Assembly: GCF_022549215.1 (NCBI RefSeq)
Contig: NZ_JAKZFC010000006.1
Location: 1 to 64,000 of the forward strand
Length of the DNA stretch: 64,000 nt
Origin: Solibacillus palustris
Lineage (GTDB): Bacteria; Bacillota; Bacilli; Bacillales_A; Planococcaceae
Direction of reading: 5' to 3'
Shown here: positions 1 to 64,000 of the stretch, in pieces
Position numbering within the stretch: position 1 is the stretch's first letter
How the letters are laid out: every line of letters starts with the position of its first letter
Made by a program: the position numbers and the translations under genes
The notes under the pieces: generated by a model
What the model was told of the DNA's origin: nothing
The model's input: only the letters and a program-made list of their open reading frames with translations
Database searches by the model: none

Positions 1-57
1 TCTTTAGCGTCGATGGTAGTTGGGGGTTTCCCCCTGTGAGAGTAGAACGTCGCTTCG
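1..57 (+). rRNA. rrf: 5S ribosomal RNA, 3' part
   Basis: The first ~57 bases match the conserved 3' half of Bacillales 5S rRNA (GATGGTAGTTGGGGGTTTCC, then CCCTGTGAGAGTAG). The 5' half lies before the window. A terminator follows directly, so this is the end of an rRNA operon. The exact 3' end is judged from pattern and may be off by a few bases. Confidence 0.9.
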
Positions 58-66
58 CACGAAAGA

Positions 67-94
67 AAACCACTGAGTAATCAGTGGTTTTTTT
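67..94 (+). terminator. Rho-independent terminator of the rRNA operon
   Basis: A perfect 10-bp stem (AAACCACTGA / TCAGTGGTTT) with a 4-base loop runs into a T tract, directly after the 5S end. Confidence 0.9.
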
Positions 95-220
95 GTGCTT
101 TGATTAAGATTACTATAGAAAATAGTTCTTTAGAAATAGAATAGCTTCAAAATAAATAGTATGTATTTCTTACTGAATAAGGTAAAATGAAGATAAATTT
201 AAACAAAGGTTTGATTGCGT

Positions 221-1198
221 ATGGTTGGATTTTTCAAAAAGTTATTTTCATCTAAATCTTTGCTACTTGAACAACAGTATGACGATCGTGGCTTTAATGT
301 ATATGGTATTCATAAAAATGGTACGAAATATGATGATCATGGTTATGATGTACGTGGCTTTGGCGAAAATGGCAAAACACGCAATCGGAAATATTATGAC
401 GATAATGGGTTCGATGCAAAAGGAATCCATTTAACCGGGAAAAAATACATTTCTGGCTATGATTGCTTTGGCTATGATTCAATAGGCTTCAATAAAGAAG
501 GTTGGAATCGAGAAGGATTTTATAAGGACGGCTTTAATAAAGATAACTATGACAAAAATGGTTTTAACCGAAAAGGAATCAATAAATATGGATTTAATAA
601 AGAGGGTATCCATAAAAATGGTACACGCTTAGATAATAAAGGTTTTAATGTATATGGTTTTAATAAAGACGGTTTAGACCGAGATGGTTATAATCGCGGT
701 GGTTTTAATCAGATGGGTTACAATCGAGCAGGCTTTCATGAAGATGGCTATAATCAGGCGGGGTATGACAAGGATGGGTATAGTCGAGAAGGCTACAACA
801 AAAAGGGCTATAATCGAGAGGGCTTTACTGCTGCGGGAATTGATGTAGAAGGTTATGACCAGGCTGGTTTCAATAAGAAAGGCTATGACCGGGAAGGCTT
901 CAATCGAGAGGGCTACGATAAACAAGGCTATAATCGAAATGGCAAAACACAAGAAGGCTTTAACGCACAGGGCTATAATGAACTTGGTTATGACAAGGGT
1001 GGTTATAATAAGAAAGGATTTAATGGAGAAGGCTATAATCGAGCAGGCTATGACCAAAGTGGTTTTAATAAAGAAGGTTATGATAAGGAAGGCTACAATC
1101 GATCGGGGTTTGATAGCATAGGCTTAGACAAAGAAGGCTTTAATAGTGATGGCTATGATCGCCAGGGATATAACCGTGCAGGAGAACGTATACAGTGA
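221..1198 (+). CDS. Hexapeptide-repeat protein, Gly/Asn/Tyr-rich (G-Y/F-N/D-x-x-G repeats)
   Basis: A 325-residue protein made almost entirely of a six-residue repeat, roughly [YF]-[ND]-[RK]-[EDAQ]-G, repeated over 40 times from about residue 20 to the C-terminus. Only the first ~18 residues (MVGFFKKLFSSK...) are non-repetitive: basic and short, without a clear signal peptide or membrane helix. There are no catalytic motifs. ATG at 221 is chosen as start; a TTG two codons upstream (215) is possible, since AAAGG at 205-209 can serve either. The gene stands alone between the rRNA terminator and another terminator. Function is unknown. The regular aromatic/Gly/Asn spacing suggests an extended beta or solenoid structure, or a self-associating polymer; this is inference. 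Confidence 0.75.
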   Translation: MVGFFKKLFSSKSLLLEQQYDDRGFNVYGIHKNGTKYDDHGYDVRGFGENGKTRNRKYYDDNGFDAKGIHLTGKKYISGYDCFGYDSIGFNKEGWNREGFYKDGFNKDNYDKNGFNRKGINKYGFNKEGIHKNGTRLDNKGFNVYGFNKDGLDRDGYNRGGFNQMGYNRAGFHEDGYNQAGYDKDGYSREGYNKKGYNREGFTAAGIDVEGYDQAGFNKKGYDREGFNREGYDKQGYNRNGKTQEGFNAQGYNELGYDKGGYNKKGFNGEGYNRAGYDQSGFNKEGYDKEGYNRSGFDSIGLDKEGFNSDGYDRQGYNRAGERIQ

Positions 1199-1202
1199 AG
1201 GG

Positions 1203-1238
1203 GGCGTCCGGAAAGCAATTTTGGGACGCCTCCTTTGT
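1203..1238 (+). terminator. Probable terminator after the repeat protein
   Basis: The arms GGCGTCC (1203-1209) and GGACGCC (1224-1230) form a stem just after the stop codon, followed by a poor T run (TCCTTTG). The weak T run lowers confidence. Confidence 0.55.
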
Positions 1239-1260
1239 GCTGAGGATGGAGGCTAGCACG

Positions 1261-1356
1261 ATGCTGTTCATGAATGCGTTGTCACATGAAGTGATGGTTT
1301 TAGAATTTGTTCCTATTTCTGACCATCGCAGAAGAACCACCACAGCTGATAATTAA
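1261..1356 (+). CDS. Possible 31-residue small protein
   Basis: A short frame, beginning MLFMNALSHEVMVLEF and ending in RRRTTTADN, starts at an ATG placed 8 bases after a good ribosome binding site (GGATGGAGG, 1244-1252) and ends 9 bases before a strong terminator. The boundaries look like a real small gene, but nothing in the sequence identifies it. It could also be a gene fragment. Confidence 0.3.
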   Translation: MLFMNALSHEVMVLEFVPISDHRRRTTTADN

Positions 1357-1365
1357 CACATGAGT

Positions 1366-1412
1366 GGAGCACTGTCCAAAAAAAATCACTTTTTGGACAG
1401 CTCCTTTTTTAT
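1366..1412 (+). terminator. Strong Rho-independent terminator
   Basis: An 11-bp stem CTGTCCAAAAA / TTTTTGGACAG, extended by GGAG/CTCC, is followed by TTTTTT. Confidence 0.85.
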
Positions 1413-1616
1413 TTGAAAAAAAGTGAAACTTTGCTCGGTGGGGGTTTTCCTCATCCCACACTGAGCATTAGCCTTCATCAATCGAGCTTTTAGAGACAGT
1501 GGCTCGCCCTATTGTCCCTTAATGCGGGATAAAAGTTATACTAAAAAATAAAGAAATTATAAAGTTTCCAATTTCCAATGAAATGATTGTTATAGTAATT
1601 ACAGGAGGCGAACTAA
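1413..1616. other. Intergenic region before the two-component operon
   Basis: Together with the small frame and terminators upstream, this fills the 418-base gap between stop 1198 and 1617. It holds a hairpin at about 1434-1467 (GCTCGGTGGGG with CCCACACTGAGC) without a T tract. The AT-rich last 80 bases probably hold the promoter, with a clear ribosome binding site (CAGGAGGCG) before 1617. Nothing else is recognised. Confidence 0.4.
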
Positions 1617-2312
1617 ATGGAGCAAATTCTTTTAGTAGAAGATGATCGTGAAATTGCGCGAATTATAAAGGATACGTTAACGAAGGAAGGTTATTTTGTG
1701 ACGTGGGCAACGACAGGTATTGAAGGATTAGAAGATTTTTCTGCCGGCAGCTATTCGTTAGTGCTTGTTGATTGGATGATGCCTGAAATGGATGGGCTGA
1801 CAATGATTGAGCATATCCGTCTGCAAAGTGACGTACCGATTATTATGATAAGCGCAAAAAGCGAAGATGCTGATAAAGTAGAAGGCTTGCAAGATGCCGA
1901 CGATTATTTAGCCAAACCGTTTTCGTTAGAAGAGCTAAAGGCTCGTGTTCGATCTCAATTAAGACGTTGGCAACGATACAATAAAGTAAATGTGCAAGAG
2001 GAAAAATTACAATTTACACAGGGCTTAATGATGGACCTTAGTAAAGAGCTCGTCTATGTGCACGAAGAGAAAGTAAATTTAACACAAAAGGAATATGCAC
2101 TGTTAAAAGTATTCGTACAGCACCCATTAGAAGTGTTTACGAAACAGGCACTTTATACGCATGTATGGCAACAGACGGAACTCGATCAAACACATACGGT
2201 GACCGTACATATCAAAGCGTTACGCGAAAAATTAAATGATCCAGTTAGAAAACCTTATTTCATTGAAACGGTTTGGGGAAAGGGTTACCGTTTTATCGGT
2301 GAGCAGCTATGA
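1617..2312 (+). CDS. OmpR/PhoB-type response regulator
   Basis: This 231-residue response regulator has an N-terminal receiver domain (about 1-118) and a C-terminal winged-helix DNA-binding domain (about 130-230). Visible residues are the acidic pair D9/D10, phospho-acceptor D52 in LVDWMMPEMDG, the switch Ser in MISAK and Lys in AKPF. The winged helix ends in the typical VWGKGYRF. Oddity: the usual GLELGADDY segment reads GLQDADDY, one residue short. The following kinase gene overlaps by 4 bases, so the two are a translationally coupled pair. The signal sensed is unknown. Confidence 0.93.
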   Translation: MEQILLVEDDREIARIIKDTLTKEGYFVTWATTGIEGLEDFSAGSYSLVLVDWMMPEMDGLTMIEHIRLQSDVPIIMISAKSEDADKVEGLQDADDYLAKPFSLEELKARVRSQLRRWQRYNKVNVQEEKLQFTQGLMMDLSKELVYVHEEKVNLTQKEYALLKVFVQHPLEVFTKQALYTHVWQQTELDQTHTVTVHIKALREKLNDPVRKPYFIETVWGKGYRFIGEQL

Positions 2313-3751
2313 AAATTAAATCATGGTTATTGTTAACTTATTTGCTTGTCATGCTCATTCCACTTGGTGCATTTTACGGGTTATATGTGTCAATCAATGC
2401 CTATTATCAAGACAAAAATGTAGATGAATATTTTAATACATGGTCGCAGGTGACAGAGTTAAAAAAACTATTAAGCAACCAAGCCCTTTATACGAGCCAG
2501 CAACGTTTTGAAGAAATTGAAGCATTAACATCCAATCAATTAATGATTACACTGTATAGCCCAAATGGCAAAATTTATTATTCTTCCGATCCACTGAGCG
2601 GATATAGCAATTTTGAAGCGAGAAGTTCATTGTATAAAAACTTGTATGAGCTTAAGCAAAACTATAAAACTTTTGTTTATAAAGAACCTGTATATAAAGA
2701 TGGTGCAATTAAAGGTGTCTATAAAATTACACTTGCTCGTACGGAGTGGCTGGAGGAAGTAAATTCAAAATCAGCGTTTGTAATTGGGAGTTTAATCATT
2801 GTGTTGCTTCTAGTATATAGTGCAGTCGTGTATTTTTTAAATCACCGTTTAAATCGTCCAGTAAAGCAGTTAATTGAACAAATGCGGTTCTTTGCAAAAG
2901 GAGAGTCTACTACAACATTGATAGTTCAAAAAGATGAGTTAGGTGAGCTAACGGACAATTTTCAAATGATGCAACTGGAGATCCTTGCAACACGAGACAA
3001 GCTAAATAGTGAGCAGCGTCAAAAGGAATTTATGATTGCTAGTCTTTCGCATGATTTAAAAACGCCGCTAACATCGATTCAAGCCTATACAGAGAGCTTG
3101 CTTGCAGGGAAGCTAAGTGAACGGGAACAACAGGAATATTTGCAAATCATTCACGGCAAATCGGATTATATGAAGCAGTTACTGGATGATTTAATGATGT
3201 TTACATTGCTACAGTCGAATACGTATGATATGGAGCTTGTAGAAGTGGATGGTCGTGAATTTTTCGAGATGCTGCTTAGTGATTATGAACAGATTAGTAT
3301 AGAAAAAGGCTTTAAGGGATTAACGATGATTCAGCTTGAAAATAATTATTTGGTCAATCCGAAACAGCTAATGCGTGTTGTCGACAATGTTGTATCGAAT
3401 GCTTGGACGTATACCAATATCGGAGGCGATATTGCGATAGCTGCGTTTGAAAGTGAAATCATTCCGCGTGAATGGAGCCATTTAATCCAATATTTTACGA
3501 ATGAGGGCTTATATATGGTGATTGAAAATAGTGGGGTGATGCTTACCGAACAGCAGTGTCAGCAAATATTTGAACCACTGCATCAATTAGATGAGTCGCG
3601 CAGTAGTGTAGGGCAACGTGGAGCGGGGCTAGGATTAAGTATTGCCAAACAAATTATTGAAAAGCATAACGGAACTATTCAGGCAGTTTCACAATCAAAT
3701 AAAACCGCCATGATCATATGGCTACCAAAAATCGAGGAGCGAGAACTATGA
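2309..3751 (+). CDS. Sensor histidine kinase, membrane-bound
   Basis: This 480-residue kinase partners the regulator just upstream. It has two membrane segments (about 7-29 and 155-177) bracketing a ~125-residue extracytoplasmic sensor domain, then a HAMP linker (about 178-230), a dimerisation/phospho-acceptor domain with SLSHDLKTPL (His248) and a C-terminal ATP-binding domain with an N box (VVSNAWTY) and G boxes (GQRGAGLGLSIAK). All catalytic motifs are intact. The stop overlaps the start of the lipoprotein gene (ATGA), so all three genes form one operon. The lipoprotein may be a partner or a target of the system; this is inference. Confidence 0.93.
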   Translation: MKIKSWLLLTYLLVMLIPLGAFYGLYVSINAYYQDKNVDEYFNTWSQVTELKKLLSNQALYTSQQRFEEIEALTSNQLMITLYSPNGKIYYSSDPLSGYSNFEARSSLYKNLYELKQNYKTFVYKEPVYKDGAIKGVYKITLARTEWLEEVNSKSAFVIGSLIIVLLLVYSAVVYFLNHRLNRPVKQLIEQMRFFAKGESTTTLIVQKDELGELTDNFQMMQLEILATRDKLNSEQRQKEFMIASLSHDLKTPLTSIQAYTESLLAGKLSEREQQEYLQIIHGKSDYMKQLLDDLMMFTLLQSNTYDMELVEVDGREFFEMLLSDYEQISIEKGFKGLTMIQLENNYLVNPKQLMRVVDNVVSNAWTYTNIGGDIAIAAFESEIIPREWSHLIQYFTNEGLYMVIENSGVMLTEQQCQQIFEPLHQLDESRSSVGQRGAGLGLSIAKQIIEKHNGTIQAVSQSNKTAMIIWLPKIEEREL

Positions 3752-4785
3752 AAAAAGTGATTTATTCAGCAGCACTCATTTTAACATTATCATTAGCAGC
3801 ATGTAGCAGCACAGAGGAGCATTCACCTCAAGAAATTTTAAATCAGGCGATGCAAGAAACATCTGAGCTAACTTCGTATTATGCAGAATATAAAATTACG
3901 ATGGAAGATGGAACAGAAGTTCTTTCAAAGCAATGGGCAAAGAACGGCAAAAATCGTGTGGAAATTATTGATTCAACAGGTGAGGAGTCGCTGGCCATTA
4001 ATGATGGGAAAACATTAACTTCCTATACGAAATCAACAAATACCGCAATGATTATGGATATTTCATCAAATGGTGATGGCTTTGTACAGCTTACATTAAA
4101 AGAGCAGGCACTACGCCTATTAGAGCAAGTTCAGGATTCACATGATATTACAATTGGTGAACAAGAAAAAATCGCAGGGCATGAGACTTATCATTTAATT
4201 GCGAAGGAGAAAAAGTCTGGCTCGTTATATGGCGATATGGAAATTTGGGTCGACAAAAAGACGTGGATGACCTTAAAATCAGTTACTTCAACTGAAGACA
4301 TGGCGATGACAGTAGAGTTCACAAAGTTTGAGCCAAATGCCAAAATTAAAGATGAACTATTTGTAGCAGATTTACCAGAAGATGCGACCATAGAAATGGT
4401 AAAAAATGAGCCACCTGCGCAATTAACAATGGAAGAAGCGACTGAAAAATTAGGTGCGTTTTTAATCTTTCCTGAATCGACGGGTTATAAATTAGAAAGT
4501 ATTGAAGATATGAACATGCCCGATACAGGAGAGATTGCTTTAACCTATACGAAAAATGACGAGCCACAATTTACGTTATCTGTATTTAAACCTATAGAAC
4601 AAATAGGTGATGAGGAGGATACAATTGAAGTGCGTAAACAACAAGGGACAAAGATGGATTCGGAGTACTTTAAGTTACTGCAATGGGATGAACAAGGTTT
4701 ACGCTACAATGTCATCTTTGAAAATCCCGATTTAACATTTGAACAAGTGTTAGCAATTACGGAGCAAATGGAATTCACAAAATAA
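3748..4785 (+). CDS. LolA/RseB-like lipoprotein with C-terminal DUF4367-type region
   Basis: A 345-residue secreted lipoprotein. The signal peptide ends in the lipobox LAAC (MKKVIYSAALILTLSLAACS), giving a lipid-anchored Cys near residue 20. Residues ~30-215 resemble the LolA/RseB-like fold (DUF4367-linked outer lipoprotein type: SYYAEYKITMEDG..., then GHETYHLIAKE and MEIWVDKKTWMTLK). The last ~125 residues resemble DUF4367. Start ATG 3748 overlaps the kinase stop and has the site GAGGAGCG; an upstream in-frame start at 3718 lies inside the kinase gene and is rejected. As third gene of the operon it probably modulates the kinase at the cell surface. Confidence 0.8.
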   Translation: MKKVIYSAALILTLSLAACSSTEEHSPQEILNQAMQETSELTSYYAEYKITMEDGTEVLSKQWAKNGKNRVEIIDSTGEESLAINDGKTLTSYTKSTNTAMIMDISSNGDGFVQLTLKEQALRLLEQVQDSHDITIGEQEKIAGHETYHLIAKEKKSGSLYGDMEIWVDKKTWMTLKSVTSTEDMAMTVEFTKFEPNAKIKDELFVADLPEDATIEMVKNEPPAQLTMEEATEKLGAFLIFPESTGYKLESIEDMNMPDTGEIALTYTKNDEPQFTLSVFKPIEQIGDEEDTIEVRKQQGTKMDSEYFKLLQWDEQGLRYNVIFENPDLTFEQVLAITEQMEFTK

Positions 4786-4790
4786 ACAAC

Positions 4791-4822
4791 GAGGAGTGCT
4801 GAAATAGTACTCCTCTTTTTAA
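4791..4822 (+). terminator. Rho-independent terminator of the two-component operon
   Basis: GAGGAGT / ACTCCTC stem and a TTTTT run right after the lipoprotein stop. Confidence 0.85.
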
Positions 4823-4933
4823 TTCCACAAAAATTGTGACAGTTCGTTCACAAATTTAACTCGTTCTATTAGGTAGCAGATTGTGTAAAATGTTATAGTT
4901 AGAGCGATATTTAAAGTCGGAAGGATGACCAGT

Positions 4934-5122
4934 TTGACCAAAAAGCAAGTATGGTATGAAGTACAAGAAAGTGAAACAATCGAGCAATGTCTTGACCGAA
5001 TGAAGGAGGATGGTTATATGCCATTTGGACGTAAAGAAGAACCTGTTTTTGAGGAAGTAAATGGAGAACCGGTATACTTACGTCAAAAAATTCAATTCAA
5101 AGGCATATTGTATGAAGAATAA
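4934..5122 (+). CDS. yebG: NETI-motif protein (YebG-like)
   Basis: A 62-residue protein of the NETI family, with ESETIEQCLDRMKEDGYMP matching the conserved N-E-T-I-x-x-C-L-x-R-M segment. Its function is unknown, but in Bacillus the family gene sits just before purE, as here. TTG at 4934 is chosen as start because AAGGATG lies 6 bases before it; the ATG at 4925 is glued to the same ribosome binding site with no spacer. It is not part of the pur operon transcript, since the pur promoter and PurR operator follow it. Confidence 0.8.
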   Translation: MTKKQVWYEVQESETIEQCLDRMKEDGYMPFGRKEEPVFEEVNGEPVYLRQKIQFKGILYEE

Positions 5123-5137
5123 TTGAAATAACGATTT

Positions 5138-5181
5138 AAAACCGAACAATATTGTTTCGCTAAAATTTATTGTTCGTATTT
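5138..5181. promoter_or_regulatory. PurR operator: inverted pair of PurBoxes
   Basis: AAAACCGAACAAT at 5138-5150 fits the PurBox consensus AWWWCCGAACWWT exactly. The mirror copy at 5169-5181 (ATTGTTCGTATTT, other strand AAATACGAACAAT) differs at one position. The boxes face each other with an 18-base spacer, close to the 16-17 known for Bacillus PurR operators. They lie just upstream of the -35 of the pur promoter. In Bacillus, PRPP releases PurR from such sites. Confidence 0.85.
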
Positions 5182-5186
5182 TTGTA

Positions 5187-5215
5187 TTGATTTTCTGTGA
5201 AAGCCTTGTTAAAAT
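5187..5215 (+). promoter_or_regulatory. pur operon promoter (sigma-A type)
   Basis: TTGATT (5187-5192), a 17-base spacer, then TAAAAT (5210-5215). The transcript would start near 5222, just before the riboswitch. Confidence 0.75.
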
Positions 5216-5237
5216 GTGTACAGGAAAAACATTTTAT

Positions 5238-5306
5238 CCCTCATATATGCTAGAGAATATGGCTCTAGTGTCTCTACCCGGCACCGTAAATACCGGACTA
5301 TGTGGG
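5238..5306 (+). promoter_or_regulatory. Purine riboswitch aptamer, guanine class
   Basis: The aptamer shows P1 arms (CCCTCATA with TATGTGGG), P2 (GCTAGAG/CTCTAGT) with loop AATATGG, the junction GTCTCTACC, P3 (CCGG-type) with loop CCGTAAA, and GGACTATG. The specificity base in GACTATG is C, as in guanine/hypoxanthine aptamers; adenine aptamers have T there. It precedes purE and a terminator, so purine excess should stop transcription. Confidence 0.93.
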
Positions 5307-5377
5307 AAAGCAACTTTTGGTACGATTAATTTAAAGGGTGTGGATCGGATGCTATCATCTTCATATTCTTTTCTAAA

Positions 5378-5437
5378 AAGTCCTCAAGTAATCTGCTTTC
5401 TCATGCGTAGAGAGTAGTTTATTTGGGGATTTTTTTA
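5378..5437 (+). terminator. Riboswitch expression platform: regulated terminator
   Basis: AGTCCTCAA pairs with TTGGGGATT, and CTGCTTTCTC with GAGAGTAG inside it, around the loop ATGC. A T run (about 5430-5436) follows. It stands ~75 bases after the aptamer and ~165 bases before purE. The rest of the 5123-5602 gap is leader RNA without recognised genes. Confidence 0.8.
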
Positions 5438-5602
5438 TTAAGTAAATTACGCCTTAGCGAAATAGTGTACAGATTTTTTAGGAGTGTTCGAAAAAAATCT
5501 AACACACCTGCTGAGGAATTATCTACAATCAGTGAGTTTTTACTGAATAAGGATAAATAAAGCGAAACGTAAGTGGAGAAGATGTTTAAAGGAGCGAAAC
5601 TC

Positions 5603-6091
5603 ATGAATCCGAAAATTGGCGTTATTATGGGAAGTTCAAGTGACTGGGAAACAATGAAGCATGCGTGCGACATTTTAGAGGAGCTTGAAGTACCTTATGA
5701 AAAGCAGGTTGTCTCTGCGCATCGCACACCTGATTTAATGTTTGAATATGCAGAGAGTGCACGTAGCCGTGGTATCCAAGTGATCATTGCTGGAGCAGGT
5801 GGGGCTGCCCACTTACCAGGAATGGTTGCAGCAAAAACGACATTACCGGTTATTGGTGTACCAGTACAATCTCGTGCATTAAATGGCCTTGATTCCCTAC
5901 TGTCAATCGTACAAATGCCAGGCGGTGTACCAGTAGCAACTGTCGCAATTGGCAAAGCTGGCGCAACAAATGCTGGTTTGCTAGCTGCTCAAATTTTAGG
6001 AGCCTTTGATGTAGAACTTGCAGCAAAGCTTGACGCGCGCCGTGAAGCAACAAAAGCACAAGTTTTAGAAAGCACAGGTGACCTAACGTGA
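5603..6091 (+). CDS. purE: 5-(carboxyamino)imidazole ribonucleotide mutase
   Basis: PurE moves the carboxyl group of N5-CAIR to C4, giving CAIR in the IMP pathway, in the cytosol. The 162-residue length and the start [18 protein letters not shown] fit the family; AHRTP and the Gly-rich [11 protein letters not shown] loop of the active site are present. ATG 5603 follows AAAGGAGCG; an in-frame GTG at 5573 is rejected for lack of conserved residues. It is the first gene of the pur operon. Its stop overlaps the purK GTG start by 4 bases, so PurE and PurK, which act in sequence, are coupled. Confidence 0.97.
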
Positions 6092-7212
6092 CAAAAATGA
6101 TTTATCCTGGACAAACGATCGGCATAATTGGTGGCGGTCAGCTTGGTCGAATGATGGCGGTGGCAGCAAAAGAAGCTGGGTATAAAATTGCTGTTTTAGA
6201 GCCAACAATGGATTCACCTTGTGGACAAGTAGCAGACATTCGCATTGTAGCAGCTTATGATGACGAGGCAGCGCTTGAGGAATTAGCAGAAGTAAGTGAT
6301 GTGATTACGTATGAATTTGAAAATATTGATTACGAAGGCTTAAATCGTCTTACACAAATTGCCTATGTTCCACAAGGTGCGGAGCTTGTTCGAATTACAC
6401 AAAATCGTGTAACTGAAAAAGCGATGATTGTTAAGGCTGGTTGTCCGGTAGCACCGTATGTTGTGGCAGATACTTATGAACAGCTTACAGCACAAATTCA
6501 TGAGATTGGCTACCCATGTATCGTAAAAACGGCACGCGGAGGCTATGATGGCAAAGGACAACAGCTGTTAAAATCAGCAGATGATTTGCCACTTGCACGA
6601 GGTTTATTTGAACATTCACAATGCATTGCAGAAGGCTTTGTACCATTTACGAAAGAAATTTCCGTTATTGTTCAGCGTAATGGACATGGCGAAACATACT
6701 GCTTGCCAGTAGGCGAAAACACTCATGTCAATCATATTTTACATGAAACAATTGTGCCTGCACGCATCGAAGCTAACACAGCAGCGTTAGCAGAAGAAGC
6801 GGCAATGAAAATTGCAGACTACTTACAGCTAGTCGGCACATTAGCAGTAGAAATGTTCGTACTTGAAGATGGTAGCATTGTCATCAACGAATGCGCACCG
6901 CGACCACATAACTCTGGTCATTACTCAATTGAGGCGTGCAATATTTCACAATTCACACAGCATATTCGTGCTGTATGTGGATGGCCATTACGTAAACCAA
7001 AATTATGGGCACCATCAATCATGGTGAATGTGCTAGGGCAGCATGTTGTATCTTTAACAAACTCTATTTCGAAATATCCAGATTGGTCAGTACACCTTTA
7101 CGGTAAATCAGAAGCAAAAGTTAATCGTAAAATGGGTCATGTAACAATCATGACAAAAGATTTAAATACGACATTAAAACAAATCAAGGAATCTGGTATT
7201 TGGCCAGAGTAG
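6088..7212 (+). CDS. purK: N5-carboxyaminoimidazole ribonucleotide synthase
   Basis: This ATP-grasp enzyme makes N5-CAIR from AIR, bicarbonate and ATP, the step before PurE. It is 374 residues. The N-terminal [13 protein letters not shown] loop, the ATP-grasp segment [15 protein letters not shown] and the C-terminal metal-binding [11 protein letters not shown] are all present. GTG 6088 is favoured as start because AGGTGA lies 6 bases before it; ATG 6097 is the alternative. It overlaps purE. Confidence 0.96.
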
Positions 7213-7228
7213 AAGGAGCATAAAAAAG

Positions 7229-8530
7229 ATGATTGAACGCTATACTCGTCCCGAAATGGGCGCAATTTGGACTGAAGAAAATAAATATCAAGCTTGGCTT
7301 GAAGTAGAAATATTAGCTTGTGAAGCTTGGGCTGAAATTGGCGAAATTCCAAAAGAAGATGTTATTAAATTACGTGCGAATGCCGACTTCGATATTAATC
7401 GAATTTATGAAATCGAAAAGGAAACGCGTCATGACGTAGTTGCGTTCACTCGCGCTGTCTCTGAAACACCTGCACTTGGTGAAGAACGTAAATGGGTACA
7501 CTACGGTTTAACTTCAACAGATGTAGTTGATACAGCACTTTCTTATTTAATCAAACAGGCGAATGATATCCTTCGCAAAGATTTAACTAAATTTATAGAA
7601 ATTATTAAGAACAAAGCCCAAGAACATAAAAATACCGTTTGCATGGGTCGTACACATGGTGTGCATGCAGAGCCAACAACATTTGGTTTAAAGCTTGCTC
7701 TTTGGTACGAAGAAATGAAGCGTAATATTGAGCGCTTCGAAGCGGCGGCAAAAGTGATTGAAACAGGTAAAATGAGTGGCGCAGTTGGTACATATGCCAA
7801 TATCGATCCTCGAGTTGAAGCGTATGTATGTGAGCATCTTGGCTTAGCAGCTGCACCAATTTCAACACAAACATTACAACGTGACCGCCATGCACAGTAC
7901 TTCTCGACGCTTGCGTTAATTGCCACTTCTATTGAAAAGTTTGCAACAGAAGTGCGTGGCTTACAGAAGTCTGAAACACGCGAAGTAGAAGAAGGCTTTG
8001 CAAAAGGTCAAAAAGGTTCTTCGGCAATGCCGCATAAACGTAACCCAATCGGCTCTGAAAATATGACAGGTATGGCACGCTTAATGCGCGGCTATATGCT
8101 AACTGCTTTCGAGAACGTGTCACTTTGGCATGAACGTGATATTTCACACTCATCAGCAGAACGTGTCATTATTCCAGATGCTACGATTACATTAAACTAC
8201 ATGTTAAATCGTTTCGGCAGCATTATCGAAAACTTATCCGTATTCCCTGAAAATATGAAACGCAATATGGAGCGTACATTTGGGTTAATTTACTCACAGC
8301 GCATCCTACTTGCATTAATAGATAAAGGTTTAGTTCGTGAAGAGGCGTATGATACGGTTCAACCGTTAACAGCACGCGCATGGGATGAACAAATTCAGTT
8401 CCGACCATTAGTAGAAGCAAGCGAAAAGATCACTTCATATCTTTCACCTGAAGAAATCAGTGACTGCTTCGATTACAACTATCACATTCAAAAAGTCGAT
8501 TTCATTTTCGAACGTTTAGGACTTAACTAA
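7229..8530 (+). CDS. purB: Adenylosuccinate lyase
   Basis: PurB removes fumarate from SAICAR and from adenylosuccinate, so it acts twice on the way to AMP. At 433 residues it has the fumarase/aspartase-superfamily signature [11 protein letters not shown] (about residue 263-273), the TSTDVVDTA segment near residue 90 and the catalytic-His region [11 protein letters not shown]. An AAGGAGC site precedes ATG 7229. Third gene of the operon. Confidence 0.97.
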
Positions 8531-8560
8531 TCAACTATTAACTATTTGGAGGAATACGTC

Positions 8561-9271
8561 ATGGAAAAAGGTCAACTTTTGTACGAAGGTAAAGCAAAAC
8601 GATTATATACAACACAGGATGAAGAAATTCTATTTGTTGAATATAAAGATAGTGCCACAGCATTTAACGGTGAGAAAAAAGCCGAAATTGTGGGTAAAGG
8701 AAATTTAAATAACCAAATCACGACTTTAATTTTTGAAAAACTACAAGAAAAAGGAATTGCGTCACATTTCGTGAAACGCCTTTCAGATAACGAACAGCTT
8801 GTACGTAAAGTCGAAATTATTCCAATTGAAGTAGTAACACGCAATATCGCTGCGGGAAGCTTAGCAAAGCGTCTAGGCTTTGAAGAAGGGACAAGCCTAA
8901 AGCGCCCAATCGTTGAGTTTTATTACAAAGACGATGCTTTATGTGATCCACTTATTACAACGGAGCATATCGATGTGTTAGGTATTGCAACACCAAAGGA
9001 AGTACAAGATTTATACGACAAAGCTCTGCAAGTAAATGAAGTGCTACGTCCAATCTTTTCTGCAGTTGGTGTGACATTAGTCGACTTTAAATTAGAATTT
9101 GGTCGTGACAAGGATGGCAATGTACTTCTTGCCGATGAAATTTCTCCTGACACTTGTCGTTTATGGGACACTGAAACAAATCAAAAGCTTGATAAAGACG
9201 TATTCCGCCGTGATCTAGGCAGTATTACTGAAGTATATGAAATTATTTTACAAAAACTTGGAGGCAAATAA
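8561..9271 (+). CDS. purC: SAICAR synthetase
   Basis: Joins CAIR and aspartate with ATP to SAICAR. 236 residues, with YEGKAKRLY at the N-terminus, the central RNIAAGSL and KLEFG segments and the DEISPDTCRLWD signature. ATG 8561 is chosen because TTGGAGGA lies just before it; the five upstream in-frame codons overlap that site. It sits in operon order between purB and purS. Confidence 0.97.
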   Translation: MEKGQLLYEGKAKRLYTTQDEEILFVEYKDSATAFNGEKKAEIVGKGNLNNQITTLIFEKLQEKGIASHFVKRLSDNEQLVRKVEIIPIEVVTRNIAAGSLAKRLGFEEGTSLKRPIVEFYYKDDALCDPLITTEHIDVLGIATPKEVQDLYDKALQVNEVLRPIFSAVGVTLVDFKLEFGRDKDGNVLLADEISPDTCRLWDTETNQKLDKDVFRRDLGSITEVYEIILQKLGGK

Positions 9272-9274
9272 GTC

Positions 9275-9520
9275 ATGAAGAAAGTTAAAATTTACGTAAC
9301 ACTAAAAGAAAGTATTTTAGACCCACAAGGTTCAGCTGTTCAAGGTTCATTACAAAAAATCGGTTATGGTGAAGTTAATGATGTTCGTATTGGAAAATAT
9401 TTAGAAGTGGAAATCGGTGATACTGCTCGTGATGTAGATGCAATCGTAAAAGAAATGTGCGAAAAAGTATTAACTAACACGGTAATCGAGAAATATCGTT
9501 ACGAAATCGAGGAGGCATAA
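9275..9520 (+). CDS. purS: FGAM synthase subunit PurS
   Basis: An 81-residue structural subunit that links PurL and PurQ in the three-part FGAM synthase found in Bacillus-type bacteria. The sequence [20 protein letters not shown] is typical. It begins 3 bases after purC, with GGAGGC before it, and is followed closely by purQ. Confidence 0.96.
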
Positions 9521-9524
9521 TACT

Positions 9525-10208
9525 ATGAAATTTGCAGTACTCGTTTTCCCAGGGTCTAACTGTGACGTCGACATGTATCATGCGATCAAAGACGAATTAG
9601 GTGAAGAAGTAGAATACGTTTGGCACACGGAAAGTTCTTTAGAAGGCTTTGACGGTGCGTTAGTTCCAGGTGGTTTCTCATATGGTGACTATTTACGCTG
9701 TGGCGCAATGGCCAACCAATCAAACGTAATGAAAGCTTTAAAGGAATTCGCAGCAGCAGGCAAGCCAGTATTAGGCGTATGTAACGGATTCCAAATTTTA
9801 ACGGAAGCGAATCTTTTACCTGGCGCGTTAATCCGCAACAAAAACTTAAAATTCATGTGTCGCACAGTGCAATTAAAAGTTGAAAACAACGATTCATTGT
9901 TCACAAACCAGTACGAAGCTGGCGAAGTAATTAATATTCCAATCGCACACGGTGAAGGAAACTACTACTGTGACGAGGAAACATTAGCAGAGCTTAAGGC
10001 GAATAACCAAATCGCATTCACATATGAAGGTGAAAATCCAAACGGTTCTTTAGCGGATATTGCTGGAGTCATTAACAAAGAAGGTAACGTACTTGGTATG
10101 ATGCCTCACCCAGAGCGTGCAGCGAACGAAATCGTTGGCGGTGCTGACGGTCTTAAATTATTCAAATCAATTGTTAAGCAGTGGAGGGAACAACATGTCA
10201 ACAACTAA
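9525..10208 (+). CDS. purQ: FGAM synthase glutaminase subunit PurQ
   Basis: A class I glutamine amidotransferase (227 residues) that supplies ammonia to PurL. The nucleophile Cys is in GVCNGFQ (near residue 86), and the His/Glu of the triad are in MPHPERA near the C-terminus. It overlaps the start of purL by 14 bases. Confidence 0.97.
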
Positions 10209-12426
10209 ATTCGAGCCATCACCAGAGCAAATTAAAGAGCAACGTCTTTATGCGGACATGGGTATGACAGATGAAGAGTTTGATTTAGCGATTGAAAAAT
10301 TAGGTCGTATTCCAAACTGGACAGAAACAGGTCTATTTTCAGTAATGTGGTCTGAGCACTGCTCATACAAAAAATCGAAGCCAGTATTACGCAAATTCCC
10401 AACAAAAGGTCCTCAAGTATTACAAGGTCCTGGTGAAGGTGCTGGTATCGTTGACATCGGTGACGAGCAAGCGGTTGTATTCAAAATGGAATCACACAAC
10501 CACCCTTCTGCAATTGAGCCATACCAAGGTGCAGCTACAGGTGTAGGCGGTATTATCCGTGACGTATTCTCTATGGGAGCGCGTCCAATTGCGATGCTTA
10601 ACTCTTTACGTTTCGGTGAGTTAAAAACAGCGCGTGGTAAATACTTATTTGAAGAAGTTGTTGCGGGTATCGCTGGTTATGGTAACTGTATCGGGATTCC
10701 AACAGTAGGTGGCGAAATTCAGTTCGACCCGTGCTACGAAGGAAACCCACTTGTAAACGCGATGTGTGTTGGTTTAATCGACCATAAAGACATTCAAAAA
10801 GGTGTTGCAGCAGGTGTAGGTAACACAGTGATGTATGTTGGTGCAAAAACAGGTCGTGACGGTATTCACGGTGCAACATTCTCTTCTGAAGAATTAACAG
10901 AAGATACAGAAGAAAGTCGCTCAGCTGTACAAGTTGGTGACCCATTCATGGAAAAACTTCTCCTTGAAGCTTGTTTAGAGGTTGTAAAATCAGATGCGCT
11001 AGTAGGTATTCAAGACATGGGTGCGGCTGGTTTAACTTCATCTTCAGCAGAGATGGCTTCAAAAGCTGGTACAGGAGTAGAAATGAACTTAGACTTAGTA
11101 CCGCAACGTGAAACAAACATGACAGCTTACGAAATGATGTTATCTGAGTCTCAAGAACGTATGTTAATCGTTGTAAAAGCAGGTCGTGAAGAAGAAATTA
11201 AAGCGATTTTCGATAAATATGACTTAGATGCAGTAGCAGTAGGTCGTGTAACGGAAGATAAAATGCTTCGTTTATTACATGGCGGTGAAGTGGTAGCAGA
11301 AGTACCGGCAGATGCACTTGCTGAGGATGCACCAGTTTACATTATGCCTGAAGCAGAGCCAGCTTACTTTGCTGAGTTCCAAGCGATGGAAAACGCCGAA
11401 CCACAAGTAACAGATTACAAGGATACGTTAACTTCACTATTAAAAGCGCCAACAGTTGCTTCTAAAGAGTGGGTTTACGATCAATATGACTATCAAGTAC
11501 GCACAAACACAGTAGTAGCACCAGGTTCTGACGCTGCTGTATTACGTGTACGTGGCACAAATAAAGGATTAGCGATGACAACAGACTGTAACTCTCGCTA
11601 TATCTATTTAGATCCAATAACGGGTGGAAAAATCGCAGTTGCTGAAGCAGCACGTAACATCGTATGTTCAGGTGGACAACCACTTGCGATTACAGACTGC
11701 TTAAACTTCGGTAACCCGGAAAAACCAGAGATCTTCTGGCAAATTCAAAAATCAGCTGACGGTATCGCGGAAGCATGTTTAGCATTAGATGCACCGGTAA
11801 TTGGTGGTAACGTATCTATGTATAACGAACGTTCAGGTGAAGCGGTTTACCCAACACCAACAATCGGTATGGTTGGTTTAGTAACAGATTTAAAACATGT
11901 AACAACACAAGAAGTAAAAGCTGCTGGTGATGTAGTGTACGTAATCGGTGAAACAACTACTGAATTTGGTGGCTCTGAATTACAAAAATTAATCGATGGT
12001 AATATTTCTGGTAAAGCACCAGCAATCGATTTAACAGTCGAAGCAGCTCGTCAACAAGCTATTTTAGCAGCGATTCGTGCTGGACTTGTACAATCTGCAC
12101 ATGACGTTTCTGAAGGCGGTGTTGCCGTAGCACTTGCAGAAAAAACATTTGCTGCAAAAGGCTTAGGTATTGAAGCAACATTAACAGGTTCAGCAACAAC
12201 GGCTTTATTTGCTGAATCACAATCACGTTTTGTATTAACCGTTAAAGCTGAAAATGTAGAAGCATTTGAAGCACTTGTAATAGATGCACAAAAAATCGGT
12301 ACAGTAACAGAAGACGCAAAATTAACAATCAACGGTGAAACTGGCGTACTTGTTGAAGGTACTGTGGAGGAATTCCGTTCTGCTTGGAAAGGAGCAATTC
12401 CATGCTTGCTGAAATCAGAGGCTTAA
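10195..12426 (+). CDS. purL: FGAM synthase large subunit PurL (small type)
   Basis: Converts FGAR to FGAM with ATP and PurQ-delivered ammonia. At 743 residues it is the short PurL type that needs PurS and PurQ, both present upstream. Seen: [12 protein letters not shown] near the N-terminus, KMESHNHPS and the [16 protein letters not shown] loop, and the second half with [14 protein letters not shown] 10195 has GTGGAGGG before it; the upstream in-frame starts lie inside purQ. Its end overlaps purF by 25 bases. Confidence 0.97.
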
Positions 12427-13820
12427 ATGAAGAATGTGGTGTGTTTGGTATTTGGGGTAACCAAGATGCAGCCCAATTAAGTTATTACGGCTTACACGCA
12501 TTGCAACATCGAGGACAGGAAGGAGCTGGTATCGTCACAACAGACGGGAATCAGTTTAGGGCTGTACGCGGTGAAGGGCTTGTAAATGAAGTATTTAATG
12601 AAGAAAAATTACGAAAAGCAACAGGTCATGCTGCAATCGCCCATGCACGTTACGCAACTGCAGGTGGGAAGGGACTAGAAAATGTTCAACCACTGTTATT
12701 CCGTTCATCTACAGGCTCATTAGCAATTGCGCATAATGGAAACTTAGTGAACGCGAATCATTTAAAGCAATTTTTAGAGCGCTCTGGTAGTTTGTTTAAT
12801 TCTACTTCTGATACGGAAGTAGTCGTTCATTTAATTAAAAAATCAAAGCAATCCCCATTCCGTTCAAAAGTAAAAGAAGCGTTATCGTTATTAAAGGGTG
12901 CTTTCTCAATTATTATTTTAACGAATAATCAAATGATTGTTGCACGTGACCGTAATGGTTTACGCCCGCTTTCATTAGGGAAGCTTGGTGAGGCATACGT
13001 AGTTGCTTCTGAAACTTGTGCATTTGATTTAATCGGTGCAGAATTTGTTCGAGATATAGAACCAGGGGAACTGTTAGTTATTTCAGATAATGGTATTGAA
13101 GTAGATAGCTTTGTAGAAAAAGATAAACGTACAATGTGTGCGATGGAATATGTGTATTTAGCACGTCCAGATTCGAATATTGACAATGTCAACGTTCATA
13201 TGGCACGTAAACGTATGGGAAAAGAGCTTGCACGTGAATGCGCACATATTGAAGCAGATGTTGTGACAGGCGTTCCAGATTCATCGATTTCTGCAGCGAT
13301 TGGTTTCTCAGAAGAAAGTGGGATTCCGTATGAGCTTGGTTTAATTAAAAACCGTTATGTTGGTCGTACATTTATCCAGCCAACACAAGAATTACGTGAA
13401 CGTGGTGTGAAAATGAAGCTTTCGCCAGTTGTTCAAGTAGTAAAAGGGAAACGCGTTGTAATGGTAGACGATTCAATCGTACGCGGTACAACTTCAAAAC
13501 GAATTGTTCGTATGTTAAAAGATGCAGGCGCAGCAGAAGTACATGTTGTAATTTCTTCTCCGCCAATGACAGATCCGTGTTTTTATGGAATCGATACATC
13601 GACACATGAAGAGTTAATTGCCTCAAGCCATAATGTTGAAGAAATTCGTGAAGCAATTGGAGCAGATACGTTAACATTCTTATCGGTTGAAGGAATGGTA
13701 AAAGCAACAAATCGTCCATTTGAAGACGAAAATGGTGGGCTTTGCTTAGCATGCTTTACTGGGAAATATCCAACAGAAATTTTCCCAGACACAGTATTAC
13801 CACATGAAAAAGACTGTTAA
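12402..13820 (+). CDS. purF: Glutamine phosphoribosylpyrophosphate amidotransferase
   Basis: First committed step: PRPP plus glutamine to phosphoribosylamine. 472 residues. The propeptide [11 protein letters not shown] precedes Cys12, which becomes the N-terminal nucleophile after cleavage, as in B. subtilis PurF. The PRPP-binding loop [12 protein letters not shown] is clear. The Cys residues in CAMEY, DPCFYG and GLCLACF match the ligands of the oxygen-sensitive 4Fe-4S cluster. ATG 12402 follows AAAGGAGC inside purL. Confidence 0.97.
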
Positions 13821-13829
13821 ACGGTTGAT

Positions 13830-13869
13830 GAGAGGAATGCATTCGTAATTTAAACGAATGCACCCTCTC
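13830..13869 (+). other. Hairpin between purF and purM
   Basis: A long near-perfect inverted repeat (GAGAGG..ATGCATTCG with CGAATGCA..CCTCTC) has a 9-base loop and no T tract. It lies 10 bases after the purF stop and ends 26 bases before purM. It may stabilise or process the polycistronic mRNA rather than end it. Confidence 0.6.
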
Positions 13870-13895
13870 GTAATTTAAGGAGGAGCAAGTACATT

Positions 13896-14951
13896 ATGTC
13901 AAAAGCATATGAACAAGCAGGCGTTAATATTGAAGCAGGTTATGAAGCAGTAAAACGTATGAAATCACACGTTGAGCGCACAAATCGTTTAGGTGTGATG
14001 GGCACATTCGGCGGCTTTGGCGGTATGTTTGATTTATCTGCACTGAACTTAAAAGAACCAGTTCTTATTTCAGGTACAGACGGTGTTGGGACAAAGTTAA
14101 AGCTAGCATTCATGGTCGATAAGCACGACACAATCGGTGTAGACTGTGTCGCAATGTGTGTCAACGATATCGTTGCACAAGGCGCGGAACCACTTTATTT
14201 CCTTGATTATGTAGCGGTTGGAAAAGCAGAACCTGCAAAAATCGAGCAAATTGTAAAAGGTGTAGCAGACGGCTGTGTGCAATCTGGTGCAGCATTAATT
14301 GGTGGCGAAACAGCGGAAATGCCAGGTCTTTATGAAGAAGATGAGTACGATTTAGCTGGATTTGCGGTAGGAGCTTGTGAGAAAGCAGACATCATTACTG
14401 GCGAAAATATTGCAGAAGGTGACGTGTTAGTTGGTCTTGCATCAAGCGGCGTACACTCGAACGGTTATTCGTTAGTGCGCAAAATCGTATTTGCAGACAA
14501 TGATTATGCGGTAGATGCTGTAGTAGAAGGCTATGAAGATTTAGGTCCGATTGGTGAAGCATTATTAATACCGACAAAATTATATGCAAAGCCTGTTTTA
14601 GCAGCTCTTAAAGCGGCAGATGTCCATGGCTGTGCGCACGTAACTGGTGGTGGCTTCTATGAAAACTTACCACGTATGATGCCAGAAGGATTAGCAACTG
14701 AAATTGATTTAGGTGCTTGGCCAGTATTACGCGTTTTTGAATTTTTAAAAGACAAAGGCCAATTAGCAGATAAAGACCTTTACAATGTATTTAACATGGG
14801 AATTGGTTTTGTTATGGCTGTACCGGCAAGTGAAGTAGAGAAAGTAATCGCAGCAGCAGAAGCAAATGGTGAAAAAGCATACACTATTGGTCGCGTTGTA
14901 AAAGGTGAAGGTGTAATATTCAAAGGCGAGCATGATGGGAGCCTAGTGTAA
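13896..14951 (+). CDS. purM: Phosphoribosylformylglycinamidine cyclo-ligase (AIR synthetase)
   Basis: Closes the imidazole ring: FGAM plus ATP to AIR. 351 residues. It shows [18 protein letters not shown] at the start, the [12 protein letters not shown] loop, [10 protein letters not shown] and the GGETAEMPG motif typical of PurM and the related PurL. AAGGAGGAGC precedes ATG 13896. Its stop overlaps purN (TAATG). Confidence 0.97.
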
Positions 14952-15517
14952 TGACAACGAAAATTGCAGTGTTTGCTTCGGGAAGTGGTTCAAACTTTCA
15001 AGCAATTCAAGAAGCAATCGCGCATGGCGAAGTAAATGCCAATATTGAGCTTGTTATTACAGATAACCCAGGTGCATTTGTTGTCACACGTGCAAATAAT
15101 TTCGGCATTCCAGTATTGGAGCTTGCGCCGAAAACGTATGAAAACAAAGCAGCCTATGAAGCAAAAATCATTGAGTACCTGAAAGAAAAAGATGTTGAGT
15201 GGGTTGTTTTAGCGGGCTATATGCGCTTAGTAGGTGAGAATTTATTAGCGGCGTATGAAAACCGTATCATAAACATTCACCCATCGTTGCTTCCTTCATT
15301 TCCAGGTAAAGATGCCATTGGTCAAGCAATGGCGCATGGTGTTAAAGTAACCGGTGTAACAGTACATTATGTCGATGCCGGGATGGATACAGGAACAATT
15401 ATCGCACAAGGCGCAGTTGACGTAATTGAAGGTGACCGTGAAGGAACAGAAGCACGTGTTCACACATTAGAACATGCACTTTATACGAGTACATTAAAGC
15501 AGTTATTTGAACAATAA
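14951..15517 (+). CDS. purN: Phosphoribosylglycinamide formyltransferase
   Basis: Transfers formyl from 10-formyl-THF to GAR. 188 residues. FASGSGSNFQAI at the N-terminus, the catalytic INIHPSLLPSFPG segment and the GVTVHYVDAGMDTG loop with its catalytic Asp are all present. The start overlaps the purM stop by one base. Confidence 0.96.
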   Translation: MTTKIAVFASGSGSNFQAIQEAIAHGEVNANIELVITDNPGAFVVTRANNFGIPVLELAPKTYENKAAYEAKIIEYLKEKDVEWVVLAGYMRLVGENLLAAYENRIINIHPSLLPSFPGKDAIGQAMAHGVKVTGVTVHYVDAGMDTGTIIAQGAVDVIEGDREGTEARVHTLEHALYTSTLKQLFEQ

Positions 15518-15591
15518 TTTCCGCTTAAGTCGCTCCATGAGAGGGCTTGCGCTTACCGGATATGAAAACAAAAAAATTGGGGGACCTAGTC

Positions 15592-17127
15592 GTGACGAAA
15601 CGTGCACTTATTAGTGTTTCAGATAAAAATGGAATTTTAGAATTTGCAAAAGAATTAGTAGCACTTGGCTATGAAGTACTTTCTACAGGTGGAACAAAGA
15701 AATTATTACAAGACAACAACGTACCCGTAACAGCGGTTGACGAAGTAACAAAATTTCCAGAAATTTTAGATGGTCGTGTAAAAACATTAAATCCAATGAT
15801 TCATGGTGGTCTATTAGGGAAATTTGATGAGCCATCACACGTTGCACAAATGGAGCAGCACGGTATTGAGCCTATCGAAATCGTATGTGTAAACCTTTAC
15901 CCATTCGTAGAAACAATTTCAAAACCAAACGTATCTTGGGATGACGCAATCGAAAACATCGATATCGGTGGTCCAACAATGCTACGTTCAGCAGCTAAAA
16001 ACCATGATTATGTAACTGTAATCGTGGATAGCACAGACTACGCTACTGTTTTAGAAGAATTAAAAGCAGATGGTAAAACTACATTAGAAACACGCCGACG
16101 ATTAGCAGCAAAGGTATTCCGTCATACTGCGGCTTATGATTCGTATATTTCAAACCATTTAACAAGTGCGATTGGTGAAGATTTCCCAGAAAACTTAACA
16201 TTAACGTATGAGTTAAAACAAACATTGCGCTACGGTGAAAACCCTCACCAAAAAGCAGCGTTCTACGCAAAACGTTTAGGCTCGGACTTCTCGATTGCCT
16301 ATGCAACGCAATTACACGGTAAAGAATTATCGTACAACAATATTCAAGATGCAAATGCAGCGCTTCAAATCGTAAAAGAATTCGAAATGCCAGCAGCCGT
16401 AGCGGTAAAGCATATGAATCCTTGTGGTGTAGGTACAGGTGTAACAATTGAAGAAGCATTCGATAAAGCATACGAAGCAGATTCAACTTCAATTTTTGGT
16501 GGCATTATTGCACTAAACATGGAAGTAGATAAAGCGACTGCAGAAAAATTATCAGGCATTTTCTTAGAAATTATCATTGCGCCAAGCTTTACAGCAGAAG
16601 CGTTAGAAATTTTACAAGCGAAGAAAAACATTCGCCTATTAACAATCGACTTTGCACAAGCGAAACAAGACGAGTTCAACGTTGTATCAGTTGAAGGTGG
16701 TCTACTTGTTCAAGAGCCAGACCGTTTTGGCTTTGGGAATGCAGACATTAAAGTTGTAACAGATCGTGAACCAACAGAAGAAGAGTGGGAAGCGTTACAG
16801 CTTGGCTGGGCAGTTGTAAAACATGTAAAATCAAATGCAATCGTTGTAACAGACAAGCAAATGACGTTAGGTGTTGGCGCTGGTCAGATGAATCGTGTAG
16901 GTGCGGCAAAAATCGCATTCGAACAAGCGGGCGAAAAAGCAAAAGGTGCAACACTTGCATCGGATGCATTCTTCCCGATGGCGGATACTGTAGAAGCCGC
17001 AATTGCAGCAGGTATTACAGCAATTATCCAACCTGGTGGCTCAATTAAAGATCAAGATTCAATTGATGCTGCAAACAAAGCAGGTATTACAATGGTGTTC
17101 ACAGGTGTTCGTCACTTTAAACACTAA
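15592..17127 (+). CDS. purH: AICAR transformylase / IMP cyclohydrolase
   Basis: The bifunctional enzyme of the last two IMP steps. 511 residues. The N-terminal MGS-like cyclohydrolase domain ([26 protein letters not shown]) is followed by the transformylase domain with KHMNPCGVG and the [10 protein letters not shown] tail motif. GTG 15592 is chosen because GGGGGACC lies just before it and it aligns with the family start; 15547 lies upstream without conserved residues. It is followed by an unusual 400-base RNA-structured gap before purD. Confidence 0.95.
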
Positions 17128-17193
17128 TTTGTGAAGTATACACAAAACTTGATATCTGAAGTAAATCTAGTGGCGAAATTTTTACTAAAGCTT

Positions 17194-17199
17194 TATAAT
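17194..17199 (+). promoter_or_regulatory. Possible -10 element in front of the hairpin array
   Basis: A perfect TATAAT at 17194-17199 would start transcription near 17206, just before the first hairpin (17213). No good -35 is visible at 16-18 bases distance and there is no extended -10, so this rests on one box. Confidence 0.35.
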
Positions 17200-17205
17200 A
17201 GAATA

Positions 17206-17495
17206 ATGTTTCGCTAATGTTCTGGCCGGACGTTAGCAGAAGCGTTTGCAAATGCATTATTTGTTCTTCTTTCTGGCCGGAAGAGGGATAAATAAGACGA
17301 TGTAGCGATTCTTGGCCGGGTCCTCATCGGAAAAATACAATTATTAACTTGCATCAACTTTGGCCGGGGGATGCACCGTTAATAACAAATGATCATTGAT
17401 TGTAATAAGCACAGTGCTACTTTTGGTCGGGTAGCGCGGTGTTAACGACCATTAATGAAAAACGCTCGCCTAATTTTTGGCGGGCGTTTTTTTAG
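17206..17495 (+). ncRNA. Five-hairpin RNA with shared UGGCCGG loops, ending in a terminator
   Basis: The purH-purD gap holds five hairpins in a row. H1 17213-17237, 7-bp stem, loop TTCTGGCCGGA. H2 17257-17295, 15-bp stem, loop TCTGGCCGG. H3 17298-17329, bulged stem, loop TTCTTGGCCGGG. H4 17341-17385, 8+5-bp stem, loop AACTTTGGCCGGGG. H5 17394-17457, several helices, loop CTTTTGGTCGGG. The stems differ in sequence and often pair by G-T, while the loop motif is kept, as expected of selected RNA structure. A terminator (stem 17461-17488, then T run) follows. It could be a separate small RNA or a leader that attenuates purD. I know no RNA family that fits. The first 85 bases of the gap (17128-17212) show only a small 6-bp hairpin. 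Confidence 0.6.
17461..17495 (+). terminator. Strong terminator between purH and purD
   Basis: AACGCTCGCC (17461-17470) pairs with GGCGGGCGTT (17479-17488), with T seven times after it. It stands only ~35 bases before purD, so most transcripts from upstream should end here unless antitermination occurs. Confidence 0.9.
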
Positions 17496-17527
17496 TACCA
17501 ATTTTTCATTAGAAGGAGAGCTCATAT

Positions 17528-18778
17528 ATGAACATTCTTGTAATCGGTAGTGGCGGTCGCGAGCATGCAATCGCTAAACAATTTAACAACGCACCATCAG
17601 TACAAAAAGTTTTTGTCGCACCAGGTAATGACGGTATGAAGCAAGACGCAGAAATCGTAGCAATCGATGCATTAAATTTCGCAGAATTAGTAGACTTTGC
17701 AAAGGAAAATAATGTAGCTTTGACATTCGTTGGTCCTGAGCAACCATTAGCGGAAGGCATTGTTGATTACTTCAATGAGCAAGGCTTAGTCATCTTTGGT
17801 CCAACAAAAGCAGCAGCACAAATTGAAGGCTCGAAATCCTATGCAAAAGAAATTATGAACAAGTACGGCATTCCAACGGCTGCGCATGAAACATTTACGG
17901 AAAGCTCAAAGGCAGTTGCCTATATTAAAGAGCAAGGTGCGCCAATTGTTATTAAAGCAGACGGTTTAGCAGCAGGTAAAGGTGTAATTGTGGCGATGAC
18001 AGAACAAGAAGCAATCGAAGCGGTTGAAGATATGATTGGTAATCAACGCTTTGGTGATTCTTCATCTCGCGTCGTAATTGAGGAATTCCTTGATGGTGAG
18101 GAGTTCAGCTTTATGTCATTTGTACATAAAGGTCAAATTTATCCGATGGTCATCGCACAGGATCATAAGCGAGCGTATGACGGTGATAAAGGTCCAAATA
18201 CGGGCGGTATGGGTGCGTATTCACCAGTACCACAAATTTCAGAAGACATTGTAAAAGTGGCGTATGAAACAATCGTTGAGCCTACTGTAAAAGCAATGGA
18301 AGCTGAAGGGGTATCGTTTACAGGTATTCTATATGCCGGTTTAATTTTAACTTCAAAAGGTCCAAAGGTAATTGAATTCAACGCACGCTTCGGCGACCCT
18401 GAAACGCAAGTAGTATTGCCACGTATGGCATCGGATTTCGGTGAATTCATGATGAGCTTAATGACAGAAAAGCCATTTGATTTAAAGTGGAAGGAAGAAG
18501 CGATGCTTGGTGTTGTTGTAGCAGCAGAAGGGTATCCTGGAGATGTTGTGAAAGGACATAAATTGCCAGAGTTGACTGATTTGGAATTACCGGTATATCA
18601 CGCAGGTACAAAGCTAGTCGATGGTCAATATGTAGGGAATGGCGGACGAGTGCTATTAGTAGCAGCGGAAGCATCAAATTTAAAAGAAGCTCAAGAGAAG
18701 GTATATGCCGAGCTTGCAAAAAAAGAATGGACTAACTTCTTCTTCCGTAGCGATATTGGCTGGAGAACTTTTAAATAA
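17528..18778 (+). CDS. purD: Phosphoribosylamine-glycine ligase (GAR synthetase)
   Basis: ATP-grasp enzyme of the second IMP step. 416 residues. Visible are MNILVIGSGGREHAIAKQF, the ATP-grasp segment IVIKADGLAAGKGVIV, HKRAYDGDKGPNTGGMGAYSP and the metal site EFNARFGDPE. AGAAGGAGAG precedes ATG 17528. It is last in the pur gene order but cut off from purH by the hairpin array and terminator, so its expression may be set apart from the rest. Confidence 0.97.
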   Translation: MNILVIGSGGREHAIAKQFNNAPSVQKVFVAPGNDGMKQDAEIVAIDALNFAELVDFAKENNVALTFVGPEQPLAEGIVDYFNEQGLVIFGPTKAAAQIEGSKSYAKEIMNKYGIPTAAHETFTESSKAVAYIKEQGAPIVIKADGLAAGKGVIVAMTEQEAIEAVEDMIGNQRFGDSSSRVVIEEFLDGEEFSFMSFVHKGQIYPMVIAQDHKRAYDGDKGPNTGGMGAYSPVPQISEDIVKVAYETIVEPTVKAMEAEGVSFTGILYAGLILTSKGPKVIEFNARFGDPETQVVLPRMASDFGEFMMSLMTEKPFDLKWKEEAMLGVVVAAEGYPGDVVKGHKLPELTDLELPVYHAGTKLVDGQYVGNGGRVLLVAAEASNLKEAQEKVYAELAKKEWTNFFFRSDIGWRTFK

Positions 18779-18786
18779 TTTAAGTG

Positions 18787-18816
18787 GGGCGATACGTAAT
18801 AAGTATCGCCCTTTTA
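18787..18816. terminator. Terminator after purD
   Basis: GGGCGATAC / GTATCGCCC with a 7-base loop and TTTTATT. It ends the pur transcript before the convergent gene at 18850. Confidence 0.85.
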
Positions 18817-18849
18817 TTAGTATCCAATAATAAACATACCTTCTTGAAT

Positions 18850-19635
18850 TTAATTGTCGACTTTATGCTTATCAACCTTTTTAGCAAGTTGATTCAATTC
18901 GCTCTCCAAATCGTCTAGTATACGTAATTTTTCGTCTAGTTGATCTTCGAAGTTTGTTGCTTGAGATAATACGTTTTGTACTTGAGTATCTAATTGTGGG
19001 AGAGCTGCGGAACTATCCGTAGGTTTATTATCTAAGAAGGATAGAAGCTGTTTATAATGCTGTTCTTTTAGATCTTCAATTTCACGCATGAGCATATCTA
19101 TTTTACTGCTTTTATTTTTTATTTCTTTTAATAAATATAGATTAATATCGATAACTTCACTTCTATTTTTTAACAATTCATCATTTATTAAAGACAGTTG
19201 CTGAGAATTTTTTTGGATAAAATCATGTAAGGTATTGTCGATGTTTTCAATTGCTTTTACATAGTCTTTTGCAATGTGTTCCGGCGAGTGAAGGTTAGGC
19301 TGAGCCACTTCTTCGTTCTGTGTTTCTTTAATGGTCTTTGTTAACTTTTTATTTTCTTCTAGTAATTCATTTTTCTTTTGTACTAATGCCCCAATAGACG
19401 AGATTAATTTTAGTCTCTGATTTTCACGAGATTGAATATCCTCGTGAAGTTTATTCATTTCCTTTTCAAAAGTTCTCTTTAAATTGAGAAGTTCCCTCGA
19501 CAGTTCTTTTTTCTGATTGGTTAATAGGTTATTTTCCTGTTCAAGACTAATGGCCAAGGAATAGTAATCATTCTTTTGAAATTTATCGATTTCATTTTGA
19601 GATTTCACAAGTTCAGATTTCAAAAAGATGATCAT
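18850..19635 (-). CDS. Coiled-coil protein of unknown function
   Basis: At least 261 residues, almost wholly predicted as long coiled coil (heptads such as LTNQKKELSRELLNLKRTFEKEM and LLEENKKLTKTIKE). No signal peptide or enzyme motif. The start is a problem: no ribosome binding site lies before ATG 19635, yet the same frame stays open another 16 codons (VANESLQNKDTLQLQQ) up to a GTA at 19681-19683, which sits 7 bases after a perfect GGAGGG. A GTG or ATG may have changed to GTA, or the sequence may hold an error. It is the last of three close genes of one likely operon with the 19699 and 20031 genes. It may be a structural or scaffold protein. Confidence 0.65.
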   Translation of the reverse strand: MIIFLKSELVKSQNEIDKFQKNDYYSLAISLEQENNLLTNQKKELSRELLNLKRTFEKEMNKLHEDIQSRENQRLKLISSIGALVQKKNELLEENKKLTKTIKETQNEEVAQPNLHSPEHIAKDYVKAIENIDNTLHDFIQKNSQQLSLINDELLKNRSEVIDINLYLLKEIKNKSSKIDMLMREIEDLKEQHYKQLLSFLDNKPTDSSAALPQLDTQVQNVLSQATNFEDQLDEKLRILDDLESELNQLAKKVDKHKVDN

Positions 19636-19698
19636 TTGTTGTAATTGAAGCGTGTCTTTATTTTGAAGGCTTTCATTTGCTACGGTTTATCCCTCCAA

Positions 19699-20028
19699 TC
19701 ATGTAATTTCTTTTAATAAACGAAGGATGGCTTGAAATTCCTTTTCGTTATCATTCATTAATTGATCAATTTCTTCTATAGCCTTTAATACTGACGCCTC
19801 ACTTTTAGCCTGTAGCTCGACATTTATTTCGGGAGTTGTAGGTGGTTCAGTTTGTGGTTTCGATAATAGATAAGTTAATAATAAATTCAGGGAACTTTTT
19901 TCTAAAAAAATAAAGCTATTATTATTTTCTTGATGGTTGAAATCGGAAATGTGTTCTTTTGTAAGTTGTCTTAAAATGTCTTCTATTGGTAAGACCCCAA
20001 CATGCTCTTCTTCGTCAAAGTGATTCAA
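19699..20028 (-). CDS. Small acidic protein of unknown function
   Basis: A 109-residue acidic protein, starting MNHFDEEEHVGVLPIEDILRQ and ending in a helix with EEIDQLMNDNEKEFQAILRLLKE. It starts at TTG 20028, 5 bases after GGAGGAA, which overlaps the stop of the gene before it. No known domain is recognised. Middle gene of a three-gene minus-strand operon, with the coiled-coil gene following. Confidence 0.65.
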   Translation of the reverse strand: MNHFDEEEHVGVLPIEDILRQLTKEHISDFNHQENNNSFIFLEKSSLNLLLTYLLSKPQTEPPTTPEINVELQAKSEASVLKAIEEIDQLMNDNEKEFQAILRLLKEIT

Positions 20029-20030
20029 GG

Positions 20031-20597
20031 CTATTCCTCCTGTCCAAGGCTGATGACACTCAGATTGATGGGGTTGACCGCAGCGATGCCATCTTGTAAT
20101 TGATCACAATAGGTGAAACCGGTAATACTACCTGAGTATGATTCGTTTGGTGACCACTTAATTTGAAAATTTGAAAATGAGATAATTTCATTCGGTTTAA
20201 GTTCCAATTTACTAAGCGGTTTCAGCAGAAATTCATTTTTGTTTGTGCTATCTGCTAGGCGTATCCATTCATTTGGGCCATTAAAACTTTGGCTGAATCC
20301 TTCACGAACATATCTACCGCTAAAAGAAAACGGAGAGTTCTCAGGCATTTTTATCGATATATATGGGTTAAGTAATGGTTCATTTCCGATATTGTAAATA
20401 TGATAAGAGCCAAAGCATAAGCTTTCTTGTTCCAGGCTATGGGAAATATTTAGAGAAGTAGTAAAATAACTGATTACATTAATATTTTTAGATTTTGGAA
20501 GCTTCTCGATATGTTCCTTAATTTCTCGCAGATAGGATTGAGTTTCCTTTTGAAGTGTTTTAATCTTTGCTTCTAGTTGACTCTGGGACGTTGTCAG
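20031..20597 (-). CDS. Protein of unknown function, CTG start likely
   Basis: The frame is open for 188 codons from 20597. A perfect AAAGGAGG lies 7 bases before CTG at 20597 and no ATG, GTG or TTG suits that site. From there the protein reads [M]TTSQSQLEAKIKTLQKE..., a short coiled-coil N-terminus, then a beta-rich part rich in aromatic and Asn residues (GSYHIYNIGNEPLLNPYI, then FSFSGRYVREGF). The first ATG is at 20348, 83 codons in, lacks a binding site and would cut off a coherent N-terminal half, so the longer form is preferred. Function unknown. First gene of the minus-strand operon 20597-18850. Confidence 0.6.
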   Translation of the reverse strand: MTTSQSQLEAKIKTLQKETQSYLREIKEHIEKLPKSKNINVISYFTTSLNISHSLEQESLCFGSYHIYNIGNEPLLNPYISIKMPENSPFSFSGRYVREGFSQSFNGPNEWIRLADSTNKNEFLLKPLSKLELKPNEIISFSNFQIKWSPNESYSGSITGFTYCDQLQDGIAAVNPINLSVISLGQEE

Positions 20598-20650
20598 ATT
20601 TACTCCTCCTTTTGGGAATTACAGGATATGTAGTGCATTTGCTTATGAAA

Positions 20651-20690
20651 GCAAAATAAAGAAAGGGATTCCCCTTCCTTTATTTTATGA
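20651..20690 (-). terminator. Terminator for the minus-strand gene at 20724
   Basis: AAATAAAGGAAGGGG and CCCTTTCTTTATTT (minus strand) form a long stem around AAT, followed by a T-rich stretch. It separates the 20724 gene from the downstream three-gene operon. Confidence 0.7.
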
Positions 20691-20723
20691 CCATTAAGTT
20701 AGAATTAGCACCGCTTACAAATA

Positions 20724-21356
20724 CTATGGAAAGACTACCGAACAATTAGGTGGTCGAGTACCTGGCGAGCAAGCAGCTGATAAATCTGCTCTTGGTTCAC
20801 AGTATTTTGCATAAAACTCAACTGTAACTGGGAAAGTTGATTGGATGCTTTGGCAAACTGAAATTGACAGCGCTAAATCAGAAAACGTGATAGTATGGTT
20901 ACCATTATTATGCAATGTGCCTGTAGAGGATACGAAGCAGTCAAGATTTGTATAAGTAACATCTACATTTGTTCCTTCCGGTGCACACATTACAACGTGT
21001 TCGCTGCGTGAAATATGGAAGCTATCACTTGTATACATTGTTCCGTTTGCTAAAGTAATACAGATCGTTACTTTAAAGTTCTTTTGAATCGTAAGCTGCT
21101 GTAAGCGAACAGATGATCCTTCAATTGTAAACGTACGAGTTTCACGATTCTTAATAACAACAGGATCTTCGTGTGATGGACATACTTGGCATGTAACGCT
21201 AGCCCCTCTAGTATGAGCGTCATGTGGTAAACCAGGGAATCTTATTGGGCTCGTTGGAAAACTTTCAAATGACAGTTCTTTGACAACCCAATCGTAAACT
21301 TTTTCGACATTGATACAAATTAGTTCCTTTGCTTGAGATGACATTTGTTCCTGCAT
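20724..21356 (-). CDS. Cys-containing beta-rich protein, spore-surface-like
   Basis: A 210-residue protein from ATG 21356, which has TTGGAGGTG before it; the further upstream frame is unlike coding sequence. The N-terminus carries ELICINVEKVYDWVVKE, resembling the C-x-x-K-V-Y-D-W motif I associate with coat or spore-surface proteins of Firmicutes. The rest is beta-rich with about ten Cys (TCQVCPSHED, VTICITLANG, CAPEG, YCEPRADL, CSPGTRPPNC). No signal peptide, which fits a protein made in the mother cell. The spore role is inference. It is divergent from the 21607 gene. Confidence 0.6.
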   Translation of the reverse strand: MQEQMSSQAKELICINVEKVYDWVVKELSFESFPTSPIRFPGLPHDAHTRGASVTCQVCPSHEDPVVIKNRETRTFTIEGSSVRLQQLTIQKNFKVTICITLANGTMYTSDSFHISRSEHVVMCAPEGTNVDVTYTNLDCFVSSTGTLHNNGNHTITFSDLALSISVCQSIQSTFPVTVEFYAKYCEPRADLSAACSPGTRPPNCSVVFP

Positions 21357-21606
21357 TTTATTAACACCTCCAAAATATTTTACCTTTCGTTTGTATAGTA
21401 TGACGCCCCCTCTATAATTGCATAGGCAAAGAAATAGATTGACTAAGGGATTAAAATAATTTTGGTCACATGGAAAAATGATGCCTATGAAAGCAGTATT
21501 TCCTTCTTGATAAATAAAGATTTCTGCTATTTGTTTACGGTGTAACATACAGCAGTCCTCTTCAATAACATACATATAGATGTGTAAGAAAAAGGAGTGG
21601 ATTACA

Positions 21607-22593
21607 ATGGAAGATTCTTCGTCGAATACTACTCTTCACGAAATTGAGAAGCTAAAACAAAAAATTTCCGGATATAGAGGTGCTTTACTGACATTAAAAA
21701 TGGGGAATTCATTTGATGATTACCTTATTATAAAGAGGGAATTAGATGCACTAAAAATGCAAATATCTAGAATTGAAGATTTCACGAAAACGTTCGATGG
21801 AAAACAATATGGACAAAGTGAAATTTACGAAGAACAGGTTAAACAATTTGCCCTTCAATTATCCGTACTTAATCAAACAGTCAAAGAACTTAGTGAAGAA
21901 ATCTCTAAAATTTCAAAAAAAATAAAAACAAGAATAAGCGAAGAAAAGTTAGGTAAAGGTACAATGGCTGAAAAAGATGAACCTCAAGAAAAAATAGCTA
22001 ACAGTATATCGGAAAGTAATGATGACAAAACACTTCCAAATAATCATTCATCTAATGTTCCTTATCAGCCATCGTATATCCAGTTACGAAATTTGCCTAA
22101 TAACGTTATTAAACTACAAAAAGTTGAAGAAGACATTGCGTCTGTCGATCAAACTGAATTAATATTAAATCCAAACGATCGGCATTATTTTGACCAAAGC
22201 TACTTTCAACCGAATCATCATCAACAAAAAAATATTTATACTAGATTAAATAAGAATACGTTTGACGAAGCCTCTAATCAATTTAAAAACTTTGGGGAAA
22301 ATCGAACTATCCCGAAAAGTAATATAGTGAATGGTGATCATCCTAGTAGTGTTGCAAATGAGCCAGAGAAAACGAATGATTCTCCTTCAATCTATCATGA
22401 AAATGAAAAAATAGACCCATCTACATTTAATATGGATAAACCTATGAGTGAATCTAATAATGCCTCATTTGTGCAGGAACAACAACCTCAGCCTGAAGCA
22501 CCACCCGAAAAAATAATCAAACAATTAGAGTCTTCAAATGTTGAAAGTAAAAAACAGAAGAGCTCCTCGATTTTTAATATTTTCCGTAAATAG
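21607..22593 (+). CDS. Coiled-coil and low-complexity protein of unknown function
   Basis: A 328-residue protein. Residues 1-125 form two or three long helices (HEIEKLKQKISGYRGALLTL, then QFALQLSVLNQTVKELSEEI); from ~130 on it is polar, Asn/Ser/Pro-rich and probably disordered, ending in the basic SSSIFNIFRK. ATG 21607 is chosen because AAAAAGGAGTGG lies upstream; an earlier in-frame ATG at 21580 has no site. It stands next to the Cys-rich 20724 gene in opposite direction, and before the damaged Cys/His gene at 22944, so a shared spore-surface role is possible but unproven. Confidence 0.65.
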   Translation: MEDSSSNTTLHEIEKLKQKISGYRGALLTLKMGNSFDDYLIIKRELDALKMQISRIEDFTKTFDGKQYGQSEIYEEQVKQFALQLSVLNQTVKELSEEISKISKKIKTRISEEKLGKGTMAEKDEPQEKIANSISESNDDKTLPNNHSSNVPYQPSYIQLRNLPNNVIKLQKVEEDIASVDQTELILNPNDRHYFDQSYFQPNHHQQKNIYTRLNKNTFDEASNQFKNFGENRTIPKSNIVNGDHPSSVANEPEKTNDSPSIYHENEKIDPSTFNMDKPMSESNNASFVQEQQPQPEAPPEKIIKQLESSNVESKKQKSSSIFNIFRK

Positions 22594-22943
22594 CACGTAT
22601 GCTTGGAATATAAATATGGCCTATCATATACAATAATTTAGCCTACTGATGAAGCTGCACTCTTTGAAAGGTACATGTTGAAGCTAGGTAACTTGGAAGC
22701 TGCTTCCTGTATTTTGTAGGCGGTAGCTTCTTTAAATGTGCTTTCATTGCCTTCGTCCACTCCCATCGCTTTGTTCATTAAAAACTAAAGTACAGTTAAC
22801 ACCATTTCTAACTTAACGAGTGGACATTGTATGACAATAAACTAAGTGAATAAAGATAAATTTCCTAAAAAAATTTACTAGTTGATTGCCCTTTGTCTCT
22901 ATTTTTTCAATGAATAAAATAGGGGGGAAGGGAGGTGAGCAGT
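22594..22943. other. 350-base gap before the Cys/His repeat gene
   Basis: AT-rich. On the minus strand 22778-22638 holds a 46-codon frame (MNKAMGVDEGNESTFKEATA...) with protein-like composition but no ribosome binding site, so it may be a gene remnant. The plus-strand end holds GGGAGGTG before 22944. No clear promoter of a known sigma type was identified. Confidence 0.3.
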
Positions 22944-23471
22944 ATGTGTAATTGTATGCATAGCGGTTGCAGTGGTAGTTCTAGGCACGGAAGAGTTCAT
23001 TGTGGGTCTCCATGTTCCTCATTAGGACCATTTAGAGCAGTAAATGCAGATGCCATTAGGCACCATGGCCATTGCCATAGCCATTGCCATAGCCATTGTC
23101 ACTGCAGAAGACATGATGAATCGTCATCGTCATCATCGTGCAGAAGACATGATGAATCGTCATCGTCATCATCGTGTAGAAGACATGAATCATCATCATC
23201 ATCATGCAGAAGACATGAATCGTCATCGTCATCATCGTGCAGAAGACATGAATCATCATCTTCATCTTCATCTTCATCATGCTCATGATCTAGCAATGCA
23301 GCACCTAGCTAAGAAGATTAAGATACTAAGGCTAATTTAGTAGGGACAGATAATATTACAGCTCTTGTTACAACATTTCCTGAAATAGTGGGTATTTATG
23401 TTTCAGGAACTGGTATTGCTGCAGTCGTAAATCCTACTAGTGGAGCAAGTAGAGGTATTACGATTTCTTAA
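22944..23471 (+). pseudogene. Cys/His/Ser-repeat spore-coat-like protein gene, broken by three stops
   Basis: From ATG 22944 (after GGGAGGTG) the frame reads MCNCMHSGCSGSS, a His/Cys stretch (HCHSHCHSHCHC), then five copies of C-R-R-H-(D)-E-S(n), before TGA at 23286. The same frame, after TAA at 23310 and 23319, continues as 49 clean codons (DTKANLVGTDNITALV ... SGASRGITIS) to TAA 23471, and a terminator follows 15 bases later. All three stops could come from C-to-T changes (CGA, CAA, CAA). The tail has no start of its own. So this looks like one gene, once about 175 residues, now cut short to 113. The Cys/His/Ser composition suggests a coat or exosporium protein. The truncated form may still be made. 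Confidence 0.6.
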
Positions 23472-23485
23472 ATATGAAAAAAATG

Positions 23486-23523
23486 AAAATGGTAATGGAA
23501 ATACCTCGTTACCATTTTTTTTA
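23486..23523 (+). terminator. Terminator after the Cys/His gene
   Basis: AAAATGGTAA / TTACCATTTT with a T8 run, 15 bases after the last in-frame stop (23471). Its position supports the full-length reading of the broken gene. Confidence 0.85.
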
Positions 23524-23723
23524 CGATTAATTTATACCATAATATTACATATAAAAGAGTATCTACTAAATTATCTAAAAATTTACCTTGCAAATACTTT
23601 GCTTTAGGAAAGTGCTATGTTACGATGAAAATATGTTAGAAAATATCTAAAATTTGTTGAATTGCATAAAAATGTTAAGAATATATTTAATTCATCCAAT
23701 TCAAATTTGAAAGGAGCGTTAAA

Positions 23724-25454
23724 ATGCCAGAAATTAAATGGAAAATAAATAATATACGAAAACAAGTTAGTATTATTGATGGGCATGCCGCTCCCAATTT
23801 AGTACTACAAAACGCAAACTATTTACATAGCATGCTAAAAACATGGGTGACAGGCAACATTTGGATTGCCGATGACCGCATTGTTTATGTAGGAAAGGAA
23901 ATGCCCTCTAATATAGAAGGAACAGAAATAATTGATGTAGCAGGGAAAAAGATTGTGCCAGGCTATATCGAACCGCATGTGCACCCGTTCCAGCTCTATA
24001 ATCCACATAGCTTTGCGAAGTTTTGTGCTCAAAGTGGTACGACGACGTTTATTTCTGACAATATGACGTTTGTTTCATCTATAGGAAATAAGAAAGCGTT
24101 TTCTTTTATGGACGAGTTAAGTAAGCTACCGTTTTCTTTTTATTGGTGGAGCCGTTTTGATTCGCAAACGGAGCTTGAAAATGAGGGAGAGCTTTATTCG
24201 AATGCGTCAGTTATGGAATGGCTAGAGCGTTATGACGTCATTATGGGTGGAGAACTTACGGGTTGGCCACGTCTAATGCGCGGGGACGACCAAATGTTGT
24301 ACTGGATTCAGGCAGCCAAGCATAAAGGGAAAAAAATTGAAGGGCATTTACCGGGAGCATCAGAAAAAACGTTAACAAAGATGCGTTTATTTGGTGTTGA
24401 TGGTGATCATGAATCGATGACAATTGAAGATGTAGAAATGCGTTTGCAACATGGTTATGCGGTGACGCTACGTTATTCTTCGATTCGCCCGGATTTACCG
24501 CAGCTGTTAAAGGCTATTGTCGATAAGGGTTACGATGTATTCGATCATTTAATGATGACAACAGATGGTTCAACACCGAGCTTCCATCAAGATGGAGTGA
24601 TAGATAAATGTATTCGTGCCGCACTTGATGCAGGTGTACGTCCAGTAGATGCCTATAATATGGCAGCTTATAACGTCGCTCGCTATTACAATATGACAAA
24701 TCTACATGGTTTAATTGCAACAGGTCGCTATGCAAATATCAATATTTTAACAGACGAACTTTCACCAACTCCAGAAGCAGTTTTATCGAAAGGGGTTTGG
24801 TTGAAAAAAGAAGGGGTAGACACACATGCTTTCCCAAAAACAGACTTAACGGTATTTGGCGAGCTAGCAATGGATTTTGATTTACATGAAGCTGACTTCC
24901 AATTTTCGATGCCAATCGGAATTGAGATGGTCAATGATGTTATTACGAAGCCTTATAGTGTTAAGGGCCAAGGTCACAATAATGTATTATCAACGAATCA
25001 TGACGAAAGTTATTTAATGCTTGTAGATCGTCATGGTAAATGGCGTATTAATACGATGATAAAAGGCTTTGCAACACATGTGAAGGGCTTTGCATCTTCG
25101 TATTCGAATACGGGGGATATTATTTTAATTGGGAAAAGTATGCATGAAATGCTACATGCCTTCGAAGAACTAAAAAAAATGAACGGTGGAATTGTGCTTG
25201 TTGAAGATGGACAAGTTATCGTAAAAATTCCGTTAGCATTAGCAGGTAGTGTGTATGATGGTGATGTTCAGGAGCTGATCCCTCTGGAAGTTGAATTAAA
25301 GCAATCATTAATGCAACGTGGGTACCATCATTCAGATGCAATCTATACACTATTATTTTTACAATCTACGCATTTACCATATATTCGAATTACGACGCGC
25401 GGTATTTTTGATGTTATGAAAAATACGGTGATGTTACCGGCCATAATGCGTTAA
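23724..25454 (+). CDS. yerA: Adenine deaminase-like amidohydrolase (YerA family)
   Basis: A 576-residue amidohydrolase of the adenine deaminase family, which turns adenine to hypoxanthine. Gene order (yerA-yerB-yerC-pcrB-pcrA) matches B. subtilis, where YerA is a diverged deaminase relative. Visible: the metal-binding HxH in EPHVHPF (His85, His87), GGELTGWPRLMRGDD, the EGHLPGAS region and GDHES. AAAGGAGCG precedes ATG 23724. The exact substrate is uncertain, since the YerA branch differs from typical AdeC. Confidence 0.85.
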   Translation: MPEIKWKINNIRKQVSIIDGHAAPNLVLQNANYLHSMLKTWVTGNIWIADDRIVYVGKEMPSNIEGTEIIDVAGKKIVPGYIEPHVHPFQLYNPHSFAKFCAQSGTTTFISDNMTFVSSIGNKKAFSFMDELSKLPFSFYWWSRFDSQTELENEGELYSNASVMEWLERYDVIMGGELTGWPRLMRGDDQMLYWIQAAKHKGKKIEGHLPGASEKTLTKMRLFGVDGDHESMTIEDVEMRLQHGYAVTLRYSSIRPDLPQLLKAIVDKGYDVFDHLMMTTDGSTPSFHQDGVIDKCIRAALDAGVRPVDAYNMAAYNVARYYNMTNLHGLIATGRYANINILTDELSPTPEAVLSKGVWLKKEGVDTHAFPKTDLTVFGELAMDFDLHEADFQFSMPIGIEMVNDVITKPYSVKGQGHNNVLSTNHDESYLMLVDRHGKWRINTMIKGFATHVKGFASSYSNTGDIILIGKSMHEMLHAFEELKKMNGGIVLVEDGQVIVKIPLALAGSVYDGDVQELIPLEVELKQSLMQRGYHHSDAIYTLLFLQSTHLPYIRITTRGIFDVMKNTVMLPAIMR

Positions 25455-25480
25455 TCAAACATTCTAGGGAGGTGGTTAGC

Positions 25481-26542
25481 ATGAAAAAACGTAATTTACT
25501 CGTTTTCGCAATGTTGAGTGCAGCTATTATTTCAGGCTGTTCCGATAAAGAGCAAGCACAGGAGCCCGTAAAAGAAGCTGAGCAAGATGAAATTGAAACA
25601 AATGAAGAGGAACTTGAGGTTTCCGAAGAGTTACCATATGTAACGCCATTTACAGGAGAGCGCGTTGCAGAAGAAGTAACGACAAGACCAATAATAGCAA
25701 CGATAAATAATCATCCACAAGCTCGCCCGCAATCAGGACTTGCTGCTGCGGATGTTATTTATGAAATGTTGGCAGAAGGGGATGTCACACGATTTTTAGC
25801 ATTATACCAATCCGAAATTCCAGAATCGATTGGACCTATTCGAAGTGCACGTTCGTATTTTATTGATATTGCTGCAGGATTAGATGCCTTTTACATTGCG
25901 CATGGTTATAGCCCAGAAGCCAAAACAATGTTAGATAGAAAAGTAGTAGATCATATGAATGGAATGCAATATGATGGCACGTTTTTTAAACGTTCTTCGG
26001 AAAGAAAAGCACCTCATAATTCCTATATTACTGGAGAAAATGTAGTCGCTGGTGCAGAAAAAGTAGGGGCTTCATTACTTTATCAGAAAAAAGTATCATA
26101 TCCATTTTATGAAGCCGAAGATAATGTTAAAATAGGAGTAACTGCTAACGAGATAACGATGAAATATAATAATGGCGGTTCATTCAATAGTCATTATGTT
26201 TATGATGCCGAAACAAATCGTTATACACGTTATTCAGCAAATGCTGAAACAATTGATCATGAAACGAATGAATCGATTGAATTGGCCAATGTTCTATTTT
26301 TTGAAATGCCACACCGAATAATTGATAGTGAAGGTCGACGAGATATTACGATTACAGGTGGCGGCAATGCGTACGTAGCACAAGCTGGTACAGTACGTGA
26401 AGTGAAATGGAAAAATGCAGACGGTTTGTTAGTCGCTGTAGAAGAAGATGGGACAGATGTGAAGCTCGTACCAGGGAATACGTGGATTCATTTTGTGCCA
26501 ACAACACCAGGCTTAACGACGGCTGTTACATATTCAGAGTAG
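25481..26542 (+). CDS. yerB: DUF3048 lipoprotein (YerB-like)
   Basis: A 353-residue lipoprotein with signal peptide and lipobox (FAMLSAAIISGCSDK), an acidic linker (~25-55), then the DUF3048 domain: PIIATINNHPQARPQSGL, ADVIYEMLAEGDVTRFLALY and the second conserved half with HYVYD and WIHFVPTTPG. ATG 25481 has GGGAGGTGG before it; upstream in-frame codons from 25472 overlap that site. Conserved neighbour of yerA and yerC. Function unknown; it acts on the outer face of the membrane. Confidence 0.9.
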   Translation: MKKRNLLVFAMLSAAIISGCSDKEQAQEPVKEAEQDEIETNEEELEVSEELPYVTPFTGERVAEEVTTRPIIATINNHPQARPQSGLAAADVIYEMLAEGDVTRFLALYQSEIPESIGPIRSARSYFIDIAAGLDAFYIAHGYSPEAKTMLDRKVVDHMNGMQYDGTFFKRSSERKAPHNSYITGENVVAGAEKVGASLLYQKKVSYPFYEAEDNVKIGVTANEITMKYNNGGSFNSHYVYDAETNRYTRYSANAETIDHETNESIELANVLFFEMPHRIIDSEGRRDITITGGGNAYVAQAGTVREVKWKNADGLLVAVEEDGTDVKLVPGNTWIHFVPTTPGLTTAVTYSE

Positions 26543-26561
26543 AGAGGGAATGGTGGGCTAC

Positions 26562-26876
26562 ATGCAGGTTGAAAAGATTCGCGGTCATCAAACAGATCAG
26601 TTATTTAAAGCGGTTCTAGAGTTAAAAGATATTGAGGAATGCTATAAATTTTTTGATGATTTATGCACGATTAGTGAAATCCAATCATTAGCACAGCGTT
26701 TTGAAGTAGCACATTTATTACGTTTAAAGAAAACGTATGAGACAATCAAAAAAGAAACAGGTGCTTCAACAGCAACCATTTCACGCGTTCGTCGATGCTT
26801 CGATTACGGTAATGATACTTATGATGAAATGCTTGGTCGTCTTTATCCAGATGAAAAGCCATTTACTTCAAAGTAA
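26562..26876 (+). CDS. yerC: TrpR-like DNA-binding protein (YerC/YecD family)
   Basis: A 104-residue protein with the Trp-repressor-like helix-turn-helix: LCTISEIQSLAQRFEVAHLL and TGASTATISRVRRC. ATG 26562 is chosen because homologues I recall start MQ...K.RG; ATG 26550 is 12 bases upstream. Its target is unknown. It is followed by a strong terminator, so the yerABC unit ends here. Confidence 0.88.
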   Translation: MQVEKIRGHQTDQLFKAVLELKDIEECYKFFDDLCTISEIQSLAQRFEVAHLLRLKKTYETIKKETGASTATISRVRRCFDYGNDTYDEMLGRLYPDEKPFTSK

Positions 26877-26913
26877 CAAACAGCTCATCCATATAATTAA
26901 TAGGATTAAGCTT

Positions 26914-26956
26914 AAAAGACTGAGCAAATTTATTCGCTCAGTCTTTTAATATTTTT
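26914..26956 (+). terminator. Terminator after yerC
   Basis: AAAAGACTGAGC / GCTCAGTCTTTT, 12-bp perfect stem with a 10-base loop, then TTTT and a T-rich tail. Confidence 0.9.
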
Positions 26957-27046
26957 CTTAGATTCGTTATACTATTAGATAGTCGCAATTATAAAGAAAT
27001 GACTTAAAAACGTTAATATAAATTTTAGAGATAGGTGGAAATTAAA

Positions 27047-27739
27047 ATGGATTATTTAACTTGGCGTCATGTGTTTAAATTAGACCCTGCGAAGGAAATT
27101 TCAGATGAGGCGTTAGAGCAAATTTGTGAATCGGGTACAGATGTGATTTTAGTAGGTGGTACGGATAATGTTACGCTTGATGGCGTGCTTGAATTATTAG
27201 TACGTGTGCGACGTTATTCTGTGCCGATTGCGCTTGAAATTTCTGATGTCGAAAGTATCTCGGCTGGCTATGATTATTACTTCATTCCCTCAGTATTAAA
27301 TAGTACCGATACTAAATGGGTGAAAGATTTGCATCATGAAGCAATTAAAGAATTTGGCGATGTTCTAATTTGGGAAGAGCTTGTTGCTGAAGGGTATTGT
27401 GTACTAAATCCAGATTGCAAAGTGGCACAAGTTACGAGTGCCAAGACGGATTTAACTGAAGAGGATGTTGTTGCTTATGCACGCATGGCAGAAAATTATT
27501 TCAAACTTCCAATTTTCTATTTAGAATATAGCGGTGCTTATGGTGATGTCGAGATAGTGAAGGCTACTGCCGAAGTACTAGAAAATACAAAGCTGTTTTA
27601 CGGTGGAGGCATTACGTCGATAGAACAGGCTAAAGAGATGGCAGCTTATGCAGATACAGTTGTAGTTGGCAATATTATCTATGATGATTTAAAAGCTGCA
27701 TTAAAAACAGTACAAGCCGTGAAAAATACAGTAAAATAA
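27047..27739 (+). CDS. pcrB: Heptaprenylglyceryl phosphate synthase
   Basis: A TIM-barrel prenyltransferase (230 residues) that joins heptaprenyl diphosphate to glycerol 1-phosphate at the membrane. Visible: [13 protein letters not shown], the phosphate loop IVGG-type segment [29 protein letters not shown] and the C-terminal phosphate-binding YGGGITS and VVGN. ATG 27047 has ATAGGTGG upstream; 27035 is too close to that site. Its place before pcrA is conserved in Bacillales. Confidence 0.95.
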
Positions 27740-27790
27740 ATTACAATAGAACAAATGGGAACGAACGTTCTTTTTATAGGAGGTTGCGGT

Positions 27791-32054
<4,264 letters not shown>

Positions 32055-32072
32055 TAAAGGGGACTTGTTCTC

Positions 32073-33248
32073 ATGAAACGTTACCGCTGGATACCGGCGA
32101 TGATTGCAGCTGTGATGCTATCAGCGTGTACACCAAAAATTACACCTGATACAGAACTCACACAGGAATCGGATTCTACGCAACAGGTGGAAACAACGAT
32201 TATCCCAAACATGCAAATTAGCGATAAATTTTATCGTACGCTAATTCCTTACAAGGAAAGCGCAAGTCGTGGATTAGTCGTTTCGAATATTAATACGAAA
32301 TATGATATGAAAGAAGCCGAAACCGGCTTAATGCGTATTTCTCAAAATTTCTTCGACACAGAAAAATATTATTTCCAAGAAGGCCAATACTTAGATGAGG
32401 AAACGCTAAAATATTGGTTAGCTCGTCCGAATCAAACAACGGATAAAGGCCCTGAATATCAAGGTTTAAATCCATCAAGTATTGATGAAAAAACAGGTGA
32501 AGAAATGGAAGCAACGGTTAGAGCAACGGAAGCACCTGTTTATTTAGCACACATCATCGAGCAAAATTATTTAACTAAAACAGATGATAATAAAGTAAAG
32601 CTTGCAGGGATGTCTATTGGTCTTGCATTAAACTCAGTTTACTATTATCAAAAAGAGCAATACGGTGAGTTTTATGAACAAAAAATTCCCGAGGATGAGC
32701 TGATTAAAGAAGGTAAAAAGATTGCACAAGAGGTTGTTAACCGATTACGCGCACGTACAGAATTAGCGGATATTCCGATTACAGTGGCTCTCTTTAAACA
32801 AGAAGAACGTAATTCAATTGTTCCAGGTTCATATTTGACGTATAACTTTGCTGATAGTGGTAAAACAGCATTAGGCGATTGGGAGGACATTAACGAAAAA
32901 TATGTCACATTCCCAATGAAATCGCCTGACGATGTATACCGTGACATGAACACAAAATTTATGAACTTTAAGCAAGAGGTTGATAAGTACTTCTCAAACT
33001 TTACAAGTATATTTGCAACAGGCTTCTATCAAAATAAAAAAATTCAAAAGCTTGATATTGAAATTCCAATCCAATTTTATGGAACAGCTGAAATTACAGG
33101 CTTTACACAATATTTGACAGGCTTAATGCTCAACCATTTACCACTTGATCTGCACATAACGGTCAGCATTACATCGGTAAACGGACCAGAAGTCTTAATT
33201 ATTAAAGAACCAAACAGTGACGAGCCGTTTGTGCATATTTATGAGTAA
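32073..33248 (+). CDS. camS: CamS-family lipoprotein (sex pheromone type)
   Basis: A 391-residue surface lipoprotein: signal peptide and lipobox LSAC (MKRYRWIPAMIAAVMLSAC). It has the typical KFYRTLIPYKESASRGL start of the mature part and the middle region ITVALFKQEERNSIVPG. In staphylococci and enterococci this family yields sex pheromone peptides from the signal peptide. Its place after ligA is conserved (YerH). The role in this organism is unknown. Confidence 0.9.
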   Translation: MKRYRWIPAMIAAVMLSACTPKITPDTELTQESDSTQQVETTIIPNMQISDKFYRTLIPYKESASRGLVVSNINTKYDMKEAETGLMRISQNFFDTEKYYFQEGQYLDEETLKYWLARPNQTTDKGPEYQGLNPSSIDEKTGEEMEATVRATEAPVYLAHIIEQNYLTKTDDNKVKLAGMSIGLALNSVYYYQKEQYGEFYEQKIPEDELIKEGKKIAQEVVNRLRARTELADIPITVALFKQEERNSIVPGSYLTYNFADSGKTALGDWEDINEKYVTFPMKSPDDVYRDMNTKFMNFKQEVDKYFSNFTSIFATGFYQNKKIQKLDIEIPIQFYGTAEITGFTQYLTGLMLNHLPLDLHITVSITSVNGPEVLIIKEPNSDEPFVHIYE

Positions 33249-33255
33249 ATTTTGT

Positions 33256-33296
33256 GCAAAAATACCATGCTTAAAGTAGCGTGGTATTTTTGCTTT
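33256..33296 (+). terminator. Terminator after camS
   Basis: A 15-bp stem (GCAAAAATACCATGC with GCGTGGTATTTTTGC) 7 bases after the stop. The stem holds its own T run. Confidence 0.85.
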
Positions 33297-33311
33297 GTTA
33301 AGAGAAAAAAC

Positions 33312-33398
33312 ACTGCACTTCACTAATGCGTTAATTTGACGAAAAAACATCTGCGTGATACGTCTCTTTCGTTAATTTTTAAGTGAAGCGCAGATTTT
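33312..33398. other. Long inverted repeat before gatC
   Basis: CTGCACTTCACT (33312-33323) mirrors AGTGAAGCGCAG (33381-33392), one mismatch, with a 57-base loop, then ATTTTTAG. It lies ~60 bases before gatC. It may be a transcription stop or a leader structure for gatCAB. Confidence 0.45.
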
Positions 33399-33457
33399 TA
33401 GAGGGAAAAATGATATGATAATAAGCATGGTCTAAACGAATTTTGGAGGTGTAACAA

Positions 33458-33748
33458 ATGGCAAAATTATCAAAAGAAGAAGTAAAACACGTAGCGAATT
33501 TAGCTCGTCTTGCCATCACAGAAGAAGAAGCAGAGAAATTTGCTAAACAATTAGGTAAAATTACTGACTTCGCAGAGCAGTTAAATGAATTAGATACAAC
33601 AAACGTAGAGCCTACTTCACACGTTTTACCATTAGTAAACGTACTTCGCGAAGACGTAGCAAAAGAAGGCTTATCACGCGAAAAAGTAATGCTAAATGTA
33701 AAAGAACAAGAAGCTGGTCAAATTAAAGTACCATCAATTATGGAGTAA
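33458..33748 (+). CDS. gatC: Asp/Glu-tRNA amidotransferase subunit C
   Basis: Small subunit (96 residues) of GatCAB, which turns Glu-tRNAGln and Asp-tRNAAsn into Gln- and Asn-forms. The pattern [16 protein letters not shown] and a C-terminal [16 protein letters not shown] is typical. TTGGAGGTG precedes ATG 33458. Operon with gatA and gatB. Confidence 0.97.
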
Positions 33749-33765
33749 TAGGAGGAAATGAACGC

Positions 33766-35229
33766 ATGACAGTATTTGAGCGCACATCAGCACAATTACA
33801 AGAGAGCTTAAAGTCTGGCGAACTAACAATTGCGGACTTAACAAAAGAAGCATTTGACCGCGTAGAAAAGTTAGATGGCGATGTACAAGCTTTCTTAGCA
33901 TTAAACAAAGAACAAGCAACTGCAAAAGCTGCAGAATTAGATAAAGTTCCTTTCGAGGAGCGCGGCCCATTATTCGGTTTGCCGATCGGGGTTAAAGATA
34001 ACATTGTAACTGAAGGTTTAGAAACGACTTGTGCTTCTAAAATCCTAGAAGGCTTCGTGCCAATTTATGATGCGACAATCGTGAAAAAATTACGCGATGC
34101 TGGCATGGTGACAATCGGTAAATTAAACATGGATGAATTTGCGATGGGTTCTTCAAACGAAAACTCAGCATTCAAAACAACAAAAAATCCATGGAATACA
34201 AAACACGTACCAGGCGGTTCTTCAGGTGCGTCTGCAGCAGCAGTAGCAGCAGGTGAAGTACCATTTTCACTAGGTTCTGATACAGGTGGTTCAATCCGTC
34301 AGCCAGCAGCTTACTGTGGTGTTGTAGGGATGAAGCCTACATATGGTCGTGTATCTCGTTTTGGTTTAGTTGCATTCGCATCTTCTTTAGACCAAATCGG
34401 ACCAATTACACGCAATGTTACAGATAACGCATTACTTTTAGAAGCAATCTCAGGCGTAGACGAAATGGATTCAACATCAGCTGACGTACCAGTGCCTAAC
34501 TACGCAGCAGCTTTAGATGGTAACATCAAAGGCTTAAAAATTGCTGTGCCAAAAGAATTCCTTGGTGAAGGCGTTGGCGAAGCAGCGAAACAATCCATTC
34601 TTGATGCATTAGAAGTATTAAAGGCTCAAGGCGCTACTGTAGAAGAGGTTTCATTACCACACTCTAAATACGCGTTAGCAGCTTACTACATTCTTTCATC
34701 TTCAGAAGCTTCTTCTAACCTTTCTCGTTTCGATGGTATTCGTTACGGTTACCGCACAGACAACGCGAAAAACTTATTAGAGCTTTACAAAAACACACGT
34801 GCTGAAGGTTTTGGTGACGAGGTAAAACGTCGTATCATGCTTGGTACGTACTCATTATCAGCAGGTACGTACGATGCTTACTACAAAAAAGCACAACAAG
34901 TACGTACATTAATCAAACAAGATTACGACAAAGTTTTTGAAAACTATGACGTAATTATTGGACCAACTGCGCCAACCCCAGCATTCGAAATTGGTGCAAA
35001 CGTAGATGATCCACTTACAATGTACGCAAACGATATTTTAACGATTCCTATTAACTTAGCGGGTGTACCAGCGATTTCTATCCCTTGTGGATTCGAAAAT
35101 GGCCTACCACTAGGTTTACAAATTATCGGTAAACACTTCGACGAGGAAACACTTTACCGCGTTGCTTATGCGTATGAGCAACAAACAGACTTTAACACAC
35201 AAACTCCAGCGCTATGGGAGGTAAAATAA
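33766..35229 (+). CDS. gatA: Asp/Glu-tRNA amidotransferase subunit A
   Basis: Amidase subunit (487 residues), which releases ammonia from glutamine. The Ser-cisSer-Lys amidase signature is seen: [10 protein letters not shown] with the Lys, then [19 protein letters not shown] and [16 protein letters not shown] with both Ser. GGAGGAAATG precedes ATG. gatB begins one base after its stop. Confidence 0.98.
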
Positions 35230-35230
35230 T

Positions 35231-36676
35231 ATGAACTTTGAAACAGTCATCGGCTTAGAAATTCACGTAGAATTAAAAACGAAGTCTAAAATTTTCTCCG
35301 CTTCACCAAACCACTTTGGTGCTGAGCCTAATACAAACACTACTGTAATCGACCTTGGTTATCCAGGCGTTTTACCAGTATTAAATAAAGAAGTAGTAGA
35401 CTATGCGATGCGCGCGTCTTTAGCATTAAATATGGAAATCGAACAAGAGACAAAGTTCGACCGTAAAAACTACTTCTATCCAGATAATCCGAAAGCTTAC
35501 CAAATTTCACAATTTGATAAGCCGATCGGTAAAAATGGTTGGGTTGAAATCGAAATTCCAGCTAAAGGTGAAACACCAGGTTATAAAAAGAAAATTGGTA
35601 TTACACGTCTTCACATGGAAGAAGATGCAGGTAAATTAACGCACGCAGATGGCTACTCTTTAGTTGACTTAAACCGTCAAGGTACGCCACTTGTTGAAAT
35701 CGTTTCTGAGCCAGACATCCGCACGCCAGACGAAGCATATGCATACCTTGAAAAGGTAAAATCAATTATCCAATATTCAGGCGTATCGGATGTACGTATG
35801 GAGGAAGGTTCATTGCGCTGTGATGCCAACATTTCTTTACGTCCTTATGGCCAAGAAGAATTCGGTACAAAAGCGGAACTTAAAAACTTAAACTCATTTA
35901 ACTTCGTACGTAAAGGTCTTGAGCACGAAGAAATTCGTCAAGCACAAGTACTTTCTAGTGGTGGTGAAATCGAGCAAGAAACACGTCGTTATGACGAAAA
36001 AACGGGTAAAACAATTTTAATGCGTGTTAAAGAAGGTACGGACGATTACCGTTACTTCCCAGAGCCAGATTTAGTACGTCTTTCGATTTCTGACGAGTGG
36101 GTTGAGCGCGTACGTCAATCAATTCCTGAATTACCAGATGCACGTAAAGAACGCTACATTTCTGAGTTAGGCTTAACAGAGTATGATGCAAACGTACTTG
36201 TTGTTAACAAAGAGATTTCTGATTTCTTCGATGTAACAGCAGCTGCTGGTGCAGATGCGAAATTAGCGGCGAACTGGTTAATGGGTGATATTTCTGCTTA
36301 CTTAAATGCAGAGCAAAAAGAGTTAAAAGATACAGCATTAACACCAGAAAACTTAGCAGGTATGATCAATTTAATTTCTGATGGCACAATTTCTTCTAAA
36401 ATCGCGAAAAAAGTATTCACTGAGCTTGTTGAAAACGGTGGCGACGCAGCGAAAATCGTGAAAGAAAAAGGCTTAGTTCAAATTTCTGATCCAGAAGTAA
36501 TCCGTGGCTTCGTTACTACTGTTCTTGATAACGATGCAAAATCAGTAGCAGATTTCTTAGGCGGTAACGAGCGTGCAATTAAAGCGCTTCTTGGCCAAAT
36601 TATGAAAGCTTCAAAAGGTCAAGCAAATCCACAATTAACAAACCAAATTTTAATGGAAGAATTAAATAAACGTTAA
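35231..36676 (+). CDS. gatB: Asp/Glu-tRNA amidotransferase subunit B
   Basis: The tRNA-binding, ATP-using subunit (481 residues). The conserved [16 protein letters not shown] start, [26 protein letters not shown] and the [15 protein letters not shown]-type segment are present, then the C-terminal YqeY-like tail ([10 protein letters not shown]). GGGAGG before ATG 35231 lies at the end of gatA. Confidence 0.98.
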
Positions 36677-36687
36677 TTCTTCTCTAT

Positions 36688-36722
36688 GCAACGACAGTCT
36701 GAAAATAGGCTGTCGTTTTTTT
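36688..36722 (+). terminator. Terminator after gatB
   Basis: AACGACAG / CTGTCGTT stem and T run. Confidence 0.9.
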
Positions 36723-36833
36723 GACGAAAAATTATTTTTGCTATGAAACACTTGATAGATAGGATCGAATAAGTTAATAATTGGAAATGGAATGAACAAA
36801 CATCATTAAAGTAAAATAGTTTCAACCAGGGGA

Positions 36834-36988
36834 GTGGCCGATTTGTCGGATAGTATTTATGATTTAGGTGGACAACAAGTGCAGGTGGAAAATGGACTAT
36901 GTAAGTTAGTGGGGAAATAGCAGGCAGTACACAAGTTGTACTAGCAGTTTGCGAAGGAAAAATAGTCTATCAAAATACAAAATTGTAA
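36834..36988 (+). pseudogene. nagA: Remnant of nagA (N-acetylglucosamine-6-phosphate deacetylase)
   Basis: Plus-strand translation gives VADLSDSIYDLGGQQVQVEN in one frame, closing at TAG 36918, then in the next frame GEIAGST joined straight to QVVLAVCEGKIVYQNTKL and TAA 36988. NagA proteins have YDLGGQ...V, then DG-x-IAGS, and end in ADLVV...-GK. The ~50 residues normally between IAGS and the tail are gone, as is everything before the YDLGG part. So the sequence is a decayed C-terminal piece with a frameshift and a deletion. The rest of the 36723-37001 gap has nothing recognised. Confidence 0.65.
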
Positions 36989-37001
36989 AAGAGGTTATTA
37001 A

Positions 37002-37874
37002 ATGAATTTCATTAAAGGTGAGGTAATTCGTAATAATGTTCAACTGAAACAAAGCTTTCTTCAATTAGCGAAAGAGACATTTGGTCTTGAATTTGAACAG
37101 TGGGACGCTTTAGGCTATTGGGATAACACGTATTGTCCTTATGCTTTTGAAGTGGATGGGAAAATTGTAGCCAATGTATCTGCAAATATTGGGACGATGC
37201 TAGTAGAAGGAAAAACATATCAAGCCATTCAAATTGGAACAGTCATGACGAATTCAGCGTTTCAGGGACAAGGCATATCTCGAAAGCTGATGGAGAAAGT
37301 GTTAGAAGATACAGCAGATGCTGCAATTATTTACTTATTTGCCAACGAAACCGTACTTAATTTTTATCCGAAATTCGGCTTTGAAACACGTAGACAAGCA
37401 ACATTTACGATCGAAACGAAGGATTTAAATTTGCAGCCGACGGAAGTAAAAAAAGTAGATATTTCGGATGAAGCTGCGCGTAAGTTATTTTACGAAACGA
37501 CGAAACACCGTATGCCAATTAGTTCGAAAATGAGCATGTTACAAAATGAAAATATTGTCATGTTTCATGCATTAACACAATACAAGGATGCCATTTATTA
37601 TGTACCGAAATTCCATGCTTTTGTGATTGCAAAGGAGCAGAACGGGTATTTCCAACTCATTGATGTTATTTCAAAACAATATGTTGATTTACTAGAGATT
37701 ATTGAAAGTTTACCGATTCAGGAAAAAATGGTGGAGTTATGCTTTACTCCTGAAAATTTAAAAGTGCCCGTACAGCAAGGAATTTTCCAGGATGAAGGCG
37801 CGATGTTTGTGAAGGAACAAAGTAATCTCCACTATCCAAATGATGTGTTATATCCATATAGCGGATTAGCATGA
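37002..37874 (+). CDS. GNAT-family N-acetyltransferase
   Basis: A 290-residue protein with an N-terminal GNAT domain (about 1-140): IQIGTVMTNSAFQGQGISRKLMEKV is the acetyl-CoA-binding R/Q-x-x-G-x-G/A segment, and VLNFYPKFGFETRRQ the C-terminal strand-helix. The remaining ~150 residues are a second, less marked domain as in two-domain (Eis-like) acetyltransferases. Substrate unknown. A bidirectional terminator separates it from the convergent esterase gene. Confidence 0.85.
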   Translation: MNFIKGEVIRNNVQLKQSFLQLAKETFGLEFEQWDALGYWDNTYCPYAFEVDGKIVANVSANIGTMLVEGKTYQAIQIGTVMTNSAFQGQGISRKLMEKVLEDTADAAIIYLFANETVLNFYPKFGFETRRQATFTIETKDLNLQPTEVKKVDISDEAARKLFYETTKHRMPISSKMSMLQNENIVMFHALTQYKDAIYYVPKFHAFVIAKEQNGYFQLIDVISKQYVDLLEIIESLPIQEKMVELCFTPENLKVPVQQGIFQDEGAMFVKEQSNLHYPNDVLYPYSGLA

Positions 37875-37892
37875 GAAAATGAGTTTGAGACA

Positions 37893-37934
37893 AAAAAATA
37901 CAATTTTTCACCGCGTAGAAAAATTGTATTTTTT
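37893..37934. terminator. Bidirectional terminator
   Basis: AAAAAATACAATTTTT / AAAAATTGTATTTTTT, 16-bp symmetric stem around a 10-base loop, between the convergent genes ending at 37874 and 37944. Confidence 0.9.
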
Positions 37935-37943
37935 AGTGTATGT

Positions 37944-38852
37944 TTATTTTGTCACAACCTTATTTATTATCTCCTCCGTCACGACCAGCAATCGTTTTTT
38001 GGCTTTCTTTGCAATGGCAACATTTTCTAGATCAAAGCCGTGAAAGCATCCTTCATAAATATCAAACGTAATAGTCGTTTGCTCATTTTTTAGCTTCTCA
38101 ACAAACTCACAAACCTCTTCAAAGAATAAGTCATGTGTGCCAATGAACGTATAAATTGGCGGTAAATCATGCAATGCGGCATAAAATGGTGATGCATATG
38201 GCGGCACTTCTTGGCAGTTTTTTAAATAGGCCATCCAACTTTTTTCATTTTTCTCTACATTCCAAAGACCAGGAGAAGTAAATTGCTTATGGAATGGGCG
38301 AGTTTGCCAATCAAGCATTGGATACAACGGCAGCACCCCAGCAATAGATGGTCCTTGTTCATCGCGTGCTTTTAATGTCACAGCTAATGCCAAATTTCCA
38401 CCCGCACTCCCACCACAAACTATAATTTTCTCACGGTTTATTTTCAAGCTTTGGGCTTGTTTATTTGCCCATAGAAGTGCGTTATAGCCATCTTCTAATG
38501 CTGCAGGATAAGGATATTCCGGAGCTAATCGGTATTGCGGTATTAGGACAACTGCTTGGAACTTATGAACAAAATCAAGCAAATACGAAATGCTATCATC
38601 TGGATTTCCGAATACCATACCACCCCCATGAAACCAAATAAAGCAAGGTGCATATTCATAAGTCTGCTTCGGTTTAATGCAAATGACACGGAGCTCATCA
38701 AGCATGATTTCCTCGATGACGCAACCATTCGTATCAATCGGCTGCTCCGAAGAATGTGTGAACGAACGATTGGCAATAAATTGCTCAAAAGTAACGGTAT
38801 TGTTTAATTTATTTTCGTAAATTGTCACGAGTTCTGGATGTAAACCGTTCAT
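37944..38852 (-). CDS. Alpha/beta hydrolase, HSL-type esterase
   Basis: A 302-residue esterase of the hormone-sensitive-lipase (Aes) group: oxyanion motif FHGGGMVFG (His75 on), the nucleophile Ser149 in CGGSAGGN (usually GDSAGG), Asp in GTHDLFFEE and His in GCFHGFD. No signal peptide, so cytosolic. It overlaps the preceding DUF624 gene by 4 bases (ATGA) and so is co-translated with it. It may remove acyl groups from imported sugar; this is inference. Confidence 0.88.
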   Translation of the reverse strand: MNGLHPELVTIYENKLNNTVTFEQFIANRSFTHSSEQPIDTNGCVIEEIMLDELRVICIKPKQTYEYAPCFIWFHGGGMVFGNPDDSISYLLDFVHKFQAVVLIPQYRLAPEYPYPAALEDGYNALLWANKQAQSLKINREKIIVCGGSAGGNLALAVTLKARDEQGPSIAGVLPLYPMLDWQTRPFHKQFTSPGLWNVEKNEKSWMAYLKNCQEVPPYASPFYAALHDLPPIYTFIGTHDLFFEEVCEFVEKLKNEQTTITFDIYEGCFHGFDLENVAIAKKAKKRLLVVTEEIINKVVTK

Positions 38853-39469
38853 GTAGAAACCGCCTCTTTTAATTTCTTTTGTTCAATTTTTTTGAAGGCA
38901 CGCATTGAAAATTGCATCATGAAGTAGCTAAGCACGCTGCCTACAAATAATGGAATGGCCCCTGGAAGTAGATTAAAGATGCCATACATCAACAACACAA
39001 TACAAGCATTTAATAACACCGTGAAAGGTGAAGTTAATGTAAATAAAAATGCTTGTTTAATTGTTGTGAAGAATGATAGCTCAAAATGAACATACACTGG
39101 GAAAAAGAAGCACAGTGTCCCGAAAACAAGAAAAGCAATGATCATTGTTGGAATGAGCAAAATCGTTAAAAACTCAAATGAATAAATTGCGTAAAAATCA
39201 ATTGCTAAAATAGCAATGACTACATAACTGATTGCAGCATAACCATTTCCACGTAGCCATTCTTTTTTATAAGTTTGCCAGAATGTTTGTGAAATCGGTT
39301 TTTCAACTTCACACAATAATTGACGGATAACGGTAAATAGGGCAATCGTTGCTGGAAAAAGCCCAAATATAAAAAATCCAAGCATCGAAAAGAACAGCCA
39401 TAAAAAATTTAGGTACACAATTTTTAATAGCTTTACACCTAAGGTATGAAAACCTTCCCAAAACGTCAT
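38849..39469 (-). CDS. DUF624 (YesL-type) membrane protein
   Basis: A 206-residue protein with about five membrane helices (IVYLNFLWLFFSMLGFFIFGLF, the 100s region, then TIKQAFLFTLTSPFTVLLNACIVLL). The family (YesL) occurs next to carbohydrate ABC importers, as here. ATG 39469 has AAAGGAGGGC before it; a longer frame up to 39592 has no site. Likely an accessory of the sugar transporter. It is divergent from the sugar-binding protein gene. Confidence 0.85.
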   Translation of the reverse strand: MTFWEGFHTLGVKLLKIVYLNFLWLFFSMLGFFIFGLFPATIALFTVIRQLLCEVEKPISQTFWQTYKKEWLRGNGYAAISYVVIAILAIDFYAIYSFEFLTILLIPTMIIAFLVFGTLCFFFPVYVHFELSFFTTIKQAFLFTLTSPFTVLLNACIVLLMYGIFNLLPGAIPLFVGSVLSYFMMQFSMRAFKKIEQKKLKEAVST

Positions 39470-39658
39470 ATAATGCCCTCCTTTACACTTTATTATAAAA
39501 TATATTTTCAGAAAAATAATAAAAATCAAATTAAGGACTTTTAATGGACTTGAGTTAGGATAGAATTTTTTGTAGTCTGAAAAAAATAGCAATTACAAAT
39601 TCAGTAAATGTTATTTTGAGTAAAGGGTTAATTATTTTATAAATAAGGGGGATTCATA

Positions 39659-40981
39659 ATGAAAAATTCTATTTTTAAAAAGTTCGGGCTATTATTCTTA
39701 GTTCTAGTTCTTTCAGTTGTTATGGCAGCATGTAACGATGACAAGGAAGATACTTCAAATGGATCAGATAATTCATCGAGTGGTACGACTGATAATGGAA
39801 GCGCTAACACAAACAACGGAGATGCATCAAAATTATCGGGAGAAATTACGGTATGGGCACATCCATATACAGATGGTACAACTGGTGAAGGCGATATGTG
39901 GAAAGACTTAGTAGCAAACTTTGAAGCTGACACAGGCGTAAAAGTAAACTTTGAACAAATTCCATGGGCAAACCGTGATCAAAAAATCTTAACAGCGTTA
40001 GCAGCTGGCCAAGGTCCAGACGTATTCTACGTTATTCCAGACCAAATGCCACAATATGCAGAACAACAATTAATTTTAGATATTTCACAATATGTATCCC
40101 AAGAAGAATTAAGTGGATTTGTCCCAACAGCGATTGAAGCAACAAGTTGGAAAGGCAAACAATATGGTATGCCAATTTTACAAACAGCTGAATCTTTAAT
40201 TTATAACAAAGATATTTTAAAGGAGCTTGGTGTTGATGAAAACAGCTTACCTACGAATTGGGATGAGTTTAAAGCATTAGCAGAAAAAGCAAAAGCAGCG
40301 GGTTACTATGCGTTCTCTTATGCTGGTGGTGGTTCATTAAACAACACAATCTATCCATTCTTATGGCAAGCTGGCGGGAATGTAATTGATGCAGATAACA
40401 ACATTTTAATTAACTCGCCAGAATCAGTAAAAGCATTCGAGTTAATTAACGAAATGTATACAAAAGGTTGGATTCCACAAGATTCAATTACAGCTTTAGA
40501 ACATGATTCTCTATACTACGGCGGAAAATTATTAGCAGTAAACGGTTCTGGTATCTCAGTAAACTACCTATTAGCTGAAAAACCATTCGAATTTGTTATT
40601 GCTCCACCATTAAAAGATGCTGAGCAATTAACATATGGTACTGTAGGTATGTTCGTAGGTTCTGCGATTTCTAAAAATCCAGAAGCAGCTGCAGAATTTA
40701 TGAAATATATAACAAATGCTGAAAACCAACGTACATTCAACAACATTACACAATACATTCCAACACGTGATGAAGCGAAAGACATTTTCGAGGCACAGCC
40801 ATTCATGGCACAATTATCAGAATACACAAAATATGCAAAACCAGGAGTTATTCACCCAGAAGGACGTAATATTATGCCTCTAGTTCAAGCTGAGATTCAA
40901 GCAATGTTAGAAGGTAAACAAACGCCTCAAGAAGCTGCAGATAAGTCAGCAGATGCAATTGATAAGTTAATTAACAAATAA
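39659..40981 (+). CDS. Sugar ABC transporter substrate-binding lipoprotein
   Basis: A 440-residue family 1 solute-binding protein. Signal peptide with lipobox AAC (LVLSVVMAACNDD), a Ser/Asn/Gly linker, then the binding domain (GEITVWAHPYTDGTTGEGDMW, GKQYGMPILQTAESLIYN, LPTNWDEFKALAEKAK). It delivers a sugar or oligosaccharide to the permeases that follow. Pattern suggests a disaccharide or modified sugar, but the substrate cannot be told. A 12-bp hairpin separates it from the permeases, as usual for the high-copy component. Confidence 0.95.
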   Translation: MKNSIFKKFGLLFLVLVLSVVMAACNDDKEDTSNGSDNSSSGTTDNGSANTNNGDASKLSGEITVWAHPYTDGTTGEGDMWKDLVANFEADTGVKVNFEQIPWANRDQKILTALAAGQGPDVFYVIPDQMPQYAEQQLILDISQYVSQEELSGFVPTAIEATSWKGKQYGMPILQTAESLIYNKDILKELGVDENSLPTNWDEFKALAEKAKAAGYYAFSYAGGGSLNNTIYPFLWQAGGNVIDADNNILINSPESVKAFELINEMYTKGWIPQDSITALEHDSLYYGGKLLAVNGSGISVNYLLAEKPFEFVIAPPLKDAEQLTYGTVGMFVGSAISKNPEAAAEFMKYITNAENQRTFNNITQYIPTRDEAKDIFEAQPFMAQLSEYTKYAKPGVIHPEGRNIMPLVQAEIQAMLEGKQTPQEAADKSADAIDKLINK

Positions 40982-40989
40982 CAAATAAT

Positions 40990-41018
40990 GAGAGTTTGGT
41001 CTTAGTGATCAAACTCTC
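40990..41018 (+). other. Hairpin between binding protein and permeases
   Basis: GAGAGTTTGGTC / GATCAAACTCTC with a 5-base loop and no T tract. Such stems usually protect the upstream mRNA and lower the downstream part. Confidence 0.7.
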
Positions 41019-41050
41019 TCCTTACTTAATGTACAGAAAGGGTGAGACAC

Positions 41051-41980
41051 GTGAACGCTACAACATCTAAACAGGAGAATAAGCAGTCGCTCGGTGCTAA
41101 AATCAAGCGTGAATTAAACAAAAATTTATTAGTCTATGTCGTGCTCATTCCTGTTATTATTCACTTTATTATCTTTCAAGTTTACCCGTTTGCGTTAAGT
41201 TTTTATTTAACTTTCCATGATTGGAAAATAATTGGAGACCCTGAATTCGTAGGGCTAAAACATTGGAAAACATTATTAGATGATGAAATCGCGTGGAAAG
41301 CAATATGGAATACAGTGAAATTTTCCATCTACTATATAGTACCTACTATGGCGTTAGGCTTAGTATTAGCGTTAATTATTAGTTCAGGTGTCAAGTTTTC
41401 AGGCTTCTTTAAAGGATTATTCTTCCTACCGGTAGTTACATCGTTCGTAATTATTGCAGGTATTTGGGGCTGGTTATTCCGTGGTACAGACGATGGCTTC
41501 ATTAACTACTTAATTGGTTTTGTTGGAATTAATCCACAGCTATTTTTGTCGAGCTCTTCACAAGCGCTTATCGTATTAGCTGGGCTAAGTATATTCAAAG
41601 TAGCCGGAACAACGATGATTTACTACTACGCTGGATTACAATCAATCGACCGTCATTTATATGAAGCGGCTCGTATTGATGGAGCGAATTCCTGGAAGAT
41701 CTTTTGGAAAGTAACATTCCCAATGTTAAAGCCAATTCACTTTTATGTGGCGATTACAACGACAATTGGTTCATTCCAAATTTTCGATTCGGCGTTTTTA
41801 TTAACAAATGGTGGACCTAACTATGCAACGACAACAATCGTGTATTACTTATATCACCAAGGTTTTACGAGCTTAAATTTAAGCTATGCAGCTGTATTGT
41901 CTTATGTATTATTCTTCATCATTTTAATTATTTCGTTAATCCAACGAAAATTCATTGGGAAAGACCCTAATCATTATTAA
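41051..41980 (+). CDS. Sugar ABC transporter permease, MalF type
   Basis: A 309-residue membrane protein with six helices, beginning near FVLIPVIIHFIIFQVYPFAL; the EAA loop EAARIDGANSWKIFWKVTFPM contacts an ATPase. GTG 41051 is chosen as start with AAAGGGTGA just before; GTG 41042 is too close to that site. It pairs with the next permease. No ATPase gene is in the operon. Confidence 0.95.
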   Translation: MNATTSKQENKQSLGAKIKRELNKNLLVYVVLIPVIIHFIIFQVYPFALSFYLTFHDWKIIGDPEFVGLKHWKTLLDDEIAWKAIWNTVKFSIYYIVPTMALGLVLALIISSGVKFSGFFKGLFFLPVVTSFVIIAGIWGWLFRGTDDGFINYLIGFVGINPQLFLSSSSQALIVLAGLSIFKVAGTTMIYYYAGLQSIDRHLYEAARIDGANSWKIFWKVTFPMLKPIHFYVAITTTIGSFQIFDSAFLLTNGGPNYATTTIVYYLYHQGFTSLNLSYAAVLSYVLFFIILIISLIQRKFIGKDPNHY

Positions 41981-42004
41981 GCTGGTGCGGGGAGGAGCAG
42001 ATAA

Positions 42005-42808
42005 ATGAAAAAAATAATCTCGTATACAGCGTTAGCAATTTTGGCAATTATCTTCATTTTACCATTCGTTGTAATGGTGTTTGGTTCATTAAAAGAAGTT
42101 AAGCAAGCACAAATTGATCCACTATTCTGGCTACCAACGGATCCTTCTATACAAAACTATGTAACGATTTTTACAAATGGTATTTTTATTCGCTGGATTT
42201 GGAACTCTATCGTCATTACGATTATTCCAGTAATTACACAAATGCTTTTTGCCGCCCTTCTTGGATATATCTTTGCAAAAAAGCAATTTTGGGGGAAAGA
42301 AACAATTTTCTGGATTTTCATGGCGGTTATTATGATTCCACAGCAACTATTTATTATTCCTAAATATATTATGTTCGCTGATTTTGGTTGGATTAATACG
42401 TATTGGGCATTAATCGTTCCAGAGCTTTGGGCGATTATGGGTGTATTTTTAGTTCGTCAATTTTTACAAGGGATTCCGAAAGATTTGGAGGAAGCGGCGT
42501 ATATTGATGGAGCAAATGACTGGCAAATTTTCTTTAAAATTATTTTTCCACTATCATTCCCGGTTGTCGCAACGGTTGGTACATTTGCCTTCATTTCAAA
42601 CTGGAATGATTTATTCCAACCATTAATTTACTTAACGAATGAAAAAATGTTCCCAGTAACAGTCGGCCTTGCTTCAATGCTCGGGAAAGAAGGAAATTTC
42701 GGTGTTGAAATGGCCGGAGCAACGATTTCATTTATTCCGACATTTTTAATCTTTATTTTCTTCCAACGTTATTTCACGGAAGGAATCACAATGTCAGGTA
42801 TTAAATAG
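42005..42808 (+). CDS. Sugar ABC transporter permease, MalG type
   Basis: A 267-residue partner permease with six helices and the EAA loop EEAAYIDGANDWQIFFKIIFPL, plus the N-terminal MKKIISYTALAILAIIFILP helix. GGGGAGGAGC precedes ATG 42005. The two permeases probably use a shared ATPase of the MsmX type coded elsewhere. Confidence 0.95.
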   Translation: MKKIISYTALAILAIIFILPFVVMVFGSLKEVKQAQIDPLFWLPTDPSIQNYVTIFTNGIFIRWIWNSIVITIIPVITQMLFAALLGYIFAKKQFWGKETIFWIFMAVIMIPQQLFIIPKYIMFADFGWINTYWALIVPELWAIMGVFLVRQFLQGIPKDLEEAAYIDGANDWQIFFKIIFPLSFPVVATVGTFAFISNWNDLFQPLIYLTNEKMFPVTVGLASMLGKEGNFGVEMAGATISFIPTFLIFIFFQRYFTEGITMSGIK

Positions 42809-42818
42809 GAGGCATTGG

Positions 42819-43646
42819 ATGAAAATTGGAGTCATTGGAACGGATTCGTCTCACGCAGTAGCTTTTTCTGAGCGACTGCTAGCAAAAGGACATCAAATCG
42901 TTGCGTATCAAGGTGGATCTACCATTGCATTAAGTAAAACGAGGATTGCCACGATTTCCGCACAAATGCAGCAAATCGGTGTACCTTTTGTAGAAGCGCT
43001 GGAACAAATGCAAATACAGTGTGACGCATTCATAATTACTTCTGTTGATGCGACACAGCATTTTGAACAATTCAAGCAGCTTGTTTCATGCAAAAAGCCT
43101 GTCTTTATTGATAAGCCATTCGCAAAAAATAGCGTAGAGGCGACTGCCATTATAAAACTGGCAAGTGAACAAGCGATTCCATTAATGAGTAGTTCCGCTT
43201 TACGATTTGCAGATCCTGTACAAGCAGTAAAAAATAAATGCATCGAAGCGGTGGATATTAGTGCTCCGCTCCCGATGCTCGAACCAAATGATTATTTTTA
43301 TTACGGAATTCATGCATTAGAAATGATATGTGTACTAAAGAAAATCCCGATAAAGGATGTTTCGGTACAGAATCATCAACAGCAGCATTTCATTACAGTA
43401 CGATTTGAAGATGATACAGTTTCAACCATTCGCGGCTATTTACAAAATCGTCAAAGCTTTCAATTTGTGACACATACCTCATCATTGAGTGAAATGTACA
43501 CAATTGCAGAAGGTGATTTGCATTTTTATGATCGACTCATAGATGAATTGGAACGATTTTTCATGACAAAACAAAGCCCAATTGCATTAGCCGAAACACT
43601 TCAAATTATTCGTATCCTTGAAAAGATGACACAGCATGCAAAATGA
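42819..43646 (+). CDS. Gfo/Idh/MocA-type oxidoreductase
   Basis: A 275-residue NAD(P)-dependent dehydrogenase-like protein: Rossmann start KIGVIGTDSSHAVAFSERLL, and FIDKPFAKNSVEA in place of the family's EKP motif (Lys in DKP). It is shorter than usual (330-360) and the C-terminal sheet is reduced, with DYFYYGIHALEMI as the active-site helix. AGGAGGC precedes ATG 42819. Last gene of the transporter operon; its stop lies 1 base from the end of the convergent regulator. Confidence 0.8.
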   Translation: MKIGVIGTDSSHAVAFSERLLAKGHQIVAYQGGSTIALSKTRIATISAQMQQIGVPFVEALEQMQIQCDAFIITSVDATQHFEQFKQLVSCKKPVFIDKPFAKNSVEATAIIKLASEQAIPLMSSSALRFADPVQAVKNKCIEAVDISAPLPMLEPNDYFYYGIHALEMICVLKKIPIKDVSVQNHQQQHFITVRFEDDTVSTIRGYLQNRQSFQFVTHTSSLSEMYTIAEGDLHFYDRLIDELERFFMTKQSPIALAETLQIIRILEKMTQHAK

Positions 43647-43647
43647 A

Positions 43648-44943
43648 TTACTGATTTTTAAGTTCTTCTAAAAACTGCATGAAATAGATGCGCTTCGGGC
43701 GACCTCGATGGGCTACTTTTTCCTCGCCGATAATATCGACTAGCCCTGCATCCAACCATTTTAGCAAGATGCGATTCGCACTACGTAACGTAATATTCAA
43801 TGTTTGGGCTAATTCCTCTGCTGTATAAATATATTTTTGATGCTTTGTAATTCGTCCCATTAATTTTGAAATATACGATGCAGACATGCCAGCCTTTTCG
43901 GCACGTTCTAGTAACTGCAAATCGGTAATAGCTAAAGGGTATTGTTCGTAGTTAATAAAAACGGTCGTATCAATGGGACCGATGACACGGCTATCTTCAC
44001 GGACAATATAACAGACATTTGGACCATTATCATTAGCTTGGTAAAGCGCTTGCTTTGCATGTCGTCCAGATTCATAGGCATTTATACCAAAGCCAATACC
44101 AATCGTACAATTAATATGTAGTTCTTCTTTGAACTGAGAAAGAAGCGGCAAGTGTTTGTAGCCAAGCGTTTCGCGTTCGAATTGGCCGCGTGTCGTAATA
44201 AAGCTGTATTGCAAAGGATTTAACGTAATAAGGTGTCCATCCATTTGTTGAGAAAACTGTTGCAAAATTTGCTTCACTTTTGAGTAATCTTGCGACGCAA
44301 TTGCTTCAAATTGGATTATGCCATAAACAATTTGAGTCTCCTTATTTTGCCGACTTTTACTTGCAAGGAGTACGCGTTCAAATGCGACAATCATTTCCTG
44401 TTTTGTAGGAATTAAATAGTCACTAGCTAAATTTAAAGAACGTAATTTTTCATGTACGGCTGCAACCGTAGTGACAGGGTGATAACCTTGTTTGGCATAA
44501 GAAATATGATTTTCAACAATTTGTTCAATTGCTACATCTGTTGAAAAAACATAATCGATTTTTTGGTGAAGCTGATGCGTAATCGCCAAAATATCACTTT
44601 CTTGCATGAAATCAAAGCTGTACGACTTTTCTTGCTTTTTAATTTGATGTGTTAATAGCAACTGATAAAGCTGGATCGCTCGGCTATTTAGTTGATATAA
44701 CTTCAATGAAGAATCATAGTTTTTTAGTTGTTGATAAATAAAAGGATCGGCAATTACCAGCATTTCGTATTGTGTAATAAATGTTATTAATTCCTCTGTT
44801 AGTAACGAATCATGCAGTATAAAATACTGTGCTTGGATACTTGGAAATCCACGCAAAGATTCTTTAATAGCGGGGAGCATCATTTCAGGACTAATAATTG
44901 CTACTAAACTTTGAGAGGTATATAGTGTGTTGTGATTTGTCAT
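43648..44943 (-). CDS. Transcriptional regulator with C-terminal winged helix
   Basis: A 431-residue protein. Residues ~1-150 form a receiver-like alpha/beta part (ISPEMMLPAIKESL...), ~165-330 a module resembling GGDEF or nucleotide-cyclase-like folds (YGIIQFEAIASQDYSKVKQ and INCTIGIGFGINAYESGRHAKQALYQA), and the C-terminus is a helix-turn-helix (YTAEELAQTLNITLRSANRILLKWLDAGLVD, then RGRPKRIYF). ATG 44943 follows TTTTGGAGGCG. It is divergent from the 45024 operon and is likely its regulator; a metabolite effector is inferred. Confidence 0.7.
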   Translation of the reverse strand: MTNHNTLYTSQSLVAIISPEMMLPAIKESLRGFPSIQAQYFILHDSLLTEELITFITQYEMLVIADPFIYQQLKNYDSSLKLYQLNSRAIQLYQLLLTHQIKKQEKSYSFDFMQESDILAITHQLHQKIDYVFSTDVAIEQIVENHISYAKQGYHPVTTVAAVHEKLRSLNLASDYLIPTKQEMIVAFERVLLASKSRQNKETQIVYGIIQFEAIASQDYSKVKQILQQFSQQMDGHLITLNPLQYSFITTRGQFERETLGYKHLPLLSQFKEELHINCTIGIGFGINAYESGRHAKQALYQANDNGPNVCYIVREDSRVIGPIDTTVFINYEQYPLAITDLQLLERAEKAGMSASYISKLMGRITKHQKYIYTAEELAQTLNITLRSANRILLKWLDAGLVDIIGEEKVAHRGRPKRIYFMQFLEELKNQ

Positions 44944-44966
44944 GTTAGCGCCTCCAAAACTTTGTA

Positions 44967-45012
44967 CTATAACAATTCTACGAAAAAATGTAAGAATATT
45001 CAAATTGTATAG
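44967..45012. promoter_or_regulatory. Possible operator between regulator and sugar operon
   Basis: CTATAACAATT at 44967-44977 mirrors AATTGTATAG at 45003-45012 with a gap of ~25 bases, in the only 80 bases that separate the divergent genes. A good candidate site for the regulator at 43648-44943. Confidence 0.4.
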
Positions 45013-45023
45013 GAGTGTTTATT

Positions 45024-46040
45024 ATGCAAACGATTGAACAATTGGAAGAATTTATGGCAAAACCTTCTACAGCGCTTGTAGAGGATATTAAAAAAATAGA
45101 TGGTGACATTTTAATTTTAGGAATCGCTGGCAAGATGGGACCAACATTAGCGAAAATGGCGAAACTTGCTGTACAAGAGGCAGGCATAGAGAAGCGTATT
45201 ATCGGTGTTGCGCGATTTTCGAATCAAGAAATGAAGCAAGAATTAGAAGACGCTGGGATTGAAACAATCACTTGCGATTTACTAGATGAAGCACAACTAG
45301 CTCAATTACCAGATGTGCCAAACGTTATTTTTATGGCAGGAAATAAATTCGGTACAATCAATAATGAGCATTTTACATGGGCGATGAACACGTATGTGCC
45401 GGGTCGTGTTGCTGATAAATATAAAAATTCTAATATTGTCGTCTTTTCATCAGGAAATATTTATCCATTCTTACCTGTAACAGCGGGCAACTGTGCAGAA
45501 GATGTAACACCTGTTCCAATTGGTGAATATGCGATGTCAACATTAGGACGCGAACGAATTTTCACGAACTTTTCAAATCGCTTTCACACAAAAATGGTAA
45601 TGTTCCGATTAAACTATGCGATTGATCTACGTTATGGCGTTTTATTAGAAATTGCAAAATCCGTATATAATGATGAGCCCGTTGATGTCACGATGGGAAG
45701 TGTCAACGTGATTTGGCAAGGCGATGCAAATGAATATGCCATTCGTTCATTATTACATTGTGAATCTCCAGTGAAAATTTTAAATGTAACGGGTCCAGAA
45801 ACATTATCTGTACGTTGGTTAACAAAAGAATTTGCGAAACGCTTTGGCAAAGAAGCAAAAATTGTTGGTGAAGAACAACCAACTGCACTGTTAAATACGG
45901 CATCTCATGCACATAAATTGTTCGGTTATCCACGTGTGACATTAGAGCAAATGTTAGATTTAGTGGCGAACTGGGTGCAAGCAGATGGTGCTACATTAAA
46001 TAAACCAACGCATTTCCAAGAGCGAAAAGGGGCGTATTAA
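45024..46040 (+). CDS. NAD-dependent epimerase/dehydratase, SDR type
   Basis: A 338-residue extended SDR: Rossmann fold GDILILGIAGKMGPTLAKMAK, an active-site region SSGNIYPFLPV and YAMSTLGRERIF, where the Tyr-x-x-x-Lys is altered to Y-A-M-S-T. The missing Lys suggests either a shifted residue or a changed reaction. ATG 45024 with AGGAG before it. First gene of a seven-gene sugar operon. Confidence 0.8.
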   Translation: MQTIEQLEEFMAKPSTALVEDIKKIDGDILILGIAGKMGPTLAKMAKLAVQEAGIEKRIIGVARFSNQEMKQELEDAGIETITCDLLDEAQLAQLPDVPNVIFMAGNKFGTINNEHFTWAMNTYVPGRVADKYKNSNIVVFSSGNIYPFLPVTAGNCAEDVTPVPIGEYAMSTLGRERIFTNFSNRFHTKMVMFRLNYAIDLRYGVLLEIAKSVYNDEPVDVTMGSVNVIWQGDANEYAIRSLLHCESPVKILNVTGPETLSVRWLTKEFAKRFGKEAKIVGEEQPTALLNTASHAHKLFGYPRVTLEQMLDLVANWVQADGATLNKPTHFQERKGAY

Positions 46041-46041
46041 T

Positions 46042-47121
46042 ATGAATGAAGCAGTTAAGAAAGCATTGCTTGATGGTGCGTTTATTCCCGCTCATCCACT
46101 CGCATTAAACGAAGATAAATCGTTAGACGAAGTAAGTCAGCGCGCTTTAACAAAATACTATATTGATGCAGGTGCTGGTGGCTTAGCTGTCGGTGTTCAT
46201 ACTACACAGTTTGAAATTCGTGATCCACAGTTCAAATTATATGAGCGTGTTCTAACATTAGCGATTGAAGAAATGAAGAAAGCAAATGTACCAGATTCCT
46301 TCATTAAAATTGGAGGCGTTTGTGGACCTGTAGAACAAGCGATTCAAGAGGCAACAATTCTAAAAAAATTAGGCTATGATTTAGCGCTATTAAGCATGGG
46401 TGGTTTAGCTCATTTAACAGAACAACAACTATTGGCGCGCACACGAGAAATTGCAAAAATTATTCCAGTAGTAGGCTTTTACTTACAGCCATCTGTTGGA
46501 GGACGTGTATTTACGTATCAATTTTGGCAAGAGTTGGCGAATATCGATAATGTTTGTGCGATTAAAATGGCGCCATTCAATCGTTATCAAACATTGGATG
46601 TTGTCCGTGCAGTATGTTGCAGCAAACGTCGCGATGAAATTGCACTTTATACAGGAAATGATGACAATATCATTGTTGATTTATTGTCGGAATATGCATT
46701 TACAATTAATGGTGAAACCGTGAAAAAACGAATTGTTGGCGGTTTATTAGGGCATTGGTCTGTTTGGGCGAAAACCGCTGTACACTATTTTGAAAACATA
46801 AAAGCAGCGCGCGAAAATGGTCAAATCGATTCAGCATGGTTAACAAAAGCAATCGAAGTAACGGATGCAAATGCTGCATTTTTCGATCCAGCGCATGGAT
46901 TTAAAGGCAGTATTGCAGGGATTAATGAAGTGCTAACCAGACAAGGGCTATTAAAAGGCAATTGGTGTTTAGCAGATCATGAAGTGTTAAGTGAGGGGCA
47001 GGCAGAAGAAATTACACGCGTATACGAAATGTACCCACACTTACATGACGATGATTTTGTCAAAGTGAATTTAGCAAAATGGAAATCAGGTGAGAAATGT
47101 GAAAGCGCTACAGGCACATGA
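46042..47121 (+). CDS. DapA/NanA-type aldolase (Schiff-base TIM barrel)
   Basis: A 359-residue protein of the dihydrodipicolinate synthase / N-acetylneuraminate lyase group, longer than the usual ~300. Lys175 in CAIKMAPF fits the Schiff-base Lys, Tyr148 in GFYLQPSVGG the catalytic Tyr. Other signatures: AGAGGLAVGVHTTQFE near residue 43. Such enzymes split or join 2-keto sugar acids with pyruvate-like units. It overlaps the next gene by 23 bases. Confidence 0.85.
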   Translation: MNEAVKKALLDGAFIPAHPLALNEDKSLDEVSQRALTKYYIDAGAGGLAVGVHTTQFEIRDPQFKLYERVLTLAIEEMKKANVPDSFIKIGGVCGPVEQAIQEATILKKLGYDLALLSMGGLAHLTEQQLLARTREIAKIIPVVGFYLQPSVGGRVFTYQFWQELANIDNVCAIKMAPFNRYQTLDVVRAVCCSKRRDEIALYTGNDDNIIVDLLSEYAFTINGETVKKRIVGGLLGHWSVWAKTAVHYFENIKAARENGQIDSAWLTKAIEVTDANAAFFDPAHGFKGSIAGINEVLTRQGLLKGNWCLADHEVLSEGQAEEITRVYEMYPHLHDDDFVKVNLAKWKSGEKCESATGT

Positions 47122-48103
47122 TGGTAAGACAAAATTAGTAGATATTGAACAACCAGAATTATTTCCTTCAGCGGTACTAGTTGAAACGCGTTATACAGCC
47201 GTTTCCCCCGGCACAGAAAAATTGTTAATTGAAGGAAGTAAAGAAGGTGTCCGACAGCTTGGTTATAGTGCGGTTGGTGTTGTCAAGGCGATTGGTGAAT
47301 CTGTTACGGCGGTTCAGATTGGGGATATCGTTGCGTGCTACGGTGCACCGTATGTTGGCCATATGGAACTGTTAGCTGTTCCGCAAACGCTTGTTGTGAA
47401 ATGCCCGCCAAACGTAGCTTTACAGCATGCAGCATTTGCCGCACACGGTACGATTGCGATTCATGCGATTCGTCAGGCACAGCTTCAATTTGGTGAATTC
47501 ATTGTTGTAATTGGGCTAGGTGTACTTGGTCAAATGATTGCTAAAATTTGTGCTGCGGCAAGCTATGATGTCATTTGTTATGAACCTAATGAAAAACGTG
47601 CGTCGATGCTACAACATATGGCGGGAATTGAAGTTTTTTCAGATTTAAAACAAATGGAGCAACATATCGAAAAATTTACAAATGGGCAAGGTGTGGATGC
47701 CGTTCTTCTTTGCGCGGGTGGGAAGCATTCAGAAACAACAGCCCGAAGTTTAGAATGGGTGCGTAAACAGGGACGAATTGTCATTGTTGGAGATGTAGAA
47801 CCCGAATTTAATCGAGAACAACTTTTTGCAAAAGAAGCAATTATTACAATTTCTCGCGCGGGTGGCCCTGGTCGTTATGATGCTCGCTACGAAAAAGAGG
47901 CAATCGATTATCCATATCATTATGTTCGTTGGACAGAGGGACGCAATTTAGCTGCGTATATTCGTCTGTTAGAACGAAAAGCAATTGATGTTTCTGATTT
48001 TGTTCAATTACAAATCCCATTTGAACGATCGGCAAGCGTCTATGAAAAATTAGTAACGAGTGAAGCATTAACGGCTGTTCTCGACTATTCAGGAGGAAAC
48101 TAA
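47099..48103 (+). CDS. Medium-chain dehydrogenase (alcohol dehydrogenase-like)
   Basis: A 334-residue zinc-type MDR family protein with GroES-like domain (VSPGTEKLLIEGS, YSAVGVVKAIGESV, GDIVACYGAPY) and Rossmann domain (VIGLGVLGQMIAK). The usual catalytic Cys and the four-Cys structural zinc lobe are absent. GTG 47099 is preferred over 47090 because AGGTGA lies at 47088-47093. It overlaps the aldolase gene, so the two are coupled. It is similar to the MDR proteins that accompany Gfo/Idh enzymes in sugar pathways. Confidence 0.85.
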   Translation: MKALQAHDGKTKLVDIEQPELFPSAVLVETRYTAVSPGTEKLLIEGSKEGVRQLGYSAVGVVKAIGESVTAVQIGDIVACYGAPYVGHMELLAVPQTLVVKCPPNVALQHAAFAAHGTIAIHAIRQAQLQFGEFIVVIGLGVLGQMIAKICAAASYDVICYEPNEKRASMLQHMAGIEVFSDLKQMEQHIEKFTNGQGVDAVLLCAGGKHSETTARSLEWVRKQGRIVIVGDVEPEFNREQLFAKEAIITISRAGGPGRYDARYEKEAIDYPYHYVRWTEGRNLAAYIRLLERKAIDVSDFVQLQIPFERSASVYEKLVTSEALTAVLDYSGGN

Positions 48104-48104
48104 C

Positions 48105-49157
48105 ATGTTAAAAGTTGGCGTTATTGGTGGCGGTTCGATTTCTGAATTTCATTTAGGTCCTTATTCTGCACATCCAGAAGTAGAGCTTGTAGCGATTTGT
48201 GACCAAAATGAACATAGATTACATCAGTTAGGTGAAAAGTATAAGGTGACAAAGCTTTATACAAATGTTGATGAATTATTGGCAAACGAAGAAGTAGCGG
48301 CAGTTAGTATTTGTACATGGAATAACTCTCATGCGGCGCTTGCCATTAAAGCATTAGAAAGCGGTAAGCATGTATTACTTGAAAAACCTTTAAGTATCAG
48401 TATAGATGAAGCCTATGCGATTGAAGAGGCTGTAAAAAGATCGAATAAAATTTTACAAGTAGGTTATGTACGCCGATTTGCCACGAATGTTGGGGTATTA
48501 AAGAAGTTTATTGATGCCAATGAATTAGGGGAACTTTATTATGCAAAAGCTTCTTGTTTGCGCCGACTAGGGAATCCTGGTGGCTGGTTTAGCGATGTTT
48601 CAAAATCAGGCGGTGGTCCACTAATGGATTTAGGTGTGCATATGGTCGATCTTTGCTGGTACTTGATGGGCAAGCCAAAGCCGATTTCTGTTTCAGGTAA
48701 TACATATAAGAAATTAGGGAATCGTGCGCATATCGAAAATTTATCATTTTATAAAGCAGCAGATTATAATGCAGAACTGAATGATGTGGAGGATTTAGCG
48801 AATGCATTAATTCGTTTTGAGAATGGTGCCTCTTTATTTGTAGATGTGAGTTTTACATTGCAGGCAAAGCAAGATGAAATATCGGTAAAGGTTTACGGAG
48901 AAAAGGGTGGCGCAGAAATTGAGCCTGAGTTAGCGATTGTACAAGAGCGACATGACACAATACTAAACATTACGCCGCAAATTGATGCATTAGGTTTTGA
49001 TTTTGAAGGTGCTTTTACCAACGAAATTCATCATTTCGTGGATTGTTGTATCACTGGCAAGAAACCAATCTCTCCAGTAGAAGATGGAGTGGCAGTTATG
49101 AAAATGTTAACGGCGATTTATGAATCAGCCGCAACGGGACAAGAAATTAAATTGTAG
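48105..49157 (+). CDS. Gfo/Idh/MocA oxidoreductase
   Basis: A 350-residue sugar dehydrogenase-like protein. Rossmann motif GVIGGGSISEFHLGPYSAHP, the EKPLS motif with Lys (LLEKPLSIS), YVRRFATN and the active-site GGPLMDLGVHMVDLCWYL (Asp, His). AGGAGGAAAC precedes ATG 48105. It resembles the 49795 protein. Confidence 0.92.
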   Translation: MLKVGVIGGGSISEFHLGPYSAHPEVELVAICDQNEHRLHQLGEKYKVTKLYTNVDELLANEEVAAVSICTWNNSHAALAIKALESGKHVLLEKPLSISIDEAYAIEEAVKRSNKILQVGYVRRFATNVGVLKKFIDANELGELYYAKASCLRRLGNPGGWFSDVSKSGGGPLMDLGVHMVDLCWYLMGKPKPISVSGNTYKKLGNRAHIENLSFYKAADYNAELNDVEDLANALIRFENGASLFVDVSFTLQAKQDEISVKVYGEKGGAEIEPELAIVQERHDTILNITPQIDALGFDFEGAFTNEIHHFVDCCITGKKPISPVEDGVAVMKMLTAIYESAATGQEIKL

Positions 49158-49165
49158 GTGATGAA

Positions 49166-49798
49166 ATGGTACAAATCGTATTACCAAATAATGATCAAAT
49201 TTTAATGCACTCACCATTATATAACTTTACATCTGAAATTCGACATGAGCCAAATACCATTACGATTTTAAAGCAACCAACAACAGAGGCGTATCAACCA
49301 TTTTCGTTGCTGCAGCATGAAGGCTTCATTTACTTTGATTTATGGTCGTATTCATTTGCGCTTCAACTGCATCAAGTGTTAAAGGCACATGATGCTGTAA
49401 AAGGTGTAATTCGGATTCGCCGAACAACAATAAATGCCTTTCCAATGGAAGAGGACTTGCTTGCTTTAGAGGAATGGTATGGTCCTGTTCGTAACATTAC
49501 GGTTCGGTCAAATGAAATCGGTGATACAAAATATGTAATCGTGCTTTGTGAATTAGGAGAGCAAATTATGGCTCATATAGAGTATTTGCATGGCGAAGCG
49601 CGTATTGAATTTGAATGGAGCAGTCACCAACATATTGTGGAGTTTGATAGTGCCCAAATGACAGGGGATGTGAGCAATAATCATAATTTGTATAAAAATG
49701 TTGAAGCAATTGTTGAACATGCGATTTCTTGGGACGTAAGCTATGATGAAAAGCTAACAAAAATTCAAGCGTTACTACAACGAGGTGAACAGCGATGA
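49166..49798 (+). CDS. Protein of unknown function in sugar operon
   Basis: A 210-residue soluble protein between two oxidoreductase genes, 8 bases from the first and 4-base overlap (ATGA) with the second. Visible: LLQHEGFIYFDLWSYSFALQ, VIRIRRTTINAFPMEEDLL, and HIEYLHGEARIEFEWSS, resembling beta-rich C-terminal sheets of oxidoreductases. No catalytic motif. It may be a partner subunit; this is inference. Confidence 0.75.
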   Translation: MVQIVLPNNDQILMHSPLYNFTSEIRHEPNTITILKQPTTEAYQPFSLLQHEGFIYFDLWSYSFALQLHQVLKAHDAVKGVIRIRRTTINAFPMEEDLLALEEWYGPVRNITVRSNEIGDTKYVIVLCELGEQIMAHIEYLHGEARIEFEWSSHQHIVEFDSAQMTGDVSNNHNLYKNVEAIVEHAISWDVSYDEKLTKIQALLQRGEQR

Positions 49799-50769
49799 AT
49801 ATTGGGATTATGAGCTTTGCACACATTCATGCAACAAGCTATGCCGATGCGATTAAAAGGATACCTGGGGCAACATTAACAGCGATTTATGATACGGATA
49901 GCAATCGTGGTCAACAGGCGAGTGAGCAATATCAGGTACCTTTTTTTACAGATATTCAATTATTTTTAGCGCAACCAATTGATGTTGTGCTCGTATGTAG
50001 TGAAAATGTTTTGCATAAAGAGATGGTTATTGCGGCTGCAAAGGCGAAAAAGCATATTTTATGTGAAAAGCCAATTGCTACAACGGTTGAAGATGCAAAG
50101 GAAATGATAGCAGTTTGTGATCAAAATGAGGTGCAGCTGTCAATTGCTTATCCTGTACGTTACAGTGCGGCAATTCGAGATGTCAAACAGGCGATTGAAG
50201 CAGGAGAGCTTGGAGATATTGTCGCGATACGTTCTACAAATCGTGGCCAAAATCCGGGCGGCTGGTTTATCGATGAGCAATTAGCGGGTGGAGGAGCTGT
50301 TTTGGATCATACCGTGCATATGGTAGACATTATGCGCTGGTATTTAAATAGTGAAGTAGCCGAAGTTAGTGCGTTTGCAAATCGTTATTTTACCGAGCTT
50401 GATACCGATGATGCAGGGATTATGACCATTGTTTTTGAAAATGGTGTAATTGCTTCACACGATGCGAGTTGGTCACGCTTTCCACAATTTCCGACTTGGG
50501 GCGATGTCATGATTGAAATCATCGGAACGAAAGCAACCCGTAAAGTCGATGTATTTAATGAAAAGCTAAACTTATATAGTAAAGGCGAAAAATCGATCAC
50601 GCATTTATATAGTGGAAATGATACAGATTTTGAATTAATCGTTGATTTTTTACAGGCTATTCAGCATGGAAGAAAGCCACTTATTTCTGGGTATGATGGA
50701 TTGAAATCATTAGAAATTGCATTGGCGGCTTATGAATCTAACGCTAAAAAGCAAGCGGTAATTGTATAA
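49795..50769 (+). CDS. Gfo/Idh/MocA oxidoreductase
   Basis: A 324-residue dehydrogenase-like protein: N-terminal NIGIMSFAHIHATSYADAIK, LCEKPIATTVEDA with the Lys motif, and GGGAVLDHTVHMVDIMRWYL. It has AGGTGAAC before ATG. Last gene before a terminator. Together with the 42819 and 48105 proteins, three such enzymes in one locus suggest several redox steps on one ring. Confidence 0.92.
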   Translation: MNIGIMSFAHIHATSYADAIKRIPGATLTAIYDTDSNRGQQASEQYQVPFFTDIQLFLAQPIDVVLVCSENVLHKEMVIAAAKAKKHILCEKPIATTVEDAKEMIAVCDQNEVQLSIAYPVRYSAAIRDVKQAIEAGELGDIVAIRSTNRGQNPGGWFIDEQLAGGGAVLDHTVHMVDIMRWYLNSEVAEVSAFANRYFTELDTDDAGIMTIVFENGVIASHDASWSRFPQFPTWGDVMIEIIGTKATRKVDVFNEKLNLYSKGEKSITHLYSGNDTDFELIVDFLQAIQHGRKPLISGYDGLKSLEIALAAYESNAKKQAVIV

Positions 50770-50776
50770 ATAGATG

Positions 50777-50808
50777 AAAAGGGTACTCCGTTAAGAGTAT
50801 CCTTTTTG
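50777..50808 (+). terminator. Terminator after the first sugar operon part
   Basis: AAAAGGGTACTC / GAGTATCCTTTT and T run, 10 bases after the stop. Confidence 0.85.
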
Positions 50809-50846
50809 TTGAATTACGAGAAATAACAACAAAGGGGATAGAGCAT

Positions 50847-52370
50847 ATGAACACATCAGTTAAAATTCAAAATGAAATCGAACAATTTGCGTTAACTGAA
50901 TTAAACAACTATTACGCAGGTGAAAAACCAGTTCATTTTGAATACGTTGATACGGGTCTAACAGATGATCACTTTGAAATGATTCAGCAAGACAATCAAT
51001 ATGTTATTCGAGGCAATTCAAGTCGTGCCATTTTGTATGGGGTGTACCGCTTTATTGAAAAGGTGGAAGGGATTCTTTTCCTAGATTTAAAGAAGCAGCA
51101 TACGATTGAAGCGGTTGGGGTTGAAGGCATATATGTCGGCAAGCCGAAATTTACACGTCGTGGGAATGTGTTTGAAACGATTGATGATGTTCCATTTTTA
51201 AAAAGTATGCTCGATGTTGGAACGAAAAATGGATTAAATGAAGTATTTTTCACATTTTTCTTATGGGATGAAGTAAAGGACGCGCTTACTGATGACATAC
51301 GAAAGCGCGGCATTGAAGTAACATTAGGTGGACATAGCCTACGTTATTTAATTGCAAAAGCTAGAGGACTTCAAGTAACGGGCAAAGCAGCTGTAGATGG
51401 TGCTGTCAATGACTTAATTGGTGAAGAAACAGAATTTACAACGGCTCATGCGATTAAAAACCATGATTTTTTACAAGATGAGCAAGTACAACAACAAGTA
51501 ATTGAACTCATTGTTTCGTATTGCGAAAACGAGCCGGCAATTCGCCGTATTTCCTTATGGCCAGAAGATGTAGGTGCAAAGGAAGAGGAAGCGGTACAAT
51601 TTTTAACGCGTTATATTTCCTTTACAGAAAAAATTCAACAAGCTTTACAACAGGCTGGTTTACAGGTGGATGTAGAACACATCGTTTATAATGCAGGCTT
51701 AAGCTGGGAAATGCTTGAACGAAAACAACAGCGAGTAAGCACAACGGATATTTTATATGCGTATTGGGGACGTGATTATACAAAAAGCTATGAATCTGAA
51801 CGCGATGTACGTGCTTGGCAAAGTTTAGACGATTGGCGACAAGCAACTGAAAAATCCATTACGGTGTTTGAATACTACAGTGATCATTTCATGTTAAGCG
51901 AATTATTCCCGTTACTATTTAAACAAATTGCAGTAGATGTTGACCGTTATCAAGAGCTAGGCTGTGATGGCATGGTGAACTTGGTTGTGCCAGTGCATAA
52001 AGTGGCAAAAGCACAAGCGCATATGGAAAACTATGATTATCAGCAATACCAGCAGTTAAATAATAGTGTATTTGCCCGCTCATTGTGGGAAGGACTTGAA
52101 ACGATTCCTTATCTTTTATCAGAATCTATGCAACAATTCGCACAGCAAATCGAGCATCAGCTTGGACAAAATAGTCAATTCAATGCAAAATTTTTCCCTA
52201 GCCGTGTCGTGGAAGCGAAAAATCCAGAAGCAAAATCGGAAGTTATTCAAATGCTTACGGCTGTTGAACAAGTCATCGAGCAGGCAAGTCCAGAAGCACC
52301 ATTACAACATTATGCTCAAGCTTTAAAAGAAGTTGTGCGTGTAACGAAGGAACGCTGGGAGGCATTATAA
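50847..52370 (+). CDS. Glycoside hydrolase-like protein (DUF4838-type)
   Basis: A 507-residue protein with no signal peptide. The N-terminal ~90 residues (DNQYVIRGNSSRAILYGVYRFIE) resemble the small fold in front of GH20/GH67-like barrels, and the rest (TRRGNVFETIDDVP, NGLNEVFFTFFLWDEV, VFEYYSDHFMLSELFPLLFKQI) a DUF4838-like TIM barrel. Catalytic acids cannot be named with certainty. Activity on a glycoside in the cytosol is likely. Next gene overlaps by one base. Confidence 0.65.
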   Translation: MNTSVKIQNEIEQFALTELNNYYAGEKPVHFEYVDTGLTDDHFEMIQQDNQYVIRGNSSRAILYGVYRFIEKVEGILFLDLKKQHTIEAVGVEGIYVGKPKFTRRGNVFETIDDVPFLKSMLDVGTKNGLNEVFFTFFLWDEVKDALTDDIRKRGIEVTLGGHSLRYLIAKARGLQVTGKAAVDGAVNDLIGEETEFTTAHAIKNHDFLQDEQVQQQVIELIVSYCENEPAIRRISLWPEDVGAKEEEAVQFLTRYISFTEKIQQALQQAGLQVDVEHIVYNAGLSWEMLERKQQRVSTTDILYAYWGRDYTKSYESERDVRAWQSLDDWRQATEKSITVFEYYSDHFMLSELFPLLFKQIAVDVDRYQELGCDGMVNLVVPVHKVAKAQAHMENYDYQQYQQLNNSVFARSLWEGLETIPYLLSESMQQFAQQIEHQLGQNSQFNAKFFPSRVVEAKNPEAKSEVIQMLTAVEQVIEQASPEAPLQHYAQALKEVVRVTKERWEAL

Positions 52371-53944
52371 TGTGGAATCCCGTTTATTATTATCGCGAAA
52401 AAGAACATCGGTCACTTTATTTGAAACAAGAGGTTTTAATATATGGAGCAACTCCTGCAGGAATTACAGCAGCTATTACGTTAAAAAAGCAAGGCATCGA
52501 CGTACGAATTGCTGAATGTAGTCGCTTTATTGGCGGAATGACAACGAGCGGCTTAGGAGCAACTGACTTAGGAGCTGAAGAAGCATTAGGGGGCTTGGCA
52601 AAGCAATTTTATGAAGAAATCGCCGCGCATTATCAGGTTGAAAAATGTGTACGCTTTGAGCCACATGTAGCCGAGGCAATCTTTAAAAAATGGTTAGCAG
52701 AATTTAAAATTGATGTGCAAACTGAGCAATTTATTGAAAGCGTTGTGAAAGAGCATCAAGCAATTCATCAAATTACGATGACCGATGGGACAACCTATGA
52801 GGCAAAGCAATTCATCGATGCAAGCTATGAAGGGGATTTACTCGCGCATGCTAAAGTTTCATATATTGTTGGTCGCGAAGCAAGTACCGTGTATAAAGAA
52901 ATTTATAATGGCGTGCAGTTTGGGACACAGCATCATAAATTTGAAAGCTATATTGATCCTTATCAAGAAGAAGGGAATCCGAATAGTGGTTTACTGTATG
53001 GCATTGCGAACGAACAAGTAACGGAACTAAATGGTGCAGGAGATAAACGCATTCAAGCTTATAACTTCCGAATCTGTTTATCAAAGAACAATAAAGTCCC
53101 AATTCCTAAACCAAACGGCTATGACCGCTCGCATTATGAGTTATTATTGCGTTATTTACAAGCGGGACATTGGGACGCAATGAAGCTTCATACGACATTA
53201 ATGAACGGCAAAACCGATTTAAATAATCACGGAGCATTTTCAACGGATTTTATCGGCATGAATTATGCCTTTCCAGATGGCAGCTATGCATTACGTGAGG
53301 AAATTTTTCAGCTACATGTCACGTATGTAGCAGGATTATTATACTTTTTAGCAACGGATGAAGAAGTGCCGGAGACTGTTCAACAAGAAGTGAACCAATG
53401 GGGATTAGCGGCAGATGAATTTATTGAAACAAATCATTGGCCAAGGCAATTGTATATTCGAGAGGCGCGTCGAATGATTGCAGATTATTGTATGACCGAG
53501 CATCATGCGCTTCAGCGAATACATTGTGAGCAACCGATTGCCGTTGCGTCTTTCCATATGGACTCTCATCACTGTCGTCGCGTTGTATTAAATGGCCGTG
53601 TTGTGAATGAAGGGGATATTCAAATTCCAGTAAAGCCATTTGCGATTGATTTGCGTGCGCTCTTACCTAAGCAGGAGGAATGTACAAATTTAGTAGTGCC
53701 TGTTTGCATAAGTGCATCGCATATTGCCTATGGTTCGATTCGAATGGAGCCAGTATTTATGATGCTTGGCCAAGTAGCTGGAACCATTGCAGCACAGGCA
53801 ATGCAAGCACAAAAATCAGTTCAACAATTACCATATGAGGAAATAAAGCAACAGTTAGTACAACAGGGGCATATCATCGAATGGGATGGAGCTATAGTAG
53901 ATGATCCGATTCGCCGGATGGAAGAAACGTTTGGGGGGAAATAA
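52370..53944 (+). CDS. FAD-dependent oxidoreductase
   Basis: A 524-residue flavoprotein (FAD_oxidored type). The dinucleotide-binding GATPAGITAAITLKKQGIDV (about 29-50), GGMTTSGLGATDLG and FIDASYEGDLLAHA are typical. No signal peptide. It starts in a TAATG overlap with the previous gene. Family members occur with glycoside-use genes; the substrate is unknown. Confidence 0.88.
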   Translation: MWNPVYYYREKEHRSLYLKQEVLIYGATPAGITAAITLKKQGIDVRIAECSRFIGGMTTSGLGATDLGAEEALGGLAKQFYEEIAAHYQVEKCVRFEPHVAEAIFKKWLAEFKIDVQTEQFIESVVKEHQAIHQITMTDGTTYEAKQFIDASYEGDLLAHAKVSYIVGREASTVYKEIYNGVQFGTQHHKFESYIDPYQEEGNPNSGLLYGIANEQVTELNGAGDKRIQAYNFRICLSKNNKVPIPKPNGYDRSHYELLLRYLQAGHWDAMKLHTTLMNGKTDLNNHGAFSTDFIGMNYAFPDGSYALREEIFQLHVTYVAGLLYFLATDEEVPETVQQEVNQWGLAADEFIETNHWPRQLYIREARRMIADYCMTEHHALQRIHCEQPIAVASFHMDSHHCRRVVLNGRVVNEGDIQIPVKPFAIDLRALLPKQEECTNLVVPVCISASHIAYGSIRMEPVFMMLGQVAGTIAAQAMQAQKSVQQLPYEEIKQQLVQQGHIIEWDGAIVDDPIRRMEETFGGK

Positions 53945-53945
53945 T

Positions 53946-54905
53946 ATGTTAAAGCCATTAACGAAAGAATTTCATGAAGAGATATTAAATTTATGGAATG
54001 AATGTTTACCTGATTTTCTATTAACTGCGCGTTTATTTGATCAAAATACATGGCAATCACCATATGTTTTACAAGAAGGTAGTGCCGTTAAAATACTAGA
54101 TGACAAAGTGGTAGGTGTTGTCATTGCAAAAAGCTGGCACGATACGTATGGTGTGGAATTAAATAAAGCACATGGTTGGATTCAAATGCTACTTGTGCAT
54201 CCAGATTATCGTCAGCAAAAAATTGCAACAGCGCTTTATAAGCATGCCGAGCAGGCACTGATTGAAAAGGGTGTTTCGAAAATTCAAATTGGTGGCGATT
54301 TAGGCCATTTACTATGTGGAATTCCACTAACGCAGCAAGCAGGCGTGGCGTTTGCTGAAAAATTTGGTTTTAAACAGCTTGTTGAAAGTGTGGACTTTAC
54401 AAGGATGGTAACGGATCCACAAGCACTTCCTCAAAAGGAAAATGCCGAATTTGTTTTATTACAACCAGAGGAGCAACAGCAATTTCTAGATTTTATTTCA
54501 AATTCTTTTCCTGGACGTTGGACATTCGAAGCAAATGACTATTTTGCCAAAGGTGGCACGGGTCGAGATTATGTCGTCGTAAAATGGGAGGGGCAAATTG
54601 TTGGGTTTTGCCGCATAAATGATGAACAAAGCGCATGGAAGGGACCTAATTATAACTGGGCAGAGCAATTTGGAAATTTAGGTGGAATTGGCCCATTAGG
54701 GATTAATGAGCACTATCGAAAATATGGGTTAGGCAGAGCCGTTGTAAAGGCAGCAGAATATTATTTACAGCAACGAAATAAGACTACATTATTTATCGAT
54801 TGGACAGATTTAATTGCTTTTTATGAAAAATTAGGGTATTCTGTTTGGAAAAATTATGGAATTTTCGTAAAGCAGGTGGATGAATATGTGGATACTAAGC
54901 GCTGA
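53946..54905 (+). CDS. Two-domain GNAT acetyltransferase
   Basis: A 319-residue protein with two GNAT folds: first around residues 55-140 (WIQMLLVHPDYRQQKIATALYKHAEQ), second around 240-300 (LGGIGPLGINEHYRKYGLGRAVVKAA, then FIDWTDLIAFYEKLGYS). ATG 53946 begins 1 base after the previous stop with GGGGGGAAAT before it. Probably acetylates an amino sugar or amine. Confidence 0.85.
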   Translation: MLKPLTKEFHEEILNLWNECLPDFLLTARLFDQNTWQSPYVLQEGSAVKILDDKVVGVVIAKSWHDTYGVELNKAHGWIQMLLVHPDYRQQKIATALYKHAEQALIEKGVSKIQIGGDLGHLLCGIPLTQQAGVAFAEKFGFKQLVESVDFTRMVTDPQALPQKENAEFVLLQPEEQQQFLDFISNSFPGRWTFEANDYFAKGGTGRDYVVVKWEGQIVGFCRINDEQSAWKGPNYNWAEQFGNLGGIGPLGINEHYRKYGLGRAVVKAAEYYLQQRNKTTLFIDWTDLIAFYEKLGYSVWKNYGIFVKQVDEYVDTKR

Positions 54906-55746
54906 TATTGGCGGCACAAAATTAGCATTAGCCATTTCGAAGCAAGAGCAACCCGAAAAGCTGATTAATGAGTTAGAAATCGCAAGCCCTCAACAATCAG
55001 AAGCATTATTTGAGGCGATGATTGAAGGATTCAATGAACTTTTGCAAGGTCATGAAGGGGAAGTTGTAAAAGTTGCAGTTGGACTTCCTGGCATTTTAAA
55101 TTTACAACAAGGAATGGTTGTGTATCAGCAAAACTTACCTTGGAGGGACTTCCCGTTAGTAGCGCGTTTACAAGAAGTTTATCCAAGTGCTGTAATTCGA
55201 ATGGAAACTGATATGATGACAGCCGCGAATGGCGAATATAAAATTCGTCATTTTGAGCAGGAAACGCTAATCTATTTAACGGTTAGTACAGGGATTGCTT
55301 GCTGTTCCATTCACGAAGGCAAATTTTTAAGAGGCGCGGGTATTCCTGGCGAGGTCGGCTTTTCGTTAACGACGAAAGGTGCTTTTTTTGAAGACGTATG
55401 TGCAGGCCCAGGGTTAACAAAATGGTTGCAAGAAAAAACGAATCGTAAAGATACACTGCAGCAATTTTTTGAGAGCTATTATGCGCAGGATGACAAGGTT
55501 GTTCCAATTATTAAGCAGTGGCAACAAGAACTAGCACAAAAGATTCATAGTTTTATACTTTTACTCGATCCACATGTCGTTGTTTTAGGTGGAGGTGTGA
55601 TGAACCATCATCCGCAAATGGTGAGTGAAATTGCACAAGAAGTAGATAATTGTTTTACGCTACCGTTTTTTGACCATAAAAAAGGGCGCGTACAAGCGAG
55701 TATTAATAAAGGCCATGCAGGATTAATCGGTGCAGCGCTATTATAA
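54886..55746 (+). CDS. ROK-family sugar kinase
   Basis: A 286-residue ROK protein. DIGGTKLALAISKQ is the phosphate-1 ATP loop; VAVGLPGILN and the C-terminal LDPHVVVLGGGVM and GHAGLIGAALL are typical. The CxCGxxGC zinc motif is not present; the place reads GEVGFSLTTKGAFFEDVCAG. ATG 54886 has AGGTGG 6 bases upstream; 54880 is glued to it. It overlaps the previous gene by 20 bases. Likely phosphorylates the sugar released in this pathway. Confidence 0.9.
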   Translation: MWILSADIGGTKLALAISKQEQPEKLINELEIASPQQSEALFEAMIEGFNELLQGHEGEVVKVAVGLPGILNLQQGMVVYQQNLPWRDFPLVARLQEVYPSAVIRMETDMMTAANGEYKIRHFEQETLIYLTVSTGIACCSIHEGKFLRGAGIPGEVGFSLTTKGAFFEDVCAGPGLTKWLQEKTNRKDTLQQFFESYYAQDDKVVPIIKQWQQELAQKIHSFILLLDPHVVVLGGGVMNHHPQMVSEIAQEVDNCFTLPFFDHKKGRVQASINKGHAGLIGAALL

Positions 55747-55769
55747 ATTTAATAGATTTAAACAAGACT

Positions 55770-55801
55770 AAAAATCACCATTTTTTAAATGGTGATTTTT
55801 G
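55770..55801 (+). terminator. Terminator after the ROK kinase
   Basis: AAAAATCACCATTT / AAATGGTGATTTTT, a long near-symmetric stem that may work in both directions. Confidence 0.88.
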
Positions 55802-55828
55802 AATAGAAAGAATTTAATTTCTCTTCGT

Positions 55829-55921
55829 CTAACGAACACGCTTTTCAGTAACTGGATCGAAGAAATGCGCTTTTGCTAGATTAAAGTTTAGCTTAATTTC
55901 TTGCCACTTATGTTTGAGCAC
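55829..55921 (-). pseudogene. Remnant of an MsmX/UgpC-type ABC ATPase (C-terminal tail)
   Basis: On the minus strand, 30 codons read VLKHKWQEIKLNFNLAKAHF and end in FDPVTEKRVR and a stop. This fits the extreme C-terminus of sugar-importer ATPases (MsmX/UgpC/MalK), where L-x-F-x-L-x-K-A-H-F-F-D-x-x-T-x-x-R is typical. Before it the frame closes at TAA 55922-55924 and no more ATPase can be seen; the YbjQ gene comes next. So only the tail remains, next to a sugar transporter locus that has no ATPase gene. Confidence 0.7.
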
Positions 55922-56236
55922 TTAGCGAATTGTTACAGCAGTACCTGTTGCAACACACATCATCATGCCTTCTCGCAATGTTTCAAAGTCTAAATCCACA
56001 CCAATGATGGCATTTGCCCCTAAGCTACGTGCGCGGTCTTGCATTTCTTCTAGCGCAATTTTGCGGCCCTCTGCTAATTTATCTTCATAAGAACCACTGC
56101 GACCACCAACAATATCTGTCACCGATGCAAAAATATCGCGCACAATGTTTGCACCCATAATTGCTTCCCCAGAAACGATGCCATAATACGTTTCAATTGT
56201 TTTACCTTCGATTGAATTTGTTGTAACTACTAGCAT
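55922..56236 (-). CDS. YbjQ/UPF0145 family protein
   Basis: A 104-residue protein of the heavy-metal-binding-like YbjQ family: [21 protein letters not shown] near the N-terminus and the [21 protein letters not shown] helix-loop. ATG 56236 has AAGGAGTGG in front; upstream codons overlap it. Function not well known. Confidence 0.9.
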
Positions 56237-56292
56237 AAAATCCACTCCTTAAAATGTAATACTAATCATTACGGTTCGGGAACACAAAGGTT

Positions 56293-57555
56293 TCACTTAT
56301 TTGAAAAAATAGGTAATATTAAATGAGACCCAATGGGATTTGGGTAATAGTTAATGTCGATTTTAACAGGTGCTTCATAAGGTGCATCGTCGTATGTGTA
56401 AGATGCGTGTAATCCATATTCAATGTCGTGCCATGATTGCTCCCCACTCGGTATTTCATTTCCATATTGATCGTAAGCTGTAAATAATAGTGTGCGTCCT
56501 TCCCCTTCATAATGGTCGGCTTCTACTGTGACGGTTTTCCCTTGTACTGTGATTTGCCAATCGACAATATCAGGTTGATAGAGGATACGCTCTTTGGCAA
56601 AATCAACTTCAATGATATCCTGCCCTTTTGGTAATGCATGAATTTCCCCGATTTCTAGTGTTAATTCTTTCGGTATGCGGAAGTAGTTGCTTTGCATGTA
56701 ATAACGGATTTTTCCGTCCTCTAGCGCACCAGTAGCGGTTAAACCATTTTCAATACGCGCCCATTCTTCACCGTTTTCATCAATTAATTTTAAGTCGTCA
56801 AATGCTAAAATACGCATGGAGTTCGTTGGATCAACTGTAATATCAATTGCTGTAGTAAGAGGTGAAATAGCTACTTGATTCACCGTGAATTTCTGTTCTT
56901 GTACTTCTAATGTTTGGTCGATTGTATAAACTTTTGTTGGTGCAATCGGTTGCTGTAATTCGAATGGTAATGTAATGACGGTGTTATGTTCATCATTAAA
57001 ATGCAACACTAAATCAAAATTGTTATTATTATAAGAAATCGCTTCTTGTGAAGTCGCGGTAATAACCGATTCAATATGCTTTGTCGGCTTATCAGAAACC
57101 CAACCATAGCTATGTGATGTTCCAATTGGCTCGCCGTTTTGCAAAATGTAAATTTCAGTTAAATTGATGGTTGATAAATCAAACGGTGCATCGATTTCAT
57201 AGGAAATCATCATGCCTGTTTCATCGGCAATTACGCCAACAAGGGTAGCGGTTAATTGATTTTTTGTAATCATCATGCCAATTTCCTCATAATATTCATG
57301 CTGCATAATATCCTTTAAGCCTTTGTTATAGCTAATCATTTCGACGATGGGTTCAAAACCAGGAATCTTTGCAACGTAATTTGCGATGGTTGGAGACAGA
57401 CGTACGCTAAATACAAAAATAACGAATGCTAACAGTGCGGATGTAGCGGTTATAACGAACTGCTTTTTTCGTATTTGTTCCCGCCTTACTTGTGCTAACA
57501 CAGCTTGGCGTTGTGCCTGTAAAGCTTGTTTTGGAATTTTTGGTGCTTCGTTCAT
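56293..57555 (-). CDS. Anti-sigma factor, DUF4179/DUF5643 type
   Basis: A 420-residue membrane protein: a short cytosolic N-terminus (MNEAPKIPKQALQAQ), one membrane segment (about 32-51), then an extracytoplasmic part with DUF4179-like (about 55-160) and DUF5643-like domains (about 220-340). It is coupled to the sigma gene upstream by ATGA overlap at ATG 57555. The pair probably senses envelope stress. Confidence 0.85.
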   Translation of the reverse strand: MNEAPKIPKQALQAQRQAVLAQVRREQIRKKQFVITATSALLAFVIFVFSVRLSPTIANYVAKIPGFEPIVEMISYNKGLKDIMQHEYYEEIGMMITKNQLTATLVGVIADETGMMISYEIDAPFDLSTINLTEIYILQNGEPIGTSHSYGWVSDKPTKHIESVITATSQEAISYNNNNFDLVLHFNDEHNTVITLPFELQQPIAPTKVYTIDQTLEVQEQKFTVNQVAISPLTTAIDITVDPTNSMRILAFDDLKLIDENGEEWARIENGLTATGALEDGKIRYYMQSNYFRIPKELTLEIGEIHALPKGQDIIEVDFAKERILYQPDIVDWQITVQGKTVTVEADHYEGEGRTLLFTAYDQYGNEIPSGEQSWHDIEYGLHASYTYDDAPYEAPVKIDINYYPNPIGSHLILPIFSNK

Positions 57556-58055
57556 AGCCAATCACTCCTTTCGCCTGCATTATTTCGCAGTTTCTTTAAA
57601 ATATAATGAATTTTTGATTTCACGGTACCTTCAGCGAGATTCACCACAGCGGCAATTTCTTTATTCTTTAATTGATCAAAAAACTTCAAGTAAATGAGCT
57701 GCTGTTCGGATAATGTTAATGTTTGAAGTATGCTTTGGATATCGCTTTCATACTTATCAAATGATGCGGGTTCTTCGCTTAAAGGTGAACTTTGTTGTTT
57801 CTTACGTAAAATATCAATACAGCAATTGATTAATACGCGCATTAGCCATGTACGAGCGTATGTAGGCTGGTTAATTGTATGCATTTTCTTTAATGCCTTA
57901 TATGTGAGCTCCTGCATCGCATCGAGTGCATCATGTTCATTCTTGACATAAGCAAAGGCAGTGCAGTATAAAATTTCTTCGTCGAACTCGATAAGTTGTA
58001 AAATGGCGTGGTGTTCCCCATTAATCGCGCGTTGTAAAAGTGGTTCATCCATCAT
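57552..58055 (-). CDS. ECF sigma factor
   Basis: A 167-residue sigma-70 family factor. Region 2 (about 10-80): FDEEILYCTAFAYVKNEHDALDAMQ; region 4 (about 110-160): LSEQQLIYLKFFDQLKNKEIA and GTVKSKIHYILKKL. RBS GGAGGGAT stands before ATG 58055. In an operon with its anti-sigma factor. Confidence 0.92.
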   Translation of the reverse strand: MMDEPLLQRAINGEHHAILQLIEFDEEILYCTAFAYVKNEHDALDAMQELTYKALKKMHTINQPTYARTWLMRVLINCCIDILRKKQQSSPLSEEPASFDKYESDIQSILQTLTLSEQQLIYLKFFDQLKNKEIAAVVNLAEGTVKSKIHYILKKLRNNAGERSDWL

Positions 58056-58121
58056 CTATCCCTCCTTTGCCGATTAGACGCAGCAGTTTTAAAAAACGTT
58101 CAATTTATTTTCAAGATAACG

Positions 58122-58156
58122 AAAAAACTAGTCTCTACAGGAGAGACTAGTTCTCG
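58122..58156 (-). terminator. Terminator after putP
   Basis: On the minus strand AACTAGTCTCT / AGAGACTAGTT then TTTT, close behind the putP stop at 58160. Confidence 0.88.
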
Positions 58157-58159
58157 TAA

Positions 58160-59647
58160 TTAGTTACGTTCTTCGTTTAAAATACGCAGTGTTTCATCGA
58201 ATTCTTTTTCGATTTCAGTGTTTCGCTTGTACGTAATCATACTTACAACAACCGCTACAACAAGACAGGCGATAAAGCCCGGTACGATTTCGTATAACAT
58301 GCTTGAAAGGCTTTCTGTACGTCCCCAAACAAACGCTACGATTGCACCAGCAACCATCCCGCTTAGAGCGCCGTAATTTGTGAGTTTACGCCAGAAAAGC
58401 GATAACAAAATAATTGGACCGAATGCAGAACCAAAGCCAGCCCACGCGAATCCAACAAGATCTAAAATGGTGTTTTCAGGATTCCAAGCGACAATTGCGG
58501 CAAAAATGGCGACAAGTAATACCGCTACACGACCTAAAAATACATAGTGCTTATCGTCTGCTGTTTTATTGAACAGCGCTTTATAAATATCTTCTATGAG
58601 CGCAGAGCTTGTTACGATTAATTGAGAAGAAATCGTACTCATAACGGCTGCTAAAATGGCTGCTAATACAATCCCTGCAATGAAAGGATGGAATAGAATT
58701 TGTCCTAATACGATAAATATTGTTTCGGCATCCTTTAATTCCGTACCTTGCTGTTGGAAATAAGCAACCCCCACAAGCGCTGTTGCAAGTGCACCAAGTA
58801 AGCTGAAAATCATCCAACCAATACCAATACGACGTGCTGATTTCGTTTCTTTTACCGAAGCAATGGCCATAAAGCGCACAATAATATGGGGCTGTCCGAA
58901 ATAACCAAGCCCCCAAGCTAACGATGAAATAATAACGGCAGCTGTTACAGAAGGGGGAATTAAGGTAAGCATATTTGGATTAACAGCTTTAATTGAATCT
59001 ACGGTCTCACCAATGCCTCCTGTCAAAAACACTCCAACAACAGGTACCGCAATAAGCGTTATTACCATAATAAGCCCTTGAATAACATCCGTATAACTTA
59101 CTGCTAAAAAGCCTCCAAATAATGTGTATGCAACAACTACGGTAGATACGAACACTAGCCCAGTGTGATAATCCATACCAAACGAGCTTTCAAAGAATTT
59201 CCCCCCAGAAACCATACCTGACGATACGTAAAACGTGAAGAATACTAAAATAATAATCCCTGAAGCGATACGTAATAATTTTGTGTGATCACGTAAACGA
59301 TTATCTAAATAACTCGGAATCGTAATTGAATTGTTGGCTACTTGTGTGTAAACACGTAAGCGCGGTGCTACTAGTAACCAGTTTAAATAAGCACCAATCG
59401 TTAAACCAAGGGCAATCCATGCCTCTACAAGACCTGATACGTAAATGGCACCAGGTAACCCCATTAAGAGCCAACCTGACATATCGGCAGCACCAGCACT
59501 TAAAGCTGTTACCGCAGCACCAAGTCCACGTCCACCTAACATATAATCCGTTAAGTTGCTTGTTTTTCGGAACGCATACCAGCCAATACCAAGCATCGCA
59601 ATCATGTAAATGATAATTGCTAATAATTGATAACTGTAATCCGACAT
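58160..59647 (-). CDS. putP: Sodium/proline symporter
   Basis: A 495-residue transporter of the SSS family with 12-13 membrane segments, importing proline with Na+. Seen: MLGGRGLGAAVTALSAGAADMSGW, SYTDVIQGLIM and the FGQPHIIVRFMAI segment. It comes after putM on the minus strand, so the uptake and first breakdown steps are in one unit. Confidence 0.96.
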   Translation of the reverse strand: MSDYSYQLLAIIIYMIAMLGIGWYAFRKTSNLTDYMLGGRGLGAAVTALSAGAADMSGWLLMGLPGAIYVSGLVEAWIALGLTIGAYLNWLLVAPRLRVYTQVANNSITIPSYLDNRLRDHTKLLRIASGIIILVFFTFYVSSGMVSGGKFFESSFGMDYHTGLVFVSTVVVAYTLFGGFLAVSYTDVIQGLIMVITLIAVPVVGVFLTGGIGETVDSIKAVNPNMLTLIPPSVTAAVIISSLAWGLGYFGQPHIIVRFMAIASVKETKSARRIGIGWMIFSLLGALATALVGVAYFQQQGTELKDAETIFIVLGQILFHPFIAGIVLAAILAAVMSTISSQLIVTSSALIEDIYKALFNKTADDKHYVFLGRVAVLLVAIFAAIVAWNPENTILDLVGFAWAGFGSAFGPIILLSLFWRKLTNYGALSGMVAGAIVAFVWGRTESLSSMLYEIVPGFIACLVVAVVVSMITYKRNTEIEKEFDETLRILNEERN

Positions 59648-59738
59648 AAAAAAAGCTCCTCTATTGATAATTTTCTGCTAAGTTTAGCATGAACCAATAG
59701 TCCTCCGTCAATGCAATATATCGTAGCACCTAAAGCAA

Positions 59739-60713
59739 TTATTTACGCTTTTTTGTTACACGACCTAATAAAAATGCCCCAGCTGCTACAGCTAAAAATG
59801 TGTTTGTTTTTTTGTTAAATACTTGTTTCGTTACTAAATTGATATTTTGAGGGCGCTCTGCTAAACGACGCATAAAGTAGCCGTACCAGTCCTGTCCAAA
59901 TGGTACGTATGTACAGAAGTTGTACCCTTCTTTTGCAAGACTCACTTGCATATCTGTACGGAAGCCGTAAAGCATTTGGAATTCAAATTTTTCATTTGGA
60001 ATGTCGTGCTCTTTTACAAATTGTTTTACATGATTAATTATATTATGATCATGTGTCGCGATTGACGTAAATTTACCATGTAGTAAATGGTATTCAATTT
60101 GATCAATGAATTTACGGTCGATGTCTACTTTGTCTTGGAACGCGACAGATGGATCTTCCTTGTATGCGCCCTTAACTAAGCGTAAACGGTAGTCTTTAAA
60201 GCGTTCAACGTTGTCATCGGATTCAAAGAAATACGCTTGAATAACAGTTCCGACATTCCCATATTCTGCGTGAAGTGCCTCTAATAGCTCAAATGATGGA
60301 TGTAAACGCGCATAGTTTTCCATATCAAAGTTAACAAAAATTTGATATTCATTTGCTAATGCAACGATGTCTTTTAAGTTTTCGTAGCAGAAATCATAAT
60401 CAATATCTAAGCCTAATTGTGATGGTTTTAGTGAAATATGGGCATCTAAATTTTCAGAATGAATGCGTTCAATCACAGTTAAAATTTGTTCTTTTGCAGC
60501 AAGTGCAGCACTTTTTTCAAATACAAATTCACCTAAATTATCAACGGTACAAGCAATACCCTGAGCGTTTAATGCCTTAATGCTTTCTACAACCTCATCG
60601 ATATTTGTACCTGCAACAACAGTTTGCGCCCCAAGTTGATAACCGTATTTTTGGGCTGCAGAATTTAAAGTTTGATTTTCAGAAAGTGCGATAAAAAAAT
60701 CTTTCAATGACAT
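59739..60713 (-). CDS. putM: Proline dehydrogenase
   Basis: FAD enzyme (324 residues) that oxidises proline to pyrroline-5-carboxylate. The barrel signatures HISLKPSQLGLDIDY, FVNFDMENYARL, RLRLVKGAYKE and FQMLYGFRTDMQ are seen, plus YVPFGQDWYGYFMRRLAERP near the C-terminus. ATG 60713 follows AGGAGGAAT; a long upstream frame to 60971 lacks coding pattern. It is the monofunctional type; the second step is done by RocA. Confidence 0.95.
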   Translation of the reverse strand: MSLKDFFIALSENQTLNSAAQKYGYQLGAQTVVAGTNIDEVVESIKALNAQGIACTVDNLGEFVFEKSAALAAKEQILTVIERIHSENLDAHISLKPSQLGLDIDYDFCYENLKDIVALANEYQIFVNFDMENYARLHPSFELLEALHAEYGNVGTVIQAYFFESDDNVERFKDYRLRLVKGAYKEDPSVAFQDKVDIDRKFIDQIEYHLLHGKFTSIATHDHNIINHVKQFVKEHDIPNEKFEFQMLYGFRTDMQVSLAKEGYNFCTYVPFGQDWYGYFMRRLAERPQNINLVTKQVFNKKTNTFLAVAAGAFLLGRVTKKRK

Positions 60714-60949
60714 TTTAAGTATTCCTCCTGAGAAAAAATTGTTTTTATTAACATTGAGGAGAGTATAAAACAAAAATTTTAAAAATGGAAATAGAAAATA
60801 ATCGGAATAAGGTTTATGAAAAATGAAAATCAAGTCATACCAACGTTTTGTGGTGTAAAAAAATTTTATTGAAATATCTTTTCTATGCCATAAATTGCTT
60901 AGTAAAACGGAAATATTATTTTGTGCAAAATTATAGTGCATAGACGGAA

Positions 60950-60985
60950 AATAAAAAAGACCCCTTTTCAACAGGGGCCTTCGTC
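60950..60985 (-). terminator. Terminator after the RocR-like gene
   Basis: Minus strand GGCCCCTGTTGAAAAGGGGTC then TTTTTT. The 100 bases between this and the gene end also hold a 9-bp perfect hairpin (TTCAGCTGG / CCAGCTGAA, 61053-61080). Confidence 0.8.
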
Positions 60986-61092
60986 AATGATTTTGCTTAA
61001 TAAATTTCCAATTATTCAGTTGCGACGTGTTTTTTTTAGTCAGAGTTTCTCTATTCAGCTGGTGTTTGAACTCCAGCTGAAGCAAGTTAAAG

Positions 61093-62388
61093 CTATTTGC
61101 GTTTTAATCGATATTGTAAGCCCTGACGATGAATTCCTAATGCTTTTGCAGTTTGCGAGATGTTACCATCGTTAAGTAGAAGGGCATGGCTAATGTAATG
61201 ATCTTCAACTTTGCGCATATATTCATCAAGTGGCTGTAATTCCTGCTGTGAAAAATCAAAAAGTTGCTCAACTTCTGTATAAGCAGGCTCTATTTGCTTT
61301 AGCTTCCACTTAAAGTACGCTGGAATATGAGACATTTCTACGTATTCTTCGTTTGTTAGTAGTGCGCTAATATCATCCAGCAGCACTTCAAGCTCCTTCA
61401 GATTGCCGGGCCAGTCATAAGTTAAGAAAATTTCCTCAACATCTGGAACAAGTCCTTTTACAAACATGCCGTAATCATTGCGACGGCGTGTAAAATAGTC
61501 ATCGATAAAGGGCTTAATGTCCTCGCGACGTTCACGAAGTGCTGGTACTTGAATCGTTAAATTCGAAAATAAATAATATAAGTTTTTTGAAAGACGCCCT
61601 TGCTGAATTAGATCAATCGGATCTTCACCAATACTAGCAACAAATACATGATTGCGGTCATTATGCATTTCCAATAATTTAATAATTCGTTCTTGTGCTA
61701 GGCTCGATAAAAATTCGATGCGCTCTGCAAAAAACGTGTAATTTTTTTCTTCGGCAATATACTTTTCGATTTGTGCAAGCAGTGTTTCTTCGTTACGACG
61801 GCAAATGAGTGTTACGAATCGCTCATTTTTTTCTTGTAGCTCGTGATGAATACCTTCTGCAATCATATCTTTCCCTGTTCCTGATTCACCGACTAACATG
61901 ACAGGGATTCGGCCAAGCGCTGCAATTTTTGCCTGCTGAATGACTTGCTTCATCGATTTTGAGACTGCAGTAATGATATCAAATGTTAATGGTGCACCGT
62001 AACGACTTAGAGGGCGATCCATTAAGAACTCTTGTTGTGTAATATCACGAGACAATTGAATCGCGATTTGTGTACCATCGTTAAGGGTATAAGGATAGTA
62101 GTCACTAATCGTGGTCACTTCTTCACCGTGTGCATTCCAAAATGTTTGCTTAACATGTTTAAAACTTTGACCAGAGGCTAACACTTTTTGTAGCATATTT
62201 TGCTCTAAGTTAAAATCGAGTGATTGTGATAAAAAACGCTGTGTAATTTGCTCAAGCGATTCTCCAGTTAGTCCACGCATTTTTTTGTTGTAAACAATCA
62301 CACGTCCATTTTCATCTATGGCACAAAGCCCTGTTTCAATTTTTTCAATCATAAATTCAAAGACACTAGAAATATCTAGCTGTTTCAT
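61093..62388 (-). CDS. RocR-like regulator with degenerate sigma54-activator domain
   Basis: A 431-residue protein: PAS domain (about 10-115), AAA+ region with intact Walker A GESGTGKD (167-174), arginine-finger part LRERREDI (~285), and a C-terminal Fis-type helix (GNISQTAKALGIHRQGLQYRLKR). The GAFTGA loop that contacts sigma-54 is missing, and the Walker B position reads TFFAERIEF, where family members have LFLDEI. So it probably does not work by the normal ATP-driven sigma-54 route and may act as a sigma-70-type regulator, as does TyrR. Divergent from rocA and before putMP: likely controls both. Confidence 0.85.
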   Translation of the reverse strand: MKQLDISSVFEFMIEKIETGLCAIDENGRVIVYNKKMRGLTGESLEQITQRFLSQSLDFNLEQNMLQKVLASGQSFKHVKQTFWNAHGEEVTTISDYYPYTLNDGTQIAIQLSRDITQQEFLMDRPLSRYGAPLTFDIITAVSKSMKQVIQQAKIAALGRIPVMLVGESGTGKDMIAEGIHHELQEKNERFVTLICRRNEETLLAQIEKYIAEEKNYTFFAERIEFLSSLAQERIIKLLEMHNDRNHVFVASIGEDPIDLIQQGRLSKNLYYLFSNLTIQVPALRERREDIKPFIDDYFTRRRNDYGMFVKGLVPDVEEIFLTYDWPGNLKELEVLLDDISALLTNEEYVEMSHIPAYFKWKLKQIEPAYTEVEQLFDFSQQELQPLDEYMRKVEDHYISHALLLNDGNISQTAKALGIHRQGLQYRLKRK

Positions 62389-62450
62389 GCGGTGTAACCC
62401 CCTTAGCATTATTTTAGCATGAATAAGAGATTTTTTGTTTTTAAGAAAAA

Positions 62451-62522
62451 ATATTGCAATAAGCATTATTATATTGCATAATTCGAATTAAGGAATACAT
62501 TATGATGCAAAAAAATATTGCA
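62451..62522. promoter_or_regulatory. Three ATATTGCA boxes upstream of rocA
   Basis: ATATTGCA occurs at 62451-62458, 62471-62478 and 62515-62522, in the 158 bases between rocA and the RocR-like gene. The first two are 20 bases apart, or two helix turns. No -24/-12 (sigma-54) promoter is seen. Candidate binding sites for the divergent regulator. Confidence 0.4.
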
Positions 62523-62546
62523 CCTTATATCGGAGGTAATGGATAA

Positions 62547-64000
62547 ATGATTAACTATAAACACGAACCATTCACAGATTTTTCGGTAGAAGTAAACAAG
62601 CAAGCATATTTAGAAGCGTTGAAAAAAGTAGAGTCACAGCTAGGCGCAGAATATCCACTTATTATTGGTGGAGAGCGCATCTCAACAGAAGAAAAAATTG
62701 TATCGTACAATCCAGCGAAAAAAACAGAAGTTATCGGTTCTGTATCAAAGGCTTCACAGGAGCTAGCTGAAAAAGCAATGCAAGAAGCGGATAAGGCGTT
62801 CCAATCATGGAAAAAAGTTAAACCTGAAATTCGTGCAGACGTATTATTCAAAGCAGCGACAATTATTCGTCGACGCAAGCATGAGTTTTCTGCTTGGTTA
62901 ACGAAAGAAGCAGGGAAGCCATGGAATGAAGCGGATGCAGATACAGCAGAAGCAATCGACTTCTTAGAATACTATGGTCGTCAAATGTTAGAAATGAAAG
63001 ATGGTCGTAAGGTAGAAAGCCGACCAAATGAATATAACCGTTATGACTATATTCCTTTAGGGATTGGTATTGTCATTTCACCGTGGAATTTCCCATTCGC
63101 AATTATGGCGGGTACTACAGTAGCAGCTGTTGTCACTGGGAATACGGTATTACTAAAACCAGCATCAACGACTCCAGTTGTCGCATATAAATTTATCGAA
63201 GTACTTGAAGAAGCGGGTTTACCAAAAGGTGTCGTAAACTTTGTACCTGGTAGCGGTGCAGAAGTAGGGGACTATTTAGTAGATCACCCAAAAACACGCT
63301 TTATCAGCTTCACGGGCTCTCGTGATGTCGGCTTACGCATTAACTCACGAGCTTCTGTATTAAGCGAAGGCCAAATTTGGATTAAACGTGTGATCGCTGA
63401 AATGGGTGGTAAGGACACAATCGTTGTTGATAATGAAGCAGATTTAGAATTAGCAGCACAATCAATTGTGAAATCAGCATTCGGCTTCTCAGGTCAAAAA
63501 TGTTCGGCATGTTCACGCGTTGTCATCGTAAAAGACGTGTATGACCAAGTGGTGAACCGTGTAGAAGCACTCACAAAATCTTTAACTATTGGTGACCCAG
63601 CTGACCCATCAAATTTCATGGCAACGGTAATTGATGCTGCGGCATTCAAAAAAATTAGCGAATATATTGAAATTGGTAAAGAGGAAGGGCGCCTAGTTGC
63701 TGGTGGCACGGCAGACGATACAGTAGGCTACTTCGTGAACCCAACTGTATTTGCAGATGTTGATCCGGAAGCACGTATTATGAAGGAAGAAATCTTCGGT
63801 CCAGTTGTCGCGATAACAAAAGCAGATACGTTTGAAGATGCGATTGCGATTGCAAACAACACAGAATACGGCTTAACAGGCGCGGTTATTACATCAAATC
63901 GCATGAACCAAGAATATGCACGCGATGAATTCCACGTAGGGAACTTATACTTCAACCGTGGATGTACAGGCGCAATCGTTGGATACCAACCATTTGGTGG
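62547..64000 (+). CDS. rocA: 1-pyrroline-5-carboxylate dehydrogenase, cut by window end
   Basis: Oxidises glutamate semialdehyde to glutamate with NAD, after proline dehydrogenase. 484 residues are visible of an expected ~515. Conserved: [12 protein letters not shown] (about 172), [29 protein letters not shown] with catalytic Glu, and [11 protein letters not shown] with the nucleophile Cys. CGGAGG precedes ATG 62547. The gene runs off the right edge. Confidence 0.95.

Follow-up and report, generated by a model that had tools for sequence, protein, structure and literature searches.

A tandem array of UGGYC-loop hairpins between purH and purD in Solibacillus palustris and related genera

The array and its genomic surroundings

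The window (the whole stretch analysed, 64,000 nt of contig NZ_JAKZFC010000006.1 from Solibacillus palustris) carries purH and purD on its plus strand. Between these genes lies a unit (17194–17493, plus strand) made up of the −10 hexamer TATAAT, five hairpins, and an intrinsic terminator. This stretch is predicted to be a complete, transcription-unit-like element. Its features and the flanking genes are as follows.

15547–17127, plus strand: purH (Pfam AICARFT_IMPCHas and MGS); the ORF is given as listed, its TTG start being possibly too far upstream
17171–17176, plus strand: weak −35 element TGGCGA, 17 nt before TATAAT, with conserved columns
17194–17205, plus strand: −10 TATAAT with downstream ARAATA
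17205–17246, plus strand: hairpin 1 (HP1); pentaloop UGGCC at 17223–17227; fold −19.4, z −4.70; outer stem nearly invariant, inner stem covarying
17241–17247, plus strand: 3′ arm of HP1, AGCGUUU, complementary to the terminator 5′ arm; candidate antiterminator strand
17257–17295, plus strand: hairpin 2 (HP2); loop UGGCC at 17274–17278; fold −17.2, z −5.28
17298–17329, plus strand: hairpin 3 (HP3); loop UGGCC at 17313–17317; arm-swap evidence; z −1.40 when folded alone
17343–17383, plus strand: hairpin 4 (HP4); loop UGGCC at 17361–17365 with an internal loop beneath; z −2.41
17393–17458, plus strand: hairpin 5 (HP5); loop UGGUC at 17424–17428; outer stem abutting the terminator; z −2.53
17459–17493, plus strand: intrinsic terminator; fold −21.8, z −6.59; 5′ arm AAACGCU at 17460–17466
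17528–18778, plus strand: purD (Pfam GARS_N, GARS_A, and GARS_C), starting 34 nt past the terminator T-run

The first-pass annotation, made from the letters alone, had described five hairpins that share UGGCCGG or UGGUCGG in the loop, stems with G-U pairs, a strong terminator behind the array, and a TATAAT in front of HP1. All of these are present. The five hairpins are consecutive (17205–17458, plus strand), the stems do contain G-U pairs, and TGGCCGG occurs at 17223, 17274, 17313, and 17361 with TGGTCGG at 17424, the common string being UGGYCGG (UGGCC in HP1 to HP4, UGGUC in HP5). The extent of the loop had to be corrected: the shared string holds, but its core is the pentaloop UGGYC, closed by Y-G/U-G pairs, and the trailing GG is usually paired to the 5′ side, as in YY[UGGYC]GG.

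The entire stretch folds at −113.1 kcal/mol, compared to −76.25 kcal/mol (sd 4.57) in shuffled sequences (z −8.06; 0/100 shuffles as good). Each hairpin and the terminator were also folded alone, using the window sequence and 200 shuffles each. HP3 was not significant in this single-sequence analysis (24/200 shuffles equally good). With the full alignment as input, RNAalifold reproduced HP1 and the terminator and preferred loop-loop pairing over the local hairpins HP2 to HP5. The unconstrained fold of some units (L015 and L018) showed no clean string of hairpins.

We rejected a translated region as a reading of the array; there are only short ORFs at the array, and the AUG at HP1 is absent from 9/27 of the units described below, where the sequence is AAGUUUC. 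The motif TGGYCGG is not enriched genome-wide (172 places in 4 Mb vs. 293 for the reversed pattern).

Further upstream in the window, a purine riboswitch aptamer (RF00167, 80.7 bits) is found at 5221–5320 on the plus strand. It is apparently the leader of this pur operon, which thus seems to have one RNA control already. A Bacillaceae-1 RNA (RF01690, 47.2 bits; of Rfam type sRNA gene) is located at 1253–1319 on the minus strand. These are the only two Rfam matches at gathering in the window, and both are away from the array. When the whole window was searched with 4227 Rfam families, the array itself had no match at gathering, in agreement with the statement of the first-pass annotation that it knew no fitting RNA family. 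The best permissive match, from a search over 441 bases, was Thr_leader (29.9 bits, E 0.00097; cut-off 55 bits). It spans HP5 and the terminator and is taken as chance. In a literature search, none of the titles among the matches listed was about this UGGYC array RNA.

The region adjoining the pur operon (18850–22593) codes for four proteins on the minus strand (18850–21575) and one on the plus strand (21580–22593), for none of which a Pfam family was found above cut-off. It is followed by an ORF on the plus strand (22935–23288) which is rich in His and Cys, has repeated CRRHDESSSSS-like units, and has no Pfam match.

Distribution of the array and selection on its hairpins

A DNA search detected the array in 18 of 60 other genomes, together with one chance match (L020). 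The first-pass annotation had proposed a covariance-model search of family genomes. Such a search, with a model of HP1 and the promoter and with stricter filters by which weak matches may be lost, was run on 250 family genomes and found the array in 28, among them the genome of the window (E <= 1.5e-9), at one place each. The triple-loop pattern was found in every sampled genome of five genera: g1 (16 genomes), g15 (1), g16 (3), g18 (5), and g19 (3). Named contigs with the array belong to Solibacillus, Caryophanon, Metasolibacillus, ‘Bacillus ndiopicus’, and Lysinibacillus odysseyi. The other 14 sampled genera of the family (250 genomes in all) yielded no real case of an array; six genomes of g3, g8, and g11 match the triple-loop pattern through what look like other repeats. 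A class-wide draw of 398 genomes gave two matches, the window's genome and G031, which belongs to the same family. The array RNA thus looks restricted to one clade (five genera, Planococcaceae/Caryophanaceae), as judged by searches which strongly diverged forms would escape.

Several candidate matches were set aside. A weak model match (G183/L049, E 0.0068) had no UGGYC array in the 401 bases read, and a Lachnospiraceae contig (L090) with one loop and no array was a false match. Extra pattern matches (G093, G265, G150, G155, G270, and G095) are, as judged from the matched strings alone, mostly other tandem repeats. One region (G265:C1:220981-221416), from another genus of the family, has tandem repeats with TTGGTCGG in a layout unlike that of the array. 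Concerning mobile copies, none were found on plasmids at E 0.001. On viral contigs the triple-loop pattern matched at least 120 stretches; the HP1 model found nothing in 80 of these and one chance-level match (E 0.53) in the other 40.

We read 27 units from the 28 genomes having the array, G148 being the one left out; the locus of a Lysinibacillus bin (L080), in which the sequence ends, was also left out of the counts. In 27/27 units the array is located between purH (upstream) and purD (downstream). For comparison, 61 genomes were searched and 30 loci fetched, 5 of which carry the array; in the 25 array-free loci, from nine sister genera, the gap between purH and purD is 17–133 nt. By eye, a single terminator-like hairpin is seen in this gap in five array-free loci of sister genera (L095, L097, L099, L110, and L117), and, given these hairpins, purD may have been subject to attenuation before the array arose. 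Two of the units have unrelated repeats between the terminator and purD: CGCAGATAA units in a g18 genome and a long palindrome-like stretch in one Solibacillus (L019 and L006).

The region in front of the array was compared in 23 distinct rows. TATAATA and AATA are the same in 23/23 of these, the −10 string having been part of the script by which the units were located, and matched by all 27 loci. The −35 element was outside every search query used for locating units. Among the 45 nt before TATAAT, the two best columns are T at −23 (23/23 rows) and G at −21 (21/23), which correspond to the first and third bases of a −35 hexamer spaced 17 nt from the −10; the third-best column reaches only 19/23, and the rest of the upstream region has diverged. 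The two rows without G at −21 have TTGAAA or TTGAAT one base further upstream. A consensus promoter scanner listed nothing at TATAAT 17194, because the −35 element TGGCGA is weak. We take the conserved columns as good comparative evidence for a predicted sigma-A promoter before the array, with the transcript start expected near 17205–17207.

Selection on RNA structure together with loop sequence, as claimed in the first-pass annotation, is supported by three lines of sequence comparison: an arm swap, pair counts, and invariant loop columns. The arm swap is alignment-free. Both arms of each hairpin were taken from the 27 units, distinct arms only, and were swapped between genera, the hairpins of units with three or four hairpins being assigned to classes by order. 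Swapped arms fold worse in 169/174 cases for HP1, 177/178 for HP2, 322/332 for HP3, 393/394 for HP4, and 334/350 for HP5, with a mean penalty of 6.9–10.4 kcal/mol over the five hairpin classes. Some of the own hairpins are weak (the weakest, an HP5, has −5.6 kcal/mol).

Pair counts were obtained from alignments. For HP1 (alignment A2, 8 HP1 sequences), 94.8% of the cells are paired (0/500 shuffles) and 6 pairs are changed on both sides (6/500 shuffles). Alignment A3 consists of 22 hairpins chosen for good pairing, which biases its 91.8% of paired cells upward. It has 72 doubly changed cells compared to 21.2 in shuffles (0/500); that 8/10 pairs are changed on both sides is matched by 214/500 shuffles, and the covariation score by 0/500. 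Covariation is thus present in relatives. Within one genome the stems are unlike each other, and homologous stems diverge yet still pair, which argues against a loop shared merely through recent duplication, the objection that the first-pass annotation had itself raised.

Among the 127 hairpins recognised in the 27 units, 123 carry the loop UGGYC (80 UGGCC, 43 UGGUC), a count that is partly circular, as hairpins were recognised by their loop or degenerate forms of it and decayed hairpins can be missed. The four other loops are all in HP2. Alignment A1, which comprises 13 of the 19 units first found and is independent of loop recognition, shows the loop and the following GG as invariant, save for the Y and the changes in HP2. 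The pairing partners of this GG drift between C and U. An invariant G-G with drifting partners points to a sequence that is being read. Hairpin number is five in 21 units, four in 4 units, and three in 2 units.

The terminator and its complementarity to HP1

Folded alone, the terminator has 14 pairs, an 8-nt loop, and 7 T. A simple terminator scanner listed none at 17459–17493, probably because the T-run pairs with an A-run. Its 5′ arm contains CGCTCGC in 27/27 units, a string that doubled as a search string of the script (0/27 loci failed it), and its 3′ arm is variable. In three g16 units (Caryophanon group) the 3′ arm reads GCA, by which one pair is broken, while the 5′ arm is still CGC.

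In 26/27 units, covering all five genera, AGCGUU in the 3′ arm of HP1 has its complement, AACGCU, in the 5′ arm of the terminator; all five g18 units are one pair short. The first-pass annotation, the interpretation of which is otherwise borne out as far as selection on structure and loop is concerned, had missed this complementarity. Leaving aside its own one-base-shifted version, no other long-range 6-mer complement persists across the five genera, the runner-up occurring in 9 units of a single genus. The longest complementary run (7 nt, in the window unit) was reached by 6/2000 shuffles and the 6-nt run of G031 by 46/2000, with the segments in both cases picked after being seen.

When the RNA is cut before the terminator 3′ arm, pairing of HP1 with the terminator is predicted in 21/27 units (at least 4 expected pairs) and would open the outer stem of HP1; in 6/27 units it is not favoured. 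In the full-length RNA, the terminator is predicted to form in the 5 units inspected. As both strands hardly vary, there is no covariation at AGCGUU/AACGCU, and the antiterminator-like complementarity is for this reason suggestive only.

The distance from the T-run to purD ranges from 30 to 265 nt and is 30–42 nt in 10/27 units. Where the gap is this short, a promoter could not be accommodated between terminator and purD, so that purD would have to be reached by read-through.

Relation to known systems and interpretation

CsrA recognises GGA motifs, preferably those presented by hairpin loops, and the sequence GGA occurs 22 times in CsrB, as given in one account of this system (PMC5027483). 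CsrB/CsrC and RsmX/Y/Z, the RNAs of CsrA/RsmA, resemble the array in being separate RNAs with many hairpins and one repeated loop motif, and by this analogy a multivalent decoy would be the simplest reading of the repeated motif. CsrA (PF02599) is over cut-off in 6/6 clade genomes. In contrast to CsrB, however, the array loop UGGYC is devoid of GGA, which is seen only where it arises by chance from the closing stem; a CsrA sponge was thus rejected.

In ANTAR systems, as far as described in PMC3369931, a terminator is closely preceded by tandem hairpins whose loops share conserved residues; there is alternative pairing with the terminator, and control is exerted by a protein that reads the loops. 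The loops must be hexaloops carrying A in the first and G in the fourth position (PMC3369931). The array also consists of tandem hairpins before a terminator with an alternative terminator pairing, but its loops are UGGYC or (U/C)UGGYC, U being the start of the pentaloop. The ANTAR domain is present in G031 and absent from 5/6 clade genomes, including the window's own. With the wrong loop and the protein absent from most of these genomes, an ANTAR antiterminator was discarded. Decoy RNAs of the ANTAR dual-hairpin kind do exist.

TRAP binds a multivalent RNA site and PyrR is an anti-antiterminator, and both decide termination before biosynthetic genes. The array differs from these in repeating UGGYC rather than (G/U)AG and in preceding purD; the PyrR families gave no Rfam match at the array.

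In T-box leaders, UGGN pairs with tRNA NCCA and decides termination, according to the description in PMC7778990. UGGY of the array would fit R discriminators, but the array presents loops instead of a bulge and has several copies. The T-box model had no match at gathering in the window, nor at E <= 10 in 17100–17540. UGGUCGG would pair base for base with CCGACCA, the end of tRNA-Pro, which was found in 6/7 genomes searched; no such match was among those listed for the draft genome of the window, from which it may be missing. Among the ARAGORN matches checked, tRNA-Pro is the only tRNA with the end CCGNCCA. A73 of tRNA-Pro is fitted by the 43 UGGU loops and mismatched by the 80 UGGC loops; with most loops mismatching, a T-box or tRNA-Pro catch was not adopted as the reading.

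LhrC sRNAs of Listeria, in the description available (PMC4132741), use several redundant CU-rich UCCC motifs, which are directed at a G-rich target site ahead of the start codon. The array likewise has several redundant motifs in one RNA; these differ in being UGGYC, and exact patterns revealed no target. CCGRCCA (exact pattern) upstream of GGAGG..ATG had 3 matches in 6 genomes, all different in sequence; the reversed pattern also had 3. Directly downstream of the start, the counts in 7 genomes were 2 for the pattern and 7 for its reverse. Exact antisense-type sites near starts thus do not recur between genomes. In the window, CCGGCCA, to which the loop is complementary, stands at the very end of an adenine deaminase-like gene (23724–25454, plus strand; Adenine_deam_C and Amidohydro_1) before GGAGG..ATG; as this is the sole genome of 6 to have it, it is probably there by chance. 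A single-hairpin model, run against 13 genomes, gave no convincing second site outside the arrays (best E 0.044). This absence says little either way, because the model is insensitive: of the five array hairpins of the window's genome it recovers two, and it misses all of those in G031 and G108.

Taken as a whole, the comparative evidence indicates that the predicted array RNA is real, uncatalogued, and clade-restricted, with repeated identical loops. We tentatively favour a multivalent protein site in a separately transcribed RNA, the end of which would also bear on purD. In doing so, we infer RNA production, a protein as partner, its titration, and regulated read-through. An RNA of about 290 nt would be transcribed from its own sigma-A type promoter at the purH end, would end at the terminator before purD, and would fold into three to five hairpins with the same pentaloop UGGYC. 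In this way a single molecule could hold the same partner in several copies. This partner would most likely be an RNA-binding protein with specificity for UGGYC and the closing GG, and the RNA would titrate or gather it, as CsrB does CsrA. That hairpin number varies from three to five without a change of the loop is as expected of repeated equivalent sites. Since the 3′ end of the RNA is the terminator before purD, partner binding may also set the extent of transcription into this gene: with HP1 open, AGCGUU would pair with AACGCU of the terminator and delay termination; with HP1 held closed, the terminator would form. A protein partner has to be weighed against the fixed position of the array before purD, which also fits a cis role, and against the U-turn-like YUGG and the self-complementary GGYC, which would suit RNA partners too. 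It seems unlikely, though conceivable, that both roles are joined in a Bacillota sponge for a protein specific for the UGGYC pentaloop, wired to purD by HP1 and the terminator, with titration in trans and a report of the free level in cis.

A purely cis-acting attenuator, which we consider somewhat doubtful, would make the array a leader of purD and the terminated RNA a mere by-product. A regulator bound to the loops would hold HP1 closed and let the terminator form, purD being read otherwise, after the model of PyrR at pyr leaders. The constant position between purH and purD is in line with this, as are the units in which purD would depend on read-through and the HP1/terminator complement: it is the sole one kept throughout the five genera, extends to 7 nt in the window unit (by segments picked after being seen), is predicted to pair before the terminator 3′ arm is made, and has a 5′ arm that stays CGC even where the 3′ arm of the Caryophanon group reads GCA. 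However, the nearly invariant strands give no covariation proof, six units disfavour the pairing and five lose one pair, the run of G031 is reached by 46/2000 shuffles, the terminator forms in the full RNAs inspected, and the gap to purD is variable. Furthermore, the need for several identical loops is left without explanation by a cis attenuator.

Recognition of RNA by RNA appears improbable to us, be it by repeated antisense seeds in the manner of LhrC UCCC, by kissing of the loops with one another or with a different molecule through GGYC, or by a catch of tRNA 3′ ends (UGGY vs. RCCA), after the manner of the T-box bulge. YUNR is a U-turn motif, and each loop has YUGG, one of its forms; GGYC is self-complementary when G-U is allowed, by which loop-loop contacts, as suggested in the first-pass annotation, are possible; and the complementarity of UGGUCGG to tRNA-Pro is exact. 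Yet UGGCC, the form of 80 of the 123 UGGYC loops, mismatches A73, CCGRCCA near starts is not above its reversed pattern, and seeds would not require an invariant GG inside the stem. Even less probable, and in our view very much so, is a structural or stability element only, in which the many hairpins at the 3′ end of the pur operon transcript would shield the mRNA lying upstream of them, with equal loops as ancestral leftovers. It would agree with the terminator-like hairpin seen by eye in the same gap of some sister-genus loci, but loops should then drift fastest, whereas here the stems were turned over and UGGYC stayed, and a conserved promoter inside the gap is not expected of it.

The array represents a compact, clearly selected RNA family with a repeated loop in five genera of Planococcaceae/Caryophanaceae. 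It is similar in type to decoys such as CsrB and to the tandem hairpins of ANTAR systems, and it has the defining loop of neither. To our knowledge, no CsrB-like sponge is known in Bacillota. A protein partner would add to this phylum a post-transcriptional regulator that has so far gone unrecognised, and the loop repeats make affinity capture of the partner easy. Purine synthesis is controlled by PurR and the guanine riboswitch, to which the HP1/terminator switch, if real, would add a further control by RNA.
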